DNA of 64,000 nucleotides from Dendrophyllia cribrosa (lineage: Eukaryota; Cnidaria; Anthozoa; Scleractinia; Dendrophylliidae): assembly GCA_024195265.1 (NCBI GenBank), contig JAJLRJ010000005.1, forward strand, positions 47,316,894 to 47,380,893. Reading direction: 5' to 3'. This document shows positions 1 through 64,000 of this stretch, piece after piece (the first letter of the stretch is position 1; each line of letters starts with the position of its first letter). The notes below the pieces were generated by a model. It was not told the DNA's origin. It did not search any database and was given only the letters and a program-made list of their open reading frames with translations. A program made the position numbers and the translations under genes.

Positions 1-373
1 TCCTGTAAATAAAGTTTGCTTAAAAATGCTCATTAAACCAGAATATTGCCCCAGCAAATAATATAATAGCAGAAGTAGCCAAGGACTTGTGATAAAACTT
101 TCATTGGTAAAATGACTTTTTTTCCAAACATTTTCAATTTTTGTACGTATGGTCGTAGGAATAACATATGTTTGTCAGTTGTTGATTGTTTTGTGTTTGA
201 TTGAAAACCAAAGGTGTGAATGGCCAGGTCAGCCCTTTTTATACCAGAACTTCCAGTTGAAGACCCAGTAGTAACCATTATGCATTGCGTGATAAAAACA
301 ATGTAAGTCTCGATCCCGTGAAATAAATAAAAATGGCAGAGGCGCGCGGAGCGTAATGGTCATTACTGGGCCT
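1..373. other. Intergenic, nothing recognised
   Basis: AT-rich sequence. No ORF with recognisable homology, no TIR pair and no RNA gene seen. Confidence 0.5.
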
Positions 374-375
374 TT

Positions 376-1437
376 AAAGGCCCATCGTCACTTACCGTGA
401 CTCATTGCGGGCGTTCTAGAATTTCTGGGGCCCAGAAAATCCATTTTGAGGCGAGAAAGTTTGATTCCTAATCCGTTTACATCGGGGAATCTGTATCGTC
501 TATTAACTTCAAGATGATTTCGTTCGAATATTTAGTTCATATTCCAGGCATTGCATCTTGTTTTTGTATGTTTTCTTTTATTTTCCATCGTTACTGATAC
601 GTTTTCTAAGCAACACCGCCGAAGGCTCGAGGCGGCTGTCAAGAAACGAGATCCTTCAGAAATTCGGTCGTCCATGGAAAAGAAATAGGTATATTAGATT
701 GCCTACTATAACAAGTTAAGATTTATCTTCGAATCTTTTCTTTGTAATTTTTTTCCACATACAGATACTGTCAGTTGACATTTGAATATTACTACCGTTG
801 ATGCATGACCGGTCGACCGTAACTGTAAACAACAAAAAAGCTCAAAACTTCTCGGCTCGCCGGCGGAGTCGTTTTTGCCAGCATCTATGTGAAATATTCC
901 ATAGAAGTTGAAGGAGGTTTTCTCCGTCCCTAGCCGTTGAATTTTTTTTTATGCAAACTTCTGAAGCCGAGAAAACATCCTCCGCCAGCGGAGCTCATTA
1001 ATTATGCCCGATGCAAATAACAGCCCACAAAATACAAACACTTCTCGGCTCGCTGGAGGTTTCGTTTTAAGGGGCATCGACCTTAAACTTTCGGTACAAA
1101 TAGCAGGAGGTTTTCCGCGTCCCTCGACGTGAAAATGTTTTCGATGCGAACTTTCGAAGCGGAGGAAACTACCTCGGCCACTGGAGCTACACAAAGGCGG
1201 GTTGAGCGGCCCCAGACAAAATGCGAGACATGTTATACGGACTTTAAATATCTAACAGGACCGCTTCTTTGGACTAATAAATTTTAAAATCAATGTCGAG
1301 CGAAATTTCAAACTCACTGTACATTTCTTCCTGGAGATGAGAGGCCAAAATTTCACTTCGCGAGAAATCGCATTTATCTGGGTCCAAATCAAAATAAACA
1401 ATGCGCGGTGCATCACGGTAAGTGAAGATGGGCCTTT
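376..1437. mobile_element. Non-autonomous TIR element with an internal tandem duplication
   Basis: The ends are a 25-bp inverted repeat, one mismatch apart (left 376-400, right 1413-1437; AAAGGCCCATC...ACCGTGA). Inside, a unit of about 190 bp occurs twice in diverged form (about 847-1020 and 1050-1195). Its anchors are CTTCTCGGCTCGC, a GGAGGTTTTC stretch and a GAAGC(C/G)GAG stretch. No coding capacity is seen, so it is probably a MITE-like element. No clean target duplication could be read. Confidence 0.5.
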
Positions 1438-1439
1438 AA

Positions 1440-1688
1440 GTTTTCACTAACGACGGAATCGGAGTCGTAATCAGAAGCGCAGAGTGTTACGATCAAGTGA
1501 AAATCAAACCGACGGAATCGGAAGAAGATTACGGAGTCATAAGCGGAATCGGAAGAAAATGGAACCGTTCTGATTCTTCCGACTCCGATGAGCTTATGAC
1601 TCCGCTTACGACTCCGATTTTCGATTTTCACCAGGTCGGAAGCGCTCTTACGACTCCGACTCCGACTCCGTCGCCAGTGAAAACCAGC
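1440..1688. mobile_element. MITE with GTTTTCACT ends
   Basis: The ends are inverted: TTTTCACTAACGACGGA on the left and the complement of TTTTCACTGGCGACGGA on the right. The interior is a degenerate palindrome rich in GGAATCGGA/TCCGACTCC, which is why both strands look open there. It abuts the previous element and has no coding content. Confidence 0.6.
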
Positions 1689-2461
1689 CTTTAAGGTCCT
1701 GGCTGACACCCATACTCGTGATAAGCATGAGAAGATTTATTACACAATTGTGGTTGCTGCATTGGTAATTGCACATTTTCATGATCGTGTGCAAAATCAA
1801 AACAATTCATCGTTTTTCCTAAATATGGATTGGAATTTATTTTGCCATACTTGGTTGGAATAATTCTATGCTGATCAGGCTTAATATATGTCACACACGC
1901 ATCAAGAACAAGTAACATTTTCATTTTCAAAATATTTGAGATTAACATTACATCTGAGTTTGTTTTACTTTTTAAATGTGCAATTCAATATTTGTTCATC
2001 TTGCAAGTTACAATTGATAATCAGTCCATTGTTGTCCAGATAGCTGTTTTTCTGATTCCTTACAGCGTTACTATGAAGTGTTAATACAGGAAGCACAATT
2101 CGAACTGTACAATGTACATGATTAAAACTGTTACAATTGCTAAATGACAACAACTGGAAATTGTCTCCATGTTTGTGCTTCTCAAATTGAAAAGACTTTG
2201 TCAGCTCTGAACATGTTTTCAGAGATTATTGGTAGTTTGACATTTTGTGGTTACAATAATGCATGAACAGCAGGTCACCAATTTCTTCAGCACTTGAGAA
2301 TTTTTATCATTGTCACCAGCATTAGTTGATGTGCTAAATGTTTGCAGATGCATTGACTGGAGGTGATTGAGTACCTTTAAAAAGAAAATAAATGAATACC
2401 TTGAGATTCAGTTCATTTTTTTAAGTGTTTTGTCATACTTAAGTTTAAAACCAAAATAGCT
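1689..2461. other. Intergenic, nothing recognised
   Basis: AT-rich, with no supported gene or repeat. Short minus-strand ORFs show no recognisable domain. Confidence 0.5.
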
Positions 2462-2464
2462 TTA

Positions 2465-2823
2465 TAGGCCTGTAAACGAATGACCGAAGTTGGACAAAAA
2501 TGTTAACAAAGCTTTTTCACCTGAAATATATTCCTTGGGGGTAGGTTAGTGCACACATAAAAGTCCACCCGAATCCAACCATGGCAACCTTGTTTTTACG
2601 TGACCGTGGGAAAATCCAAGATGGCCGCCAAATCCAAGATGGCCGCCATTACATAAATCACTCTATCTTTGGAAAGGAATGACGGAAAAACACGTATAAT
2701 ATGCCGAATGCCACTAAATCCGACATGCCCATTCGTTTAGTGATGTCTCCAGGGTCATTAGAGGTCAAGGTCAGGCTAAAAGGTCAAGGTCATGGCAAAA
2801 AAACGACAATTTGAAAGGAAAAT
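2465..2823 (+). repeat. Left TIR of the Academ-like element
   Basis: Pairs with 23190-23558 in inverted orientation with few differences. It contains two CCAAGATGGCCGCC-type motifs near 2617-2650 and, near the inner end, two TCAAGGTCA motifs (2765-2800). Confidence 0.8.
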
Positions 2824-2997
2824 CGGAGGTGATCATGATAGTCTGCTTACAACTAAGAATGAAAACTGTTAATATTATTGCATTTATAACACTGCAGTTG
2901 GTACACTTCTGTTGTCTCGATATTGCGAAAAGGGAGTGGTACACAGGAAGCCCAATATCTACAGTTAATCGCAAACTTAACATTAAGTACTTATCAT

Positions 2998-5645
2998 TTA
3001 ATCGTCATCGTTTTCCTCTTCGGTTTCTACTTGGAGTGTATTCAAGCAAGAGATGCCCCGGCACTGACCACATGCAGATGTACAATGGAGACCATTTTTG
3101 CGGCAGGTGCAATTCCGTTTGTCACAGCGTCCACCACAGTTGCATCTGATTGTTCTAAGAAGTGATTCCGGGGCTGCAGATTGAGACATTCGGACTGGCA
3201 CCAAACCGCCGGATGATACTTTCCAGCCCCAGTCTGTCGATGGGAGGTCATTACCTTGCCATGTCTGTACCTGATGATACGTCCTTTAACTGTGGAATGA
3301 TGCTGCATCCATTGTCGGTGGAAGTTTTTCAGGAGGCACATATCCTGCTAAAGTTACAACCTTCTCCTGAAACCTTTCTACTCTAGCTGAATTCAGGGAT
3401 GGTGCCCGTTGACATCCATATATTTCAAGAAGGGCCTTCTCTCCCGCTGTTTTCACATCTTTCTTGGAGGATGATGGACTCATGAAAGTGTTGATGGTGT
3501 TTCTCAGGGCACTAACCTTCTTCAGTACCGTCGCTTTACCAATTCCATAAGGCCGTGATGTTGTGTCGCAGCCGCTGATTGCATGAAGAAACAAAAGACC
3601 TCGTGATAAGAATGGATCCAGCTTTTTCTTCAAGATATTGATAGACACTGTTTGTTTGGACATAACCATATAAAGATCGAAATCCTCAGCATTGGCATGA
3701 TGTATCAATAACTGGAAGACGTCTGTATCGTCGGCGATTACAGCAGTTGGCTTTTCAGTTGAAGAGCTACAAGCCATCTTACAGATTGTAAAATCGGCAT
3801 CCTCGTCTGCATGCTCAACCGCGATTCCTTCCTTCTGCATCTCCTCGGCTAGTAAGTAGATCAAGGCCTGCTTGTTAGCGCTGTTGTCAAGTAATGCTTT
3901 CTTGATCATGGTAAGACGCATTTCGCCTGAAACGGACACACAGGCACCAACTTCAGTCCCCGGGCTTCAGTCCCTGTTCTCCGACTATGGGCTTCGTCTT
4001 TCGTGCTTGGTCCGTGATAACCATCAAATATGACCAACGCTTGCCCATAGCTAACCTTCACGTGCCGAACGTACATTTCACAAATCTCAGCGTAGGTCAT
4101 GTGCTTTGGCCATGCGAACGTATGCGGTAATCCTCCGCCATCAACAACGTACTGTAAACCAGTTGCGGGAAGGGTTGGGACAATACAAAGAGGTGCAATC
4201 TTCAAACGATAATTAATAAGTTCCGCTTTGTCTCCAGTTCTCATTTGCATATTATTGTCAAATAATGATGCAGGCAAACAGCACAATTCAAATCTCAGGA
4301 GATCGGGTAGAGGGACTTCCCCAACGCCCATAACAAGCAGACGCTGATAGAGATGCCCGGGATCCATAGTAGACTCAGAATATGATGAGCAAAACCCCAA
4401 ATTATATAGCAAATCAATAAGATCACGATGACCGTACTTGTGGTCAAGTGTGACACTTAAGCCGACTTGTAAGGGTGACAAAAAACGTCTCGGACAGGTT
4501 GCGCTCATAATAGCTTGGCCGATAGATGTGCAGCGCAGCTCTGCAGCTTTGCGTTTGATGATGGTTCTCAAGAGTAAACTCAAAGAGGGTGGCAATAAGG
4601 AAAGGTTGTGGTCCATGGACTTCATTTCAGATGCTTCTGGATATACGCCTTTATGCTTTTCGGTGCTCTTGATTTCGCTTCTAATATGTTCGCCGACAAC
4701 TTCAATCATAGTGTTAATGTCTGTCGAGTCTTCAGTCATTCTCGTATGGGTGTCATGGATCATTTGCTTCACATTGGACGATAACGTGACTATGAGCGGA
4801 TTTTGCATTGATGACGTAATCGATACCCTGTCTCCGTAATGGGCACGTAACTGTCGCTGAAGTGATTTTCTTGGAATATGTATCCTCGTCACCTGCCTGA
4901 CTTTGCATTATTTTAAAAAGTTCGTCCAGTGTTATTGTTTCGTCGTCGTTCTTTTCCAAATAATCAGTTACTTGTTTAAAAGCATTGTTCTTCCTCTCAT
5001 CCACAGATCCACTAGGTCTTCCCCGCTTTATTGGAGGTACTCCATCTTTGGTACAAGATAGCGTTTCTAAACTAAGATTTCTAGGTGATATAAAATACTG
5101 AAAGCATTTCCGATGGTAGGTAGCCTCCTCCGCTGGCAGATCGTGAATGCATAACATTCGATGAGAGACCGCATCTGCCCACTCATCCACTTGGTTTTTT
5201 TGTCGACGTTCCGCACATCGTTTTGTAATCGTTTCTTTAACAGACAAAGTCGTTGCACCGCTGTATTCATATTCTTGATTGCTTGGATGCTTTCTAGCCT
5301 TGACTTTATCTACTGTTTATCCGCATAGAAAGCAGTCAGTGCGAAAACTGAATGTCGTTTTATCCGAACGAAGTTTTGGGGTTGAGTCTTTTTCAAGAGC
5401 TCTTTTTCTGGTTTGTGCATACCGTCGTTCATTAGTGTGATGTTTTCGGCACTTGATGTGGACGTAAAACCGGTTTCATTTTTGTCATAAACGTAAATTG
5501 GGATTGGATTTTCAGGATACACATTATTATGCTTGACAGAATACTCATTAATTTTATTAAGCCCTTTTTGTCCTACACCCGAATACTCACTCGAAGGGCA
5601 CGATAAACCCTCCATGCATATCAAACAGACATCTGAGCTGGCCAT
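2998..5645 (-). pseudogene. Academ-like transposase/nuclease gene, multiply frameshifted
   Basis: Read on the minus strand, the coding sequence runs through successive frames: 5645-5310 (N-terminal Cys-containing segment), about 5312-4870, 4892-about 3940, about 3939-3300, then the frame ending at 2998. The third and fourth pieces carry a nuclease-like block: the acidic ADDTDVFQLLIHH, then GCDTTSRPYGIGKATVLKK, resembling the helix-3-turn-helix of XPG/FEN1 nucleases. The last piece has a Cys8/CXC motif (CNCGGRCDKRNCTC, then CTSACGQCRG) close to the C-terminus. Frame changes fall near 5310, 4870, 3940 and 3300, at least one beside an A-run, so the copy should be dead unless these are sequencing errors or introns. 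The pieces are collinear and each is strongly coding. The gene starts about 670 bp inside the Polinton insertion point. Confidence 0.65.
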
Positions 5646-6318
5646 AGCAATACACTATTTCACTATGAAAGAAAAGAAAACAAAACTAATTAAGCTGTCG
5701 TTGTTTACTTAAAACGAAGACCTCTTTAGAATTTCATGCGAGGTTACCAAGCTACATTTTCACGATGACGAACCTCACTATAGTCTCTGTAAGTTATCAC
5801 AGATGTCTCTCAAATTCCAAAATATTATTAGCAGTAAGTTTAACTCGACTCCGTAGATAAGTTCTAATTCATAAGTTAGCTAAGAAAAGTCTTCTTCTGG
5901 TGAAAAAGTTATGGAAAGAATTTCCATTTCTCTGCTTTCAGAGTATGCTTATCGGAGATTTGAGTCTAACTGCACATTTAAAAACACAAACATTCATTCA
6001 AAAAGTTAAAAAGAAAACAAAATATGCAAGTATTATGTAGCAACCTTAAATATCAGAAAAAAGTGGATGAAAATACGTGCAAATGTAGATCACTCACCTG
6101 TGACACTCGCCAGCTTGACAAACTCTGATGATGTAAAGATAACCGCTGACCAAAGTACAACACGTTCAGTCCCAGTCCCCTTTTTGCATCAAATACATAT
6201 ACTTAATACATTTGTTCTTGATAAAACTCAAAGCGACGTTTTGAGTTTATAAGTTTGCACGTATCGTGATATTTTTTGGCTTTTGCTTCTTATTTATTTT
6301 TCCAAATAACCCTGACTT
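5646..6318. other. 5' region of the Academ-like gene
   Basis: Non-coding, AT-rich sequence upstream of the minus-strand transposase gene, interrupted at 6319-6324 by the Polinton target site. It presumably held the promoter. No specific site could be called. Confidence 0.4.
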
Positions 6319-6324
6319 GACTCA
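6319..6324 (+). repeat. Target-site duplication GACTCA, left copy
   Basis: Direct repeat of 23036-23041, immediately outside the Polinton end. Confidence 0.92.
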
Positions 6325-6506
6325 AGTAGTTAAGGACTTGGCGGTACCAGATCAGTTTTGCAAGACTGATCTGATACCAAGCCAAGTCTTAACTACTTCC
6401 CATCTGTTGGATTAAAAAATATAGAAAAATCAAATGAAACTATATGTTAATAAAAACAAAGTGCGTTTATTTCATTGCGTGACACAATTCTCGGAAACAC
6501 AGGAAG
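6325..6506 (+). repeat. Polinton left TIR (182 bp)
   Basis: Matches the inverted 22824-23035 except for about 30 bp missing around 6470-6480. The outer 73 bp (6325-6397) is itself an imperfect hairpin with arms of about 32-33 nt and an 8-nt loop (6357-6364). Confidence 0.95.
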
Positions 6507-6766
6507 GAATTATCAGTGAATGACATTCTCGGTAATATGTAATAGTTAGGGGGTTTTCCCGAGGAATGAGTCGTCAGATTGTAAACAGGAAGGAGTTATC
6601 GGTGTGTGACTTCTCAGAAAAAAACAGAAAGTTGATGAAAACAAATTAGTCATCAATTTTAAACAATTGTCTTGCGTAATTGTGACGAACATAGGAAGTT
6701 GTTGACTTTCAGGAAATGAGTCATCAGATTTTTAACCAATAGAAAATGACCCCATAAATTTACCAG
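6507..6766 (+). repeat. Subterminal degenerate repeats of the Polinton
   Basis: Variants of one motif family recur three to four times: AGGAAGGA(A/G)TTATC(A/G)GTG, GACTTCTC/GACATTCTCGG, and GAGTC(A/G)TCAGATT. The first copy overlaps the inner TIR end. The right end has no equivalent block because the polymerase gene runs almost into its TIR. This could be a replication or packaging signal or a promoter region; that is inference. Confidence 0.5.
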
Positions 6767-6829
6767 ATGATAAAACAGATGATAAAACAACTGATAAAAT
6801 ATCTGATAAAACCAGACACTGAAGTTACA

Positions 6830-7207
6830 ATGCCTCTGTCAATGGAAGAATTAGCAAAACGTTACCAATCCACATGTGACAATATACAAGATTCTATCAT
6901 AATTATTGAAAGTATGATGGGCTCAAACCAAGAATTTAGTTTTAATATCAACAGAGAGATTTATTCTTTGAACACAACGGATCTGTCTGTTGCTGATAAA
7001 AGTGTTGATCGCTATTTGACAGTGCTCCAGGAATATAAGAAGATGTTGTCATATGAAAAATCAAGACGACGCCTAGATGAACAAATGAAGAATGCAACTG
7101 AATTGAAAACAATAAAGGAGAATTTAAAGAAGAATCGACAAAATCGGAAAATCAATTTTAATCCATATGCAAAGAAGATGTCTGGAGCTGAACAACCGAA
7201 TAAGTAA
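6830..7207 (+). CDS. Small charged helical protein, function unknown
   Basis: I do not recognise this protein. From the ATG at 6830 (MPLSMEELAKRYQ) it is 125 aa. The same frame is open to an ATG at 6767, but that stretch is only a GATAAAAC-type microrepeat (MIKQMIKQLIK), so the later start is preferred. The C-terminal half is rich in Lys/Arg/Glu and likely helical or coiled coil (about residues 60-110), ending in a basic tail. It is the first gene inside the left TIR and reads toward the VLTF3-like gene. A DNA-binding or core role is possible but unproven. Confidence 0.6.
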   Translation: MPLSMEELAKRYQSTCDNIQDSIIIIESMMGSNQEFSFNINREIYSLNTTDLSVADKSVDRYLTVLQEYKKMLSYEKSRRRLDEQMKNATELKTIKENLKKNRQNRKINFNPYAKKMSGAEQPNK

Positions 7208-7582
7208 AGAAACTTGGAACTTTTGTGAAATTATGAACTTTTATTGTTTTTAATAACCGTAAGGTAATGTATCAATATTGTTTTCATTTATTTGATAATT
7301 CGCTTATCATATCCAAGTGTAAAAACTTTTTCGTTGTATTCGTTAACTATACCGTTGTTTTTTCGAGTGATCTTGTTTTCATTTACGATTGTTATATCTC
7401 ATTTGTTTCTTGACAGTTTTACTCAAACTATCGTGATTCAAAAGATTGTTATTTTCATGGTTTAAAAACGTTAATCTTAATTTCTCTAGAATATTCTGTA
7501 AAATCATTAAATATTAAACGCAGTCAAAACAAACTGACAGGTGTACGCATATATAGAAAAATATCTCATATAATAGTATAGA
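7208..7582. promoter_or_regulatory. AT-rich intergenic region upstream of the VLTF3-like gene
   Basis: 375 bp without an ORF. It ends in an AT-rich motif (CATATAATAGTATAGA) directly before the ATG at 7583, matching the pattern before most other genes of the element. Confidence 0.4.
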
Positions 7583-8194
7583 ATGAGTTGTGATTCAGAA
7601 ATGCATAATGCACTAATAGACATGCATGAATTAATATGTCCATTTTGTGATCAGCAATTAGCAAAAGTTGATAAAACTATAAAAGCAAGTGAACTGTGTT
7701 GTGAGAATAAAGAATTAATTAATGACAATGGAATGAATGTATGTCAAAACTGTGGTATGGTAGACTCTTATGATTTAGTGCCTGGTTATATTGACTTTCA
7801 TGAGAATATGTATAGAATAAGGAGGAAGAGTGCGTATGTAAGAAAATATCATATCGAAAATACCATAAATAAATATAATAAAGAAATTCAATTGAGTTTT
7901 CAAGACCGTAACAAAATATACAAGATATTTGCATTAATAAACAACGTGTTACCAGAAGTTAATAAGAACCGTAAACGGATGATTAGTATTAAATATGTTT
8001 TGATGCAGATATTTAAAATCTTGGGAATGGAATATGAATTCATACCACTTTCAAAATCAAAGAAGACATTAAAATTTTATGAGACTTGGTGGGACAACAT
8101 ATATGAATTAATAAAGGATGATGCTGCTAAAATTAGTCATACGTCATGCAAAGGGGGTTTCCCTATGAATGAGTTATTGAATGAAGTTTGTTAG
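7583..8194 (+). CDS. VLTF3-like late transcription factor (putative)
   Basis: A 203-aa protein with an N-terminal zinc ribbon: C19-x2-C22 and C54-x2-C57, the latter in CQNCGMVD. A basic tract with Tyr/His (about 77-100, YRIRRKSAYVRKYH) follows, then a helical block with NRKRMISIKYVLMQIFKILG (129-148). The order zinc ribbon, Y/R/H-rich segment, then an asparagine/arginine-led 'YVL...LLG' helix is what I know of the poxvirus VLTF3 (A2-type) late transcription factor family of nucleocytoplasmic large DNA viruses, virophages and Polinton-like viruses. In those viruses it drives late gene transcription. Similarity is by eye. A generic TFIIB-type zinc-ribbon protein is the alternative. It converges on the minus-strand gene ending at 8213. 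Confidence 0.6.
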   Translation: MSCDSEMHNALIDMHELICPFCDQQLAKVDKTIKASELCCENKELINDNGMNVCQNCGMVDSYDLVPGYIDFHENMYRIRRKSAYVRKYHIENTINKYNKEIQLSFQDRNKIYKIFALINNVLPEVNKNRKRMISIKYVLMQIFKILGMEYEFIPLSKSKKTLKFYETWWDNIYELIKDDAAKISHTSCKGGFPMNELLNEVC

Positions 8195-8212
8195 TAAAGT
8201 TTACTTGAAGGT

Positions 8213-8695
8213 TTACTCAAATTTTTTATCATACTGTTTCTCGAATTTATCAGCAAGAGGACAAAGATCGATGATTATTTCATCAATCAGCCTCATTTCA
8301 TTTATAAATGCGGTATGGTTAAATTGATTTCCTCTGAGACATGAGCGTAAATCAACTAATACTTTTTGATATGTTGTGTATGCAAATTTAGACATTTCTA
8401 TTTTTCTTTTATAGTTTTTAATTTCGCAGTATGTCTTAATCAATAAACCACTACCACTTATTACTCCTAAAATAATAGGATTTAATGTAATTAAACCAGC
8501 TATTGAACCAGTAACAACTAACCCTACTGACGTTATATTTATAATTAAATTCAATCTTTTGAAATATTTGAATGTCTTTTTATAACACCAAAAACGTTTG
8601 TGATAAAATTTATACAACGCTTTGATTTCAGATATTTTTTCCTGGCTTATGCTCTTATCAATATGATTAAAATTGAATATGTCTGTTTGAGTCAT
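8213..8695 (-). CDS. Two-pass membrane protein (SLATT-like topology)
   Basis: 160 aa. An N-terminal helical part with aromatic/basic residues (about 25-47) is followed by two closely spaced hydrophobic segments (about 49-69 and 72-90, rich in Gly/Ile/Leu) and a long amphipathic C-terminal helical region. Two adjacent membrane helices flanked by helices recall the SLATT superfamily of 2TM pore-like proteins, but that is a topology comparison only. It could be a virion membrane, entry or exit protein. ATG is preceded by TATATTATATA on its own strand. It lies just downstream of the fibre-like gene (22 bp gap), on the same strand. Confidence 0.6.
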   Translation of the reverse strand: MTQTDIFNFNHIDKSISQEKISEIKALYKFYHKRFWCYKKTFKYFKRLNLIINITSVGLVVTGSIAGLITLNPIILGVISGSGLLIKTYCEIKNYKRKIEMSKFAYTTYQKVLVDLRSCLRGNQFNHTAFINEMRLIDEIIIDLCPLADKFEKQYDKKFE

Positions 8696-8717
8696 TATAT
8701 AATATAATTATATTAAT

Positions 8718-10778
8718 TTATGGTGCTGTGTATTCGATTAATAATGAAATGTCTTGATTTTTAACCGTTTCAACCATCTCCACAGCCATATGACCGTATG
8801 GTAAATCTAAGTTTATATCTATCGTTTGTCTTTGACTTCCAGATAAATTATAGGTTGTTGTTTGAATTAATGAGAATCCATAGAGTATTTTTAAGGATAT
8901 TGTTTGGTAGGAAACATCCAAGAGATTATAGTGGCCTGTTATTTTTTTTAATTTGCTACCGTTTGGAATCATGATTTTGTCACAACCATTTAATAAAAAT
9001 GTTTTTCCACCACTTTCATTTGTTTTTAATTGCCCAAATAAGTGATGGGTTGCATTCATGATTTTGTGTGAATTCATATCAATATCGGTCTCCATCACCA
9101 TTTTGTTATTTTCATAAACAAAGGGAGAATCATAAACAGAACTTTCAACATCTGATTGAGAACCTTTAACGCCATAAATAATCAGCTTTGCTGGGCCTTG
9201 AACGACATCGTCAGCTGTCCCTCGCCATTTCAGATCCAGATAAATGAATTCAGGTGGAGAAATCTGCCATTTATGCATGTGAATAATTGACCTTGAATAC
9301 TTCACAAATTTTTTTGTTGATTGTTGATTGATATTCAGGCTGGTCGAAACCACGTCAACACTCACACCCGTCATGGAAGCGGGAAAGAATTCAATACAAA
9401 TCGTATATTCTCCTTCTGGAAGTTTTAACATGTTGAAACCAAGTCTCCCAGAGTATTCATTGAAAACATCTTTTGTTATTTTCAAATCATACGCCTTCTT
9501 TAAGTTATTGAAATGATGTGGAGAACTTGAAAAATCAGTTATTCCAGTCACTGTTATATTATGTTCAGAGCTGGATTCATCCACATCCTCCATCAAATAC
9601 CGGAATTCATCCTTCAAGTGGGAGGTTGACGATATATGCGATTCATTGACATATTTTTTGAGTTCAGCTTCTGTTTTGATCAGTTCCTCTGCCAGAGCTA
9701 CTGTCTTGTTATTTAGCTGTGTGTCAACATATTGTTTTGATGTTGCTTCATTAGATGTTTTTGGATCGGGAAGACCGATGATTTTCTCCGATCCCATATC
9801 AAGAGTACCAGTCATTGTTCCACCTGATAAAGAAAGCCTTTTGTCTGCTTCATCATCTACATATCCTTTATTCACAGCATGATCAACTGCTGTTGGATCT
9901 TTTACATTGAAAATTGTATTATTATTCATATCCAAACCAGTCTCCATTGATAACATCTCTTTACGACTAACAAAAATGTTTTTGACGTCATTATAAGATA
10001 CAAGATTGTTATAACTTGCTGCTAAATCTATGTAAGTCTGTTGTTTTGACTTGACGATATTGTAAAGTTCTTTCAAATCAATATTTGATGTAATATTTTG
10101 AGTATGTGGAATAGTATTTATTTTTGTATCAACATATTCTTTAGTGGTTGAATCTTTATTATTCGTGGGGGGTTGTAAATTTATGATCTTCTTATTTTTA
10201 GCATCATAATGTTGACCATCATAGTTCATGAAATGTACCTTTCCATGATAAAAAGGAAAAGCATCGTTATCACCAGCTGCTTGTATATTTAATATAGTAT
10301 GATAATTAGCATCCATGTGATCAGTTAATACTATTCTTTCATTTTTCATATATGCATCGGTAATGTGAGCTTTCTCATCAACCTTATTCTTGAGAGTTAT
10401 CATGTTAACAGCTGATAAATCGTCGTTTTCATCAGTGTCCATGTTCGTGATTAATTTTCTATCCATATTTATCTCACCGGGTAAAATTAGTTTATGTCCC
10501 CTCAAATCAAGATCTCCAGTCATATGAGATGATCCGTCAACCTGAAGAGAATCAGCCCTCAGTTGAATCAGTTTGTTTTCCAAACTTGTTCCAAGCGTGT
10601 CAACCTGATGCTTTGTAATCACGTCGTTATTGTTAATAGCTTCTGCAACATTTGTTAATCTTTTATTTTGAATATCATAATTTCCGTCATCTGTTAATAC
10701 AAATCCGACACCAGGTAATCCACGTTGAGGATTATTATTAAATGTTGATTCAGGTAAACGTCCGTTTGAGTAACTCAT
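8718..10778 (-). CDS. Fibre-like protein with phage-tail-type repeats
   Basis: 686 aa. At least five diverged units have the pattern 'LDM...KI..L..P...(D/N)A..K.YVD': about 35-65, 88-135, 190-225, 285-312 and 318-355. GGTMTGTLDMGSEKIIGL is the clearest. A short sixth, DIDMNSHKIMNA, lies near 590. This is the repeat style of trimeric bacteriophage tail-fibre and collar proteins. The C-terminal half has no such repeats and looks like beta-rich globular heads. A surface fibre or receptor-binding spike of the virion is the likely role (inference). It sits between the ATPase and membrane-protein genes, all minus strand, with gaps of about 22 bp. The start is preceded by an AT run. Confidence 0.65.
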   Translation of the reverse strand: MSYSNGRLPESTFNNNPQRGLPGVGFVLTDDGNYDIQNKRLTNVAEAINNNDVITKHQVDTLGTSLENKLIQLRADSLQVDGSSHMTGDLDLRGHKLILPGEINMDRKLITNMDTDENDDLSAVNMITLKNKVDEKAHITDAYMKNERIVLTDHMDANYHTILNIQAAGDNDAFPFYHGKVHFMNYDGQHYDAKNKKIINLQPPTNNKDSTTKEYVDTKINTIPHTQNITSNIDLKELYNIVKSKQQTYIDLAASYNNLVSYNDVKNIFVSRKEMLSMETGLDMNNNTIFNVKDPTAVDHAVNKGYVDDEADKRLSLSGGTMTGTLDMGSEKIIGLPDPKTSNEATSKQYVDTQLNNKTVALAEELIKTEAELKKYVNESHISSTSHLKDEFRYLMEDVDESSSEHNITVTGITDFSSSPHHFNNLKKAYDLKITKDVFNEYSGRLGFNMLKLPEGEYTICIEFFPASMTGVSVDVVSTSLNINQQSTKKFVKYSRSIIHMHKWQISPPEFIYLDLKWRGTADDVVQGPAKLIIYGVKGSQSDVESSVYDSPFVYENNKMVMETDIDMNSHKIMNATHHLFGQLKTNESGGKTFLLNGCDKIMIPNGSKLKKITGHYNLLDVSYQTISLKILYGFSLIQTTTYNLSGSQRQTIDINLDLPYGHMAVEMVETVKNQDISLLIEYTAP

Positions 10779-10800
10779 ATATATATATAACTAAATTATA

Positions 10801-11436
10801 TTATATTTCTTCATTGAAATTCTTAGTTGTGAATTTCCTTGGTTTGTCTATATATAAAAATGAAAATGGTTCATCAGTTGCTTTATCATATAATTCTTTT
10901 GGAATACTATTTTCACGGCAAATTAGACTCCTCTCATTAGCACTTGGGAATTCGTAAATAGAGAAATGTGAACAGTTCAATCTTATGTCTTTTGGTGTCT
11001 TATAGTAGCTTTGACTCAGATAAATCACACTGCAATTTTTATGTCTCCCACGTATAAAATAGTCGACTAATGGTTTTTGATTTTTTTCACATACAAAATC
11101 GTCAAAAATAACCAATTTCTGACTTTCACTATCAAGATCATTTACAGGAATAATCTCGTTATTACTTGCTTCAATAACATCATAACCAGCTTCAACACTT
11201 ATTGGCTGGAACATATCTATAAGATTCTGGTACTTGGACTGCTCTAAGTTTTTCGCATACAGGTATATTTTATCAAAGTACAATAAATTGTAAATCATAT
11301 GCATAAGTGTATTTGTTTTTCCCGAACCACTTGGGCCGCAAACCAACATCCGGAAGCATCGGTCAGGCATGAAAGGGTATAACTGTTTATAATTTGAGGT
11401 TACATCATCATCGGCATCGTAATTTGGTATTATCAT
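10801..11436 (-). CDS. A32/FtsK-like genome-packaging ATPase
   Basis: 211 aa. Walker A is GPSGSGKT at residues 34-41. Walker B is LVIFDD at 108-113. The following VSKQ/LSQSYYK-type region (about 137-146) corresponds to the sensor strand of the HerA/FtsK family. In Polintons and adintoviruses this enzyme pumps DNA into the capsid. Length fits the compact Polinton ATPases. The upstream sequence on its own strand is TATAATATAAATG, and the gene is divergent from 11572. Confidence 0.9.
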   Translation of the reverse strand: MIIPNYDADDDVTSNYKQLYPFMPDRCFRMLVCGPSGSGKTNTLMHMIYNLLYFDKIYLYAKNLEQSKYQNLIDMFQPISVEAGYDVIEASNNEIIPVNDLDSESQKLVIFDDFVCEKNQKPLVDYFIRGRHKNCSVIYLSQSYYKTPKDIRLNCSHFSIYEFPSANERSLICRENSIPKELYDKATDEPFSFLYIDKPRKFTTKNFNEEI

Positions 11437-11571
11437 TTATATTATATGGGTACATTATTTCAATATAACATGGTGTATAACACGGTGTACAACACAGTGT
11501 ACAACACGGTGTAAAATGCTCTTTTTTATATATGATTTCCAAATTTTATGTAACCTAATAATATAATAAAA
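11437..11571. promoter_or_regulatory. Divergent promoter with four 12-bp repeats
   Basis: Between the divergent ATPase (minus) and PPxY-protein (plus) genes lie four tandem 12-mers (11467-11514), AACA(C/T)(A/G)GTGTA(C/T) in form. Each contains an ACACGGTGT-like near-palindrome. AT-rich motifs abut both start codons. It looks like a shared operator or enhancer; that is inference. Confidence 0.5.
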
Positions 11572-12585
11572 ATGAGTTTACTTAAATGGAAAGAACTTGC
11601 AAAGAGTAAATCTCTATTAGGTAATAAGATTAATCTTGTACATGATGCAATCACAAAACATAATCTTAGTCATAAGATAAGTCAAGAGTCATTGGCTAAG
11701 GTATTCAAACCTGTGACTAGTAAATTAGATGATGTTATCGACAGTAATGTAGATTTAAGGGTACCCATAAGAAAGAAAAGAGCACCTAAAAAAGCTGATC
11801 AAGGTATTGATTATATGCCTGAAGTTGACCCTTTCGAAGACATGCAAGTTGATGATTTATTTGGTGATTATGTCCCACCAAATCAAAATAAACAAATTGT
11901 ACCTAAACCACCTACTTATGAAGAATCTTTACAAGATCTTATGGAAGGAAATAAGAATATTTATGTTGATCCTGAATACTTTGTTAATCAACCAGATGAT
12001 TTACCGCCAGAATATGAAGAAGAAGAGATGGACTATGGATTAGATGATGAAGATATAAGTAATGAGATTTTGAATGATATTGGTATTACGGATTATGAAA
12101 ATGTGGAAATGAGGTTAAATCAACCAGAAATGACACATGAAAAGACTAAGGCCTATCTTAATAAGATTATAAAAAATGCTAAAGCAAAAAGAAGTCAATT
12201 AGGTGGATTTAAGTCACATGTTACAAAACAGTTCAAAAGTGGGGCTATATCAGAAGCTGAGAGACAAATGCGAAACAAAAGAATAGACAATGCAAGACTT
12301 ACATTGAATGAATACATAAAACATTATGAGACTAAACTGCAAACAATGAAAGGTTCCGGAATCAACGGCCGAGGAAGAAAACAGAGAGGTGGAAATATTA
12401 TGTTTTTTAATGATGTAAAGCAGCTTCTCAAAAAATTGGAGTTGGTAATTGGTGAAAGATTAGCAGGGAATACCAGCATTGAGATGAGGAATATGGGAGT
12501 AACTATACTAGACACATTATTGAAAATGTCGAAAATCAATAGGTCACAATATAGTAAATTGTATAGTCAATATTTCAAAATATAA
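11572..12585 (+). CDS. Virion-associated protein with PPxY late-domain motifs
   Basis: 337 aa. The N-terminus is basic/helical. A proline- and acid-rich middle carries two PPxY motifs, PPTY at 113-116 and PPEY at 145-148. A Lys/Arg-rich segment follows (about 195-240), then MKGSG at 259-263, which fits the adenain-type cleavage consensus (M/I/L)-x-G-x|G, and a C-terminal helical domain. PPxY motifs recruit Nedd4-type ubiquitin ligases in many viruses, and adenovirus protein VI uses one. I do not have a firm family name, so a minor virion or core protein is inferred. It opens the plus-strand capsid gene cluster. Confidence 0.6.
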   Translation: MSLLKWKELAKSKSLLGNKINLVHDAITKHNLSHKISQESLAKVFKPVTSKLDDVIDSNVDLRVPIRKKRAPKKADQGIDYMPEVDPFEDMQVDDLFGDYVPPNQNKQIVPKPPTYEESLQDLMEGNKNIYVDPEYFVNQPDDLPPEYEEEEMDYGLDDEDISNEILNDIGITDYENVEMRLNQPEMTHEKTKAYLNKIIKNAKAKRSQLGGFKSHVTKQFKSGAISEAERQMRNKRIDNARLTLNEYIKHYETKLQTMKGSGINGRGRKQRGGNIMFFNDVKQLLKKLELVIGERLAGNTSIEMRNMGVTILDTLLKMSKINRSQYSKLYSQYFKI

Positions 12586-12607
12586 TTTATGTAACTTTAT
12601 TATATAA

Positions 12608-13354
12608 ATGGAACGAGAGATAGTTTTATCATCTTATAGTGTAAAAAATCAAGGGAATAATAAACCTGAAGATTTCACAACAAAATTTACTAGACCAATG
12701 ATATTGGATAGTAATTCTCAATATGTGATCGGCCTTAACCGAATTATCAATATGAGTTTTACATGGTTTAATGTTAATGCTGGATACAATAATCAATTAA
12801 TTAAATTTAGCTCTGATAGTGGTTCAACATTTAACAACATCACCTTTCCAGCCGGAGTATGGAATTATACAGACTTCAATACATATATCAAGGATATAAC
12901 GAAGACTGGTGATACGTATCCTATCACTCTTGAATTCGATAATACAACATTTAGGGTTACGATTACATTGACTCAGAATTATCAGCTTGATTTGACGCAT
13001 TCCAATTTTAATGATCTAATCGGGTTTGATAAGACAGTATTATCTAATGAAACAAATATAGGGCCGAAAGTGCCCAATCTCAGTCAAGACACAGATATCC
13101 TGAATATCCATTGTAACCTAATAAACGACAGTCTTGTCGACGGTCAAGATACAGACATCATTTATTCCTTCTCGACCAGTGTACTCCAACCTAGTTACTC
13201 CTTTACCCTCGAACCACGAAGAGTCACATTCAATCCAGTCAATAAGAATAATATTAGTAGTATCAGGGTATACATTACTGATGGAAAAAGAAGATTAGTT
13301 GACCTGAATGGAGCAGATACATCTTTCTCACTAATTCTGAAAAGTATAGAATAA
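12608..13354 (+). CDS. Minor capsid protein (penton-like, single jelly roll)
   Basis: 248 aa, beta-rich throughout, with a start MEREIVLSSYSV and a repeated pattern of short hydrophobic strands separated by Asn/Asp/Gly turns. Position (just upstream of the core protein and major capsid genes), size and the conserved N-terminal 'LSS(Y)S...N.P.DF...F..P..L' style match the penton-type minor capsid proteins of Polintons and adintoviruses, which cap the fivefold vertices. No enzymatic motif. ATG lies in TATATAAATG. Confidence 0.75.
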   Translation: MEREIVLSSYSVKNQGNNKPEDFTTKFTRPMILDSNSQYVIGLNRIINMSFTWFNVNAGYNNQLIKFSSDSGSTFNNITFPAGVWNYTDFNTYIKDITKTGDTYPITLEFDNTTFRVTITLTQNYQLDLTHSNFNDLIGFDKTVLSNETNIGPKVPNLSQDTDILNIHCNLINDSLVDGQDTDIIYSFSTSVLQPSYSFTLEPRRVTFNPVNKNNISSIRVYITDGKRRLVDLNGADTSFSLILKSIE

Positions 13355-13371
13355 TATAACATAATAGTATA

Positions 13372-13791
13372 ATGAAACCGTATGAATTCAAAAGATTTTA
13401 CCATCCAAAACTTGGTAAATTTGTATACAGACACAAAGGATCGGGAATTATCGTTGATAATATTTTCAAACCATTAAAGAGTGTGGCATCATCTGTTTTC
13501 AAGAAATTTGCTAAGCCAATAGCAAAGAAGGCGTTAGAATCGGGGATATCCCATGCAGGTGAGCGACTTGGTAAGGCGGTATCTCAAAAATCTGGTGATT
13601 TGATAATGAAAAGATTGACAAATTTGAGAAAAGGAGCTACAAGACAAACAGCAATTGTTCCATCCTCACCCATTAAACAGCTGCAGCAACATTATCAGCC
13701 AAAACTAGATCAAGAAAGTACTGATATGATACTGAATAGACTCATTTCTGGAGATGGTTTGAGGAGAAGACGTAGAGTTAGATTTGTATAG
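13372..13791 (+). CDS. Small basic amphipathic core protein
   Basis: 139 aa, strongly basic. After a PKLGKFVYRHKG-type N-terminus comes an amphipathic Ala/Ser/Lys helix (about 33-80, FKPLKSVASSVFKKFAKPIA). A polar stretch leads to ISGDG (125-129), matching the adenain-type cleavage consensus just before a poly-arginine tail (RRRRR). DNA condensation or membrane disruption, as for adenovirus core and pVI-like proteins, is inferred. It sits between the penton-like and major capsid genes. Confidence 0.6.
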   Translation: MKPYEFKRFYHPKLGKFVYRHKGSGIIVDNIFKPLKSVASSVFKKFAKPIAKKALESGISHAGERLGKAVSQKSGDLIMKRLTNLRKGATRQTAIVPSSPIKQLQQHYQPKLDQESTDMILNRLISGDGLRRRRRVRFV

Positions 13792-13841
13792 AATCAATGA
13801 ATATATTTTTTAATTGTTAAAATTATATAACATAATAATAT

Positions 13842-15128
13842 ATGTCTTTTAGAACAGATAATTTTCTACAAAGAAATGAGTTGGTGCGATTCCAACTCGA
13901 TGATGTAATCAGGTCTCCAGCTAACGGTCAACACCAAACGAAAAATGGTTATAAATTTACAATTAATGATCGATCGAGTTTCTACGATTGGTACAATGCC
14001 TATATTGAAGTCCAATTCCAACTACAGAAATTAGCAGACGGAGCAGGATATGCTGCTGCTGATCGAATAACGGTAATTAATGGAGGGCATTCCTTAATTG
14101 ACCACATAATGATTAAATCTGCAGGAAAAATAGTTTATGACACTGACAATCTCCATAAAGTCACTTTTGTTAAAAACCTGCTAGAGTATTCTGATGATTA
14201 TAGCAGATCAGTCGCTAAAAACAGTTTCTGGTATTTGGACACGAATGCTACAACAGCCAACACGAATACAGGATTTGAAGCTCGCAGGTTGCAAACTCAA
14301 GCACTTCGAGACAATGGGGCTGGTGGTGCTAAAAACATTAATGTGATTATACCATTGAACAGGTTCTCATTTTTTGAAGAACTTGAAGATAAGATGCTTG
14401 TACCAATGCAAATACAATTTAACATTGAGCTACAAAACGATGGTGAACTCATTCACATGGCTAATGGAACTGATGCTGGAAGAATTGTTGTTAATAGGTT
14501 TTTGCTATGGGTGCCAAAACTAACCCCAAAGGATTCATTGTATGACAATTTCGTTAGTTCATTTCTTAAAGAAACTCAGTGGAAATATTTAAGGGAAATG
14601 TACGAAGCATCAGCTCCTACACAATCATCAGGATTTTTCCAGATTTCAAGCAGTATTGACAATGTCAAACACATTTTTGTTTACTTGAAAAGAACAAACC
14701 CGCCTAATGATGCAGTTGAAGAAGACAGTCCTTATCTAATGAACACTTTTAAACTTAATGCTGATGATAATAACTCTTCCCTTTTAAACTGTAGACTAGA
14801 ATATGGAAATGGAGTCTTTTATCCAGAAACAGAGTATGATACAGAATCAAAAGTGAGAATCTTTAACGATTTGATGTCATATACTATGCGGAAAAATGAC
14901 TATAACAGCGGAACTCAGCTGAACTTAGCAAACTATAGTTCTCTGTATGGGTTGATTTACTTTAATCTTACGTATCAAACTGAAAAAATAACAAGAGATC
15001 CGAAACAGCTAATCTTTAGGTATAGACTAAGCCAGAATGCAGTTGCAAACTTCAATGTTCATGCTGTAGTCCTATACGAAGAATCTGTTGTCATTGACAA
15101 GGTGGGTAATGAATTGGTTATAGTGTAA
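13842..15128 (+). CDS. Major capsid protein (double jelly roll)
   Basis: 428 aa. It is the largest of the capsid cluster and placed as expected between core genes. The N-terminal NGYKFTINDRSSFYDWYNAY-like segment leads into two beta-rich halves. The first ends near residue 215, and the second begins with RFLLWVPKLTPKDS. The C-terminal half repeats short strands such as YGLIYFNLTY. Size and signature fit Polinton/adintovirus major capsid proteins, which form pseudo-hexameric trimers on an icosahedral shell. The frame is intact. Confidence 0.88.
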   Translation: MSFRTDNFLQRNELVRFQLDDVIRSPANGQHQTKNGYKFTINDRSSFYDWYNAYIEVQFQLQKLADGAGYAAADRITVINGGHSLIDHIMIKSAGKIVYDTDNLHKVTFVKNLLEYSDDYSRSVAKNSFWYLDTNATTANTNTGFEARRLQTQALRDNGAGGAKNINVIIPLNRFSFFEELEDKMLVPMQIQFNIELQNDGELIHMANGTDAGRIVVNRFLLWVPKLTPKDSLYDNFVSSFLKETQWKYLREMYEASAPTQSSGFFQISSSIDNVKHIFVYLKRTNPPNDAVEEDSPYLMNTFKLNADDNNSSLLNCRLEYGNGVFYPETEYDTESKVRIFNDLMSYTMRKNDYNSGTQLNLANYSSLYGLIYFNLTYQTEKITRDPKQLIFRYRLSQNAVANFNVHAVVLYEESVVIDKVGNELVIV

Positions 15129-15192
15129 AATAAATATCCTTATTTCATATATATTATGTGAAATTTTATATAATATATATTATATATAAGAA

Positions 15193-16008
15193 ATGACTCA
15201 GCTTTTTGAAATCAAAGTAAATTTGTCTGACAATCAAAAGAAGAATCTTAGCAATGCTTTCAAAAAAAGGGAAACTATTGTTCTCAGACTATCAAATAAA
15301 TCTCTTCATGGCAATGACGTTTTATATGTATCATCGATGGTGAAGAAGAGATTGGAGAAGAATCGTATGATGAATAAGGGTATGGATATCAAACTTGTTA
15401 AAAGTAATATCAGAAAACAGGTTGGAGGTAGTCTACTAACTTCTATCTTAAGTATTGGAAAAACACTAGCACCTACTATAGGCAAAACCCTTGGGCTATC
15501 AGCTCTTGCTGGATTGGCTTCAGAAGGTGCTTCTCAGATTGTGAAATCAATATCTGGCAAAGGCGTACAGTCGGGTGGTTTTCTCGTACCACAAGACAAA
15601 ATTAATAAGCTGATAGAATATAAGCATCTTTTATCTGCGAAACAAAAACAGGATATATTGAATGCCCTTCAATCAGGTTCAGGTGTTCATGTGAAACCAA
15701 CAAAAACACAATCAGGTGGATTTTTAGGCACTCTGTTGGCAAGCATTGGTGTTCCACTCCTTCTAAATGCTTTGACTGGTAAAACTGGTAGTGGGGCTCC
15801 ACGAATGGGAACTAGTAAGAAAAAAGGGGGTAAGGGAGCTCCGAGAATTGGAATTTATAGACCACCTCCATTTATAGGTTCATGGGATAATCCAATTGGT
15901 ATGGGTATTAAAAAAAAAACTACCAAAAAAAACAAGTCGGGAGAAGGCATACTATTAGGGAAAAACAGCCCATTCAATGGCATCCCACTACTAGGGGCAA
16001 TACTGTAA
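15193..16008 (+). CDS. Adenovirus pX-like virion core protein
   Basis: 271 aa. A charged N-terminal part is followed by a Gly/Ala/Ser/Leu-rich hydrophobic segment (about 78-120, GGSLLTSILSIGKTLAPTIG) resembling the adenovirus pX (mu) and Polinton core proteins. A second hydrophobic stretch lies at about 174-195, then a basic GAPR..KKGGKGAPR region and a C-terminus NSPFNGIPLLGAIL. ISGKG (120-124) fits the adenain-type cleavage consensus. Near the 3' end are two A-runs (15910-15919 and 15925-15932). The last 75 nt also read in the -1 frame, which continues into the protease with no stop. Confidence 0.7.
   Translation: MTQLFEIKVNLSDNQKKNLSNAFKKRETIVLRLSNKSLHGNDVLYVSSMVKKRLEKNRMMNKGMDIKLVKSNIRKQVGGSLLTSILSIGKTLAPTIGKTLGLSALAGLASEGASQIVKSISGKGVQSGGFLVPQDKINKLIEYKHLLSAKQKQDILNALQSGSGVHVKPTKTQSGGFLGTLLASIGVPLLLNALTGKTGSGAPRMGTSKKKGGKGAPRIGIYRPPPFIGSWDNPIGMGIKKKTTKKNKSGEGILLGKNSPFNGIPLLGAIL
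15910..15933 (+). promoter_or_regulatory. Candidate -1 ribosomal frameshift site, core protein to protease
   Basis: In the core-protein frame the sequence reads A_AAA_AAA (15912-15918) and then A_AAA_AAC (15927-15933), both canonical slippery heptamers. The -1 frame has a stop (TAA, 15909-15911) immediately upstream and is then open through the protease to 16466. I found no convincing downstream pseudoknot, only short GC-rich stems. Polymerase slippage on the 10-A run is an alternative. Confidence 0.5.
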
Positions 16009-16466
16009 AACCAAAATTCCATAAAGATATCCCGTTAAGTAATCATGATCTAATAAAATGGTGTAGATATTTGAACATCCCAATCAAAGATGTTCTGTCA
16101 AGGGATGAAAGAGTTTCACATAACCATAGACAGGCGTTATTTATCTACAATCTTGAACCCTCATATATGAGTGGAAGCCATTGGGTGGCCACATATGTCA
16201 AAGACAACGTAATAAATTATTTTGACAGTTTTGGTATGCCCCCATTTCAGGAGATTGTAAATCATGCTAAAAGAAAGAATATGACTCTGTTACATCAAAA
16301 CAACCAAATCCAGAACATAAAAACGACTACATGTGGTTACTTCTGTTTATACTTTCTGAATGAAATGAATAAAGGGAATTCATATTACAATCTATTGGAA
16401 GTGTTCGACATATATGACACAATGAAGAATGAGAGATTCCTGGAAAATTATTTTAGAAATATCTAA
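15933..16466 (+). CDS. Adenain-like cysteine protease, no ATG start
   Basis: The conserved part starts near 16029 (PLSNHDLIKWCRY) and ends at 16466. Catalytic residues of the C5/Ulp1-like fold are visible: His in SGSHWVA, Asp in YFDSFGMPP and Cys in TTTCGYFCLYFL. Such proteases mature the capsid in adenoviruses and Polintons. The first ATG in frame lies inside the SHW region, too late for a working enzyme. The open frame extends upstream, overlapping the core-protein gene in -1 register, to a stop at 15909. Expression could be by -1 frameshifting at the A-runs, by a non-ATG start, or the original ATG may have been lost by mutation. The start given is the first codon after a slip at 15927-15933. 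Confidence 0.75.
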   Translation, partial: QVGRRHTIREKQPIQWHPTTRGNTVKPKFHKDIPLSNHDLIKWCRYLNIPIKDVLSRDERVSHNHRQALFIYNLEPSYMSGSHWVATYVKDNVINYFDSFGMPPFQEIVNHAKRKNMTLLHQNNQIQNIKTTTCGYFCLYFLNEMNKGNSYYNLLEVFDIYDTMKNERFLENYFRNI

Positions 16467-16479
16467 CTTATATATATAA

Positions 16480-16638
16480 ATGATGAAAAGTTATTGTGTA
16501 AAGCAGAAGAAAGTCACTGAATGTGTACCAGGAAGCGAACGATATGTGAAAACTAAAAATGGTCGAACTATGTTGAAATGCACTTGCGCTGAATGTGGAA
16601 TTACTAAATCTCGTTTTGTTAAGAACCAGGGAAACTAA
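16480..16638 (+). CDS. 52-aa Cys-rich protein, DUF5679-like
   Basis: A small ORF directly after a TATATATAAATG motif. It has YC near the N-terminus (C6), then VKTKNGRTMLK and CTCAECG (C34, C36, C39). The layout resembles the tiny zinc-binding DUF5679-type proteins of adintoviruses and large DNA viruses. The usual second Cys of the first pair appears replaced (Gln9), so metal binding may be altered. The stop overlaps the next start (TAATG), implying coupled translation or a compact late transcript. Function unknown. Confidence 0.6.
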   Translation: MMKSYCVKQKKVTECVPGSERYVKTKNGRTMLKCTCAECGITKSRFVKNQGN

Positions 16639-17264
16639 TGGAGCCCTCACAAGATGGGGGCTTTTTAAATATAGAAGGTAGTCACAGTCTTGGTGAAATA
16701 GCAGCTAAAAGCGCTTTAAAAGGTTTGTATAATTTAGGTAGAATCGGAGCATCAAAGGCAATTAAATCTGGTTATGCTAAACAAAAAATAAAAGGAATGG
16801 CTGATAAATATTTGGATCAAGCCTTAGATAGTTTAACTTCAGATATTAGTAAGAAACTAGATCCATTGCATAAAGGTAGTGGGATTGATATTCATAAGGC
16901 CATTGGGAAGCTTCCGAAACCAAAAGGCGGTTGGACATTACCCGGCCATAAATATACTGGCCCATATAATAATTTAAAGAGTCAAGTGAAATATGACCCA
17001 ACAACTGGCCAAATATTAGAAATATATGACCAACCTATAGGAAGAACTGATGAAATAGCAATGCAACATGATGTCGATTATTCAGTCTGCAATGATGATA
17101 GGAAATGTAAAAATAAGGCAGACCGAAAAATGGTTCAAGCTTTAGACAACGTACCGTATAATGAAAGACAATGGGGGCATTGGTTGGCTAGAAACACGAT
17201 TGATGTAAAACAAAAACTTGGATTAGGTGTTAAAAGGAAGTCAAAAAACGTAAAAAGGAGTTGA
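16638..17264 (+). CDS. Phospholipase A2-domain virion protein
   Basis: 208 aa. The N-terminus is helical with a Gly-rich stretch. From about residue 95 there is a parvovirus VP1-type PLA2 signature: Ca2+-loop-like YTGPYNNL (106-113), catalytic His-Asp in MQHDVDYS (H144, D145, Y148), and a downstream Asp in KNKADRKMV (162). Viral PLA2 domains help virions escape endosomes, so this is likely an entry protein inside the capsid. Its 3' end contains a slippery heptamer, and the integrase lies in the -1 frame from here. The start overlaps the upstream stop. Confidence 0.8.
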   Translation: MEPSQDGGFLNIEGSHSLGEIAAKSALKGLYNLGRIGASKAIKSGYAKQKIKGMADKYLDQALDSLTSDISKKLDPLHKGSGIDIHKAIGKLPKPKGGWTLPGHKYTGPYNNLKSQVKYDPTTGQILEIYDQPIGRTDEIAMQHDVDYSVCNDDRKCKNKADRKMVQALDNVPYNERQWGHWLARNTIDVKQKLGLGVKRKSKNVKRS

Positions 17265-17312
17265 GTAATGATTGGGCTGAACTCCTTGCAAATGAACTAC
17301 ATAAACCAATCA
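17243..17312 (+). promoter_or_regulatory. Predicted -1 frameshift signal: A_AAA_AAC plus pseudoknot
   Basis: In the PLA2 frame 17243-17249 reads A_AAA_AAC. After a 5-nt spacer, 17255-17262 (AAGGAGTT) pairs perfectly with 17280-17287 (AACTCCTT). The loop segment 17269-17275 (TGATTGG) pairs perfectly with 17306-17312 (CCAATCA). That gives an H-type pseudoknot with stems of 8 and 7 bp. The PLA2 stop is at 17262-17264 and the -1 frame stop is at 17231-17233, so the shift window is only 31 nt. Confidence 0.75.
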
Positions 17313-18205
17313 AACGGAAATTTCAAAAGAGACGTGTTATTGTTAATGGAATAGATGATATTTGGAGCGCTGACCTTGTAGAAATGCAGAAGTTTTCAAA
17401 ATGGAATAAAGGATATAGATATTTGTTAAATATCATTGATGTGTTTTCAAAATTTGCTTGGAGCATTCCCATTAAAAATAAAACCGGTAATACAATTACT
17501 GAATCATTTGATGATGTTATTAAAAAGTATAAAAGAAAACCTAAATTTATTTGGGTAGACCAAGGGTCTGAATTCTATAATAAAACTTTCAAAGACTGGC
17601 TAAAGAAAAATAATATTGAGATGTATTCCACTCTCAATGAAGGTAAAGCTGTTATTATTGAGAGATTTAACAGAACATTAAAATCTAAAATGTGGAAACA
17701 ATTCACAGCTCAAAATACAACACAATATTTAGACATGTTACCAAAACTATTAAATGAATACAACAGTACAAAGCATTCAAGCATCAAAATGAAACCTATT
17801 GAAGCATCTATGAAAAAGAATGAAGGAACTGTTTATTTCAATCTATATGATACGGAACTATTATCATATAAACCAAAATTTAAAGTTGGTGATAAGGTTA
17901 GAATTTCAAAGTATAAACGGAATGTGTTCGACAAGGGTTATACACCAAACTGGACTGAAGAAGTGTTTACAGTCGATAAGATACAATACACAAACCCTAT
18001 TACATATAAGTTAAAGGATCTTAATAATGAATCAATAGAAGGGTCATTTTATGAACCTGAATTACAATTAGCAAAACAGGATGTATTCAGAATTGGCAAA
18101 GTCATTAGGAGGGATTACAATAAAAAACAAGCTTTGGTATCATGGTCTGGTTATCCAAAAGAATTTAATTCATGGATACCGTTAAAAGATGTCAAAAATA
18201 TATAA
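17249..18205 (+). CDS. Retroviral-type (DDE) integrase with chromodomain
   Basis: Numbered from the TTG at 17261, the rve-type core has D38 (WSADLVEM), D100 (WVDQGSEF) and E134 (VIIERFNRT). An SH3-like segment follows near 205-225 (KPKFKVGDKVRISK), and a C-terminal chromodomain from about 276 (FRIGKVIRRDY...VSWSGYP...SWIP). It catalyses Polinton insertion and explains the 6-bp target duplications. There is no ATG before the first catalytic Asp. The frame is open back to 17234, overlapping the PLA2 gene in -1 register across a slippery heptamer and pseudoknot. The start given is the first codon after the proposed slip. Confidence 0.92.
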   Translation, partial: RKKELSNDWAELLANELHKPIKRKFQKRRVIVNGIDDIWSADLVEMQKFSKWNKGYRYLLNIIDVFSKFAWSIPIKNKTGNTITESFDDVIKKYKRKPKFIWVDQGSEFYNKTFKDWLKKNNIEMYSTLNEGKAVIIERFNRTLKSKMWKQFTAQNTTQYLDMLPKLLNEYNSTKHSSIKMKPIEASMKKNEGTVYFNLYDTELLSYKPKFKVGDKVRISKYKRNVFDKGYTPNWTEEVFTVDKIQYTNPITYKLKDLNNESIEGSFYEPELQLAKQDVFRIGKVIRRDYNKKQALVSWSGYPKEFNSWIPLKDVKNI

Positions 18206-18219
18206 TGTTTATATATATC

Positions 18220-18528
18220 ATGAGTGGTATTAAGAAATATATTGAAAAAATAAATGTTCAAATTAATGAATGTGAAGATGAATCAGACAATCTTCGTGAT
18301 AAAATATACGATAATGAGCGTAGATTGGATATGTTACAATATAAAAAGAAATTATTGAAACTTTATCATAAAAAAATACATGAAATGGATGAAGATATAA
18401 CATTGAAACAGTTATTGAATATTATCTGCAATGAGATAGAAAACAATAAATACGATGAGGAATGTAATGTGTTGAAACAAACAAAAGTTGATAATATAGC
18501 TGAATTGAAAACTGAAATGAATATCTGA
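18220..18528 (+). CDS. Small coiled-coil protein
   Basis: About 102 aa from the ATG at 18220, which follows TTATATATATC. An in-frame ATG at 18205 overlaps the integrase stop and is less likely. The sequence is dominated by charged heptad-like helices (KKYIEKINVQINECEDES, RRLDMLQYKKKLLKLYHKK). Not recognised; common only in the sense that Polintons carry small coiled-coil ORFs. Confidence 0.55.
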   Translation: MSGIKKYIEKINVQINECEDESDNLRDKIYDNERRLDMLQYKKKLLKLYHKKIHEMDEDITLKQLLNIICNEIENNKYDEECNVLKQTKVDNIAELKTEMNI

Positions 18529-18552
18529 ATATAGTTTAAAAGATTCATAACT

Positions 18553-18586
18553 GGATCATTTGAATTCTCAACCATATTTAAACGCA
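18553..18586 (+). repeat. 34-bp promoter-region repeat, copy 1
   Basis: Upstream of the AT-hook gene. It differs from 18905-18938 at three positions and includes AATTCTCAACCATA and TTAAACGCA. Confidence 0.7.
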
Positions 18587-18619
18587 TATAAAGATAAAAT
18601 AATATATAGTAATAATATA

Positions 18620-18868
18620 ATGGAAAAAGAAGTAATAATAAAAAGAGGTAGGGGGCGACCGCCTATATACCAAACCCAAGAAGCCAAAAAAGAAGCTATT
18701 AAAAGATCCAAAACTCGTTATATGTTAAATAAAGAGTGGTATTGCCGTGCATGTAATAACAATATCAACTACTCACTTGCTGGAAAATTCTGTCATTTGA
18801 AAACTAATAAACATATGGATAATATTAATAGGCAGATCCGTGAATTCGTTCATTTAAACACACAATAA
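18620..18868 (+). CDS. Small AT-hook/zinc-finger protein
   Basis: 82 aa from the ATG at 18620, which sits right after an AT-rich motif (TAGTAATAATATA). The frame is open further upstream but without an ATG. The N-terminal RGRGRPP is an AT-hook core that binds the DNA minor groove. The C-terminal half has WYCRACNNN, then CHLKTNKH, a C2H2-like finger. It is likely a DNA-binding regulator or chromatin-targeting factor of the element. It shares a 34-bp upstream repeat with the polymerase gene, which suggests the two are expressed together. Confidence 0.65.
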   Translation: MEKEVIIKRGRGRPPIYQTQEAKKEAIKRSKTRYMLNKEWYCRACNNNINYSLAGKFCHLKTNKHMDNINRQIREFVHLNTQ

Positions 18869-18904
18869 AAACTAAGAAATATATAGTTTAATGGATCCAT
18901 GATT

Positions 18905-18938
18905 GGATCACTTAAATTCTCAACCATACTTAAACGCA
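18905..18938 (+). repeat. 34-bp promoter-region repeat, copy 2
   Basis: Upstream of the DNA polymerase gene; 31 of 34 bases match copy 1. It probably reflects co-regulation of the two genes or a local duplication of promoter sequence. Confidence 0.7.
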
Positions 18939-18983
18939 CCAACTGAATACATATAAAGAATTATCTATACTATAGTATATAAA

Positions 18984-20030
18984 ATGAACAAGATCGATCT
19001 TGAGAAACTTAGTAAATCAGAACTAATCAAATTGCTTTTAAAGCAACAGAAGAAAAAGCCTGAAATTATCATCGTAGATGATACCAAACCAGTTCCAACA
19101 CCAAGGAGGCCTATTCCAACACCTCGCAAGAGTGTAAAACCAAACCAATCACCAAGACAAACAGTAAAAGAATTGGTTGACTATTTTGAGAGGAAAAGAT
19201 TACCACCCCCACCTTCTGAATGGTTAGAAGAAATAGAACAATTAAAAAAGACACCAATTCCTACACCAAGGACTAAAAAAACAGTTAAACCTGTACCAGC
19301 TCCAAGGACTAAGATAGAGCAAACAAACAAAGCTCTAAAAGGTTATACTAAATCCTTCGAAATTACATTAAAGAATAATAAAGACCCTTTAACACAATTA
19401 CAACAAACAAGAAAAGGTATTGAAAACCATTTTAAAACCCTACTAAGTGATACAAAAGGAATTAAATTTGTTGAAACACTAAAGGTCACATTTGAGAAAC
19501 TAGCTGGTGATGAAATAGTGCCTAAGACTGCATATTTTAACAGTGTGGCTCAGACGATTATTAACCACATAGAAATCGCTGAAGCGTTACAATTGTCTAA
19601 ACAACAGATATTAAATAGTGTAGCTCAATGGATTTCTGAGGGTTCTGGATGGACAATAAGATCTATTGACAACCACTATATTAATATTGTTAAATACGAA
19701 CCATTAAAGGGATCATCTTACATTCAATTACCTTCAGAACTAAGAAATAGTGCTAAGGGATTGATAAACATGAAAAATAAAGACAATGAGTGTTTTAGAT
19801 GGTGTCATATAAGGTACTTGAACCCTCAAGACAAATATCCACAGAGAATCAAAAAAGTCGACAAAGATTTTATTGAAAAATTAGATTACTCTGGAATTCA
19901 ATTCCCAGTGACTGTCAAACTGTATAATAAAATAGAAAAACAAAATAAATCAATATCAATGTATTCGGTTATGAGGAAAAGCAACCATATCCTATCTATG
20001 TATCCAAAGAAAAGTACGAAGATCATATGA
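18984..20030 (+). CDS. DNA polymerase B, N-terminal part (separated by a frame break)
   Basis: 348 aa. It begins MNKIDLEKLSKSELIKLLLK (a short SAP-like helix pair), followed by a proline-rich linker with four P-x-P-x-P-R blocks (PVPTPRRPIPTPR, PIPTPR, PVPAPR). A conserved region (about 110-310) follows, with SEGSGWTI and CFRWCHIRYLNPQ. In the Polinton polymerases I know, this region is fused to the exonuclease and polymerase domains. Here the last ~27 codons are out of register: from 19949 the conserved sequence continues in the -1 frame into the next ORF. An A missing near 19943-19949 would explain it. The terminal protein that primes replication may lie in such N-terminal regions (inference). 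Confidence 0.75.
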   Translation: MNKIDLEKLSKSELIKLLLKQQKKKPEIIIVDDTKPVPTPRRPIPTPRKSVKPNQSPRQTVKELVDYFERKRLPPPPSEWLEEIEQLKKTPIPTPRTKKTVKPVPAPRTKIEQTNKALKGYTKSFEITLKNNKDPLTQLQQTRKGIENHFKTLLSDTKGIKFVETLKVTFEKLAGDEIVPKTAYFNSVAQTIINHIEIAEALQLSKQQILNSVAQWISEGSGWTIRSIDNHYINIVKYEPLKGSSYIQLPSELRNSAKGLINMKNKDNECFRWCHIRYLNPQDKYPQRIKKVDKDFIEKLDYSGIQFPVTVKLYNKIEKQNKSISMYSVMRKSNHILSMYPKKSTKII

Positions 20031-22786
20031 ACTTGTTATTGATCACAGAAAACGAAAACAAACATTATGTATTAATAAAAGACTTCAATAAATTCATGTA
20101 CAATCAGACGAAACACGAACACAGAAAACATTTTTGCATGCATTGTCTACAATGCTTCAGTTCTGAAACAATCCTTAATAATCATAAAGAAAACTGTATT
20201 GTAATTAATGGTAAACAAGCTGTAAAAATGCCTGAAAAAGATAATAACATATTAAAATTTAACAATTATCATAAACAGTTAGCTGTTCCATTTGTAATCT
20301 ATGCTGATTTTGAGGCTATTACAGAAAAAGTACAAGGATGTCAACCAAACAATGATAAATCATATACTGAATCATATCAAAAACATAAAGACTGTGGATA
20401 TGGATACAAAGTTGTCTGTTGCTATGATGATAAATACAGTAAACCAGTTCAGGTCTATAGAGGCGAAAGAGCTGTATACAAATTCATGGAAGCTATGCTG
20501 GAGGAAGTTAAATATTGTAAGAAGGTTATGAAAAAAGAATTCAATAAACCATTAAGAATGACCAAAGACGATGAAGAAGAATTCCAAAAAGCTGATAAAT
20601 GCCACATATGCGAGAAAGAATATAACAAAACCGATCTAAGAGTAAGAGATCACTGTCATATCACTGGTCAGTACAGAGGATCCGCTCATCAAGATTGTAA
20701 TTTAAAACTCAGAATAAAACCAGAAGAAATTAAAATACCTGTGATATTCCATAATCTCCGTGGGTATGACTCTCATTTCATCATGCAAGAGATTGGTGAA
20801 ATAGTCAAGAAGCATACATATACAAATAAAAAAGGTGAAAAATGTCAAATGAATATCAATGCAATTCCGAATAATATGGAAAAGTATATGGCTTTCATGT
20901 TGGGTAATCACTTAACCTTTCTCGATAGTTTCCAATTCATGAGCTCGGGTTTGGAAAAACTAGTGAGTAATCTACCAAGAAAATCATTAAAATATACCTC
21001 TCAAAAATTCAAAGGTAAAAAGCTTGATCTGATGGCTAGAAAAGGAGTGTATCCATATGACTTCATGGATAGCTTTGAAAAGTTCAATGAAAAACTGCCA
21101 TCAAAAGAAGAATTTTACAGCATATTGAATGATGAACATATATCAAATGAAGATTACAAACATGCTCAAAATGTGTGGAATACCTTCAATCTTCAAAATA
21201 TGGGTGAATACCATAATTTATATCTTAAATCTGATATCCTTTTGCTAGCTGATGTGTTTGAAAACTTTAGAAAGACCTGTCTAGAATACTACAAATTAGA
21301 TCCATGTCATTATTTCACATCTCCAGGTTTGTCTTGGGATGCTATGCTTAAAATGACTGATATCAAATTAGAACTTATAACTGATATTGACATGTTTCAA
21401 TTTATCGAAAAAGGAATGCGTGGTGGAATAAGCTACATTGCCAATAGGTATGGTAAAGCAAACAATAAATGCATGAAAACATATGATGAGAAGGTGCCCT
21501 CAAAGTATATAATGTATCTGGATGCTAACAATCTATATGGTTGGGCTATGTCACAATACCTACCTACTGGCGGTTTTAGATGGATGACACAAAAACAGAT
21601 CGATAAGATAGACCTAGCCAAGTATAAAGAAGATAGTGAGAAGGGTTTGATACTGGAAGTAGATTTAGAGTATCCTGAAGGGTTACACAATCTTCATAAT
21701 GACTACCCGCTAGGGCCGGAAAAGGTTAAAGTAACTGAGAGTATGTTGTCTGGGTATTGTAAAAACATCGCGAAGAAATATAAAATATCAACTGGTTTAG
21801 TTCATAAATTGATACCAACCTTGAAGAACAAAGAAAAATACGTGCTCCATTATAGGAACCTTCAATTATACACTGATCTTGGTTTGAAAATAACTAAAGT
21901 CCATCGAGTACTAGAGTTTGATCAATCTCCTTGGTTAAAACAGTATATCGACTTTAATACAGAAAAAAGGAAGAACGCAAAAAATGCTTTTGAAAAAGAC
22001 TTCTTTAAACTTATGAATAACTCTGTATTTGGTAAAACGATGGAAAATATTAGAAAGCGAGTAGATGTAAGACTAATCACCGATGAAAAAAAACTATTGA
22101 AATATGCCAGTAAACCAACGTATGTTAGTAGTAAGATCTTCAACGAAAATCTAGTAGCTGTGCATAAGATCAAAGAAACACTTACCCTAAACAGGCCGGC
22201 ATATGTGGGTATGTGCATCTTAGATTTAAGCAAGACATTAATGTATGATTTCCATTATAACTACATTAAAAAGAAATATGAAGACAAAGCCAAGTTACTC
22301 TTCACAGACACAGACAGCTTGACCTATGAAATCGAAGCTGAAGATGTATACCAAGACTTTTGGAATGATAAAAATAAATTCGATAACAGTGACTACCCTG
22401 AAAGCTCACCGTATTTTGATAAGACAAATAAAAAAGTTATTGGCAAATTCAAAGATGAAGCCACAGGAGTTCCTATTTGTGAATTCATCGGTCTACGATC
22501 TAAAATGTATAGTTACACGAAAGACAACCAAAAAGGAGGAAAGACTGCCAAGGGAATCAAAAAGAATATTATCAAAAATAATATCAAGCATCAAGATTAT
22601 AAAGAAACGTTATTAGGAAATAAACAGATGCATCATACAATGAAAACAATCCGAAGCAATAACCATCAATTAGGAAGTTATGAAATCAATAAAGTATCAC
22701 TCAGCTGTTTCGATGACAAAAGATATATACTGGAAGATGGTATAAATTCATATGCTTATGGACATTATAAAATGAAAAAGAATTAA
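20027..22786 (+). CDS. Protein-primed-type DNA polymerase B
   Basis: 919 aa from the ATG at 20027, which overlaps the stop of the N-terminal ORF (ATGA). Domains in order: C2H2-like finger (C37, C40, H53, C57); ExoI DFEA (D94, E96); a Cys/His insertion resembling endonuclease VII-type HNH (CHICEKEYN at 192, RDHCHITG, HQDCN); ExoII FHNLRGYDSH; ExoIII YLKSDILLLADV; polymerase motif A YLDANNLYG (D499); motif B NNSVFGKT (664-671); motif C TDTDS (760-764). All catalytic acids are present. Length and motifs match Polinton PolB, which replicates the linear element. The conserved N-terminal segment lies upstream in a different frame, so the full protein needs reinitiation, frameshifting or an undamaged copy. 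Confidence 0.95.
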   Translation: MNLLLITENENKHYVLIKDFNKFMYNQTKHEHRKHFCMHCLQCFSSETILNNHKENCIVINGKQAVKMPEKDNNILKFNNYHKQLAVPFVIYADFEAITEKVQGCQPNNDKSYTESYQKHKDCGYGYKVVCCYDDKYSKPVQVYRGERAVYKFMEAMLEEVKYCKKVMKKEFNKPLRMTKDDEEEFQKADKCHICEKEYNKTDLRVRDHCHITGQYRGSAHQDCNLKLRIKPEEIKIPVIFHNLRGYDSHFIMQEIGEIVKKHTYTNKKGEKCQMNINAIPNNMEKYMAFMLGNHLTFLDSFQFMSSGLEKLVSNLPRKSLKYTSQKFKGKKLDLMARKGVYPYDFMDSFEKFNEKLPSKEEFYSILNDEHISNEDYKHAQNVWNTFNLQNMGEYHNLYLKSDILLLADVFENFRKTCLEYYKLDPCHYFTSPGLSWDAMLKMTDIKLELITDIDMFQFIEKGMRGGISYIANRYGKANNKCMKTYDEKVPSKYIMYLDANNLYGWAMSQYLPTGGFRWMTQKQIDKIDLAKYKEDSEKGLILEVDLEYPEGLHNLHNDYPLGPEKVKVTESMLSGYCKNIAKKYKISTGLVHKLIPTLKNKEKYVLHYRNLQLYTDLGLKITKVHRVLEFDQSPWLKQYIDFNTEKRKNAKNAFEKDFFKLMNNSVFGKTMENIRKRVDVRLITDEKKLLKYASKPTYVSSKIFNENLVAVHKIKETLTLNRPAYVGMCILDLSKTLMYDFHYNYIKKKYEDKAKLLFTDTDSLTYEIEAEDVYQDFWNDKNKFDNSDYPESSPYFDKTNKKVIGKFKDEATGVPICEFIGLRSKMYSYTKDNQKGGKTAKGIKKNIIKNNIKHQDYKETLLGNKQMHHTMKTIRSNNHQLGSYEINKVSLSCFDDKRYILEDGINSYAYGHYKMKKN

Positions 22787-22823
22787 ATCAAAAATAACTT
22801 TCCTTAATTCAATCCTGTGTAGA

Positions 22824-23035
22824 CTTCCTGTGTTTCCGAGAATTGTGTCACGCAAAGGATTCTATTATGTGGAATCACGCAATGGAATAAACGCATCATT
22901 TTGTTTTTATTAACATATAGTTTCATTTGATTTTTCTATATTTTTTAATCCAACAGATGGGAAGTAGTTAAGACTTGGCTTGGTATCAGATCAGTCTTGC
23001 AAAACTGATCTGGTACCGCCAAGTCCTTAACTACT
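22824..23035 (-). repeat. Polinton right TIR (212 bp)
   Basis: Inverted copy of the left TIR. It carries an extra block of about 30 bp (near 22855-22885) that repeats a TTGCGTGA motif. The outer 73 bp (22963-23035) forms the same hairpin as the left end. Confidence 0.95.
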
Positions 23036-23041
23036 GACTCA
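23036..23041 (+). repeat. Target-site duplication GACTCA, right copy
   Basis: Direct repeat of 6319-6324. Confidence 0.92.
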
Positions 23042-23189
23042 TCAACTGGAGCTCTAAATATCCTTGTACAAAGCTTTAAAAATGATTGTGCTGATTTTCG
23101 CCCACTTAACCTGATTTATAAATTGATTCTTTTGTTTTGTTTACTTTTTGCACGCAGACTGTTGCGATCAGATCTGATTCTATTTCTAA

Positions 23190-23558
23190 TTTCCTTTTAA
23201 ATTGTTGTTTTTTTTACCATGACCTTGACCTTTTAGCCTGACCTTGACCTCTAATGACTCTGGAGACATCACTAAACGAATGGGCATGTCGGATTCAGTG
23301 GGATTCGACATATCATGCGTGTTTTTCCGTCATTCCTTTTCAAAGAAAGAGTGATTTATGTCATGGCGGCCATCTTGGATTTGGTGGCCATCTTGAATTT
23401 TCCCACGTTCACGTAAAAACAAGGTTGTCATGGTTGGATTCGGGTGGACGTTTATGTGTGCACTAACCTACCCCCAAGGAACATATTCCAGGTGAAAAAG
23501 CTTTGTTAACATTTTTGTCCAACCTCAAGTAAAAAAAAAAAATTCGTTTACGGGCCTA
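23190..23558 (-). repeat. Right TIR of the Academ-like element
   Basis: Inverted copy of 2465-2823. It has expanded an A-tract near the outer end (about 23530-23542). The TCAAGGTCA and AAGATGG motifs are kept. 23042-23189 is internal Academ sequence left between the Polinton and this TIR. Confidence 0.8.
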
Positions 23559-23561
23559 TTA

Positions 23562-24223
23562 TGGGGACTTTAAAGTGCTTCATTTAGAGATACAATGGAT
23601 GGTGAAGAATTCAATTTGGGAGCTGAGAGATTTTATTTATTGAAAAACTATTACATGTGGCTAGTCACATGTAATAACCGGTGAAGACAGAAAGAAAATT
23701 CTCACAACCTCAAGGCAAAAAAAAAATTAATGCACAGAAAAATTGCCCAATGTCCCAACCCCACCTTCAAAATTAAAATAGTCCATCCCTTAGCCCAATA
23801 TGTACAAGATAATGTTCTCACCCTTTCTTAAGTTTCAGTTATGTGCTTCATGAACAATGCATGAGGAAAACACTTTGGTAGAAATTCTGAAAAAATTGCA
23901 CCACTTCCCCTATACTGTTAAATTCCAACAGAACACTTGTTCCATTTGTAGCAACATTTCCGTGACTATCTCGTGAATGGGAATCAAATAATTTGTAATC
24001 ACCATGGTTGTCAACAATAACAGCAACTGTGTTTATTTCAATGGTCAACAGAAAAGCATTATACTGTGTCATCGACATATCATATCAAAAGCATGTTGTA
24101 ATGGTAAATGTCAATCTCTTATATGACATATGTAAGTCACCAGTACTGCTCTCACTGAACCTAATAAAAAATGTTTCATTGTTGATCGATAAAGCAAAAG
24201 GAATCTCGGACAACAACAAATAG
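23562..24223. other. Intergenic, nothing recognised
   Basis: AT-rich, with an A-tract and no supported gene. Confidence 0.5.
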
Positions 24224-24226
24224 GCT

Positions 24227-24544
24227 GCGTTTTTTTGGGAGAATCCGAAATTGGATTTGTGATCTCGGATCATATGGAGTTTTCATGACCAAAAAAACGA
24301 AAAATCCTAAAACGGATCGTTTAACGTAAAAAAACCGTTGGTATGCAAATGAACCTATTTTGACTCGCTTGTGTTTATCAGCCTGCTCGACAAATAGTTT
24401 TCAAAATATAAGCAATAAAATCTTACCTGAATTGCCCATGATATGAAATCGCGGAAGAAACAAAACAGCGAACGGAACGAGTAAATTTGCACGAAAGACC
24501 GCTTGTCAGATGTCCTTTTTTCGAATCCATTCCCAAAAAAACGC
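24227..24544. mobile_element. MITE with GCGTTTTTTTGGGA ends
   Basis: Perfect 14-bp inverted termini (24227-24240 and 24531-24544), with further imperfect pairing inward and no coding content. Family not determined. Confidence 0.55.
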
Positions 24545-24549
24545 TCAGA

Positions 24550-24843
24550 TCACGAATCTAAAATTCGGATTTGGATTTGATCCGAAGAATCATGTAATAA
24601 GGGAGGTGGAGGAACATTGTTTAAACCAGTAGCGTCGGAGGAGCCAGCGGGTGGTGGAATAGCGTGCTCAAATTCGTGAATTCGTTCGGCGAGACGCGCC
24701 TTTGAGCCAGTTGTCACGAGATGGCGAGCTGAAGCTAACAACACCAAGCTCTGGCGTGGTAAAGCCAACAGTTGGCCAACCTCCATGGATGTCGGATTGA
24801 CTGTACTGGGAATACGGCGACGATTTCTGGTTGCACGAGGCAT
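24550..24843 (-). CDS. SAP-domain fragment, probably TE-derived
   Basis: 97 aa. After a basic N-terminus (MPRATRNRRRIP), residues about 22-56 fit a SAP motif (LLALPRQSLVLLASARHL...GSKARLAERI), a short helix-extended loop-helix that binds DNA. The proline-rich tail runs out without a further domain. It starts about 100 bp from the divergent hAT transposase fragment and ends against a MITE, so it is probably the first exon or relic of a transposon-borne gene rather than a host gene. Confidence 0.45.
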   Translation of the reverse strand: MPRATRNRRRIPSTVNPTSMEVGQLLALPRQSLVLLASARHLVTTGSKARLAERIHEFEHAIPPPAGSSDATGLNNVPPPPLLHDSSDQIQIRILDS

Positions 24844-24942
24844 GCTTCAGTCCAGTGAAAAAACGAACGAACCTACAAGGGAAAATAGATAGCGTGTCTA
24901 GCGTGCTACTAGTACAAAGACTGGTGCATAAAAAGCCGGCAC

Positions 24943-26733
24943 ATGCACGTTATGAGAGCAACCTGTTTCCAAAGAGTCATCGACAATTATGACGCATTGT
25001 TAAAGATATGGAATGATTGCCTTGAAACAAGACTAATATCAGATGTTCGTGGTAGAATTGTTGGATGCCAAGCACAGATGAAAAAGTTTGACTTTTTCTT
25101 TGTATTAAATCTGAGTCAGAGGATTTTCTCCCATACAGACAATCTATCAGAGACCTTACAGAAAGCCGGCATGTCAGCCACCAGTGGACCACACAATGCC
25201 AAACTGACGAAGGATGCCCTCAAGAAGATTAGAAATGATGCCTGTTTTGCAACTTTTTATCAAACAGTGCTGCGCAAAAAGCAGCTTCATACTTCTATCA
25301 CGGAGCCTGAAGTACCAAGAGACAAAAGAGCTCCTAGGAGATTCGAGGTTGGAACTGGAACGCCTTCGTTTCCTGTGACTCCTGAGCAAGTATATCGAAG
25401 AATTTACTTTGAAGCACTAGATTTGATAGTGTCGTCCATTGAAGAACGTTTTGATCAGCCTAGTTTCAAAGCATATGCAAATATGGAGTCTCTTCTGATA
25501 GGTGTTTTGAACTCGCAAGACGTATCCTCACAAATGGACTTCATGACAGAAAATTATGCTGACGATGTAAGAACGTATAACTAGTGTATCCAAAAGATAG
25601 TAATTGCTGCGGTAAATTTGTTGTAATAATGCTGTTTTATCGCCTCGCTGGTATTACAAAATTTTCTCTTTCGTTTTTTGAGGGAAAGCAAAGCAAATGT
25701 AACCGGGATGAATCGACGAAAACTCCAGCTGATAAGACTAATTTTGTTTTGTAATTCACGCATCAAGTTCTTGCAATGTCTGTAGAATATTGTTGAGCAA
25801 AGGACGCGTTCACCACGAGGAAGGTGTGAAAATTTAGGTTTAACTTAATTATTGATAATGAATATATGTTGCGTTACTAGCTAGCCGTATCGTGTTCGCG
25901 TCTCCACGCGCTCAGCTCAGGTTTCGCGTCCCCACGCGCTCAGCTCAGTCTCATCGACCGCTGTCGGAGTGATTTCAAAATAAATTTGTCTTTTATTCTG
26001 TACAATCTTCGAAAATCTTTGCTATCCAACGGTCCTATCACCATGCCTCACAGTCCTCGCTCAACTCGCGGTAGTCTTCGACACTTCAGTTCCGATTACG
26101 ACTGGTACATGTTGGACCAAAATATTACAAATCTCGCAGCCAACAGCTTGAAGCAGCAAGCGAGGCTATTGTTCGTGGCGCAGTGAATTCTGGCCCAAAA
26201 TGTGTGCGTGGCGCAGTGAATTCTGGTAAAAAGCGATCAAATCGAGATTTTTCGTAGCTTATATTTTTTTCTCATATATTTCTCTTAAATCCTGATTATG
26301 TTGCTGCTCACTCGCTACGCTCGTTCCGCAGCAATTAACTGGATATCTGTTTTCCCAACTCGAAATTTTGAAAGTTTTGATCAAGGATGAACAGATTAAT
26401 TGCTTTGCCGATGTTATGAAAGCGGTTAAGAGTCTTGCTGATCATGAGAGACACATGATATGTGAGGTTATTGTAATTTGTAAACTCCTGTTGGTGAATC
26501 CTGCAACAAGTGCTACAGGTGAAAGGTCGTTCTCCATGGCAAGGAGAGTGAAAACGTGGTTGCGTGCGAACATGAACCAACAACGTTTTAATAATGTGGC
26601 TTTATTGCATACCCACAAGGCAAGAACAGATAAAATTCGGCTTCTAGATGTAGCGAATGAATTTGTCCAACGAAATGAAAACCGTTTTCGCAACTTTGGT
26701 AAATTTACTGATTTAGATTTGTCAATGTGCTAA
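24943..26733 (+). pseudogene. hAT transposase (ZMYM1-like), interrupted
   Basis: Two collinear pieces. 24943-25584 (213 aa) carries the central region typical of ZMYM1/TTF-type hAT transposases (AQMKKFDFFFVLNLSQRIF, then PRDKRAPRRFEVGTG). About 26341-26733 holds the C-terminal hAT dimerisation domain (NPATSATGERSFSMARR, then KTWLRAN). Between them lie about 750 bp of unrelated, non-coding DNA (about 25585-26336). There is no N-terminal zinc finger or full catalytic frame, so the copy is inactive. Strand and order are consistent with one ancestral gene. Confidence 0.75.
25601..26337. mobile_element. Insertion splitting the hAT gene
   Basis: Bounded by a 12-bp inverted pair (TAATTGCTGCGG at 25601-25612 and its complement at 26326-26337). 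It contains a short direct duplication (CACGCGCTCAGCTCAG near 25905 and 25935) and a duplicated GGCGCAGTGAATTCTGG. No ORF of note. The target duplication is uncertain (TAACT occurs on both sides), so the exact ends are tentative. Confidence 0.4.
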
Positions 26734-26839
26734 AAAGTAATTATTGGGATTTTCCTTGTGTTTGATGTTTTGTTATTGTAGTTCAAATTTGGTGGTATTT
26801 ATTAGCCTGATAAATAATAAAATAATTCACTGCGTCTGG

Positions 26840-27000
26840 TATATTGGGATGCATTTTTAGCCATTCTGGAAGCATTTATTATAAAAATTTTCCGGGGGAC
26901 CATGCCCCCGGACCCACCTAGACGGCTAGCGCCTGCGGCGCGCGTAACAAATGCCCATGGCATTTGATTTAGCCCCCCCCCCCCCCCCCCCAATCGAAAA
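26840..27000. repeat. TE tail with GGGGGACCATGCCCCCGG and poly-C
   Basis: A GC-rich palindromic block (about 26893-26915) is followed by a C tract (about 26972-26991). The same type of CATGCCCCCGGA block next to a G tract occurs at 44830-44890, so both are probably remains of one non-autonomous family. Confidence 0.45.
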
Positions 27001-27009
27001 TATGCTGCG

Positions 27010-27085
27010 CGGTCCCTGATACCTGTGACCAATCCTCCATGATCTAGTCGGATGCTCTACCACTGAGCTACTATAACTCTGTGGC
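27010..27085 (-). repeat. tRNA-derived SINE relic
   Basis: On the minus strand GTAGCTCAGTGGTAGAGCAT is a clear tRNA D-arm/A-box, followed by an anticodon-stem-like CCGACTAGATCATGG. The B-box is degenerate and the acceptor stem does not close, so it is not called a functional tRNA gene. Confidence 0.45.
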
Positions 27086-27217
27086 GAGCAGGGGTGAAAT
27101 GTGAGCTTTGACTGGAACCGCATCGCGCGGTCACACAGCCAAATAACTTAACACGTGACTCATAACTGGTAACATTAGAATAAAACACAAGATTGTAAGT
27201 GATAAGAACGATTGACA

Positions 27218-27354
27218 TGGGCACTAAGTGCTGATAAAGATACCAAGATAATGCGGTTGATAGCATCCATTATTTGGATATCGACTTCACTGGAATGTTT
27301 CTAACGCATATGCCGATTAAATAGCGCCTCTGTGGCCAAGATATGTTGACAGTC
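27218..27354 (+). repeat. Conserved head of the minisatellite element, copy 1
   Basis: Direct repeat of about 30254-30392 with few differences, running up to the same junction with the 19-bp array. This shows that the arrays are carried inside a dispersed element. Confidence 0.7.
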
Positions 27355-28044
27355 CACAAGTAGGTACATACTCCACATGTAGGTACATACTCCACATGTA
27401 GGTACATACTCCACAAGTAGATACATACTCCACAAGTAGGTACATACTCCACAAGTAGGTACATACTCCACAAGTAGGTACATACTCCACATGTAGGTAC
27501 ATACTCCACATGTAGGTACATACTCCACAAGTAGATACATACTCCACAAGTAGGTACATACTCCACAAGTAGGTACATACTCCACATGTAGGTACATACT
27601 CCACAAGTAGATACATACTCCACAAGTAGGTACATACTCCACATGTAGGTACATACTCCACATGTAGGTACATACTCCACAAGTAGGTACATACTCCACA
27701 TGTAGGTACATACTCCACATGTAGGTACATACTCCACATGTAGGTACATACTCCACAAGTAGGTACATACTCCACAAGTAGGTACATACTCCACAAGTAG
27801 GTACATAGTCCACATGTAGGTACATAGTCCACAAGTAGGTACAAACTCCACAAGTAGGTACATACTCCACAAGTAGGTACATACTCCACATGTAGGTACA
27901 TACTCCACAAGTAGGTACATACTCCACATGTAGGTACATACTCCACATGTAGGTACATACTCCACATGTAGGTACATACTCCACAAGTAGGTACATACTC
28001 CACAAGTAGGTACATACTCCACAAGTAGGTACATACTCCACATA
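27353..28044 (+). repeat. 19-bp minisatellite, 36 copies
   Basis: The unit is TAGGTACATACTCCACAAG. One position is A or T in a mixed order (CACAAGTAG or CACATGTAG), and a GATAC variant recurs at copies 4, 10 and 14. Because 19 is not a multiple of 3 and no stop occurs, all three minus-strand frames are open for over 700 nt. These are not genes. Confidence 0.95.
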
Positions 28045-28045
28045 C

Positions 28046-28395
28046 TCACATATATGTTACATATATGTGACATATATGCCACATATATGTAACATAATTA
28101 TATGCCACATATATGTGACATATATAGGAATTTGGGACTCATGTTGCATATATGCCACATATATGTGACATATATATGTAACGTATATGTTCCATATATG
28201 TAGAACATATGTAACATATATATGTGGAACATATATGTGACATATATATGTAACATATATGTTCCATATATGTAGAACATATGTAACATATATATGTGGA
28301 ACATATGTGACATATATATGTAACATATATGTTCCATATATGTAGAACATATGTAACATATATATGTGGAACATATATGACATATATGTGTCACA
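28046..28395. repeat. ACATATATGT palindrome array
   Basis: Repeats of (A)CATATATGT spaced by GAC, TAC, GGA or CAC, partly organised as a unit of about 65 bp. It directly follows the 19-bp array. A shorter version follows the second array (30705-30772). Confidence 0.85.
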
Positions 28396-28443
28396 CATGT
28401 ATACTATATATGTGCAGGTCCAAATGTTTATATAGCCAGGCAA

Positions 28444-29180
28444 ATTAAAACTTACACTAATTTACAGTTGCAGAGGTAAAATTAGCTGAGAATATCATTT
28501 CAGAGCTACACGTAGGCTAAAAAGACTTTTGCATGCAGTACATTAACATACCTGTGACCAATCCGAAAAGTTTGTAGGACTAAAAATTCTTACCTTTTAT
28601 GGCCATGCATGCCATTCTTAATTTCACATGCTGATCTTTTTTGAAGGAGTAATAAAAAACATCGGGAAGCCTGCAATTTGAAAGCTACCCACATGTACAG
28701 CAAGAAAATTCTTATAGACATGGTTGCTTCAAACAAACAAAATATATTTTTCCTCCTAACAAGACGAATTGATGTTTACAATTATTAAAACCATACAAAT
28801 CAGCTACATCAAATTATATTGCTTTAGTTATTAAGTTTTGTGACAAATATTTTATTTTCCTTTGTTTTTGTGGGTATGGTTAATAATGATATTTAGTATG
28901 AGTTTGATACCATAAAGGAAAATAAAAATGAACCATGCAAGGATAAAACTAAACCAACACTTGGTTAAATTTACAGGTCACAGTTAAATAATTGTTTAAT
29001 TTAAACAAACATACATGCATAACTTTTTTTCCCGATTACTGATTTTCTCAATTTCTGATATATAAGGAAAATATATTTCATAAAGGATTAGGATTTGTAT
29101 GGGAAGAACAACTTTTGCTACCCAGTCATGCTTTAGTGATTTTCTATACAAATCCTTGTAAATTTTGTAATTTTTAAACT
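28444..29180. other. Intergenic, nothing recognised
   Basis: AT-rich with no supported gene. Short minus-strand ORFs lack any domain. Confidence 0.5.
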
Positions 29181-29250
29181 GTACATACTCCACATGTAGT
29201 TACATAGTCCACATGTAGGTACATACTCCACATGTAGATACATACTCCAC
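29181..29250 (+). repeat. Small isolated copy of the 19-bp minisatellite
   Basis: About 3.5 units with the same A/T variants as the large arrays. A flanking sequence (TTTTGTAATTTTTAAACT) occurs on both sides, suggesting insertion or local duplication. Confidence 0.75.
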
Positions 29251-29292
29251 ATTTTGTAATTTTTAAACTTTCAAAATCTCTGTCTTTTTTAA

Positions 29293-30010
29293 GGTTACAG
29301 TGTACCTCCGGGAATGTCTCCAGTATAACAGCTCTAGCGTCTTAAGATTACACTTAATATACCTAAACCCAGATATCAAATTAAAGCTTATAGAGCTGGC
29401 TATCGAAATATGGAAACCATTTGGTGATAAAATGAATTGTCAGTTTTTGTTACGACGTCTAATTTCGAACGTCCGAATCAGCTTTAAAACGCTATAACTC
29501 AAAGCGATTATTGTATTTTGCTAATTTGATTTATTCTCGGGTTTGCGGACACGAAGCACTAAAAAAACCTGTCGGCGATTTCCCATATTCAATTGCAGTG
29601 AAAAGTTATAGAACATTTTCGAAAAAAGGGAGAAACCAAATTGAAGTGATCGCACGGAAATGGCTCTTGACGAAAAAGTTTTCGGAAATAAGAAATTCGC
29701 CGACATGGTTTTGTTGATTGTATGTTTGCCTAGGTTGTGTCCAAATTTGAGGAAAGTCGAACAAATTCCCTTTGAGTTGTAGCTCTTTAAAGTGTCCCCT
29801 ACAAGCGAAAAATTAACTTTGAGAAAACAGCGCTTAGAAAAACATATCGCTTCATAAACAAACTCCGCCCACAAAAGTTATACCGTCATTTCTCCGTCAA
29901 TTTTCACCATTTTTCGATAATTTTTTTTTGGATGAAAGTTCATTCTGTAAACTTTATTTTGACGCCAAAAAAATTTCAATAAATTTTCGATCTGAAGGTA
30001 CACTGTAACC
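29293..30010. mobile_element. TTAA-type non-autonomous transposon
   Basis: 718 bp with termini GGTTACAGTGTACC (29293-) and the exact complement at 29997-30010, flanked on both sides by TTAA (29289-29292 and 30011-30014). TTAA duplications point to piggyBac or Kolobok. No coding content. Confidence 0.8.
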
Positions 30011-30253
30011 TTAATTGCGCATCACAGGCCTCAAATTTTGTGCTATGATTTATTTTTTAACTATGTTTCCATTATCCATTTCTTACAGTAATACAGCCTC
30101 CACTCCTTTCTAAAGAGATTCATGATAGAATATTATACTTGGTGGCAAGGCCTTGTTACCTCAACACAAAACCTTTTAATTTATTAACAGTCAAAACCTG
30201 CACAAAATCTAACCATTGTACATTGTGCATTGGTCTAAAAATTGGGTTGCATG

Positions 30254-30395
30254 GATGGGCACTAAGTGCTGATACAGATGCCAAGATAATGCGGTTGATA
30301 GCATCCATTGTTTGGATATCGAGTTCATTGGAATGTTTGTAACACATATGTCGATTGAATAGCGCCTCTGTGGCCAAGATATGTTGACAGTCCAC
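30254..30395 (+). repeat. Conserved head of the minisatellite element, copy 2
   Basis: Direct repeat of 27218-27354. Confidence 0.7.
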
Positions 30396-30685
30396 AAGTA
30401 GGTACATAGTCCACATGTAGGTACATACTCCACATGTAGGTACATAGTCCACATGTAGGTACATACTCCACATGTAGGTACATACTCCACAAGTAGGTAC
30501 ATAGTCCACATGTAGGTACATACTCCACATGTAGGTACATACTCCACATGTAGGTACATACTCCACATGTAGGTACATACTCCACAAGTAGGTACATAGT
30601 CCACATGTAGGTACATACTCCACATGTAGGTACATACTCCACATGTAGGTACATACTCCACATGTTGGTACATACTCCACAAGTA
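30390..30685 (+). repeat. 19-bp minisatellite, about 15.5 copies
   Basis: Same unit as 27353-28044, with more of the TAGTCC variant. Again the minus strand is open in several frames. Confidence 0.95.
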
Positions 30686-30772
30686 TATCCCTTACCAAAT
30701 TTACATATGTGATATATATATGTAACATATATATGTGACATAAATGTGGCATATATGTTACATATATGTGAC

Positions 30773-31430
30773 AGAGCAGAGAGAGAATCCCGAAGAAGGA
30801 CATGGTGACGATAGAGTATGGTATGATATGGTAATGAAGCAAGACAAAATGATAGAGAAGGACGAGTCAGACGAGCCGAGGGAGCAAAACAGGAAGATAG
30901 AGGAATACAGGGGAATGCAGTGAGATCTAGAAAGGTTCCACAAGAACAGGACGAATTTTAACGCCTTAAAAAACATGTTGAGAACGTGAGTACAATTTTT
31001 TCTTCGTGTCTGGCAGTTTGGCAAAAACTTAAAATTTTATAGTTGTGGAACTAGCGATTGTTGTTGCCCTTTCTCTGCTCAGTGTGCTTTGGATATTTTC
31101 CATTTTGCTTGACAAATGAGCCCATTTTGATTTGATTTGATTTGATTTTATCTTCCAGGTGCAGTTGACAGTTGCCCTTGCAGCCTGATCGAAGATGTGT
31201 CATTTATATGCGTATTCAAAGTAACCGTAGTTTTTTTATGTCCTTGCAAAATAAAGAAATGTATTTACATTCGGCGGAACTTAACTGTAAGTCAGTGACA
31301 GAGAATGTAAATTATTTCTTCTTGGCTTGTGAAGTCTGTGAACGCACATGAGCCGCTATGGCGTTAATTGACTCTATTGTTATAACTTATATAAGGTTTG
31401 TTGGTCGTTATGTATTATTCATCTCAGCTC
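30773..31430. other. Intergenic, nothing recognised
   Basis: A short ATTTG microrepeat near 31127-31147; otherwise no gene or TE signature seen. Confidence 0.45.
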
Positions 31431-31580
31431 TCGAACTAGACTGCTAGCAGTCCCTCTCTGGATAGTCGAGCGGGAGAGCAAATACGCGATCGGCGATCCG
31501 AGCGGCGAGCGAGCGAAAAGTAATGCGAACCGAGAGGGCTCTGGGGAAGAGGCGGGAAGGGAAACAGTTCTTCTTGTCGG
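31430..31580 (+). repeat. Inverted-repeat partner of 36520-36690
   Basis: Shares AGACTGCTAGC(A/T)GTCCC, TCGAGCGGG(A/C)GAGC and GCGAGCGAAA blocks with the complement of 36520-36690. The pair flanks the 32345-36437 element at both sides and could be an older enclosing element. Confidence 0.5.
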
Positions 31581-31811
31581 TTCTTCTTTTAAAACTGAAC
31601 AGCTGAGGCAACCAGACAAATTGTCTAAAACATTTTCATTCCCACTATTAATGATTCAAAGTTTATTAGCATTCCCATATACATACATGGTATTGCCTAT
31701 TACACTAACAGATTAAACTAAACTAAATTAAAATACAGTGATTGCAGTCCTTGCTAACAGAGTGTTTCGTCTCTCTGAAGCTTCATATATTACATGTCAT
31801 CGTCTCAACTA

Positions 31812-32323
31812 CCTTATTGGTACTAATTTTCGCGGGCACTTAATTTCGCGAAAAAAAGGTCGGCATATTTCGCGGGTCTTTATTTTCGCGATTTGGGTGC
31901 AAAATTATTTTCTTAGGAAACTAATTTTCGCGAAAATGAAAAAAAAAAACATTTTATTTCGAGAATTTTACTATTTTACACTTCTTATTGCTGAAAATCA
32001 TCAACTCATAACAAAACCAAACTATATGACGATAGCGGTACAGATGAAGAGGTTCAAAGTAACACAGATAGTGAAATTTGACTGTTAAACTGTTGTTTAT
32101 CATCTGTAGGCATGTCATAGAGCTTTTACACGTTATACACAATACATGTACGTAGACATGTGTTTCTTCATTAAATTGAGAAAACAAGAAATATAGGAGG
32201 GTATTAAATTTCGCGACATTAAAGTTCGCGGGAATTTTTTTTCGCGTCGCTTTAAGTTCGCGATTTTTTTTAAATCGCGAAAATCGCGAAATTAAAGCGA
32301 CGCGAAAATTAGTACCAATAAGG
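31812..32323. mobile_element. TA-type MITE rich in TTCGCG
   Basis: Termini CCTTATTGGTACTAATTTTC and complement, flanked by TA (31810-31811 and 32324-32325), as for Tc1/mariner MITEs. TTCGCG or CGCGAA occurs about a dozen times, clustered at both ends. Confidence 0.75.
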
Positions 32324-32344
32324 TAGATGTGTCAAGATTGTTAA

Positions 32345-35300
32345 GAGCGCCTGTCTGTAAAAATCAAACATATCGCGGCAAGTGATAAAATTGGATTCTT
32401 TTGATATTTTAACGTTAGATAGACTAAGGTATAACAAAAATCACTGGATACCTTTTTCGGCCAAATATCTTTTTATTTTAAAGAAAAATACAGAAAGCGA
32501 AAATCCGTTAAAATCGCCATTTAAGGCGGAAAATTATTGCACAACTTTGACAGTCTCGCTTACAAAAACAAGTAGCGCTACGGCATTTAAAACATGAAAA
32601 TCGTATTTTGCAATCTTTAGCTATCTAGAAGAGTGATTTATGGAATTATTATGTTGTTCTTTGCGTGCAAAATAATTTTATTTCGAAGACATATATTTTA
32701 CTTCTTTAAAAGTACCTCGTAAACAAAACAATTTTTCACCATGTGCTAAACCTTCAAACGGATTAAGTTTCTGCTGGTTAATTTTCATAAAGATGATCTC
32801 AAGGTTGCCGTAAAAATTTCCTTGGGCAAATGATTCAGAGCGACGCGAGAGCATTTCAAAGTTCGTTAAAATTAAGAGTAATTTGACCTTTATACGAGGT
32901 CAACAATCAATTTGCGGGTCACACAAATATTCTAACTTCTGCTTCTGTGTTAACCCATTATGAAATTAAAATAGCCACATTGAAAAACATTGAAATTTCC
33001 TTACCTCATTTGCGGTAGAAGACAGATTCAGAGACCATTTTTGTGTATAAATTCCTTCTTTGTTCATCGTATTTTTAATTTATAATGTCCGATGCACGCC
33101 GACGGCGGACTGCCATGCAAGGTCGCACGCAAACCTCTGTTAAACTTTCGACACATTTCAGCATTAAGGCGTCTTATTTAAAGGCTTATTTAAAATGTTC
33201 TTCGGTTTGAAGTTAACGGATAGATAAATCTAATCACTGCTTGAGAAGTACTGAATGAACAAACATCTGAAACATGTCGGGCCGTTTACATGTAAGCCGT
33301 GATCGTGACGGCAGTTATTTGTGTCGTCACGCAATGCAGCTGTTCTTCGGCATTTTAGCGGGGTAGGGGTAGGGCTAAAGTATGGAGGGGCATTCTGGAC
33401 TAAAATGAAATTGGATCGGATCCCATATTATTCCATCGGATCCTCCATTCCATCGGATCGTACCCTGTAATGGAATTGGATCGGATCCCATATTATTCCA
33501 TCGGATCCTCCATTCAATCGGATCGTACCCTGTATGGAATTGGGCCTGAGGGGGATTCAAGTCAGGGTTTATATACTTTCCACAAAACAAATAATGGACA
33601 AAAAGAAGAAGAAGATCGCGATTATCTTATAAGGCGCACTACTGGTGTGCTGAGGACGGTACTACATGAACTTGAAGGACCTGCCCCTTCTGTTTCTAGC
33701 TCTGGTCGTAATAGTGCTAGTGTCGAGTCCTCAACATCGTCAACAGCGCAGCATGCAGCATCAAGCGCTGCAGATGATAATAATAATAATATGGGATCCG
33801 ATCCAATTCCATACAGGGTACGATCCGATTGAATGGAGGATCCGATGGAATAAGATAGGATCCGATCCAATTCCATTTTAGTCCAGAATGCCCCTCCATA
33901 CTAAAGAGCTGGAAAACACCGAATTTATGTCTGAAACTCTTGCAGCAGAGAAAAATAAATAGTCTTTTCAGTCACGTTTAGCACATTTAAGCGCTTTCAT
34001 TCTCTATTGCTCTACTCCGGAAAGATTATTCAGTCCTCTTTTTTTTTCGTATTGTTTTTTTCTTTTTTTTTCTTTTTATCAGAAGGATACTGTCTTCATG
34101 AAATGCAAATGGCATCACTAGCTTTTTACCTGATTAAGATCACTGTGGTATTTAGCTAGTTCTGTCCTTTTTTCGTATTGTTAATTTTTTCTTTTTATCA
34201 GAAGGATACTGTCTTCATGAAACATTATGTGAAAAAGGGAAAATCAGTCTAATATTTGCTACATGCACGGCCCCCAAAATATATCAATTTGTACAGTGCA
34301 ACTAGTGATGTAAACTTTTGTCAAACGTTACACACCGTAACTGATGTTTCCTTTGTCTCTTAATTGACCGAGAGGGAGCCTCAAAAGAGGGCTTATTTGG
34401 ATGTTTTCTACTTGTCAATAATCTTACTGTGAGTTTGGGTTACCTGTGGTTCGTGGGGCCATTTACCTCGCTCGTGAATTCCGTCGATGATATGTACCAT
34501 AGATGTGAGGGGGGGGGGGGGGGGAGAGGCGAGAGGGAGGGGGGGGGGGGGGGGGGAGTCTCACTGCCCTACTTCAAATTCATGTCATGCCTTAATTCAG
34601 AACCATTTGTTGCATTTGTCGGTGTTACAAACTAAGTAAACGTACCTAAGTATTTTTTTTGGCAGTAGCAAAATAATTAGAAACCCGCTCAGATTTTAAA
34701 GTTGATAACGAGAGAATATCTAAAAATTGAAGAACTCACTAAGTTTAATACAGTATCGCCAATTGTCGAGAAGAAAAATAAATACTGTTTAAATAATGCA
34801 GTTGACAAAAAAGTAAACACTACCTGGTTTTGCTAATTACCTAGTGCCTTCACTTGAAGGCGGCGCTAAAGTGCATGTTTTTGTACATCAAAGATTCGAG
34901 TTCAGTTCTAGGTATTACACAAAAATGGAAGGCACTTGTTCGTTTAAGTCCTTTGTTGGTGGAGTTTGTGGTTATGACATTCGCGATCGAAAGCGTGGAA
35001 CGGAAATTGTCCCTTAACTTTCGCGCACAAAGATGAGAGACTGAGATGAGATCGAACTTATTTTATGTCGAGCAGCGTTGTTTACTAGAAATGTAAAGGA
35101 AGTAGTTGTAAACTAAAGTTGTCGAATTTAGTTCAGTGGCGCGGATCTAGGGAAGCGGCCCCTTTCCATTCCTTTTTTGGCGAAGAAAAAGACTCGAGGG
35201 ACCGAACTTTTTTTCAGGACCATTTTCACTCCCCCTCCCACCCCCTCTCCTTATGAGCAAGCTGGATCCGCAACTGGAAATTTATAGTGAAAAAGAGATC

Positions 35301-36437
35301 ACATGCATGATGCTATCCACAGGAAGCTAACGAAGAAAATTATATGGTGCTGAAATATATTTCTAAACAGTTATTGTGTTTTTACTTGCTAAAGTGTTTC
35401 AATTTAATTGCCTTATCCGCACCCCTACCCCCTTAAACGCAAACAAAACTGCATTGCGTGACATAACCGAAAAAAGACTGAAAGCAAACGTCCGACATGT
35501 TTTGTTTGTACTTCAAAGTAACATTTCAAATCTTTTAGCGCACTACAAAACCGAGGAACGCTCCAAAAGGTACTTAGCCCTTTGAATAGATGCCGTCATA
35601 CTGAAAAGTGTCGAAAGTTTAACAAAAATTGGCTGACCCGACCGTTTAATATTACGTTGTTGTCGTCCGACGTTTATCGGACGTTGTAAACAAGACTAAA
35701 GGACGTACGATGAACGGTGAAAAAAATGCAAGAAAATGATCTCTGGATAAGTCTTCTACAACAAATAAGGTAAGAAAATTTCAAAACATTTTTTCTATGG
35801 GCTACTTTAACCTTATTTGTGTTAAGACATTTGGTGGAAAGTGAAATGTTTGTGTGACCCGCAAATTGATTGTTGACCTCGTAAGGTCAAATAACTCTTA
35901 ATTTAACTAACTTTGAAATGCTCTCGCGTCGCTCTGAATCATTTGCCCAAAGAAATTTTTACGGCAATCTCAAGATCATCTTTATACAAATTAACCAACA
36001 GAAACTTAATCCGTTTGAAGGTTTAGCACATGGTGAAAAGTTCTTTTGTTTACGAGGTACTTTTAAAGAAGTAAAATATATGTCTTCGAAATAAAATTAT
36101 TTTGCAAGCAAAGAACAACAAAATAATTCCCTAAATCACTCTACTAGATAACTAAAGATTGCATAATATGATTTTCATGTTTTAAATGCTGTAGCGTTAC
36201 TTGTTTTTGCAAGCGAAGCTGTCAAAGTTGTGCAATAATTTTCCACCTCAAATGGCAATTTTAACGGACTTTCGTTATTTGAATTTTTCTTTTAAATAAA
36301 AAGATATTTGGCCGAAAAAAGTATCAAGTGATTTTTGTTATACCTTAATCTATCTAACTTTAAAATATGCAAGAAATCGAATTTTTATTACTTGCCAGAA
36401 AATTTCAAATTTGTCTGATTTTTACGGACAGGCGCTC
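32345..36437. mobile_element. TTAA-type element with very long TIRs
   Basis: The ends GAGCGCCTGTC(T/C)GTAAAAATC are inverted and flanked by TTAA (32341-32344 and 36438-36441). TIRs extend about 830 bp (left 32345-33172, right about 35605-36437) with indels. The interior contains a second element (33381-33900), a duplicated 60-bp block (about 34045-34105 and 34170-34225) and G tracts (34509-34524, 34539-34556). No transposase seen. Probably piggyBac/Kolobok-like and non-autonomous. Confidence 0.75.
33381..33900. mobile_element. Non-autonomous TIR element with GGATCCGATCC repeats
   Basis: Termini TATGGAGGGGCATTCTGGAC and complement, flanked by the 6-bp direct repeat CTAAAG (33375-33380 and 33901-33906). 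A block containing TTGGATCGGATCCCATA is repeated inside each arm. The middle (about 33555-33790) is unrelated sequence. Confidence 0.75.
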
Positions 36438-36699
36438 TTAATACTCGTCAAACTTCCCTGACAGCTTTCTATTGTCTATGAACCAATCGGAGTTTTCCGT
36501 CCCTGGTGCGGCGGGGAATTCGAAAGCGAAAGTTACAGAAAAGACTGCAGTCCCTTTTCGTACCGCCTCTCTCCCAGTTTCCCCTCGGTTCTTTCGCTCG
36601 CTCCAGTCTCACCAAGCTTGTTTTTGTGATTAGCTCGCCCGCTCGATTGACTGAAAAGGGACAGCTAGCAGTCTACTCTCGAACTTTTCAATTTTATTT

Positions 36700-37170
36700 T
36701 ATACACTTTGTTTTCTTTGTTTTTTTTTTTACCTTTAACCCCCAAAGGTTCGTGCGCCTGCATGTGGTTGGGGAGTACGTTCCCATTTTTCCTACTCAGG
36801 GGTTTTTGGATTTTCGTACCAGGCGGCGCACTGGCTTGTGATCCGAGTAGTCTTTCAATTTTATATGTCTGCCGACAATGTACTTGATGAGGACGGCATT
36901 AAACACTAGGGCCCATAGTTCGAGCTGCACATCCATTCTGTTTGTTTGTCGTGAATATAAATATGGATTGTAAATGATACATTTTTTCAATGTATTTCTA
37001 GTAAACCTAGCTTGCAGAGGCTCGTTCGTTCTCTTCTTGGACTAGTTTTATATAGTCCATATACAGTTAATTCCGAATTGTCCGGAATGAAAGCTCAACG
37101 GCTGGGAAACTGGATTTACGGGAACGAGGTTGCAGTTATTGTAAATTTCCCATACATAAATCCACGCGTT
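36700..37170. other. Intergenic, nothing recognised
   Basis: No supported gene; T-rich tract near 36720. Confidence 0.45.
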
Positions 37171-37171
37171 A

Positions 37172-37508
37172 AGGCCCGTTTACACATGCGATTTTTGATG
37201 CGATTTTTGTCGCGCTCCCCAATGCAACTTTTGTCGCAAGTGTAAACTAGCAGCGATTTCCTGTGCGATTCGGGTGCGACATTTGCTTTGATTTGCTGTG
37301 ATTTCCCAAAAATCACCGCCAAGTTGCATCAGGTTTCGAACATGTTCGGCCCAGTCTGCGATATCGCGGGACAAATCGCGCCAAATCGCACTAAAATCGC
37401 CGCCCGTTTACACATGCGATTTGAAGATGCAACTAGCGCGCGAAAAAAATTGCATCGGCAAGTGCGACAAAAATTGCACAAAACATCGTCTGTGTAAACG
37501 GTCCTTTA
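37172..37508. mobile_element. MITE with GCCCGTTTACACATGCGA ends
   Basis: The left terminus, near 37172, is GGCCCGTTTACACATGCGAT. The right one, near 37490-37505, is the complement of GGACCGTTTACACAGA. The internal GCCCGTTTACACATGCGAT recurs at 37402-37421. Repeated GCGATTT/AAATCGC words fill the body. Harbinger-like by eye only. Confidence 0.55.
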
Positions 37509-37510
37509 AA

Positions 37511-37852
37511 GCAGTTTTCATTTGAGTCAGTCGTAAAACCAAAACCAAAGTAATTACTCTGACCAATCACAGCAGTCGTAAACAATCCAATGAACCAATC
37601 AGAGCTCGAAGCAAATACATGATCGCCGGCGCCAAGCGCGGGAAAACGCGTGCGAGCAAGTCACGATTGGTTTTGGTTTTACTTCTGATTCGTCGAGAAA
37701 GTGACTTTCTCGCACGCGTTTTCCCGCTCATTGGCGCCGGCGACATGCATTTGCTTCGAGCTCCAATTGATTAATTGGATTGTTTACGACTGCTGTGATT
37801 GGTCAGAGTAATTACTTTGGTTTTGGTTTTACGACACTCAATTGAAAACTGC
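37511..37852. repeat. 342-bp near-perfect palindrome
   Basis: GCAGTTTTCA...TCGTAAAACCAAAACCAAAG on the left folds onto its complement on the right, including CTCTGACCAATCACAGCAGTCG and GCGGGAAAACGCGT arms. The unpaired centre is only about 40-60 bp. A foldback MITE, which would form a long hairpin if transcribed. Confidence 0.8.
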
Positions 37853-38188
37853 AAAATAATTGAAAATTGTAATTACTGAATCACATTCTTTTTTACTTTT
37901 ATGTTAGGGAATCCTTAACACAGGGTTAACCTGTGGATTTCCTGTTCAAGAACTTATTTGTATTTATATTTTAACAAGTTTTTTTTGAATAAATTGTTAT
38001 TATAACACGTCAGGAGCTGATGGGGTCCAGAACACGTGTCATATTCTCTCATATTTTTTTTCGGCTAAACACCCTAAAAGGTACCACGATAATTCTTACG
38101 GTGGGTCATTTTATATTTTAGCATTTTCTGTACCAATGAAATGTACTAATTTTACTGATTTTACATGGGAGTACCTCTCCCTCCCCCG

Positions 38189-38189
<1 letters not shown>

Positions 38190-38244
<55 letters not shown>
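38190..38244 (+). repeat. 55-base C tract
   Basis: Uninterrupted C run about 280 bp upstream of the FBXO8-like first coding exon. Assembly length may be unreliable. Confidence 0.9.
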
Positions 38245-38246
<2 letters not shown>

Positions 38247-38521
38247 GGACAAAGAGTTTTCTGGTATGAAATAAAATTAACAAACAACGACGGATATTTG
38301 GGCCAGCAGTTTCCTGTCAAGAGCACGCGTAATTGCTTATCCTCGTAGCCACGTCATAATGCCCGATGTCATTTGTTATGATCACAACAAAATGGGGTTT
38401 GGCTGAGTTGCAAAAATGTTCTTTTAAATTTTAAAGCACGTTTTATGCGAAATCGAAGAAAGCAGTGGTTTCCTTGAAATCCAGGAGACAGGAGCCACGT
38501 TATGAATTTCTGATCGCATGC

Positions 38522-38700
38522 ATGGGACAGCTGCAGTCTATAGTCCATCGCAGAAGAATTCAGCTGGAAACTTTTCCAGATCTCAGTAACTTTCCTCCTG
38601 AAGTTGCTGTCTGTGTTCTGTCGCATTTAAACGCCACAGATCTTTGTCTTGCCGCTTGCGTTTGGAAGCATCTAGCCGACAATGAACTACTGTGGCAAAG
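38522..38700 (+). CDS. FBXO8: FBXO8-like exon 1 (F-box)
   Basis: ATG at 38522. Donor AAAG|GTTAGT. Ends after two bases of a codon. Confidence 0.85.
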
Positions 38701-41700
38701 GTTAGTTGGACAGCTTAATATTTTGTATTTATTTTTATTTTGAAAGGCGCGACAGAACTTCAGATTATCGATCGATCTGAAGCTCTTTTGTGAATTTTGA
38801 TATTTCCATTCTTCTTGCTTTGTTCTGTCGTTTTTTTTTCATTAACTACCTACCAGGCCTATAGTTAGATGTAAACTCGTCCTTCACCTTATCTTTCTTT
38901 TCGTTTTTGTATCGATTCTTTGCTCGTAAAATTTTCGGGCACTTGATGTGGACAGGTGAACACGAACTACATGTATACCAACATTATATTTTATTTGCTG
39001 AGGTGTTCCTTAGATACACTGATAAACATTCGAAATCAGCAAAAACAGCTGGTTTATTTTAATTATAATCATGCACACAAATGTTTGAGATGAAATGTTG
39101 TCATATCTTATGACATTCATTTTGACAAGAAAGTTATGATTCTGTCAAACTGTTCCAATTATTTTGTTAAATTGTGTTTTTGCATCATTAATTAAGGTGC
39201 AACTAATATTTCCAGGCAATCAAATAAATTGCCATTTTACCAATATTTAGTCAATAAAGTAAAAGATGTTGGATGACTGATGTTTTTGACAACTCGGCTG
39301 CTACTACCATCAATTTTATGAAAACATGAACACATGGTGCAAAAACGTGATGTACATGTAAATGGTATCAAACATGTCTTGACTGTTTACTACATGTATA
39401 CTGCTTAAGATCTTAAATTCATTGAGATGTTAAAGTCATCCAGTATAAAAACGGGATGCATTAAAGTAGATGGCCAAACAAAAAAACATAAGATTTTCTA
39501 AAAACAAGGAACGGGTTCTACTCGCGGACTAGAATGGATACAACTAAACTTGGCAACAAATAAATTTTTAAAACCCAAATATACACTGTACAAACAAATC
39601 CTAATACCAGTCACATGGTAGAGACTTTGCTTATTTTGCAAATCTTTTTGTCAATTTCGTCATCAAAGACAAGGAAAGGAAATGCAAACATTTTTGAAAA
39701 GTAAACTCAGTCGAGGAAGCGCTTTTTGCTGGAGATGGACAAGGAACTACAGTAGATATGGCCAAAGCACTCATCTGAAATGTTTAAAGTGCCTATAACC
39801 CCTAGAAAGTTATTTTCAGAATCAACTCTATGTACATTGAATAGTTGAATGGTAAAATATTTCTGGTTTTGAACGTCGTGTTTGAGTCTAGGCCAATGAG
39901 ATCACTAGTTGTAACAATGAAAAAAGTTGACATTCCATCGTACATTGCCGTTCAGCACTATCCTTCTCATGCAGATCATTACTTAAAGGTTACGCAATGA
40001 AATTCTAAGGTGACGAAACAATTCCGGCTAGTTTGGGGGTTAAAGTGCCAATCACTCCTAGAAAGTTATTTTCAGAATCAACTCTGTGTACATTGAATAG
40101 TTGAATGGTAAAATATTTCTTGTTTTGAACGTCGTGTTAGTGAGTTATAGAGATTTGAATTTACAAAATGCTAATTAGATGACGTCAACCCGGGAATTGC
40201 CATTATTTCTTCACCAATTTACAATGCGCAGTTCAGAGCTTGAAGATAATTAAAAATAAACTGTGGATAGTCGATTGATTCGTAAAAATATTACTTGGAG
40301 GTGAAAACAAGTAGTTGTATAATAAATTATTCCCGGGTTGACGTCATCTAATTTGCATTTTGTAAATTCAAATCTCTATAACTCACAAACACGACGTTCA
40401 AAACCAAAAATATTTTACCATGCAACTATTCAATGTACATAGAGTTGATTCTGAAAATAACTTTCTAGGGGTTATAGGCACTTTAAGTCATCTGTTAACA
40501 TGCCTCTAAACAACACACTTAAAAGAAGATGTTAAATGCGCCTCGCTTATTTTTCGTTTTTATCTCATGAATATGCGAAGTGTTGAGCGAGGTGTAGTAT
40601 AAGGGAACAGATATGCAAATCTTCACTCGTTCCATCACATGAAAACCTTTTGAATTCCTCAGTGTATTGTTTAAAGATGATTGCTGTAGTTTAATTCCCC
40701 AGTGTATTACATCATTCAGTTGCCTAGACAGTCTTGTTTCACACAATGCATATAATAATAATAATAATTAATGACTTATAAAGCGCACATATCACAATGT
40801 CTCATGGCGCTTTACATACACTTATGAGAATTTAGATCGGACGTCAGCTTATGAAGGTGCCTCAGGCAGCCGCTATCAGTCCATTGTTGATCTCATCTCC
40901 CCCACCCCACCCATGAACATTGTATTATGTCACGTTAAGTTGTTTTGGTCATTTTAAATCTGTTTTACTCTTCAATTTTTTGACTTCAAACTCAGTATGG
41001 AAAATTAAAACTGATCTGTGGACAGTCTCGTTTCACACAATGCATATTTAAGTCACTCGAACATGTTTTGGTCGTTTTACTGTTAAGTCTGTTTTCTTTT
41101 CAATTCTTTGACTTCAAACTCAGTATGGAAAATTAAAACGATGGTGCGATTTTGCATAATCAGCCTCAAATCGCATCTGATTGCATAATTACTCATGCGC
41201 ATAGCGGCATGAGTTAGAAAATGGCCTCCTTTTTTCTTTTTATTATTATTTTCTTTTTTTGTGTCACAATTTTGCATGCAAATTTATGCACGTATATTTG
41301 CGTTCGACGATAGGAGAACGCTTTCTAATTTCATCAGGTATCGGTCTGGGCGCAGGGGATTGTGGGAGGAATTGGGCTGGATGCTATGCGATTTCAGGGT
41401 TTGGATGCCATCTTGGACTGGCACACTTAGCCTTGATTCCATTTGGACTAGCACACGTAGCCTCGATTCCATGTGATAATTTTCTTGGCCGCCGGGAACT
41501 GGTATTTACACGTAACAAGATGCTCAGGCCATAGAAAATATGCCAATCAGCGAGAATCAAATCATGGCGATGATTCAGCTGACACGAACGAGACAAACAA
41601 ACGAGAATTGAGCAAGAATAGAGCGAGACATATGTACCGCCGTAACATTCGGATGGCCTGACTGAGCTAGAATCGGGCCATATTCAAGCCATCCCGTTCG

Positions 41701-44700
41701 AAAATTTATGGCCAGACACGAGCGAGATTCAAGCCAGAAAACGAGCAAGAATCAAGTGACGAATGTTTTTCTCACTTTGATGGAGGGTGGATCGATGGAA
41801 CGCTCGCGAAACCAAACGCGGCTTATGTTTATTCCCGAAGACACTCCAAACTTTCTGTGATGTTTTAGCGGGGTGGAAAACTTGAAAATGAAGGCTGAGA
41901 GTTTGGAAAAGCTTAATCTTAATTTGGCGAGCGAAACTACAAAGAAAACAGAGAATTTGTAGAAGCGCATCGTCTGTTTATATAAATACTTGCGACTTTC
42001 GCTTTTACCAGCGTGTTTTCAGGTTTCAAATTACCGTTTTGACATATGCAAATTCGGTGCACTTTTCCCACTTTTCCTAAGGGACCGCCAAGCACTTTTC
42101 TTTACCAACAACTACAACAAACTTCAAAGGATTTTTTTTTCTGCTACCAAACTTTCCCTACCGTCTTCATACACAGAGTAAATACAGGTTTCACTGTACA
42201 CAATAACCCTTAATTTGACAATATGCCATAGACCTATTCATCTATCCCAATAACCAAAAATTAAAATCTCCCCTTTCAACTGCCGAACGCACTACCCTAA
42301 TCTCCGATTACTCCTAGTTTAAATTATGCTCTTCCAGTTCATAGCCTTGCCATTTACACTTCCTGTTTTGATGACTTCCGGCTACTCTCACTTCCGGTAA
42401 AACAGCATTACTGAAGTGTCACGACAGCGTCTCCTACAACCCTACTTACATAACTAATGTTCACGTTAGGTATATATAACAGTCAGAAGAATCACTGGCT
42501 TCATTGTGGCCCGGTGCAGCCTTCATTTACAAAACATTCAATGGTAAACAACCTGGTTTGCAGGAACGATGACTGAATGAAAGGAGTAACGTTTCTCCAT
42601 GTCGGACATCTTATGTATTATATATCATAAAACTTTCTTACGCATGCGCATGAGTATAGGCAGCTTGCAGCCTCTTGTTCTGTAAAAATCGCATAATTCA
42701 CGAAAATTCGCACAATTTGAACAAAACAGACTATAAATTATTGCTTTAGCTAAAAAAAAATCTGAAGATACACGTCATTTCAAGATGATTTTACCTTTCA
42801 AAAACTTAAGAAACCTTTCAACCTTCGATTTTGTTTGAAGATTGCTCTCCAAGGCGTTATTTGAGTGTTGCGGTCGGGGCCTGTAATTAAATTTAATTCT
42901 ATAGCCATTATGTATTGGTACAGCCAAAACAATCTGAATCCTTTTCAGAGTTGACAAATCAGAATTGCTGATATATATTCATGACACTGACATGATATCT
43001 ACATGTATGCTCGTGTTGTAAGTATCTGTGAAAAACAAACCGGGAAAAGTGCTTCAAGAATCAAGAATCAGCAAAATCATGGAGCTGTGTTTGTTAAATG
43101 CAAAACTATGTCTTCATGGATAAGTTTGTTGTTAAAACACCGGTTGTGTCTTTGACAGAAAAGAAATTAAGCTCACACCTTCCAGTAAATATAACTACAA
43201 AAGAGAGGGCAAGACAATACCCAGTAGGTATCTTTCATGCGGATGATGGTCTTCTGTTCTGTTCATCCTGCAACGTTGTGATAGACTACTGTATCTACGG
43301 AAGTGTGTGGTGGACAAGCATCTAGACTCGGTATCGCACAAGCAGAACACTGAATAGCGAAATGCTACATTAAATAAATGTTCCTTTATGTTCTTATTGT
43401 GGTTTGAGCAGCATAAAAGTGGTTTTCTTCCTTTGAAACCTAGTAAAACATGCATAAAAAAGCTCCAGAAAAAAATGCATAATTTGCATATTTACCGCAT
43501 AATAGTCCTTTTTTATTGCATAATTTGCCTCGAAAAAAATCGCATAATTTCCATTTTTTTTATTGCACCCTATCAGAAGCCTTGTTAAGTTGTTTCATAT
43601 TCACAAGGTGGCTCTTAAGAGCCCTTTGATTATACTAGACGTTAAAGTCATCTCAAGATGACTTAAATGTCTCTAGCATAAAAACAGCCAATATCAGCTG
43701 GAAGATGTTTTAAAGTAAGTTTGTTTGAATACCACAAGATTTTATTCAAATGTTTGGAACTAACAACTTACTGATTTTGAAAACTGGAAAAAAAACTTTT
43801 GTAACCCCCAAATTGACATAAAAATTGTTCACATTCATCTTCTAGGCGAATTTATTGTTTCTTTTCTGTTTTTTTTTTACACAGCCTTGCAAAATCTACT
43901 TGGGGTTATGTTTCAGCTTACAAAAGAAGACATCAGGTGACTATTAGTGATGCTCGCCTAGAAACACTATGTTCTAAGGCATTTTGATAGAATTCTACAG
44001 TCAACTCTATTAAAGTGGACACACCTGTCAGGCAGACACCCTGTAGGTGTGTGGACAGACCCTGTAAGGTGGACACCTGTAGGTGTGTGGACAGCCCCTG
44101 TAAGGTGGACACTCCTAAAAGATGGACACCCCCTTAACGTGGACACTCCTATCAGGCAGATACCCCTGTATGGTGGATAACCCTGTAATATTGACATCCT
44201 TGTAAGACAGACACCTCTGTAATGTGGACACCCCTATCAGGCATACACCCCTGTAAGATTGACATCTCTGTAAGACCAACACCCCTGTAAGGACACCTCT
44301 ATCAGGAAGACACCCCTGTAAGGTGAACACCTCCAAGGTTCTCCGGAAGCCCCGGCGACTGGCGAAAATTGCCGTCTACTCATCCTGGGCGCCGGCTAGT
44401 CAGTAAATATGTGGCGGAAGATAAGGATAAATCCGTCCTATTTTCTTCCCAACACTTGTATGGCTATAAAAACAAATCCTTCGTAGCCATAAGATAAAGG
44501 TAACTTAGCCAAGTTCGAAGTATCAGATTATGTTTGGCCAATTTAATGAAGAATGACTATCATTTCATGTTACAGATCATATAACATATATGTACAGTAT
44601 ACAGTATAAAAAGTATATTTCAAGAGTAGCAGTAACATTTTTCAGTGCACCAGGATGTGTCTCCAGTGTCTTAAGTATATAAAGTATATTAAGGGTGGCA

Positions 44701-47700
44701 ATTATTTTTTTCAGTGAATAATAAAAAGGTTAAAAACTGCCTGAAAATGAAATGATTTTTTTCATCTCTGTTGCCCCCAAAATGCACCAGAATGCATCTC
44801 CAGTGTCTTCATTTTTAAACATTTTCTTGTGGGGAGGGGGCGGGGGGGGGGGGGGGGGGGGGGGGGGCGGGGGGGGCATGCCCCCGGATCCCCCAAGATA
44901 CTCGTGCCCTTCGGGCACTCGAGTGCCAGGTGCCGCCTACTTTCAATTTACAGCCAGCTAGTCTAATTTTTCTGGAGAACCCTGCACTTCTACAGTTTAT
45001 CAGGAAGACACCCCTGTAAGGTGGACACCTCTACAATGTATCAGGAAGACACTCCTGTAAGGTGGACATCCCTATAAGATTGATATCCTTGTAAGGTGAC
45101 CACCCCCTGTCAGGCAGACATACCTGTAAGATGGACACCCCTGTAAGGTGGACATCAGTTGTTAGCTCTTCCTGGCCAAATTTCCCTTGTTTGTCTGAAA
45201 CTAAAACTCTCTAAATTAAGGCAGACACCTCTCTAAGGCGGCCAGCTAGCACTGGTCCTGAAGGTGTCCGGCTTAGACTGCCTGAGTTCACTGTAATGTA
45301 AGCTGCAAACAACAGTTTATATTATATAATACAATGTACAGTTATTAGTATAATTATGTGACAGACAGCCCTGTAAGGTAGACACCCCTGTAAGGCAGAC
45401 ACCTCTCTAAGACAGGCAGCTAGAGCTAGTCCTGAGGGTGTCTGGCTTAGATAGAGTTCACTGTAATGTAAGCTGCAAACAACAGTTTGTTATATAATAC
45501 AATGTACAGTTATTAGTATAATTATGTGCCAGACAGTCCTGTAAGGTAGACACCCCTGTAAGGTGGACATCTCTCTAAGACAGGCAGCTAGAGCTGGTCC
45601 TGAGGGTGTCTTGCTTACACAGAGCTCACTGTCAGTAATGTAAGCTGCAAACAACAGTTTATATTATATAATACAATGTACAGTTATTAGTATATGTGAC
45701 AGACAGCCCTGTAAGGCTGGTAGACACCCCTATAAGGTGGACATCTCTCTAAGGCGGCCAGCTAGCGCTGGTCCTGAGGGTGTCCGGCTTAGACTGAGTT
45801 CACTGTATATATTTGACACATTATCAACCTTTATGTTTTATTCATCTTCTAGGGAAGGCTTTCTTTCAAAGAGCTGTACATGTTGTTAGATGAAGGAACA
45901 TGCCTTTTCAATTACGACCCACATGAGGCAAGTTTATGTTGTTTTGTTTTGAAAAATTAATGCTAAGTTTAGTATTGAACAAAAAGTTCTGAAAAATGAA
46001 TCTGGTAAAGGAAGAGAAAAAGTACAGTCTAAAGGAAAGTAATGGCTGGCCAGAAGAATGAAAGCATGAATGGTCATGCTTAAGACATAATCGTTAACAA
46101 ACACAAAATACAGACCCACTTTATGTACAAAATAATAAACAGTATCGTCAGGAAAACAATGCTCAGGCCATAATTTATAATATACTTAATAATAATGATA
46201 ATAATAATAATGATAATAATAAAATGCTTGTATCCAATAATTGCACTAATTTAAATAAAAATAGAAGGAAACTATAATTTTGGGCTGGTTAACCAGATTT
46301 CATGTAGCTTGGCTTTGTAGCACCAAAGAAGGGTATCACAATACAGTATGTTAATATTTTCTTGTTTTGTTCCAGGGAATGATTTATTTTATTAGACATA
46401 ATATATTGGAGGACTCCGTTGTGGAAATTGCCAAATTTATTAACTGCACTGGAGTACTCAATGGCAAATCAGTCCGAGAATATCTCAACACAAGGTTTGT
46501 TATTATCTGATCTCAGTGAATGCTAAAATATATCTGTAATGTGGATCAAAAGTTAGCCAGTAACATGCAAGATCTTGTGGCAAGAAATCTTGAAGTGCTG
46601 GGAAATGGGCCTCACTGAATAACCTTGCTAGACTGAAATTGTTTTTTGGTATGATTCGTGGTTTTTCCAATTGTGTGGTTCCAGGAAGGGGGGGAGGGGG
46701 GGTCTCAAAATCAAAAAAAGTTTTTTTTTTTTAAGGAAAGTATGGAGGCACGGTGGTCTAGTGGTTAACACGTCGGACTTTCAACCTGAAGGTCCGTGGT
46801 TTGAGCCTGGTCTCGGCCGTTATGTTGTTTCCTTAGACAAGAAACTTTACTCCACCTTGTCTCTCTCCACCCAGGTATATAAATGGGTACCAATGATATA
46901 ATGCTGGTGGGTATAAAAAATATAACCTTGTGATGGTCCAGCATCCCATCCAGGGGGGAGTACATGTAGTAAATTCTCTCAGTCTCTTCATGCTACTGAA
47001 ACTGGGTTAAGCTCCGGCAGTTGTGAGCCATTAGGCTTATGAAGACTTACCTCTAACATGAAGCCAAACATAACTGGGATTTCCAGGGAGAGGGGGGGGG
47101 GGGGTGGGGTTAAACCAAAAACCCTCCTGTGGGGGGAGGTATGGATATTTTCTGGAATAACACATTGCACTGTAAAGTTTAGAATACATACTTTATTAAA
47201 GTGTTGCATGTTTTCTAAAAATAATACCTATGGCATTCCAGCAGGTTGCAAACAAATATTGTTTGTTCATTATTATTGTTATTATTGTTTTATGCAGAAG
47301 AGACGTTTTACAAGAAATTGTGAATATGCAGAATTATGAAGGGGTTTTTCTACCTGTGGCATTAAGGTAATGTTTGAGTTCATGCAAGTTTAATAGAAAT
47401 TAAGACCAAATGAGAGAGAGATTGAAAATTTTAATGCATTGTCAAGCCCTTAAAGAGCACATGCGAGTTGGCAAGAGTGCAGGAGAGTTGCAGAGAGTGC
47501 ACAAGAGTTGTCGAAAGTGCACAAGAGTTGTCAGGAGTGCAGGAGAGTTGAAGAGAGTACACAAGAGTTGTGGAGAGTGCACAAGAGTTGCTGAAGAGTT
47601 GCTGAAAGTTGCCGAGAGTGCAGGAGAGTTGCCAGGTGCATGAAGGTTGCGGAAAGTGCACAAGTGTTGCAGAGAGTGCATGAAGGTTGCCGAGAGTGCA

Positions 47701-49321
47701 CAAGAGTTGCCTAGAGTGCATGAGAGTTGCCTGGAGTGCATGAGAGTTACCAGGAGTGTATGAGAGTTGACAAGAGTGCACAAGAGTTGCCGAGAGTGCA
47801 CAAGAGTTGCCAAGAGTAAAAGAGAGTTGCCGAGAGTGCACAAGAGTTTCCAAGAGTGCACAAAAGTTACTGAGAGTGCAGGGCGATTGAAATCAACGTT
47901 TACAACTTTCATCAACTCTTGTTCTCATTTTGCCCAGTTTTAGTTTTTTCTTTGTTATTATTTTTAACAATGTGCTTGTCTTCCTGTTGCAGACAGTTCT
48001 TTGAACGAGTTTATCCCCCTGACCAAAGAGGAGAATTCTTAGATACTCTTTTGAACAAATTTTCAATTCAGTTTTGTGCTACAAATCCTACTACATCCTT
48101 TACCCCTGGTGAGTTTCACTTTGTTCTTGTTTTCGAGAGCCACTGGTTTATCAGTTTTTAACTTGTGAATATGCAAAGCGTTGAATGAGTTATAGCAGAT
48201 GGTGACAGTATGCAAATTTTCACTCCTTCCATCCGTCAACTGTAAACTTTTCTTGGTAATTCTGCTGACCATTACATAAGGCTTGCATACCGTAAATCCT
48301 CTATAAAGCCCCCCTCAAATAAGCCCCCCTCTCCAATAACTCCCCCCCCCCCCCCCTTTTTTTTGAAGCAAGAAATTCATTAAGCACCCCCTCTCTTTTA
48401 AGCCCCACCTCTTTTCCTTCACAACCCAGACAATCTGACTGTATAACTGGTACATTTGTACCATTCCAATCCGGGCACAATTTCATATACACAGTACTCG
48501 GGAGCTTTGGCGAAAATATAACCGGTAGTTGTACTAAAAATGATCATTATTACAGTAATCAGTGAGTGGTGAACTGCTTGTGTTCGCTAAATTGTAATAA
48601 GCCCCCCTCTCTAGTGAGCCCCCCTTAAAAGCACTTGAAATCAATAAGCCCCCCACTCCCCGGGGAGGAGAGGGGGGGGGGCTTAATAGAGGATTTACGT
48701 TATATATTTTGCCCATTGCAATTGCGATAGGTAATGGTCACCTGCCTTACCCATGGGGACAGGGTTGGAGGGAGGGGAGGGGGTCAGGGTCATAGTAGTA
48801 GTAGTAGTCATCATCTTCATCACTCTTCACACTAGTAGGTACAAAAGGCCTCAACATTCTCCTTCCATGCCACCCTGTCTCCTGGTCTCGCAATGCTCTG
48901 GTTGTTCCATTCTGCCTGCTGCCCCACTTCTTCCACAGTTCTCCTCCAGGTCATTTTAGGTCTTCTTACTGCCCTTTATCCTCTGGTCTCCATTCTAACG
49001 CCACCATGCAGTCATTGGATCTCTCTCCACAAAGTATATGTCCAATCTAATTCCAATGTCATCTTATCTCATACCTGATTTTGCTGATGAGTCTCATCTC
49101 GGTAATTCTTTCATTGCTCACTCACACAGGCCATGTGGTCCTTATAATCCTTTTCAAGCATTTAAACTGGAATGCGTTCAATTTCTTTTCTTCACCCATA
49201 GTTATCTTCCATGCTGTGAACCCATATAGGAGTACTGATCTACACGTAACTAGCATCTTATACAGCTAAACTTTAGTTTTCTTTCAAACTCCTCTTGTGT
49301 AGTAGTAGTAGTAGTAGTAGT

Positions 49322-49356
<35 letters not shown>

Positions 49357-49811
49357 GAGGAGGAGGAGCTGCAGTAGCAGTAGCAGTAGCAGCAGTATAA
49401 GTAGCAGTAGCAGTAGAAGTAGAAAACCTTATCTTACAGAAATCCTCAAAAGGAACAATTAATAAAAAAAATTGACACTAATTTTGAAGTAGCTTTATTG
49501 TAATTTGAGCAAGGGAGGCCATGATTTTAACTTCTGTTTCTTCCTTTCCAGAGAGTGTGTTTATCCTGTGTCATTCCCTGATTCTTCTCAGTGTGGATCT
49601 TAGCAGTCCACACGTGAAAAACAAGATGTCAAAAAGAGAGTTTGTGAAAAACCTGCGCGGGATCGTCCAAGGACTGGAGACGGAGTTCCTGGGTGATCTC
49701 TACGACAACGTGTACCTTGAAGGGCACGTTGCCTTGAAGGCTAAAAAATGCACACAGAAGACCACCTTTCCATTTGAGAGGCCTTACGGGAAGATATTTC
49801 TACACATGTAA
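38522..49811 (+). CDS. FBXO8: FBXO8-like F-box/Sec7 protein, seven coding exons
   Basis: Exons 38522-38700, 43885-43936, 45853-45927, 46376-46494, 47298-47366, 47993-48108 and 49552-49811 splice in frame to 289 codons plus stop. The F-box is in exon 1 (FPPEVAVCVLSHLNATDLCL, then LADNELLWQ). The Sec7-type domain spans exons 4-7 (DVLQEIV, FFERVYPPDQRGEFLDTLL, LILLSVDLSSPHVKNKMSKR, LYDNVYLEGHVAL). In vertebrates FBXO8 is an SCF-type adaptor acting on ARF6. The start MGQ resembles an N-myristoylation context; an upstream open frame lacks an ATG. All introns are GT-AG except intron 3, which begins GC. Introns are loaded with repeats. It is the only clear host gene in the window. Confidence 0.88.
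39780..40490. repeat. MITE and partial copy in FBXO8-like intron 1
   Basis: CTTTCTAGGGGTTATAGGCA-type sequence occurs inverted at the two ends: direct copies at about 39790-39890 and 40030-40200, and an inverted copy at about 40325-40490. The arms include GACGTCAACCCGGGAAT. Non-coding. Confidence 0.6.
40748..40860 (+). repeat. Short interspersed repeat with (AAT)n head
   Basis: AATAATAATAATAATTAATG followed by ACTTATAAAGCGCACAT and CTCATGGCGCTTTACA, a pattern typical of dispersed repeats. Exact family unknown. Confidence 0.4.
43080..43364 (+). pseudogene. CGGBP1/BED-like zinc-finger fragment in intron 1
   Basis: One frame encodes ...RARQYPVGIFHADDGLLFC followed by SSCNVV. After a frame change near 43300 the next frame gives VVDKHLDSVSHKQN, completing a C2H2-like finger. 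This resembles the N-terminal finger of hAT-derived CGGBP1-like proteins. It is short, frame-broken and in an intron, so it is a TE relic. Confidence 0.5.
43885..43936 (+). CDS. FBXO8: FBXO8-like exon 2
   Basis: Acceptor TTTACACAG after a T tract, donor CAG|GTGACT. Encodes the KSTWGYVSAY segment, matching the family's KSTWG block after the F-box. Confidence 0.85.
43990..45170 (+). repeat. Degenerate minisatellite of GTAAGGTGGACACCCCT
   Basis: Variable-length repeats of (T)GTAAGGTGGACACCCCTAT-type units fill 43990-44335 and resume at 44995-45165, interrupted by the element at 44336-44990. It lies in intron 2 of the FBXO8-like gene. Confidence 0.8.
44336..44990. mobile_element. hAT-like non-autonomous element inside the minisatellite
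   Basis: Ends AGGTTCTCCGGAA and the complement of AGGGTTCTCCAGAA. Inside are a G tract with CATGCCCCCGGA (44842-44890) and an ACTCGTGCCCTTCGGGCACT hairpin. It splits the surrounding tandem repeat cleanly. Confidence 0.6.
45172..45815 (+). repeat. Tandem repeat of about 170 bp, three to four copies
   Basis: Each unit holds AAGCTGCAAACAACAGTTT, AATACAATGTACAGTTATTA, two GTAAGG(T/C)(A/G)GACACC motifs and GTCCTGAGGGTGTC. It ends about 40 bp before exon 3 of the FBXO8-like gene. Confidence 0.8.
45853..45927 (+). CDS. FBXO8: FBXO8-like exon 3, with a GC donor
   Basis: Acceptor CTTCTAG. Encodes SFKELYMLLDEG. The donor is GAG|GCAAGT, the usual context of GC-AG introns. Confidence 0.85.
46376..46494 (+). 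CDS. FBXO8: FBXO8-like exon 4
   Basis: Acceptor TTGTTCCAG, donor CAAG|GTTTGT. Start of the Sec7-like region (EIAKFI, REYLNTR). Confidence 0.85.
46744..47058 (+). repeat. tRNA-derived SINE in FBXO8-like intron 4
   Basis: The tRNA-like head has an A-box (TGGTCTAGTGGTTAACACG) and a B-box (GGTTTGAGCCTGG). A body follows with CCAGCATCCCATCCAGGGG and TAAGCTCCGGC. Plus strand. No poly-A tail is distinct. Confidence 0.7.
47298..47366 (+). CDS. FBXO8: FBXO8-like exon 5
   Basis: Acceptor TTATGCAG, donor TTAAG|GTAATG. Encodes RDVLQEIVNMQN...FLPVAL. Confidence 0.85.
47440..47890 (+). repeat. 20-bp minisatellite in FBXO8-like intron 5
   Basis: Degenerate units of GAGTTGCCGAGAGTGCACAA, about 22 copies with length variation. 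Long ORFs in it are repeat artefacts. Confidence 0.85.
47993..48108 (+). CDS. FBXO8: FBXO8-like exon 6
   Basis: Acceptor CTGTTGCAG, donor CTG|GTGAGT. Encodes FFERVYPPDQRGEFLDTLL. Confidence 0.88.
48290..48700. mobile_element. TA-type MITE in FBXO8-like intron 6
   Basis: CGTAAATCCTCTAT at 48291-48304 and its complement at 48686-48699, flanked by TA. Arms rich in AAGCCCCCCT. Confidence 0.75.
48789..49270 (-). pseudogene. Non-LTR retrotransposon (LINE) 3' fragment
   Basis: On the minus strand, broken frames encode LYKMLVTCRSVLLYGFTAW, then KLNAFQFKCLKRIIR and, after a frame change, IGHILCGE. This is the C-terminal, post-reverse-transcriptase region common to LINE proteins. Several stops. It ends in GAT/TAC microrepeats, and lies in intron 6 of the FBXO8-like gene. 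Confidence 0.6.
49300..49425 (+). repeat. Compound trinucleotide repeat (GTA)n(GCA)n(GGA)n
   Basis: Blocks of GTA, GCA, GGA and mixed AGTAGC repeats in succession, within FBXO8-like intron 6. Confidence 0.9.
49552..49811 (+). CDS. FBXO8: FBXO8-like exon 7 (terminal)
   Basis: Acceptor CTTTCCAG. Encodes the most conserved block (SVDLSSPHVKNKMSKREF) and ends at TAA 49809-49811. Confidence 0.9.
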
Positions 49812-51793
49812 TTATTTATAAACAATAAGTTATGCCAGGCAATTTTATGGTATGTTGAAAGTTTTCAAGTGGAAGGAAAGGCTTTAAATTAGGGGGCTCC
49901 CAATGATGAATGTTTAGTCAAACTCTTGGAATGGCATCGTACCTGTTGTTTCATAACATCTTAATGCCTTTAAAGGAAACCGTGTAAAAGGTAATACAGT
50001 TAGTTTTTTGGTTCTTTTAGCAGAATATTTCAGTGTCAGGAAATTGTAGGGAAAGGAATCTTATTCCCCGTTTGCTGGCTGCTTTCGCCTTTCCAAAAAT
50101 ACTTGCTGACCTTATTTTTTACCCAAAACGATATTTGTTATCCATCCGAAAACAAAAGGCGTTAAATGTTTTGATGCAACGAAAGTTTGAGGCGATATTT
50201 TACTTAAGAAAACTCTGGTTTTTAATTCTAATTTACTACGAATTTTTAAGATAACCAAGGCCTTCCAAACAGCTTTCCACCGAAACGATTCATTGGGTGC
50301 TCCTGTTAAATTCGAGTTTTAGAAAGGAACTTAGCAATGAGAAAAAATGTTTTACCACTAGCGAGTGTCACTGGTAAAAATAGAAATGTTTTTATGGGGA
50401 ATGGTGTGCGAGAAAGACACCTGTCGGAGAATTAAAATAAAAGCCAAAATTGTACCCACTATTTGTGAAAACTACAGCAGTTACTGTCACTGAAATTATG
50501 TGGCCAAATCACTTTTTTATATTTTACATTATTGCCACAAAAATTGAAGATTATTCACTATAAGCCTTCAGTTTAGTTATGAATATAACTATAATTTAAT
50601 ATTTAGAGCTCTCAGATCTGGCATACCTTACTATAGTTGATAAACTTTCCAATCAATCAGGTGATTCAGTTAATCCTGTACTCTTAGATTCACTGAGACT
50701 GCAGTTCAGTCTGCCAGAGTCGTTGTTAAGCAACATAACGTCGCACTGACGCAAAACGTTTCATAGTCCTCGCGGGTACACACGCTTAGCTTTCTTATAT
50801 TTGTACTAATTACAAGAGTTTTATTTTTTTTTTCCTAACTAAACAGTGGCCGAAAAGATTTGCCAAATTTGTCTTTTTATAAACTACAGAAAAAAAACAA
50901 CTTGAACAGCACCACAAGAAAGACTGTCTTACTCAATCTTAACCAACTTTCAATATTACCACAAGAAAAAGCTGCTTGGCAGCTTTCATTTTAATGGCCA
51001 GACAAGGATTTTATTTACAGACTCAAAAGTTAGAACCATGTTACATGAATTGTGGATTAGCTGTAGGAGAGATAGTGAAGGGGTGAAACTCTAGCAGTGC
51101 CTCTTGTCATGTACTGATCACAACCTATCCTATTCATATTTATTAGACACTATTTGTGTGAAAGACCATAGAAAGGGTCCGTATGACGAGATCAACTACC
51201 GGTTCTTAAAATGAAGTTTGAAACAAATCAAGTCGTAAGACGACTTGCGTTGCGCCAGTTCCAACCTGTTTTTCATTTAAACAGTTCTGTAAACCCCATG
51301 AACAGTGCGCCACTGGCTGATAATTAAGTTAAATCACAAATTTCATTATTTTGTAACATACTGAAAAACAAACTACTTTAAGAAAGTTCTGCTTAAGAGC
51401 TTTCATTTGAATGGTGACACTGATCTCATCCACAGACTCGAAAGATACCAAGAGGCACATTTTACGTAGAGGTTTCACCATAAGAATCGAAAGACAATGA
51501 ATATAAAAGGCATAAAACTGTTTTGGCAGCACTGCAGGTCTTGTCCTTCTTAACGTTTGCGTCTGAATCATGCACCATTTAGTGATTCTTTTTAGTATAA
51601 ATCAGTTTTATGTGTGACATGAAATTATTGTATCAGTCTTATGGAGTCGCACTTCTTCCCTACAGCTGTAAATATTTCTGGAACACTGTTAAAGAATTTT
51701 TTTTGTACAGCACAGTGTTTTATATTAAAATTTAAACCAACTCTATCAAACTTGCTTCGTTCTTCAATGTTTCTCGTAAAATGAAGGTTGCTT
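49812..51793. other. 3' flank of the FBXO8-like gene, no further gene
   Basis: Two diverged copies of a sequence with GCTTTCATTT(T/G)AATGG and ACAGACTC(A/G)AAAG (about 50975-51035 and 51390-51450). A third lies at 58017-58075. Otherwise AT-rich and featureless. Confidence 0.5.
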
Positions 51794-51796
51794 TAA

Positions 51797-52425
51797 AGCC
51801 TGGTTTCCACATAGTTGTAACTCAGTTGGCGACCGTCGCCGATCAAGCCTTACAACAATTTTGACTTAAGGGAAACGCGAGTTGCAATTGTTGTAATTAA
51901 GTCGGCGAGTGTTGCAGAAAAAGTCAGTGAACCAGTTCAACTTCTAGAACAATTACATTAGTCGCCGATGTCTCGACATTCAATGGAAACATTCGTCGGC
52001 GACAGGAAAGTGCAACGTGATGTTAATAACCAATCAACATTAAGAGTTGCATTCCAAGTCAGCCCTCATGCACAGTTTCAACATAAATCGGTCATTGCTA
52101 AACCGAGAAGTCCTGGCGCCCGTTTCTCGAAAGTCCCGAAAACCTTTCGGACCCGAAAAGCTGCGTTACGTGAGAATGTTTACCAATAAAGATTCGGTTT
52201 TTGCTGATTTTGAAAGCTAAGCAATAAAATGTGGCGTTTACTACACAACTTTAGCTGATTTGTGGGCTGAAAACTTCAACGCCTTTCGTTAGAAACTACG
52301 TTTAAAAAATAGCTTCCGGGCCCGAAGAGTCCTCGGGTGTTTCGAGCAACGCACGCCTGATCATGAGTGCTGGAGGGAAATCGGCGTCTGAGTTACAACA
52401 GTTACAACTATATGGAAACCAGGCT
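51797..52425. mobile_element. Harbinger-like MITE
   Basis: Termini AGCCTGGTTTCCACATAGTT and the complement of AGCCTGGTTTCCATATAGTT, flanked by TAA on both sides (51794-51796 and 52426-52428). A 3-bp TWA target is the PIF/Harbinger habit. No transposase. Confidence 0.7.
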
Positions 52426-52429
52426 TAAG

Positions 52430-53030
52430 TGAGTAGTAGTGTACTGGATAAATAAATGATATATCTGTTGTGGTGCAATTTTCATTATCATACATTACCA
52501 TACCCCAAAACAAGGGAAAATAAAATTTGCACCAAGGACAAAATTCAGTAGGCCTGCACCTCTTCGGAACCTCTAATTTCATTCGACCTGGATGAGGTGC
52601 ACCTCTATTGTTTTTAGGGCTAGAGTCCATTGTTGTGTTGTTTGTTCTATTGTTTTCTTAGCCAATCCTGTGAAGCGTTACGAAAAGTGCAAGTCTGCCC
52701 ACAAAATTGCACCACAACATATCCATTGTAGTTGAGGATGGAAAGTTTCCGCGCTGCAGGCTGGTTTCAGGTTACACCAAAATTTGGTTTTATCAACCGA
52801 GATTGTAAGGTTACCATGGTAACATGACCACTGTAAAGACACTGTACTCAAAAGCTGACGTTTCAAGCACTAGCCTTTTGTCAGAGCCAAACGTAAACGT
52901 CAGCTTTAAATTTTTTTTTCGGTGGCCAATTTACCTTTAATAACAATGCAGTGACAACCAAGTTTTCGTGTTTCACTCCGCCTTTAAGTTTCCAAGTAAC
53001 TTCGAAATGGAGAGCAATAATAATAATCAT
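52430..53030. other. No gene; short duplicated motifs
   Basis: AAGCTGACGTTT occurs directly and again near CGTAAACGTCAGCTTT (about 52851-52910), a short inverted pair. Nothing else recognised. Confidence 0.4.
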
Positions 53031-53032
53031 AA

Positions 53033-53319
53033 CAGGGTTCGTACGGTCATGGAAACCCTGGAAAGTCATGGAATTGTATAATTTAATTTCCAGGCCTGGA
53101 AAGTCATGGAATTTAAGTGCGGGTCATGGAATGCATGGAATATTATGTTCATGGTACAAAATCACTAAGGCAGCATACGTTGTGCGAATAATAAGGCAAG
53201 ATAAAAAATTTAAAAAATGATCGTTTTGATAAAATTTTGAAAACGACTGTTGAACTCTTGGTCATGAAAAATTTGAAAAGGTCATGGAATTTTAAAATCT
53301 GAAAAGAGTACTAACCCTG
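53033..53319. mobile_element. hAT-like MITE with CAGGGTT ends
   Basis: Begins CAGGGTTCGTACGGTCATGG and ends AGAGTACTAACCCTG. The interior repeats GTCATGGAAT many times. The target duplication is not clear. Confidence 0.65.
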
Positions 53320-53419
53320 TAATAAGCACACTTTCTGTTACCATACTTTACAACAAACATTTTTACAATATAGAATTATAAACAAAAATAGGTAATATTA
53401 CCCAGAATAACTAAAAAGC

Positions 53420-53755
53420 TAATCCGGACAAATCGCTATCCAGTTGATAAACGTTAACAAGCCTATTGCGCAATCGTAAAGGTAAAAACGGCAAACTGAT
53501 ATCGGGCAAATATATTTAACTGTTTGTTTTTTTTATTTCACTGGCTGTCTCTATCTTTTTTTCTTGCCGTAAGGATCAGTTTGCCGTTTTTACCTCTACT
53601 ATTTCAAGATTTTTACTGATCCAGGTCTACGATAGATCCGGTACTCTTCATTGGTTTGTCGTTGTGGTTTTACCGTTATTATAGTTTATTGCGCAATCCA
53701 CTGGATAGAGATTTATCCAATGGATAGCGCTATCCAACTTTTGAACAACCGGGGA
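53420..53755. mobile_element. Degenerate TIR element with CGCTATCCA motifs
   Basis: CGCTATCCAGTTGATAAA near the left end and the complement of CGCTATCCATTGGATAAA near the right end, both followed by TTGCGCAAT. The inner part has a second inverted pair of GGTAAAAACGGCAAACTGAT-like sequence. Confidence 0.5.
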
Positions 53756-53759
53756 TAAT

Positions 53760-55340
53760 CTTGTTTGCATAAAACCCATCATAGACCCCTGGGGGGTTTA
53801 TGTTTGCGGCGCATGCTGACTCGTCCCCACTCGTCTTTCTAGACAAGACGCGGGAGACGCGCGTGGGGGATAGAAGCGCGATCGAAGGGGGTGATGGGAA
53901 AGAGGAAAAGGAAAGGGAAAGAATCACACCTCGCGCTCCCCTCGTTAATTGAGAGACGACTGGGGACGAGTCAGCGGCGCATGCACTCCACTCTGAATCG
54001 CATGAAAATCGATCGCCAGATTGCTGTGAACAGTGCGGAGAAAACTGATGGTGCATTGGGGATTTGAAATCGCAGTTGAAATCACCTAAAATCGTGTCAA
54101 AAATCGCCTGTGTAAACATCGCTTTGCAAATCTTATTGTACATTATATTTACTTTTACTCGTATAATTTATACAATTAATCTCACAATCATTAAAATTTA
54201 CACCTAGAACAATATGTTAATCTCTCATTTGCAAGTTTCTGATAATGTATAGTTAATAGGAGACTATAAAACAAGGTAACGGTTTTCAGTTTCCAGTTTC
54301 CACTGCGTGTTTGTTGGGGTGCTTTCTATTCGATCAAACATAATAAATTCATTAAATGAAATTAAATGGAACTAAAATTTTTCGTAGTAAATACCGGTGA
54401 GATTATTTTGTGAAGGCTGTCCTCGCGGTTTTCAGAAATTCTATTTTAGGTTTGTTGCTAGTAGAAACGGTCAGGTAAGTCTGAAAATCTGATTTAATTA
54501 TAAGAGAAACATGATTAAAAACTTTTGTGGTCATTCTTAGAAATGTGAACTCTTATAACTTTGAGCATCATGAAAGGTACTAGTTTGGATTAACGTATGA
54601 TTTATTTAAAGTGTCGATGGAGGAAAAGTCAGTGACATAAAGAGGTAAGTGTTACATTTCCGGGAAGTCGTCAGTGATTAATAGCACGAATGATAAGTAG
54701 TAGATAAAATATGAGCGGAAGATCTGTTTACAATGGCGAGCCGAAGGCGAGCCATTGTAAACGCCCATACAGATCGGACGCGAATAATAGGCTATTAACA
54801 ACTTTCAGTCACTGCCAATCCGTATGGCAACAGCTCATTTTCAACCTCCGAAAACTGAAGAGGAAGAAATGTCCTTACTGCCTGAAACAGTACCTACAAA
54901 TACCAAATACAATACAAAATGGGCGGTGAACGTTTTTACTGCCTGGTAGAATACGAGAATGAACAAAAAGGATCAGTTGGAACGGATTTGAGTCAACCAA
55001 TGTCGAGGATCTGTCAGTCCCGCTGGAGCACATGTCCGCAAACAGTTTAAACTTCTGGGTCAGCAAATTCATTTGTGAAGTGGCGAAGCAAACCGGGGAA
55101 CGCTACCGTCATAAGAAGCTGTACCTACTTGTTTGCGGCATTAATCGCCATTTGGGAAATGTATAGGGGAAAATGGCGTTTAACATACTGGAGAAAAGTG
55201 ATAGGAGGTAAAACGACTTTCTTTGAAGCAATATTTCATCACATTTTGTGTTTATTTGTATGTTCCAAGAGTAAAGTTGACGGGTAAATGAAATTAAATT
55301 CTATGACGAAAATATGTCCATTGTGTTTTTTATGTTAATC
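53760..55340. other. No gene recognised
   Basis: Contains a 55-bp palindrome-like block at 54721-54775 (GATCTGTTTACAATGGC... folding onto GCCATTGTAAAC...AGATC). Otherwise nothing supported. Confidence 0.45.
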
Positions 55341-55348
55341 AGTACAGA

Positions 55349-55450
55349 TCTGTATCAAAAGTTAATGCATACTAATTAGCTGAGCAGGAGTCTGTATCAA
55401 AAGTTAATGCATACTAATTAGCTGAGCAGGAGTCTGTATCAAAAGTTAAT
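55349..55450 (+). repeat. 42-bp tandem repeat, 2.4 copies
   Basis: Unit starts TCTGTATCAAAAGTTAATGC and ends GCTGAGCAGGAG. Copies at 55349-55390, 55391-55432 and a partial one. Confidence 0.9.
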
Positions 55451-55852
55451 TCCACTGTTTAATAATTCATCAACCCCAGCCTTTCCCTGCTACCTATTCA
55501 ATCCCTCCCCGTGCTTTAAGACAGTTGATAAGTATTGGGGTTTACAGTTGTGCACATGTGATCTGAATACTGTGCTGGGATTGGTTTTCACTCTCATGAA
55601 TAATTAATGAATTTTACAACTCAAAATACAGTTGACTCTCTCTGAGCCGACCAATCTGAACAATCTCGTAAGCGAACATCTCCCTTCAGCGAACATCTTT
55701 ATAAAACCCCATTTGAAACATTTCGAAGCATTTCTTAGTCAAAACGCTGCATTTAGGCTGACTCTCGGCTAATAAGACATAATAAGCGACTATCTCCCGC
55801 AAGACACCACCTTTTAATGTTCGGACTCAAGGTTGGTCACCGCAATAGCCCG

Positions 55853-56275
55853 CATGTATTTACCGATACGGCAGACATATTGATTTTGCCCATTGTGCAT
55901 CTAACAGTGAACTTAATTGTTAGCTCTTCTTAAATCAACAACTCAAACACCGTTTAATTAAAAACATTCTGTGCAGCTCTCGCGTAGTTATGAATTATTT
56001 TCCTTATTTGTTCACGTTACTATTTTCACTAGCATGACTAATTAGTCAATTGGTCAATTCTGTATCTTATTTTGTAACGGGTGATGGCAGTTATAACCGC
56101 CGAACGAAACATGTCTTTAAACATAAAATAAGTGTTGTGTGTCTCCTTAGCCGATTTAATTCTAACTAATCTCCTGTTATCAAGACAACACCTTTTAACA
56201 AAGGAATGTATTAATATCATTGTTCATTATGCGATGCCTAAGGGGCAAAATCAATATGGCTGCCGTATCGGTAAA
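55853..56275. mobile_element. TIR element with TTTACCGATACGGCAG ends
   Basis: TTTACCGATACGGCAGACAT on the left pairs with the complement on the right (GGCTGCCGTATCGGTAAAAA), followed inward by TTGATTTTGCCC. A related end recurs at 56800-56895 (GGGGGCAAATTCAATGGCTG...CGTATCGGTAG). Confidence 0.6.
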
Positions 56276-56389
56276 AACTGGGGTATATTACAATCGCTAG
56301 CATGACGTGCTTAGCTCGATCGATCTAGATAACCATTCAAAAAAATGTCATAGCATTAAGGGTGAGAGCTCGGAGTAAAATAAATACAG

Positions 56390-56507
56390 TAGCTTACAGT
56401 ATCCCGTTATAGTCCCTTACAGTATCCCGTTATAGTATCCCTTACAGTATCCCGTTATAGTATGCCTTACAGTATCCCGTTATAGTATCCCTTACAGTAT
56501 CCCGTTC
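56390..56507 (+). repeat. 25-bp tandem repeat, about 5 copies
   Basis: Unit CCCTTACAGTATCCCGTTAT plus AGTAT, with small length changes. Confidence 0.85.
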
Positions 56508-56519
56508 ACTCAGCTCATT

Positions 56520-58237
56520 ATACAAGATGCTAGCGAAGGACAACTTCAACCGTTTATCATAGCATTAACTTAAACTAAAACTGTGACGTTTCTGGAACAC
56601 CGGCCGCAGCCTTAGCTCTAACTACGGCTGCAAATCAGCTGATTAGTAAAAATCTTATTTTCATTTATTGAGACGATTTTTTATGACTCTTTAGTTTGGG
56701 GTGATTTTTGCGCAACCGCTTTAGGGAAGTTTCCACACATCGACCAAAAAACAAACGCACGAAAATTCCCTGCATTAATTTTTTGATAAACCTTTTTTAC
56801 CGATAAGTCAGCCAAATTGATTCCCCCAGGGGGAAAGGTCGTTATGGGATGCCCTGGGGGCAAATTCAATGGCTGACGTATCGGTAGAAAGGTATATTGA
56901 GCAGCTTATCGTCTGAAATCCTCTTCTTCGGGAAATCGAGGGAAATGTTAACATGCAACTGATGGAACTGGTACTGTATAAATTCGTTGCCATCATAGAT
57001 TGCTAATAGCAACTGCTAGGTGCAATTTAATAACAACTGAAACTTCGGACTGTCAACAACATTATAATGCAAGCTGCCTCAGTTTTGTAATCTTTCGACA
57101 CATAAAGCCTGTTCGAATATAAACGTATGACTGTATGTGCAGAGTGAGAAAATTCCTTCAAGAACACCCTGGCTTACGAAGATGTTAACACGGAAATTAT
57201 AAGGCGGGTATTTTGCGGCCATATTTGGTGGTTCCACTATACTTGCTTGTAAGAGAGGGCAGTGCTTCTGAGAGGGCACAGAGTGACGAACGGGTGGAGC
57301 TAGAGTGACAAAGCTACAGAATGAAAAACATTTCGGTCCTGAGGAGCTAATTTATTTTAAAACTAAATAAGGATGTAGTCCCAATGTTACTCTTTAGATA
57401 CACTACTGAATTACTGTCGTCCTACAAATTCCACAAGGGGAAAAGGTTATGATTTTTGCTTGACTAAAACCCATCAGCTGAATGTACTTCCACTGACAAG
57501 GTTTATTGAGATATTTTATCATCACGAACCAGCTTATGGTGACCACTGGTGTACACTTGATAAAAACTCCATTATCCTGACAAAAGTTGGGCCTGGTGAT
57601 ATTTACTGCTAAATATATACCTAACAGCTATATCTGGCCGGCTGGTTGGATGAAAAACACGTCTCTTCGTTTCAACAACCACGGGTTGTATTTTCGGACA
57701 AGTTGCACCTTTTAAAGCTATTAAGAGAAACTTCTCGGTGACCATTCCTAACATTTTGCACATAAATACAAATTAATGACCTGATATGCCATGTCATAAT
57801 TGAATTATACGGGACGTCTAGAAAAATTCCTTGCCTAAATTTTCTGAAAAGTGACCACCAAGGAAGGTAATATAAGTGAAATAACTAAATACGGTAGGTG
57901 AAACATATCCCTTTAAAAATCCCAAAAGTGCCAAAAACCAAAATTCAAGAAAAATCCAAAATTTTATTTTGTAAAATATTGAAAAACGAATGGTACCATG
58001 CAAAAGTACTGTCGAAGAGGTTTCATTTGAATGGTCACACCATAGGATTTCGTCCACAGACTCAAAACTTAGAACTACACTTACGTCTACATGTCTCCAT
58101 GACTCTGGGAGTGAAAGGGACTGATACTGACTCTCTATCTCTCGCTTTAGTATCAGGCACTACGACGAGCCAAAACCGAATTGGTTATGATTTGTTCTCG
58201 CCATTTAAGGAATCACTTGAAATTTCAGTCTCGAAGT
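56520..58237. other. No gene recognised
   Basis: Holds the third copy of the GTTTCATTTGAATGGTCACA dispersed repeat (about 58017-58075) and repeat ends at 56800-56895. No coding sequence supported. Confidence 0.45.
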
Positions 58238-58239
58238 TC

Positions 58240-58296
<57 letters not shown>
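58238..58296 (+). repeat. (AGT)n microsatellite
   Basis: About 19 AGT units. Confidence 0.95.
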
Positions 58297-58540
58297 ATGT
58301 TGCTGAGTAAATCTTTATTTAGACACGATCGATAAATTTTTGAAGCTACAAACTGAGCTTATGGGGTCGTGTGTATAAAATAGAGGTTCAAAATTAAAAG
58401 TTAGCGCTAAAAGCATTTTGTTTTTAAGCAAAGATGCTTAGTCAAATAATTGATATTTTTGTCCAAAAACCAGCAAGATAAAATTAACCGTGACATTGGA
58501 AGGTACGGTACACGGTTATAGTCTGAGAAAGCGGATCTGA

Positions 58541-58679
58541 CAGGGGCGTAGCGTGCGTACCTGAAAAAGTCGAAAAAAAAAAAGCCTGTTGGGACTTGAG
58601 GGTGGGGGGAGGAGGTAGGGGGAGTGTTTGAAAACAGTGATCGTGCGTACCTCTGAAAACGTACTTGCTACGCCCCTGT
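58541..58679. mobile_element. 139-bp MITE with CAGGGGCGTAGC ends
   Basis: CAGGGGCGTAGC (58541-58552) and its complement GCTACGCCCCTG (58668-58679), flanked by the 5-bp direct repeat TCTGA. hAT-like ends. Confidence 0.75.
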
Positions 58680-58684
58680 CTGAA

Positions 58685-60920
58685 TGTAATGTAATATGAA
58701 GAGGATGTACGCAGTTTGTCCTGGAACATTCATCGCTAGTTTTAGTAGTAAGAATGCCATAATTTTCTTTTTTAAAGTGAATTAATGCGATGACACGCAG
58801 GCCAGCACCACTGAAGTTTGAAAAGTGAACCGAAAGATTAATGAGTCTGGAATCTAAATCTCCTTTATTTGAAACAGCAGGTAAAAATATGATCATGACA
58901 AAAAAGCTTTTATGTCATTATAAGCTCAGTTTGAAACGTGCCTTAGTTTGAATCTTAATGATTTAAACTGACTCGTTTGTATGAATTTATATTGTATTTG
59001 CATTCGAGTTTCAGTTCAATGGGTGTTTACTGAAACCGCAGCTCAGAGCAATTTAAAAACGCTTTGCATCGCTGGAACTCGACTTATTTAATTATTTTTA
59101 CGAAAATCACAAATCTTTTAATGTTTTCTGGAGACTTTCCAGAATTGTCTTGCAGCTACCGGCATTATGATATTTGTAGAATTGATTCTTATCGGTATCG
59201 TTATTTATTATTAGTTTAAACATCTATTTATCTGACGCCAGGCGATGGATATTATGATGACAGTTTGCTGACAATTCATCGATTTTACCATTGTCGAAAT
59301 GTTAGCACCATATGTTCTATTTTACCTAGAGTCACGGAACACCAAAACTTGCGTCCGAAAAAGATCTACGTTATTGAAAGGTAATCCTGATTACTTTGTA
59401 AGATAATCTAACAACGTTTCCACTATATTATAAAGTAAAGATGAAGTGTTTTAAAACGCAAATATAATAATGCGTTGTGGGTGCTGATTTCGGACAAACA
59501 TAGCACTGGAGGATTTCTTGTGAATTCAAGGCTAGAAATCGTTCGTCTGTCTTCATAGCCAAGTCTGGAAAAAAAAATTATTCGCCCGCCGGCTACGATT
59601 GTCTGTAATTTTATAGCCATCGATATAGTGAGCTTAAATGTGAGTTAAGGCGTGAACTCGCGCCTTGTATTTGAAACATATGTAAGTATTCTTTTATGAA
59701 ATTAAAAAAATAATAATCCGAAAATGAAAGATTAGTCAGAGTTCGCCTTAGAATTCTGTTGTAAACCTTACAATTCCCGCCATGATTTTGCTTCATTTTT
59801 TGAAAGTTAACATAAATATTCGTTTTTCTTATCAACAATTAATCAGGTGGTTTTTTTTTTGGGAGGGACCGATTGCAAATTTTCTTCCTTATCGCCAACG
59901 TTTGTCATGTTTCAAGTTACCGTAACGCCGACAATCAAATTATTATCGTATGTAGCTTACTTGATATGGAAAAAAATGTAATTATATACTTGCACTTTAT
60001 ATCGGCAACAGACTCACTCGGCTCAGGAAGTAAGTGTAAGTTGGAAAAACAATCGGTGATAGAATCGGTCAAATCGTTGCTTTTAATTTGTGTGATATCG
60101 CGAACGGTATCTCTCGGCTCAGGATACAACTGAGATAAGAGTATACTGGGTAAACAAGTAGTGATAGTGGTATAGTACAAATCGTTGCTTTTATTTCAAC
60201 TCTGTGTGTTGAAGGGACTAAATACATCGATCGCTTTTTAGTTATGTATATTATTTGACAACCTGGGCGGTGGATTTGCTTACCAAATAATCATTATTCT
60301 TTCTTCCTGAGTTAAACGGTTTTTAAAAATGGGTGTACAAATATCCTCGAAAGGATTCAATAGAACATCTGCCCATTTCTTTTCAGAAACCAGATCGCGC
60401 AGCTATCGGCAGATTAATCCATTAAGGCAGTAACTCGGTGATTGTGGGAAAATTTGATACCTTTCGCATGCGTTGTTCTCAAAGTTAAAAGGTTTATGTC
60501 AACGTCTGTCACCGAGAGGAGGACAGGGGGTGGGGGTGGGGGAGGGAAGAAATAGTGCAGTGAGTAAAACGACGTTGGTACAACGACATGAAGTGAAAGA
60601 TGAAATAAACCAAAATGCACACTTTTGCGTAAGTAGTGACAGGAGCCGTCATGAAAACGGTAAGAAACAGGTAGAAAAGGACATCTGCATTGGAAGTCAG
60701 GAACTTCACTGCTCCGATGTCTTACTAGGAACCTGCTGTACAATAGGAAAGATGCAGGGTAAAATAGACTCTATTGGATGGATTGGATTACTCACTCAAA
60801 ACTTAATTCCTCACCTCCCGAATGAGTGCTTTTAATTTGGACTACCCGACAGAAATCGAGTTAAAAAGAGTTTAATAGAGTAAAAGAGAATCTATTGGTT
60901 GGGGCAGTTTGTACGAGACA
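58685..60920. other. No gene recognised
   Basis: A duplicated block of about 90 bp (CTC(A/T)CTCGGCTCAGGA... and ...AAATCGTTGCTTTTA at about 60008-60090 and 60110-60197). Nothing coding. Confidence 0.45.
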
Positions 60921-60922
60921 AT

Positions 60923-61103
60923 ACACCTTATTCACAAATGGCGGCCTATTTATTATTCTTTTATATTTATGTTAATTTGCCTCACTGGCCTCATTTTAGA
61001 GTAAAAATTCTTTTGAATTTTGCACGCGCTACCGAGGCCAGTGAGGCTAATTAACATACATATAAAAGAATAATAAATCGGCCGCCATTTATGAATAAGG
61101 TGT
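60923..61103. mobile_element. 181-bp hairpin MITE
   Basis: ACACCTTATTCACAAATGGC on the left folds onto its near-complement on the right (CGCCATTTATGAATAAGGTGT). Arms of about 70 bp with a CCTCACTGGCCTC segment. Confidence 0.8.
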
Positions 61104-64000
61104 TATATCATCCGTTTCTGTAACAATTTGAGGTCTCAAATGATCCTTTTTTTTAACTGATTTGATCAAATGATAAAATGATCTTTTTATTATCGTAAGA
61201 GTTTATGAAAAATTCCATGCAACAAAGTGCAACCTACAACAAAAGATTTATTAAAAGAACTATTAATTAAAATGAGACATTCCGAAATTCCAAATATGTA
61301 GAATGCAATCATCATATTATTAATAATGATTGCCGAATTGCAATTGCGTGTTTCGAGAATATTCTACTATCAGCCTACATCCGTGCCACTAAAAGAAGTC
61401 ACGAAAAACAACAAAGAAAAAAATAAAAACAATTTTCCTTGAGAAAAGAAATATCTGATTGCGGAATGATCGGTCAAAGCTATCTTTTGTTGCATTTTTG
61501 TTATAACCATACACTTTGTAATTCTTTCTGGGTGAAGGTCAGTGAAAAAAATGGAAACTTAAGAAGATTCAAACGACCGACGAATATTATGTTTTGTTCG
61601 TCAATGACAGAATGATCGGCTTTAGTTCCGCACGGAACAGGTCTGTAAAATCATGATATCAGTTAAGTATAATCCGTATTCTGGTCCACGAGTATATTTT
61701 AACTAATAAGATCTATTTTGATATTAGATTAAGTGTCCCCTCTTCGAAAACGATATGCCACCAGAATAACATGGCTGATGCGGAAAGATTTGCGGCAAAG
61801 TAATCTACGGTGTCGGCGGTGTCAAAAAAAAGTTTTGTCTTGGAAGATTTAATGATACCGATAAAATTGGGGACAATATTTTCAAAAATGCTGGGTAATT
61901 GGAGTAACTCGTCGGATAAATTGAGAGTCAAATTCGTCAGCTCTATATTCAATAGTGGATTTTAATTATTTTGCGGCAGGCTTTGTCCGTTATATTATGT
62001 TATACAGCTGGACGCCAAGAAACAAAAGGCACTTAAGTAAAAAGAAAATATCCGCGATCAAATTGGGCCTTCCGGAATAATGCATATTATAAATGTGCGC
62101 GATTTACATCTGTTTAACTAGAATGAAAATTGTATTATCGCCAGTCAGCTGCTAAGCAACCTTATCTTTCTTCGCGTATTTTCTGTTTATTAGTAAAGTA
62201 CCGTATGTATATTGAATTTCATTATAGCAGGCAATTCATTGTTTCTGCAGTTTCTTAATCTTGCAGTGTGATATCAGTTTGCCATCAGATCGCTCCCGTT
62301 ATTACAGTGTTCGATTTTTAACCAGGATTTCTGCTGCCCAGACTGGATCTGAAATATACTAGATTAACCACAGGCCACCGCTGTTAGATTTTGATTTTTT
62401 CCTGCTCAATCTTAAAAGCGACCGAAAGTGGTAAGTTTATTATCGAGTAACTAGCTTCTTCAGTTTCTATCTTTGCCCATGATAATTGTCTCCTCAGTGG
62501 AACTAACGAAAAAGCTATAATTTGGTTTTATGGCAACCAGGGAGACTCGGTGCGATCAACAAAATGATTTTAAAACAGTAATTTAAAGGCAGCGTGCCTT
62601 TCTTGTAAACAATAGGAACCCCGTCTATTTAAGAATAACATATCGATAAGAAATCAACCATAACTTAGATATTCTGGTGAGTTAATTGCCTTCACTACAA
62701 TAAAGCAAAATGAAAAAAGACGGCCATTAACCTTAAAAAAATAAGCTACAATGATGTTTATATACGGAAAAATAACTAAATGCAGTTTATTTCTTACGGT
62801 GAATATAATAGCAATCGTGAAACTAAACACAATATTTAAGAACATTCGATCATTTGTTCGAAATCAATATACTATTCACAACGCTTGATAATAAAGCGCG
62901 AGGCATGATATCACACAAAACTGCCATATAAGCGCAAATTAGGCATTGCACGAGTATTTCACACCCCAGGATAATAATAAATACAAGACCCGATGTTTTT
63001 CTCGTTCAGTCTCTCAGTTTTCCAGCGCGAAGGAGGAAAGGGGGAACGGCCCTCCTCACCCACCCTCCTGCTGAAAATTCGTGTCCGAGTACACGAGTAC
63101 AAGCTATCGCCTCCTTAACGCTGGATCAACTTTCTACCCATACCTTATCAGGCTGAGCGTGGAAAGAGAGCGTTGGGTAATAGAATACTATTTTCAGTTG
63201 ACTAAGTCAAAGGTTATACCGCCTAATTTACGCACTCGTCCATATCTGCTCGCTGGTTTTCAGTAAAAGTCAAGTTATTTTTCAAAATTTGAGTTTGGAC
63301 AGCAGACATTTTATATCTATTTCTTTGAGATAACTTTCATTTTTTCCCCAAACATCGGAAACTGTGTGGCATAACTTTAGGCGGTGCATCCATGCGAATT
63401 AAGTCCCGTGCCGATTAATAAAATAACTCCGATTGAAAGAAAAGTTAACTCCCCGCTGACAGTGTCATTAAATACTCCAATATACTCCATTTGGCAACGG
63501 ATTAACCATTTTGAAATTTTTAAAAGGTCCGATTCCATCTGACAATAGAATGTCGTCGAAGCAGGACCTTTCAATCAAAGAAAATACAACATTCGCTTAA
63601 CGCCGCATTTTTCTGTTGTCGTCGAGAGTAATTTGATTGACCCGACTGAATATGAATTGAACTGACAAGTTATGCTGATAATATTGTTGTCGCTTTACAG
63701 CGAAAAGAAAACTGAAAGACACGAATATTTACTATTAAACTGATTGAAGAAAACTGGACAGAAAACGAGCTAATTAGGCAGAGACCGCCAGAGGCGTTTG
63801 ACAGCGCAAATGTCGAGTACTAGATTGTTTGTTGACTTTTCACAGAAAGCGAAGAAAAATGAATAATAAAATCTGGAGTGTTCAAGTATTTACTGTTATG
63901 TTCCGAAAACAGACAGATTGGAAGTTGTCACAGCTAGCGATGATATCTATTTATCGGGGCGATTGCTATATCAGATGATCGGACTGCGCACTACACGTGT
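61104..64000. other. No gene recognised
   Basis: AT-rich. The longest ORFs (79 aa at 61713-61952 minus and others) show no recognisable domain or splice context. Confidence 0.45.

Follow-up and report, generated by a model that had tools for sequence, protein, structure and literature searches.

A conserved -1 frameshift arrangement between PLA2 and integrase in diverged Polinton families of one genome

Retroviruses express gag-pro-pol by -1 frameshifting, MMTV being an example with two shifts, and the bacterial IS3 family makes its OrfA-OrfB transposase by frameshifting at an A-rich -1 site. Many frameshift sites employ plain stems downstream of the slippery sequence. Polintons are regarded as standing near the point from which many eukaryotic DNA viruses arose, and they may form infectious particles. 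For vertebrate Mavericks, a passage in PMC8097293 lists the integrase among separate genes. For adintoviruses, a section of PMC11071296 suggests slippery sites in Penton and Hexon-Adenain and proposes -1 shifts from KnotInFrame; these sites belong to the same class of elements but to other genes, and that section contains no PLA2 or integrase frameshift. Searches of the full-text literature on Polinton/Maverick/adintovirus elements and on programmed frameshifting in eukaryotic DNA transposons returned no description of a PLA2-integrase frameshift, in agreement with an earlier note on this DNA, which knew of none; a paper on adintoviruses by Starrett and colleagues may mention one.

The locus described here resembles retroviral gag-pro-pol in having an X_XXY_YYZ heptamer, a short spacer, and an RNA structure predicted to follow, with the integrase coming last in the extended product, and it resembles MMTV in possibly having two tandem shifts. 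Unlike retroviruses, the Polinton is a dsDNA element that encodes a DNA polymerase itself, the upstream protein is DUF5679/PLA2 and not Gag, and the frameshift is a prediction. As in IS3 OrfA-OrfB, an A-rich -1 slippery site joins a small upstream ORF to a startless DDE/rve ORF; however, the element is a eukaryotic Polinton, and the upstream ORF is a phospholipase rather than the DNA-binding OrfA. With Polinton/Maverick elements and adintoviruses it shares an rve core with a chromodomain, AGTAGT terminal inverted repeats, a 6-bp duplication, PolB, an A32-like ATPase, and, less certainly, an adenain-like protease, but its integrase is predicted to become fused to PLA2 through a shift of frame.

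The window, that is, the whole 64,000-nucleotide stretch of DNA analyzed, contains a 16.7-kb Polinton bounded by 139-bp terminal inverted repeats (99% complementary) and a 6-bp target-site duplication (Table 1). The termini read AGTAGT...ACTACT, with GACTCA on both flanks. The plus-strand gene order is a pVI-like ORF (assigned by eye), protease, DUF5679, PLA2, integrase, and PolB. Pfam searches identified a family B DNA polymerase (PF03175, E 7.4e-19), its frame broken in the window copy, and an A32-like packaging ATPase (PF04665, E 1.5e-12), whereas the adenain-like protease gave a weak match below the cut-off (PF00770, E 0.02). One of the two ORFs into which PolB is split (18957-20030) had no match in the Pfam search. 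The terminal repeats with the 6-bp duplication, the combination of PolB with an rve integrase, and the packaging ATPase identify the element as a Polinton/Maverick; adintoviruses are defined, in a passage of PMC11071296, by a PolB with an OTU-like N-terminus and a recognizable Hexon. On the minus strand, an ORF at 8718-10790 matched the T7 tail-fiber N-terminus (PF03906, E 1.1e-8) and possibly encodes a receptor-binding protein. Separate ORFs at 24913-26733, which only by eye resemble a broken hAT-type transposase, adjoin a 19-bp minisatellite starting at about 27198.

Table 1. Coordinates of the Polinton features in the window
Feature	Position	Strand	Details
Left terminal inverted repeat	6325..6463	+	First letters AGTAGT; GACTCA (6-bp target-site duplication) directly before
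DUF5679 (zinc-ribbon-like) ORF	16480..16638	+	Pfam PF18930 E 8e-7, above cut-off; stop TAA 16636-16638
Candidate slippery heptamer 1, G_GGA_AAC	16629..16635	+	Abuts DUF5679 stop TAA (16636-16638); PLA2 at -1
PLA2 ORF, 208 aa	16638..17264	+	Pfam PF08398 E 8.6e-9; stop TGA 17262-17264
Predicted 7-bp stem, 6 nt past heptamer 1	16642..16662	+	16642-16648 with 16656-16662
Integrase ORF (rve core + chromodomain)	17234..18205	+	Pfam PF00665 E 5.9e-14; PF00385 E 1.2e-4, below cut-off
Slippery heptamer 2, A_AAA_AAC, PLA2 phase	17243..17249	+	Codons TCA AAA AAC
Predicted 8-bp stem-loop, spacer 5 nt	17255..17287	+	17255-17262 (AAGGAGTT) with 17280-17287 (AACTCCTT), perfect
Possible pseudoknot stem 2, weakly supported	17269..17312	+	17269-17275 (TGATTGG) with 17306-17312 (CCAATCA), 7 bp
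PolB, split by frame change in window copy	18957-20030 and 19949-22786		Frame of 945 aa
Right terminal inverted repeat	22897..23035	-	99% complementary to left repeat; GACTCA directly after

In the window copy, the PLA2 and integrase frames overlap by about 30 nt. The earlier note had placed the heptamer A_AAA_AAC in PLA2 phase with the integrase exactly at -1, open upstream only to 17234 and with no ATG preceding the first catalytic Asp. Every coordinate was correct; the first Met of the integrase frame comes only after that Asp. The PLA2 C-terminus reads ...KRKSKNVKRS*, the frame ending 12 nt past the heptamer. Over the listed ORFs of the element, canonical heptamers stand in phase at 21 of 4486 codon positions, and the chance within a 10-codon overlap is about 4.6% for any in-phase canonical heptamer and 0.7% for AAAAAAC. 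Because of the 4.6% estimate, one junction copy alone is weak evidence, and it is conservation across copies, not the single site, that carries the case.

Conservation was examined in the genome (627 Mb, 22 contigs). Among the best 124 of 2918 candidates scored in the integrase search, open frames measured 321-326 aa in 123, and the remaining copy was fused in frame (527 aa). Junctions were grouped by junction sequence into families that we label A to E, all from one genome. A genome-wide search for the family A junction, in which the flanks were held constant and could enclose 4-8 bases of any kind, found 168 places, compared with none for the control pattern read backwards. AAAAAAC was present exactly in 167 of them, the exception being the in-frame copy L031; these are not 167 independent cases, because most copies are near-identical. 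The flanks of families C and D were found at 37 places, 36 with six bases between them and one with five, as judged by length. A total of 104 distinct places was read, corresponding to 109 loci minus five duplicates (L057, L058, L072, L074, and L075) and leaving out L110, which had no integrase match; family A contributed 66, B 14, C 14, D 8, and E 2. AAAAAAC stood in the integrase phase at 103 of the 104, the integrase was at -1 to PLA2 in 99, and the full arrangement, comprising AAAAAAC, the -1 relation, and a PLA2 frame open through the heptamer, was found in 96. As for the exceptions, PLA2 and integrase are in frame in L031 and L109 and in another phase in L065 and L096; a PLA2 stop lies just 5' of the heptamer in L020 (which also has an upstream frame change) and L094, and far upstream in L039 and L049. 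Where the PLA2 frame passes the heptamer, its stop follows after 12 nt in families A, B, and E, 24 nt in D (0 in L105), and 39 nt in C. The PLA2 of family B members is only 63-87% identical to that of the window copy, so the shared heptamer is not only the result of recent copying; across the five families the codons around the heptamer differ, as does PLA2 itself. The -1 frameshift arrangement between PLA2 and integrase is conserved in diverged families of this genome, and our literature searches found none described; the earlier note had proposed checking such junctions for conservation, and within this genome the heptamer and phase held up.

The 167 identical 40-nt junctions indicate recent amplification of the family. 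In ungapped comparison with the window copy, 13 of 16 plus-strand loci diverged by no more than 1.3%, two by 5%, and one by 19%. The L095 junction looks recombinant, being of B type upstream and C type downstream. No DNA relatives from other species were found in the viral and genome contig collections searched.

At nearly all the places read, a canonical X_XXY_YYZ heptamer in zero-frame phase precedes the end of PLA2, and the downstream ORF overlaps it at -1 without an AUG of its own, except in ten of the 14 family C copies and possibly in L103. We consider it probable, at roughly 0.8, that the integrase is made as a C-terminal extension of PLA2 by programmed -1 ribosomal frameshifting at A_AAA_AAC. 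Most ribosomes would stop and yield PLA2 alone, and the smaller share slipping on the tandem Lys-Asn codons would produce PLA2-integrase-chromodomain, with the RNA stem that starts 5 nt downstream predicted to stimulate the slip. The unequal yield would keep the integrase scarce and tie it to PLA2. The PLA2 of parvoviruses belongs to a virion protein, according to a passage in PMC4642659; because of this, the fusion could speculatively carry the integrase into particles. The description of the product as a capsid-protein fusion in the earlier note went too far, since PLA2 here is a separate protein whose virion role rests on the analogy with parvoviral VP1.

We also considered that the integrase might be translated alone, from a non-AUG codon, by internal entry, or from a separate transcript, the overlap with PLA2 being mere gene packing. 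Several features would fit this improbable reading: the integrase frame contains an ATG 5' of the core in ten of the 14 family C copies, a TTG stands just before the conserved SNDW/SKNDW stretch in families A, B, and E, and the gene models of many listed homologs begin with a Met at the TTG position. The earlier note had named an ATG-started integrase in relatives as an observation that would speak against frameshifting; such an ATG does exist in family C, but it sits inside the PLA2 domain and is a by-product of the QWGH codons. No ATG was present upstream of the catalytic core in the copies read of families A, B, and E, except for the in-frame L031, nor in seven of the eight D copies; in the eighth, L103, the integrase frame continues past the edge of the fetched stretch and may include an ATG. 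Independent translation would moreover leave unexplained the fixed in-phase heptamer with its stems, as well as relatives that encode DUF5679-PLA2-integrase in a single ORF.

The RNA following the heptamer was analyzed for structure. The 5-nt spacer and the perfect 8-bp stem proposed in the earlier note are present in the window copy. In a folding scan of 16400-18160, the 45-nt stretch at 17250 had the lowest z (-4.7) of 176, and the next-lowest values fell at 16630 and 16620, at the upstream DUF5679-PLA2 junction. The family A stem gave p 0.016 by dinucleotide shuffling, 0.005 by synonymous shuffling, and 0.013 by codon-usage resampling; for family E the values were 0.019 (dinucleotide) and 0.023 (synonymous). 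Family C has a long-range stem of 14 bp with a 7-nt spacer and a loop of about 50 nt, equaled in 0 of 1000 dinucleotide shuffles and with synonymous p of 0.004-0.007 in three representatives; L091 reached only p 0.07-0.16. The family D stem comprises 12 bp with a 7-nt spacer (codon-usage p 0 to 0.001, synonymous p 0.026-0.04) and was tested in a 99-nt window, 90 nt being too short for this family. Family B failed the synonymous test in all four representatives (p 0.12-0.83) and the dinucleotide test in two of the four (p 0.51 in L035 and 0.58 in L061; its stem begins 10 nt past the heptamer, outside the tested range of 4-9), compared with 0.009 in L051 and 0.011 in L063. When the whole stretch was folded and set against synonymous shuffles, z was -1.65 in A (95-nt stretch), -0.35 to -1.70 in B, 0.09 in E, -1.65 to -3.88 in C, and -2.50 to -2.64 in D, so that outside C and D this signal is modest or nil. 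Taken family by family, these predictions support a downstream stem in A, C, D, and E and are weak in B.

For families C and D, covariation could be assessed in 14 distinct haplotypes from 22 copies over a 12-pair helix (168 cells). In this helix, 98.8% of the cells were paired, compared with 30-55% when the partners were slid, and the covariation value was 0.234 versus 0.174 in shuffles (sd 0.018; 0/500 as high). Seven cells were changed on both sides, a number reached in 0/500 shuffles; one position reads C-G, U-A, and U.G, and another A-U, G-C, and G.U. The number of pairs changed on both sides was two, which is not above the shuffles in this C/D set. Because of this, and because two families represent few independent events, the covariation supports the helix without proving it. 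Stems 5-9 nt downstream were found with compensatory change in C/D and at significant levels in A and E. A pseudoknot, called textbook in the earlier note, is possible in A but weak: the 7-bp loop pairing is present in the window copy, with p 0.03 in family A by codon-usage resampling (synonymous shuffling, at p 1.0, cannot judge it), but the second stem is absent from C and D, where a long-range stem takes its place. We reject the pseudoknot as a generally conserved stimulator. A single helix common to all families was likewise rejected, since the pairings differ and are not homologous between A/B/E and C/D.

According to another explanation, PLA2-integrase is truly one in-frame gene, and the -1 copies arose by a one-base indel, through mutation or assembly error, in an A-run. 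This is very unlikely, even though copies L031 and L109 are in frame and 36 among the 120 listed integrase homologs are fused in frame, a departure from the arrangement in the window. The junction has one length in 167/168 A and 36/37 C/D cases, and its phase is common to five families. At the 53 loci where both could be read, two A-runs of the pVI-like/protease overlap, which are themselves coding and hence no neutral control, varied in length (9-11 in one and 7-10 in the other), whereas the junction run was 6 in 53/53. The in-frame homologs join at differing A-runs, as read from their protein letters, and hold about 200 of the approximately 3,900 member sequences in the 120 listed rows (summed by hand). 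Nor is the PolB damage of the window copy general: PolB frames measured 1044-1280 aa in 45 of 47 other scored copies, a few with internal stops, and in the remaining two (924 and 957 aa) the frame breaks off close to where it does in the window. This damage is limited to few copies, whereas nearly all copies keep the integrase at -1 to PLA2, and on run length and the PolB comparison an in-frame ancestral gene with indels was rejected. Equally unlikely is a fusion made by RNA polymerase slippage or by splicing instead of by the ribosome: the A6 run could be a slippage site and GT follows the heptamer in A, but GT is not kept in B (GG) or D (GG; TG in L105), which rules out a conserved splice donor, and neither process explains the stems with their spacer of 5-7 nt.

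Homologs from other genomes bear on the frameshift reading at the protein level. The integrase search listed 120 of 7713 matches, fusions longer than 565 aa being outside its range. PLA2 was recognized in the same frame in 33 of the 36 fusions by rule and in three (P0046, P0070, and P0116) by the PLA2 domain. Two listed homologs, P0030 and P0041, are single ORFs with the order DUF5679-PLA2-rve-chromo; since some relatives encode it as one ORF, the DUF5679-PLA2-integrase fusion is a natural product. In P0109, named as the integrase of a Trichoplax MELD virus, DUF5679 directly precedes rve (E 3e-5, below the Pfam cut-off), and Oculina patagonica supplies one listed homolog, P0110. For PLA2, 120 of 2148 homologs were listed. 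Tails of the form KN[VGIET][KTRE], the zero-frame reading of family C DNA, occur in 41 of these, and 45 of the other 79 form a second lineage with KKKTPKI/KKKRPKF tails, which, going by the protein letters, would fit A_AAA_AAA. The frameshift arrangement is thereby hinted at in relatives from other genomes.

If the main reading is true, an integrase fused to a predicted virion enzyme would have a concrete route into the particle, and a DNA-replicating element would have come convergently to a retroviral expression strategy. It would also correct annotation, as homologous gene models split or mis-start the integrase.

A candidate second site, absent from the earlier note, lies at the DUF5679-PLA2 junction, where an in-phase G_GGA_AAC precedes a -1 overlap; a second, less certain slip there would put DUF5679 in front of PLA2. 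Among 75 distinct loci, PLA2 was at -1 with a heptamer abutting the DUF5679 stop in the form GGGAAAC (60), TTTAAAC (6), or TTTAAAA (1). The other eight were at -1 without a canonical heptamer (2), at +1 (3), in frame (2), or without the region (1). Family C had TTTAAAA in L111 and TTTAAAC in L112, both at -1, and L114 of family E was at +1 without a heptamer; L113 gave no reading of this junction. The sequences that are predicted to pair here, AGCCCTC/GGGGGCT in family A but GCCAGTC/GGCTGGC in families B/C, are unrelated, yet both yield a 7-bp stem after the same 6-nt spacer, with p 0.009-0.048 (dinucleotide) and 0.012-0.029 (synonymous) in six representatives. The first ATG of the PLA2 frame is at residue 1 in 7 loci, -15 in 52, 5 in 9, only 54 or 141 in 4, and -52 in two in-frame copies. 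Since start codons are available, reinitiation or leaky scanning would serve PLA2 too, and the data suggest a second frameshift at G_GGA_AAC as an uncertain candidate. More tentatively, we can envisage tandem -1 shifts in Polintons of this lineage, at G_GGA_AAC (T_TTA_AAC/A in other families) and then at A_AAA_AAC, and possibly a third one that leads into the protease. They would give a graded series of DUF5679, DUF5679-PLA2, and DUF5679-PLA2-integrase-chromodomain in the manner of a Gag-Pro-Pol polyprotein, which the element's own adenain-like protease might cut at Q-x-GG-F, loading the integrase into particles fused to a membrane-penetration enzyme.

The protease ORF itself overlaps the pVI-like ORF (15912-16008) and has no ATG until just 5' of its presumed catalytic His; the overlap of the window copy holds in-phase AAAAAAA and AAAAAAC. 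Judged at the overlap, 69 of 75 distinct loci have the protease at -1 relative to the pVI-like C-terminus and two have it in frame, while four were not assessable. Because upstream A-runs vary, some copies have a pVI-like ORF whose body and end lie in different frames. Motifs of the form Q-x-GG-F occur as QDGGF just past the first heptamer (16623-16700, PLA2 frame), QSGGF twice in the pVI-like ORF (15196-16008), and QLGGF in the ORF at 11572-12585; speculatively, they are cleavage sites for the element's own protease.
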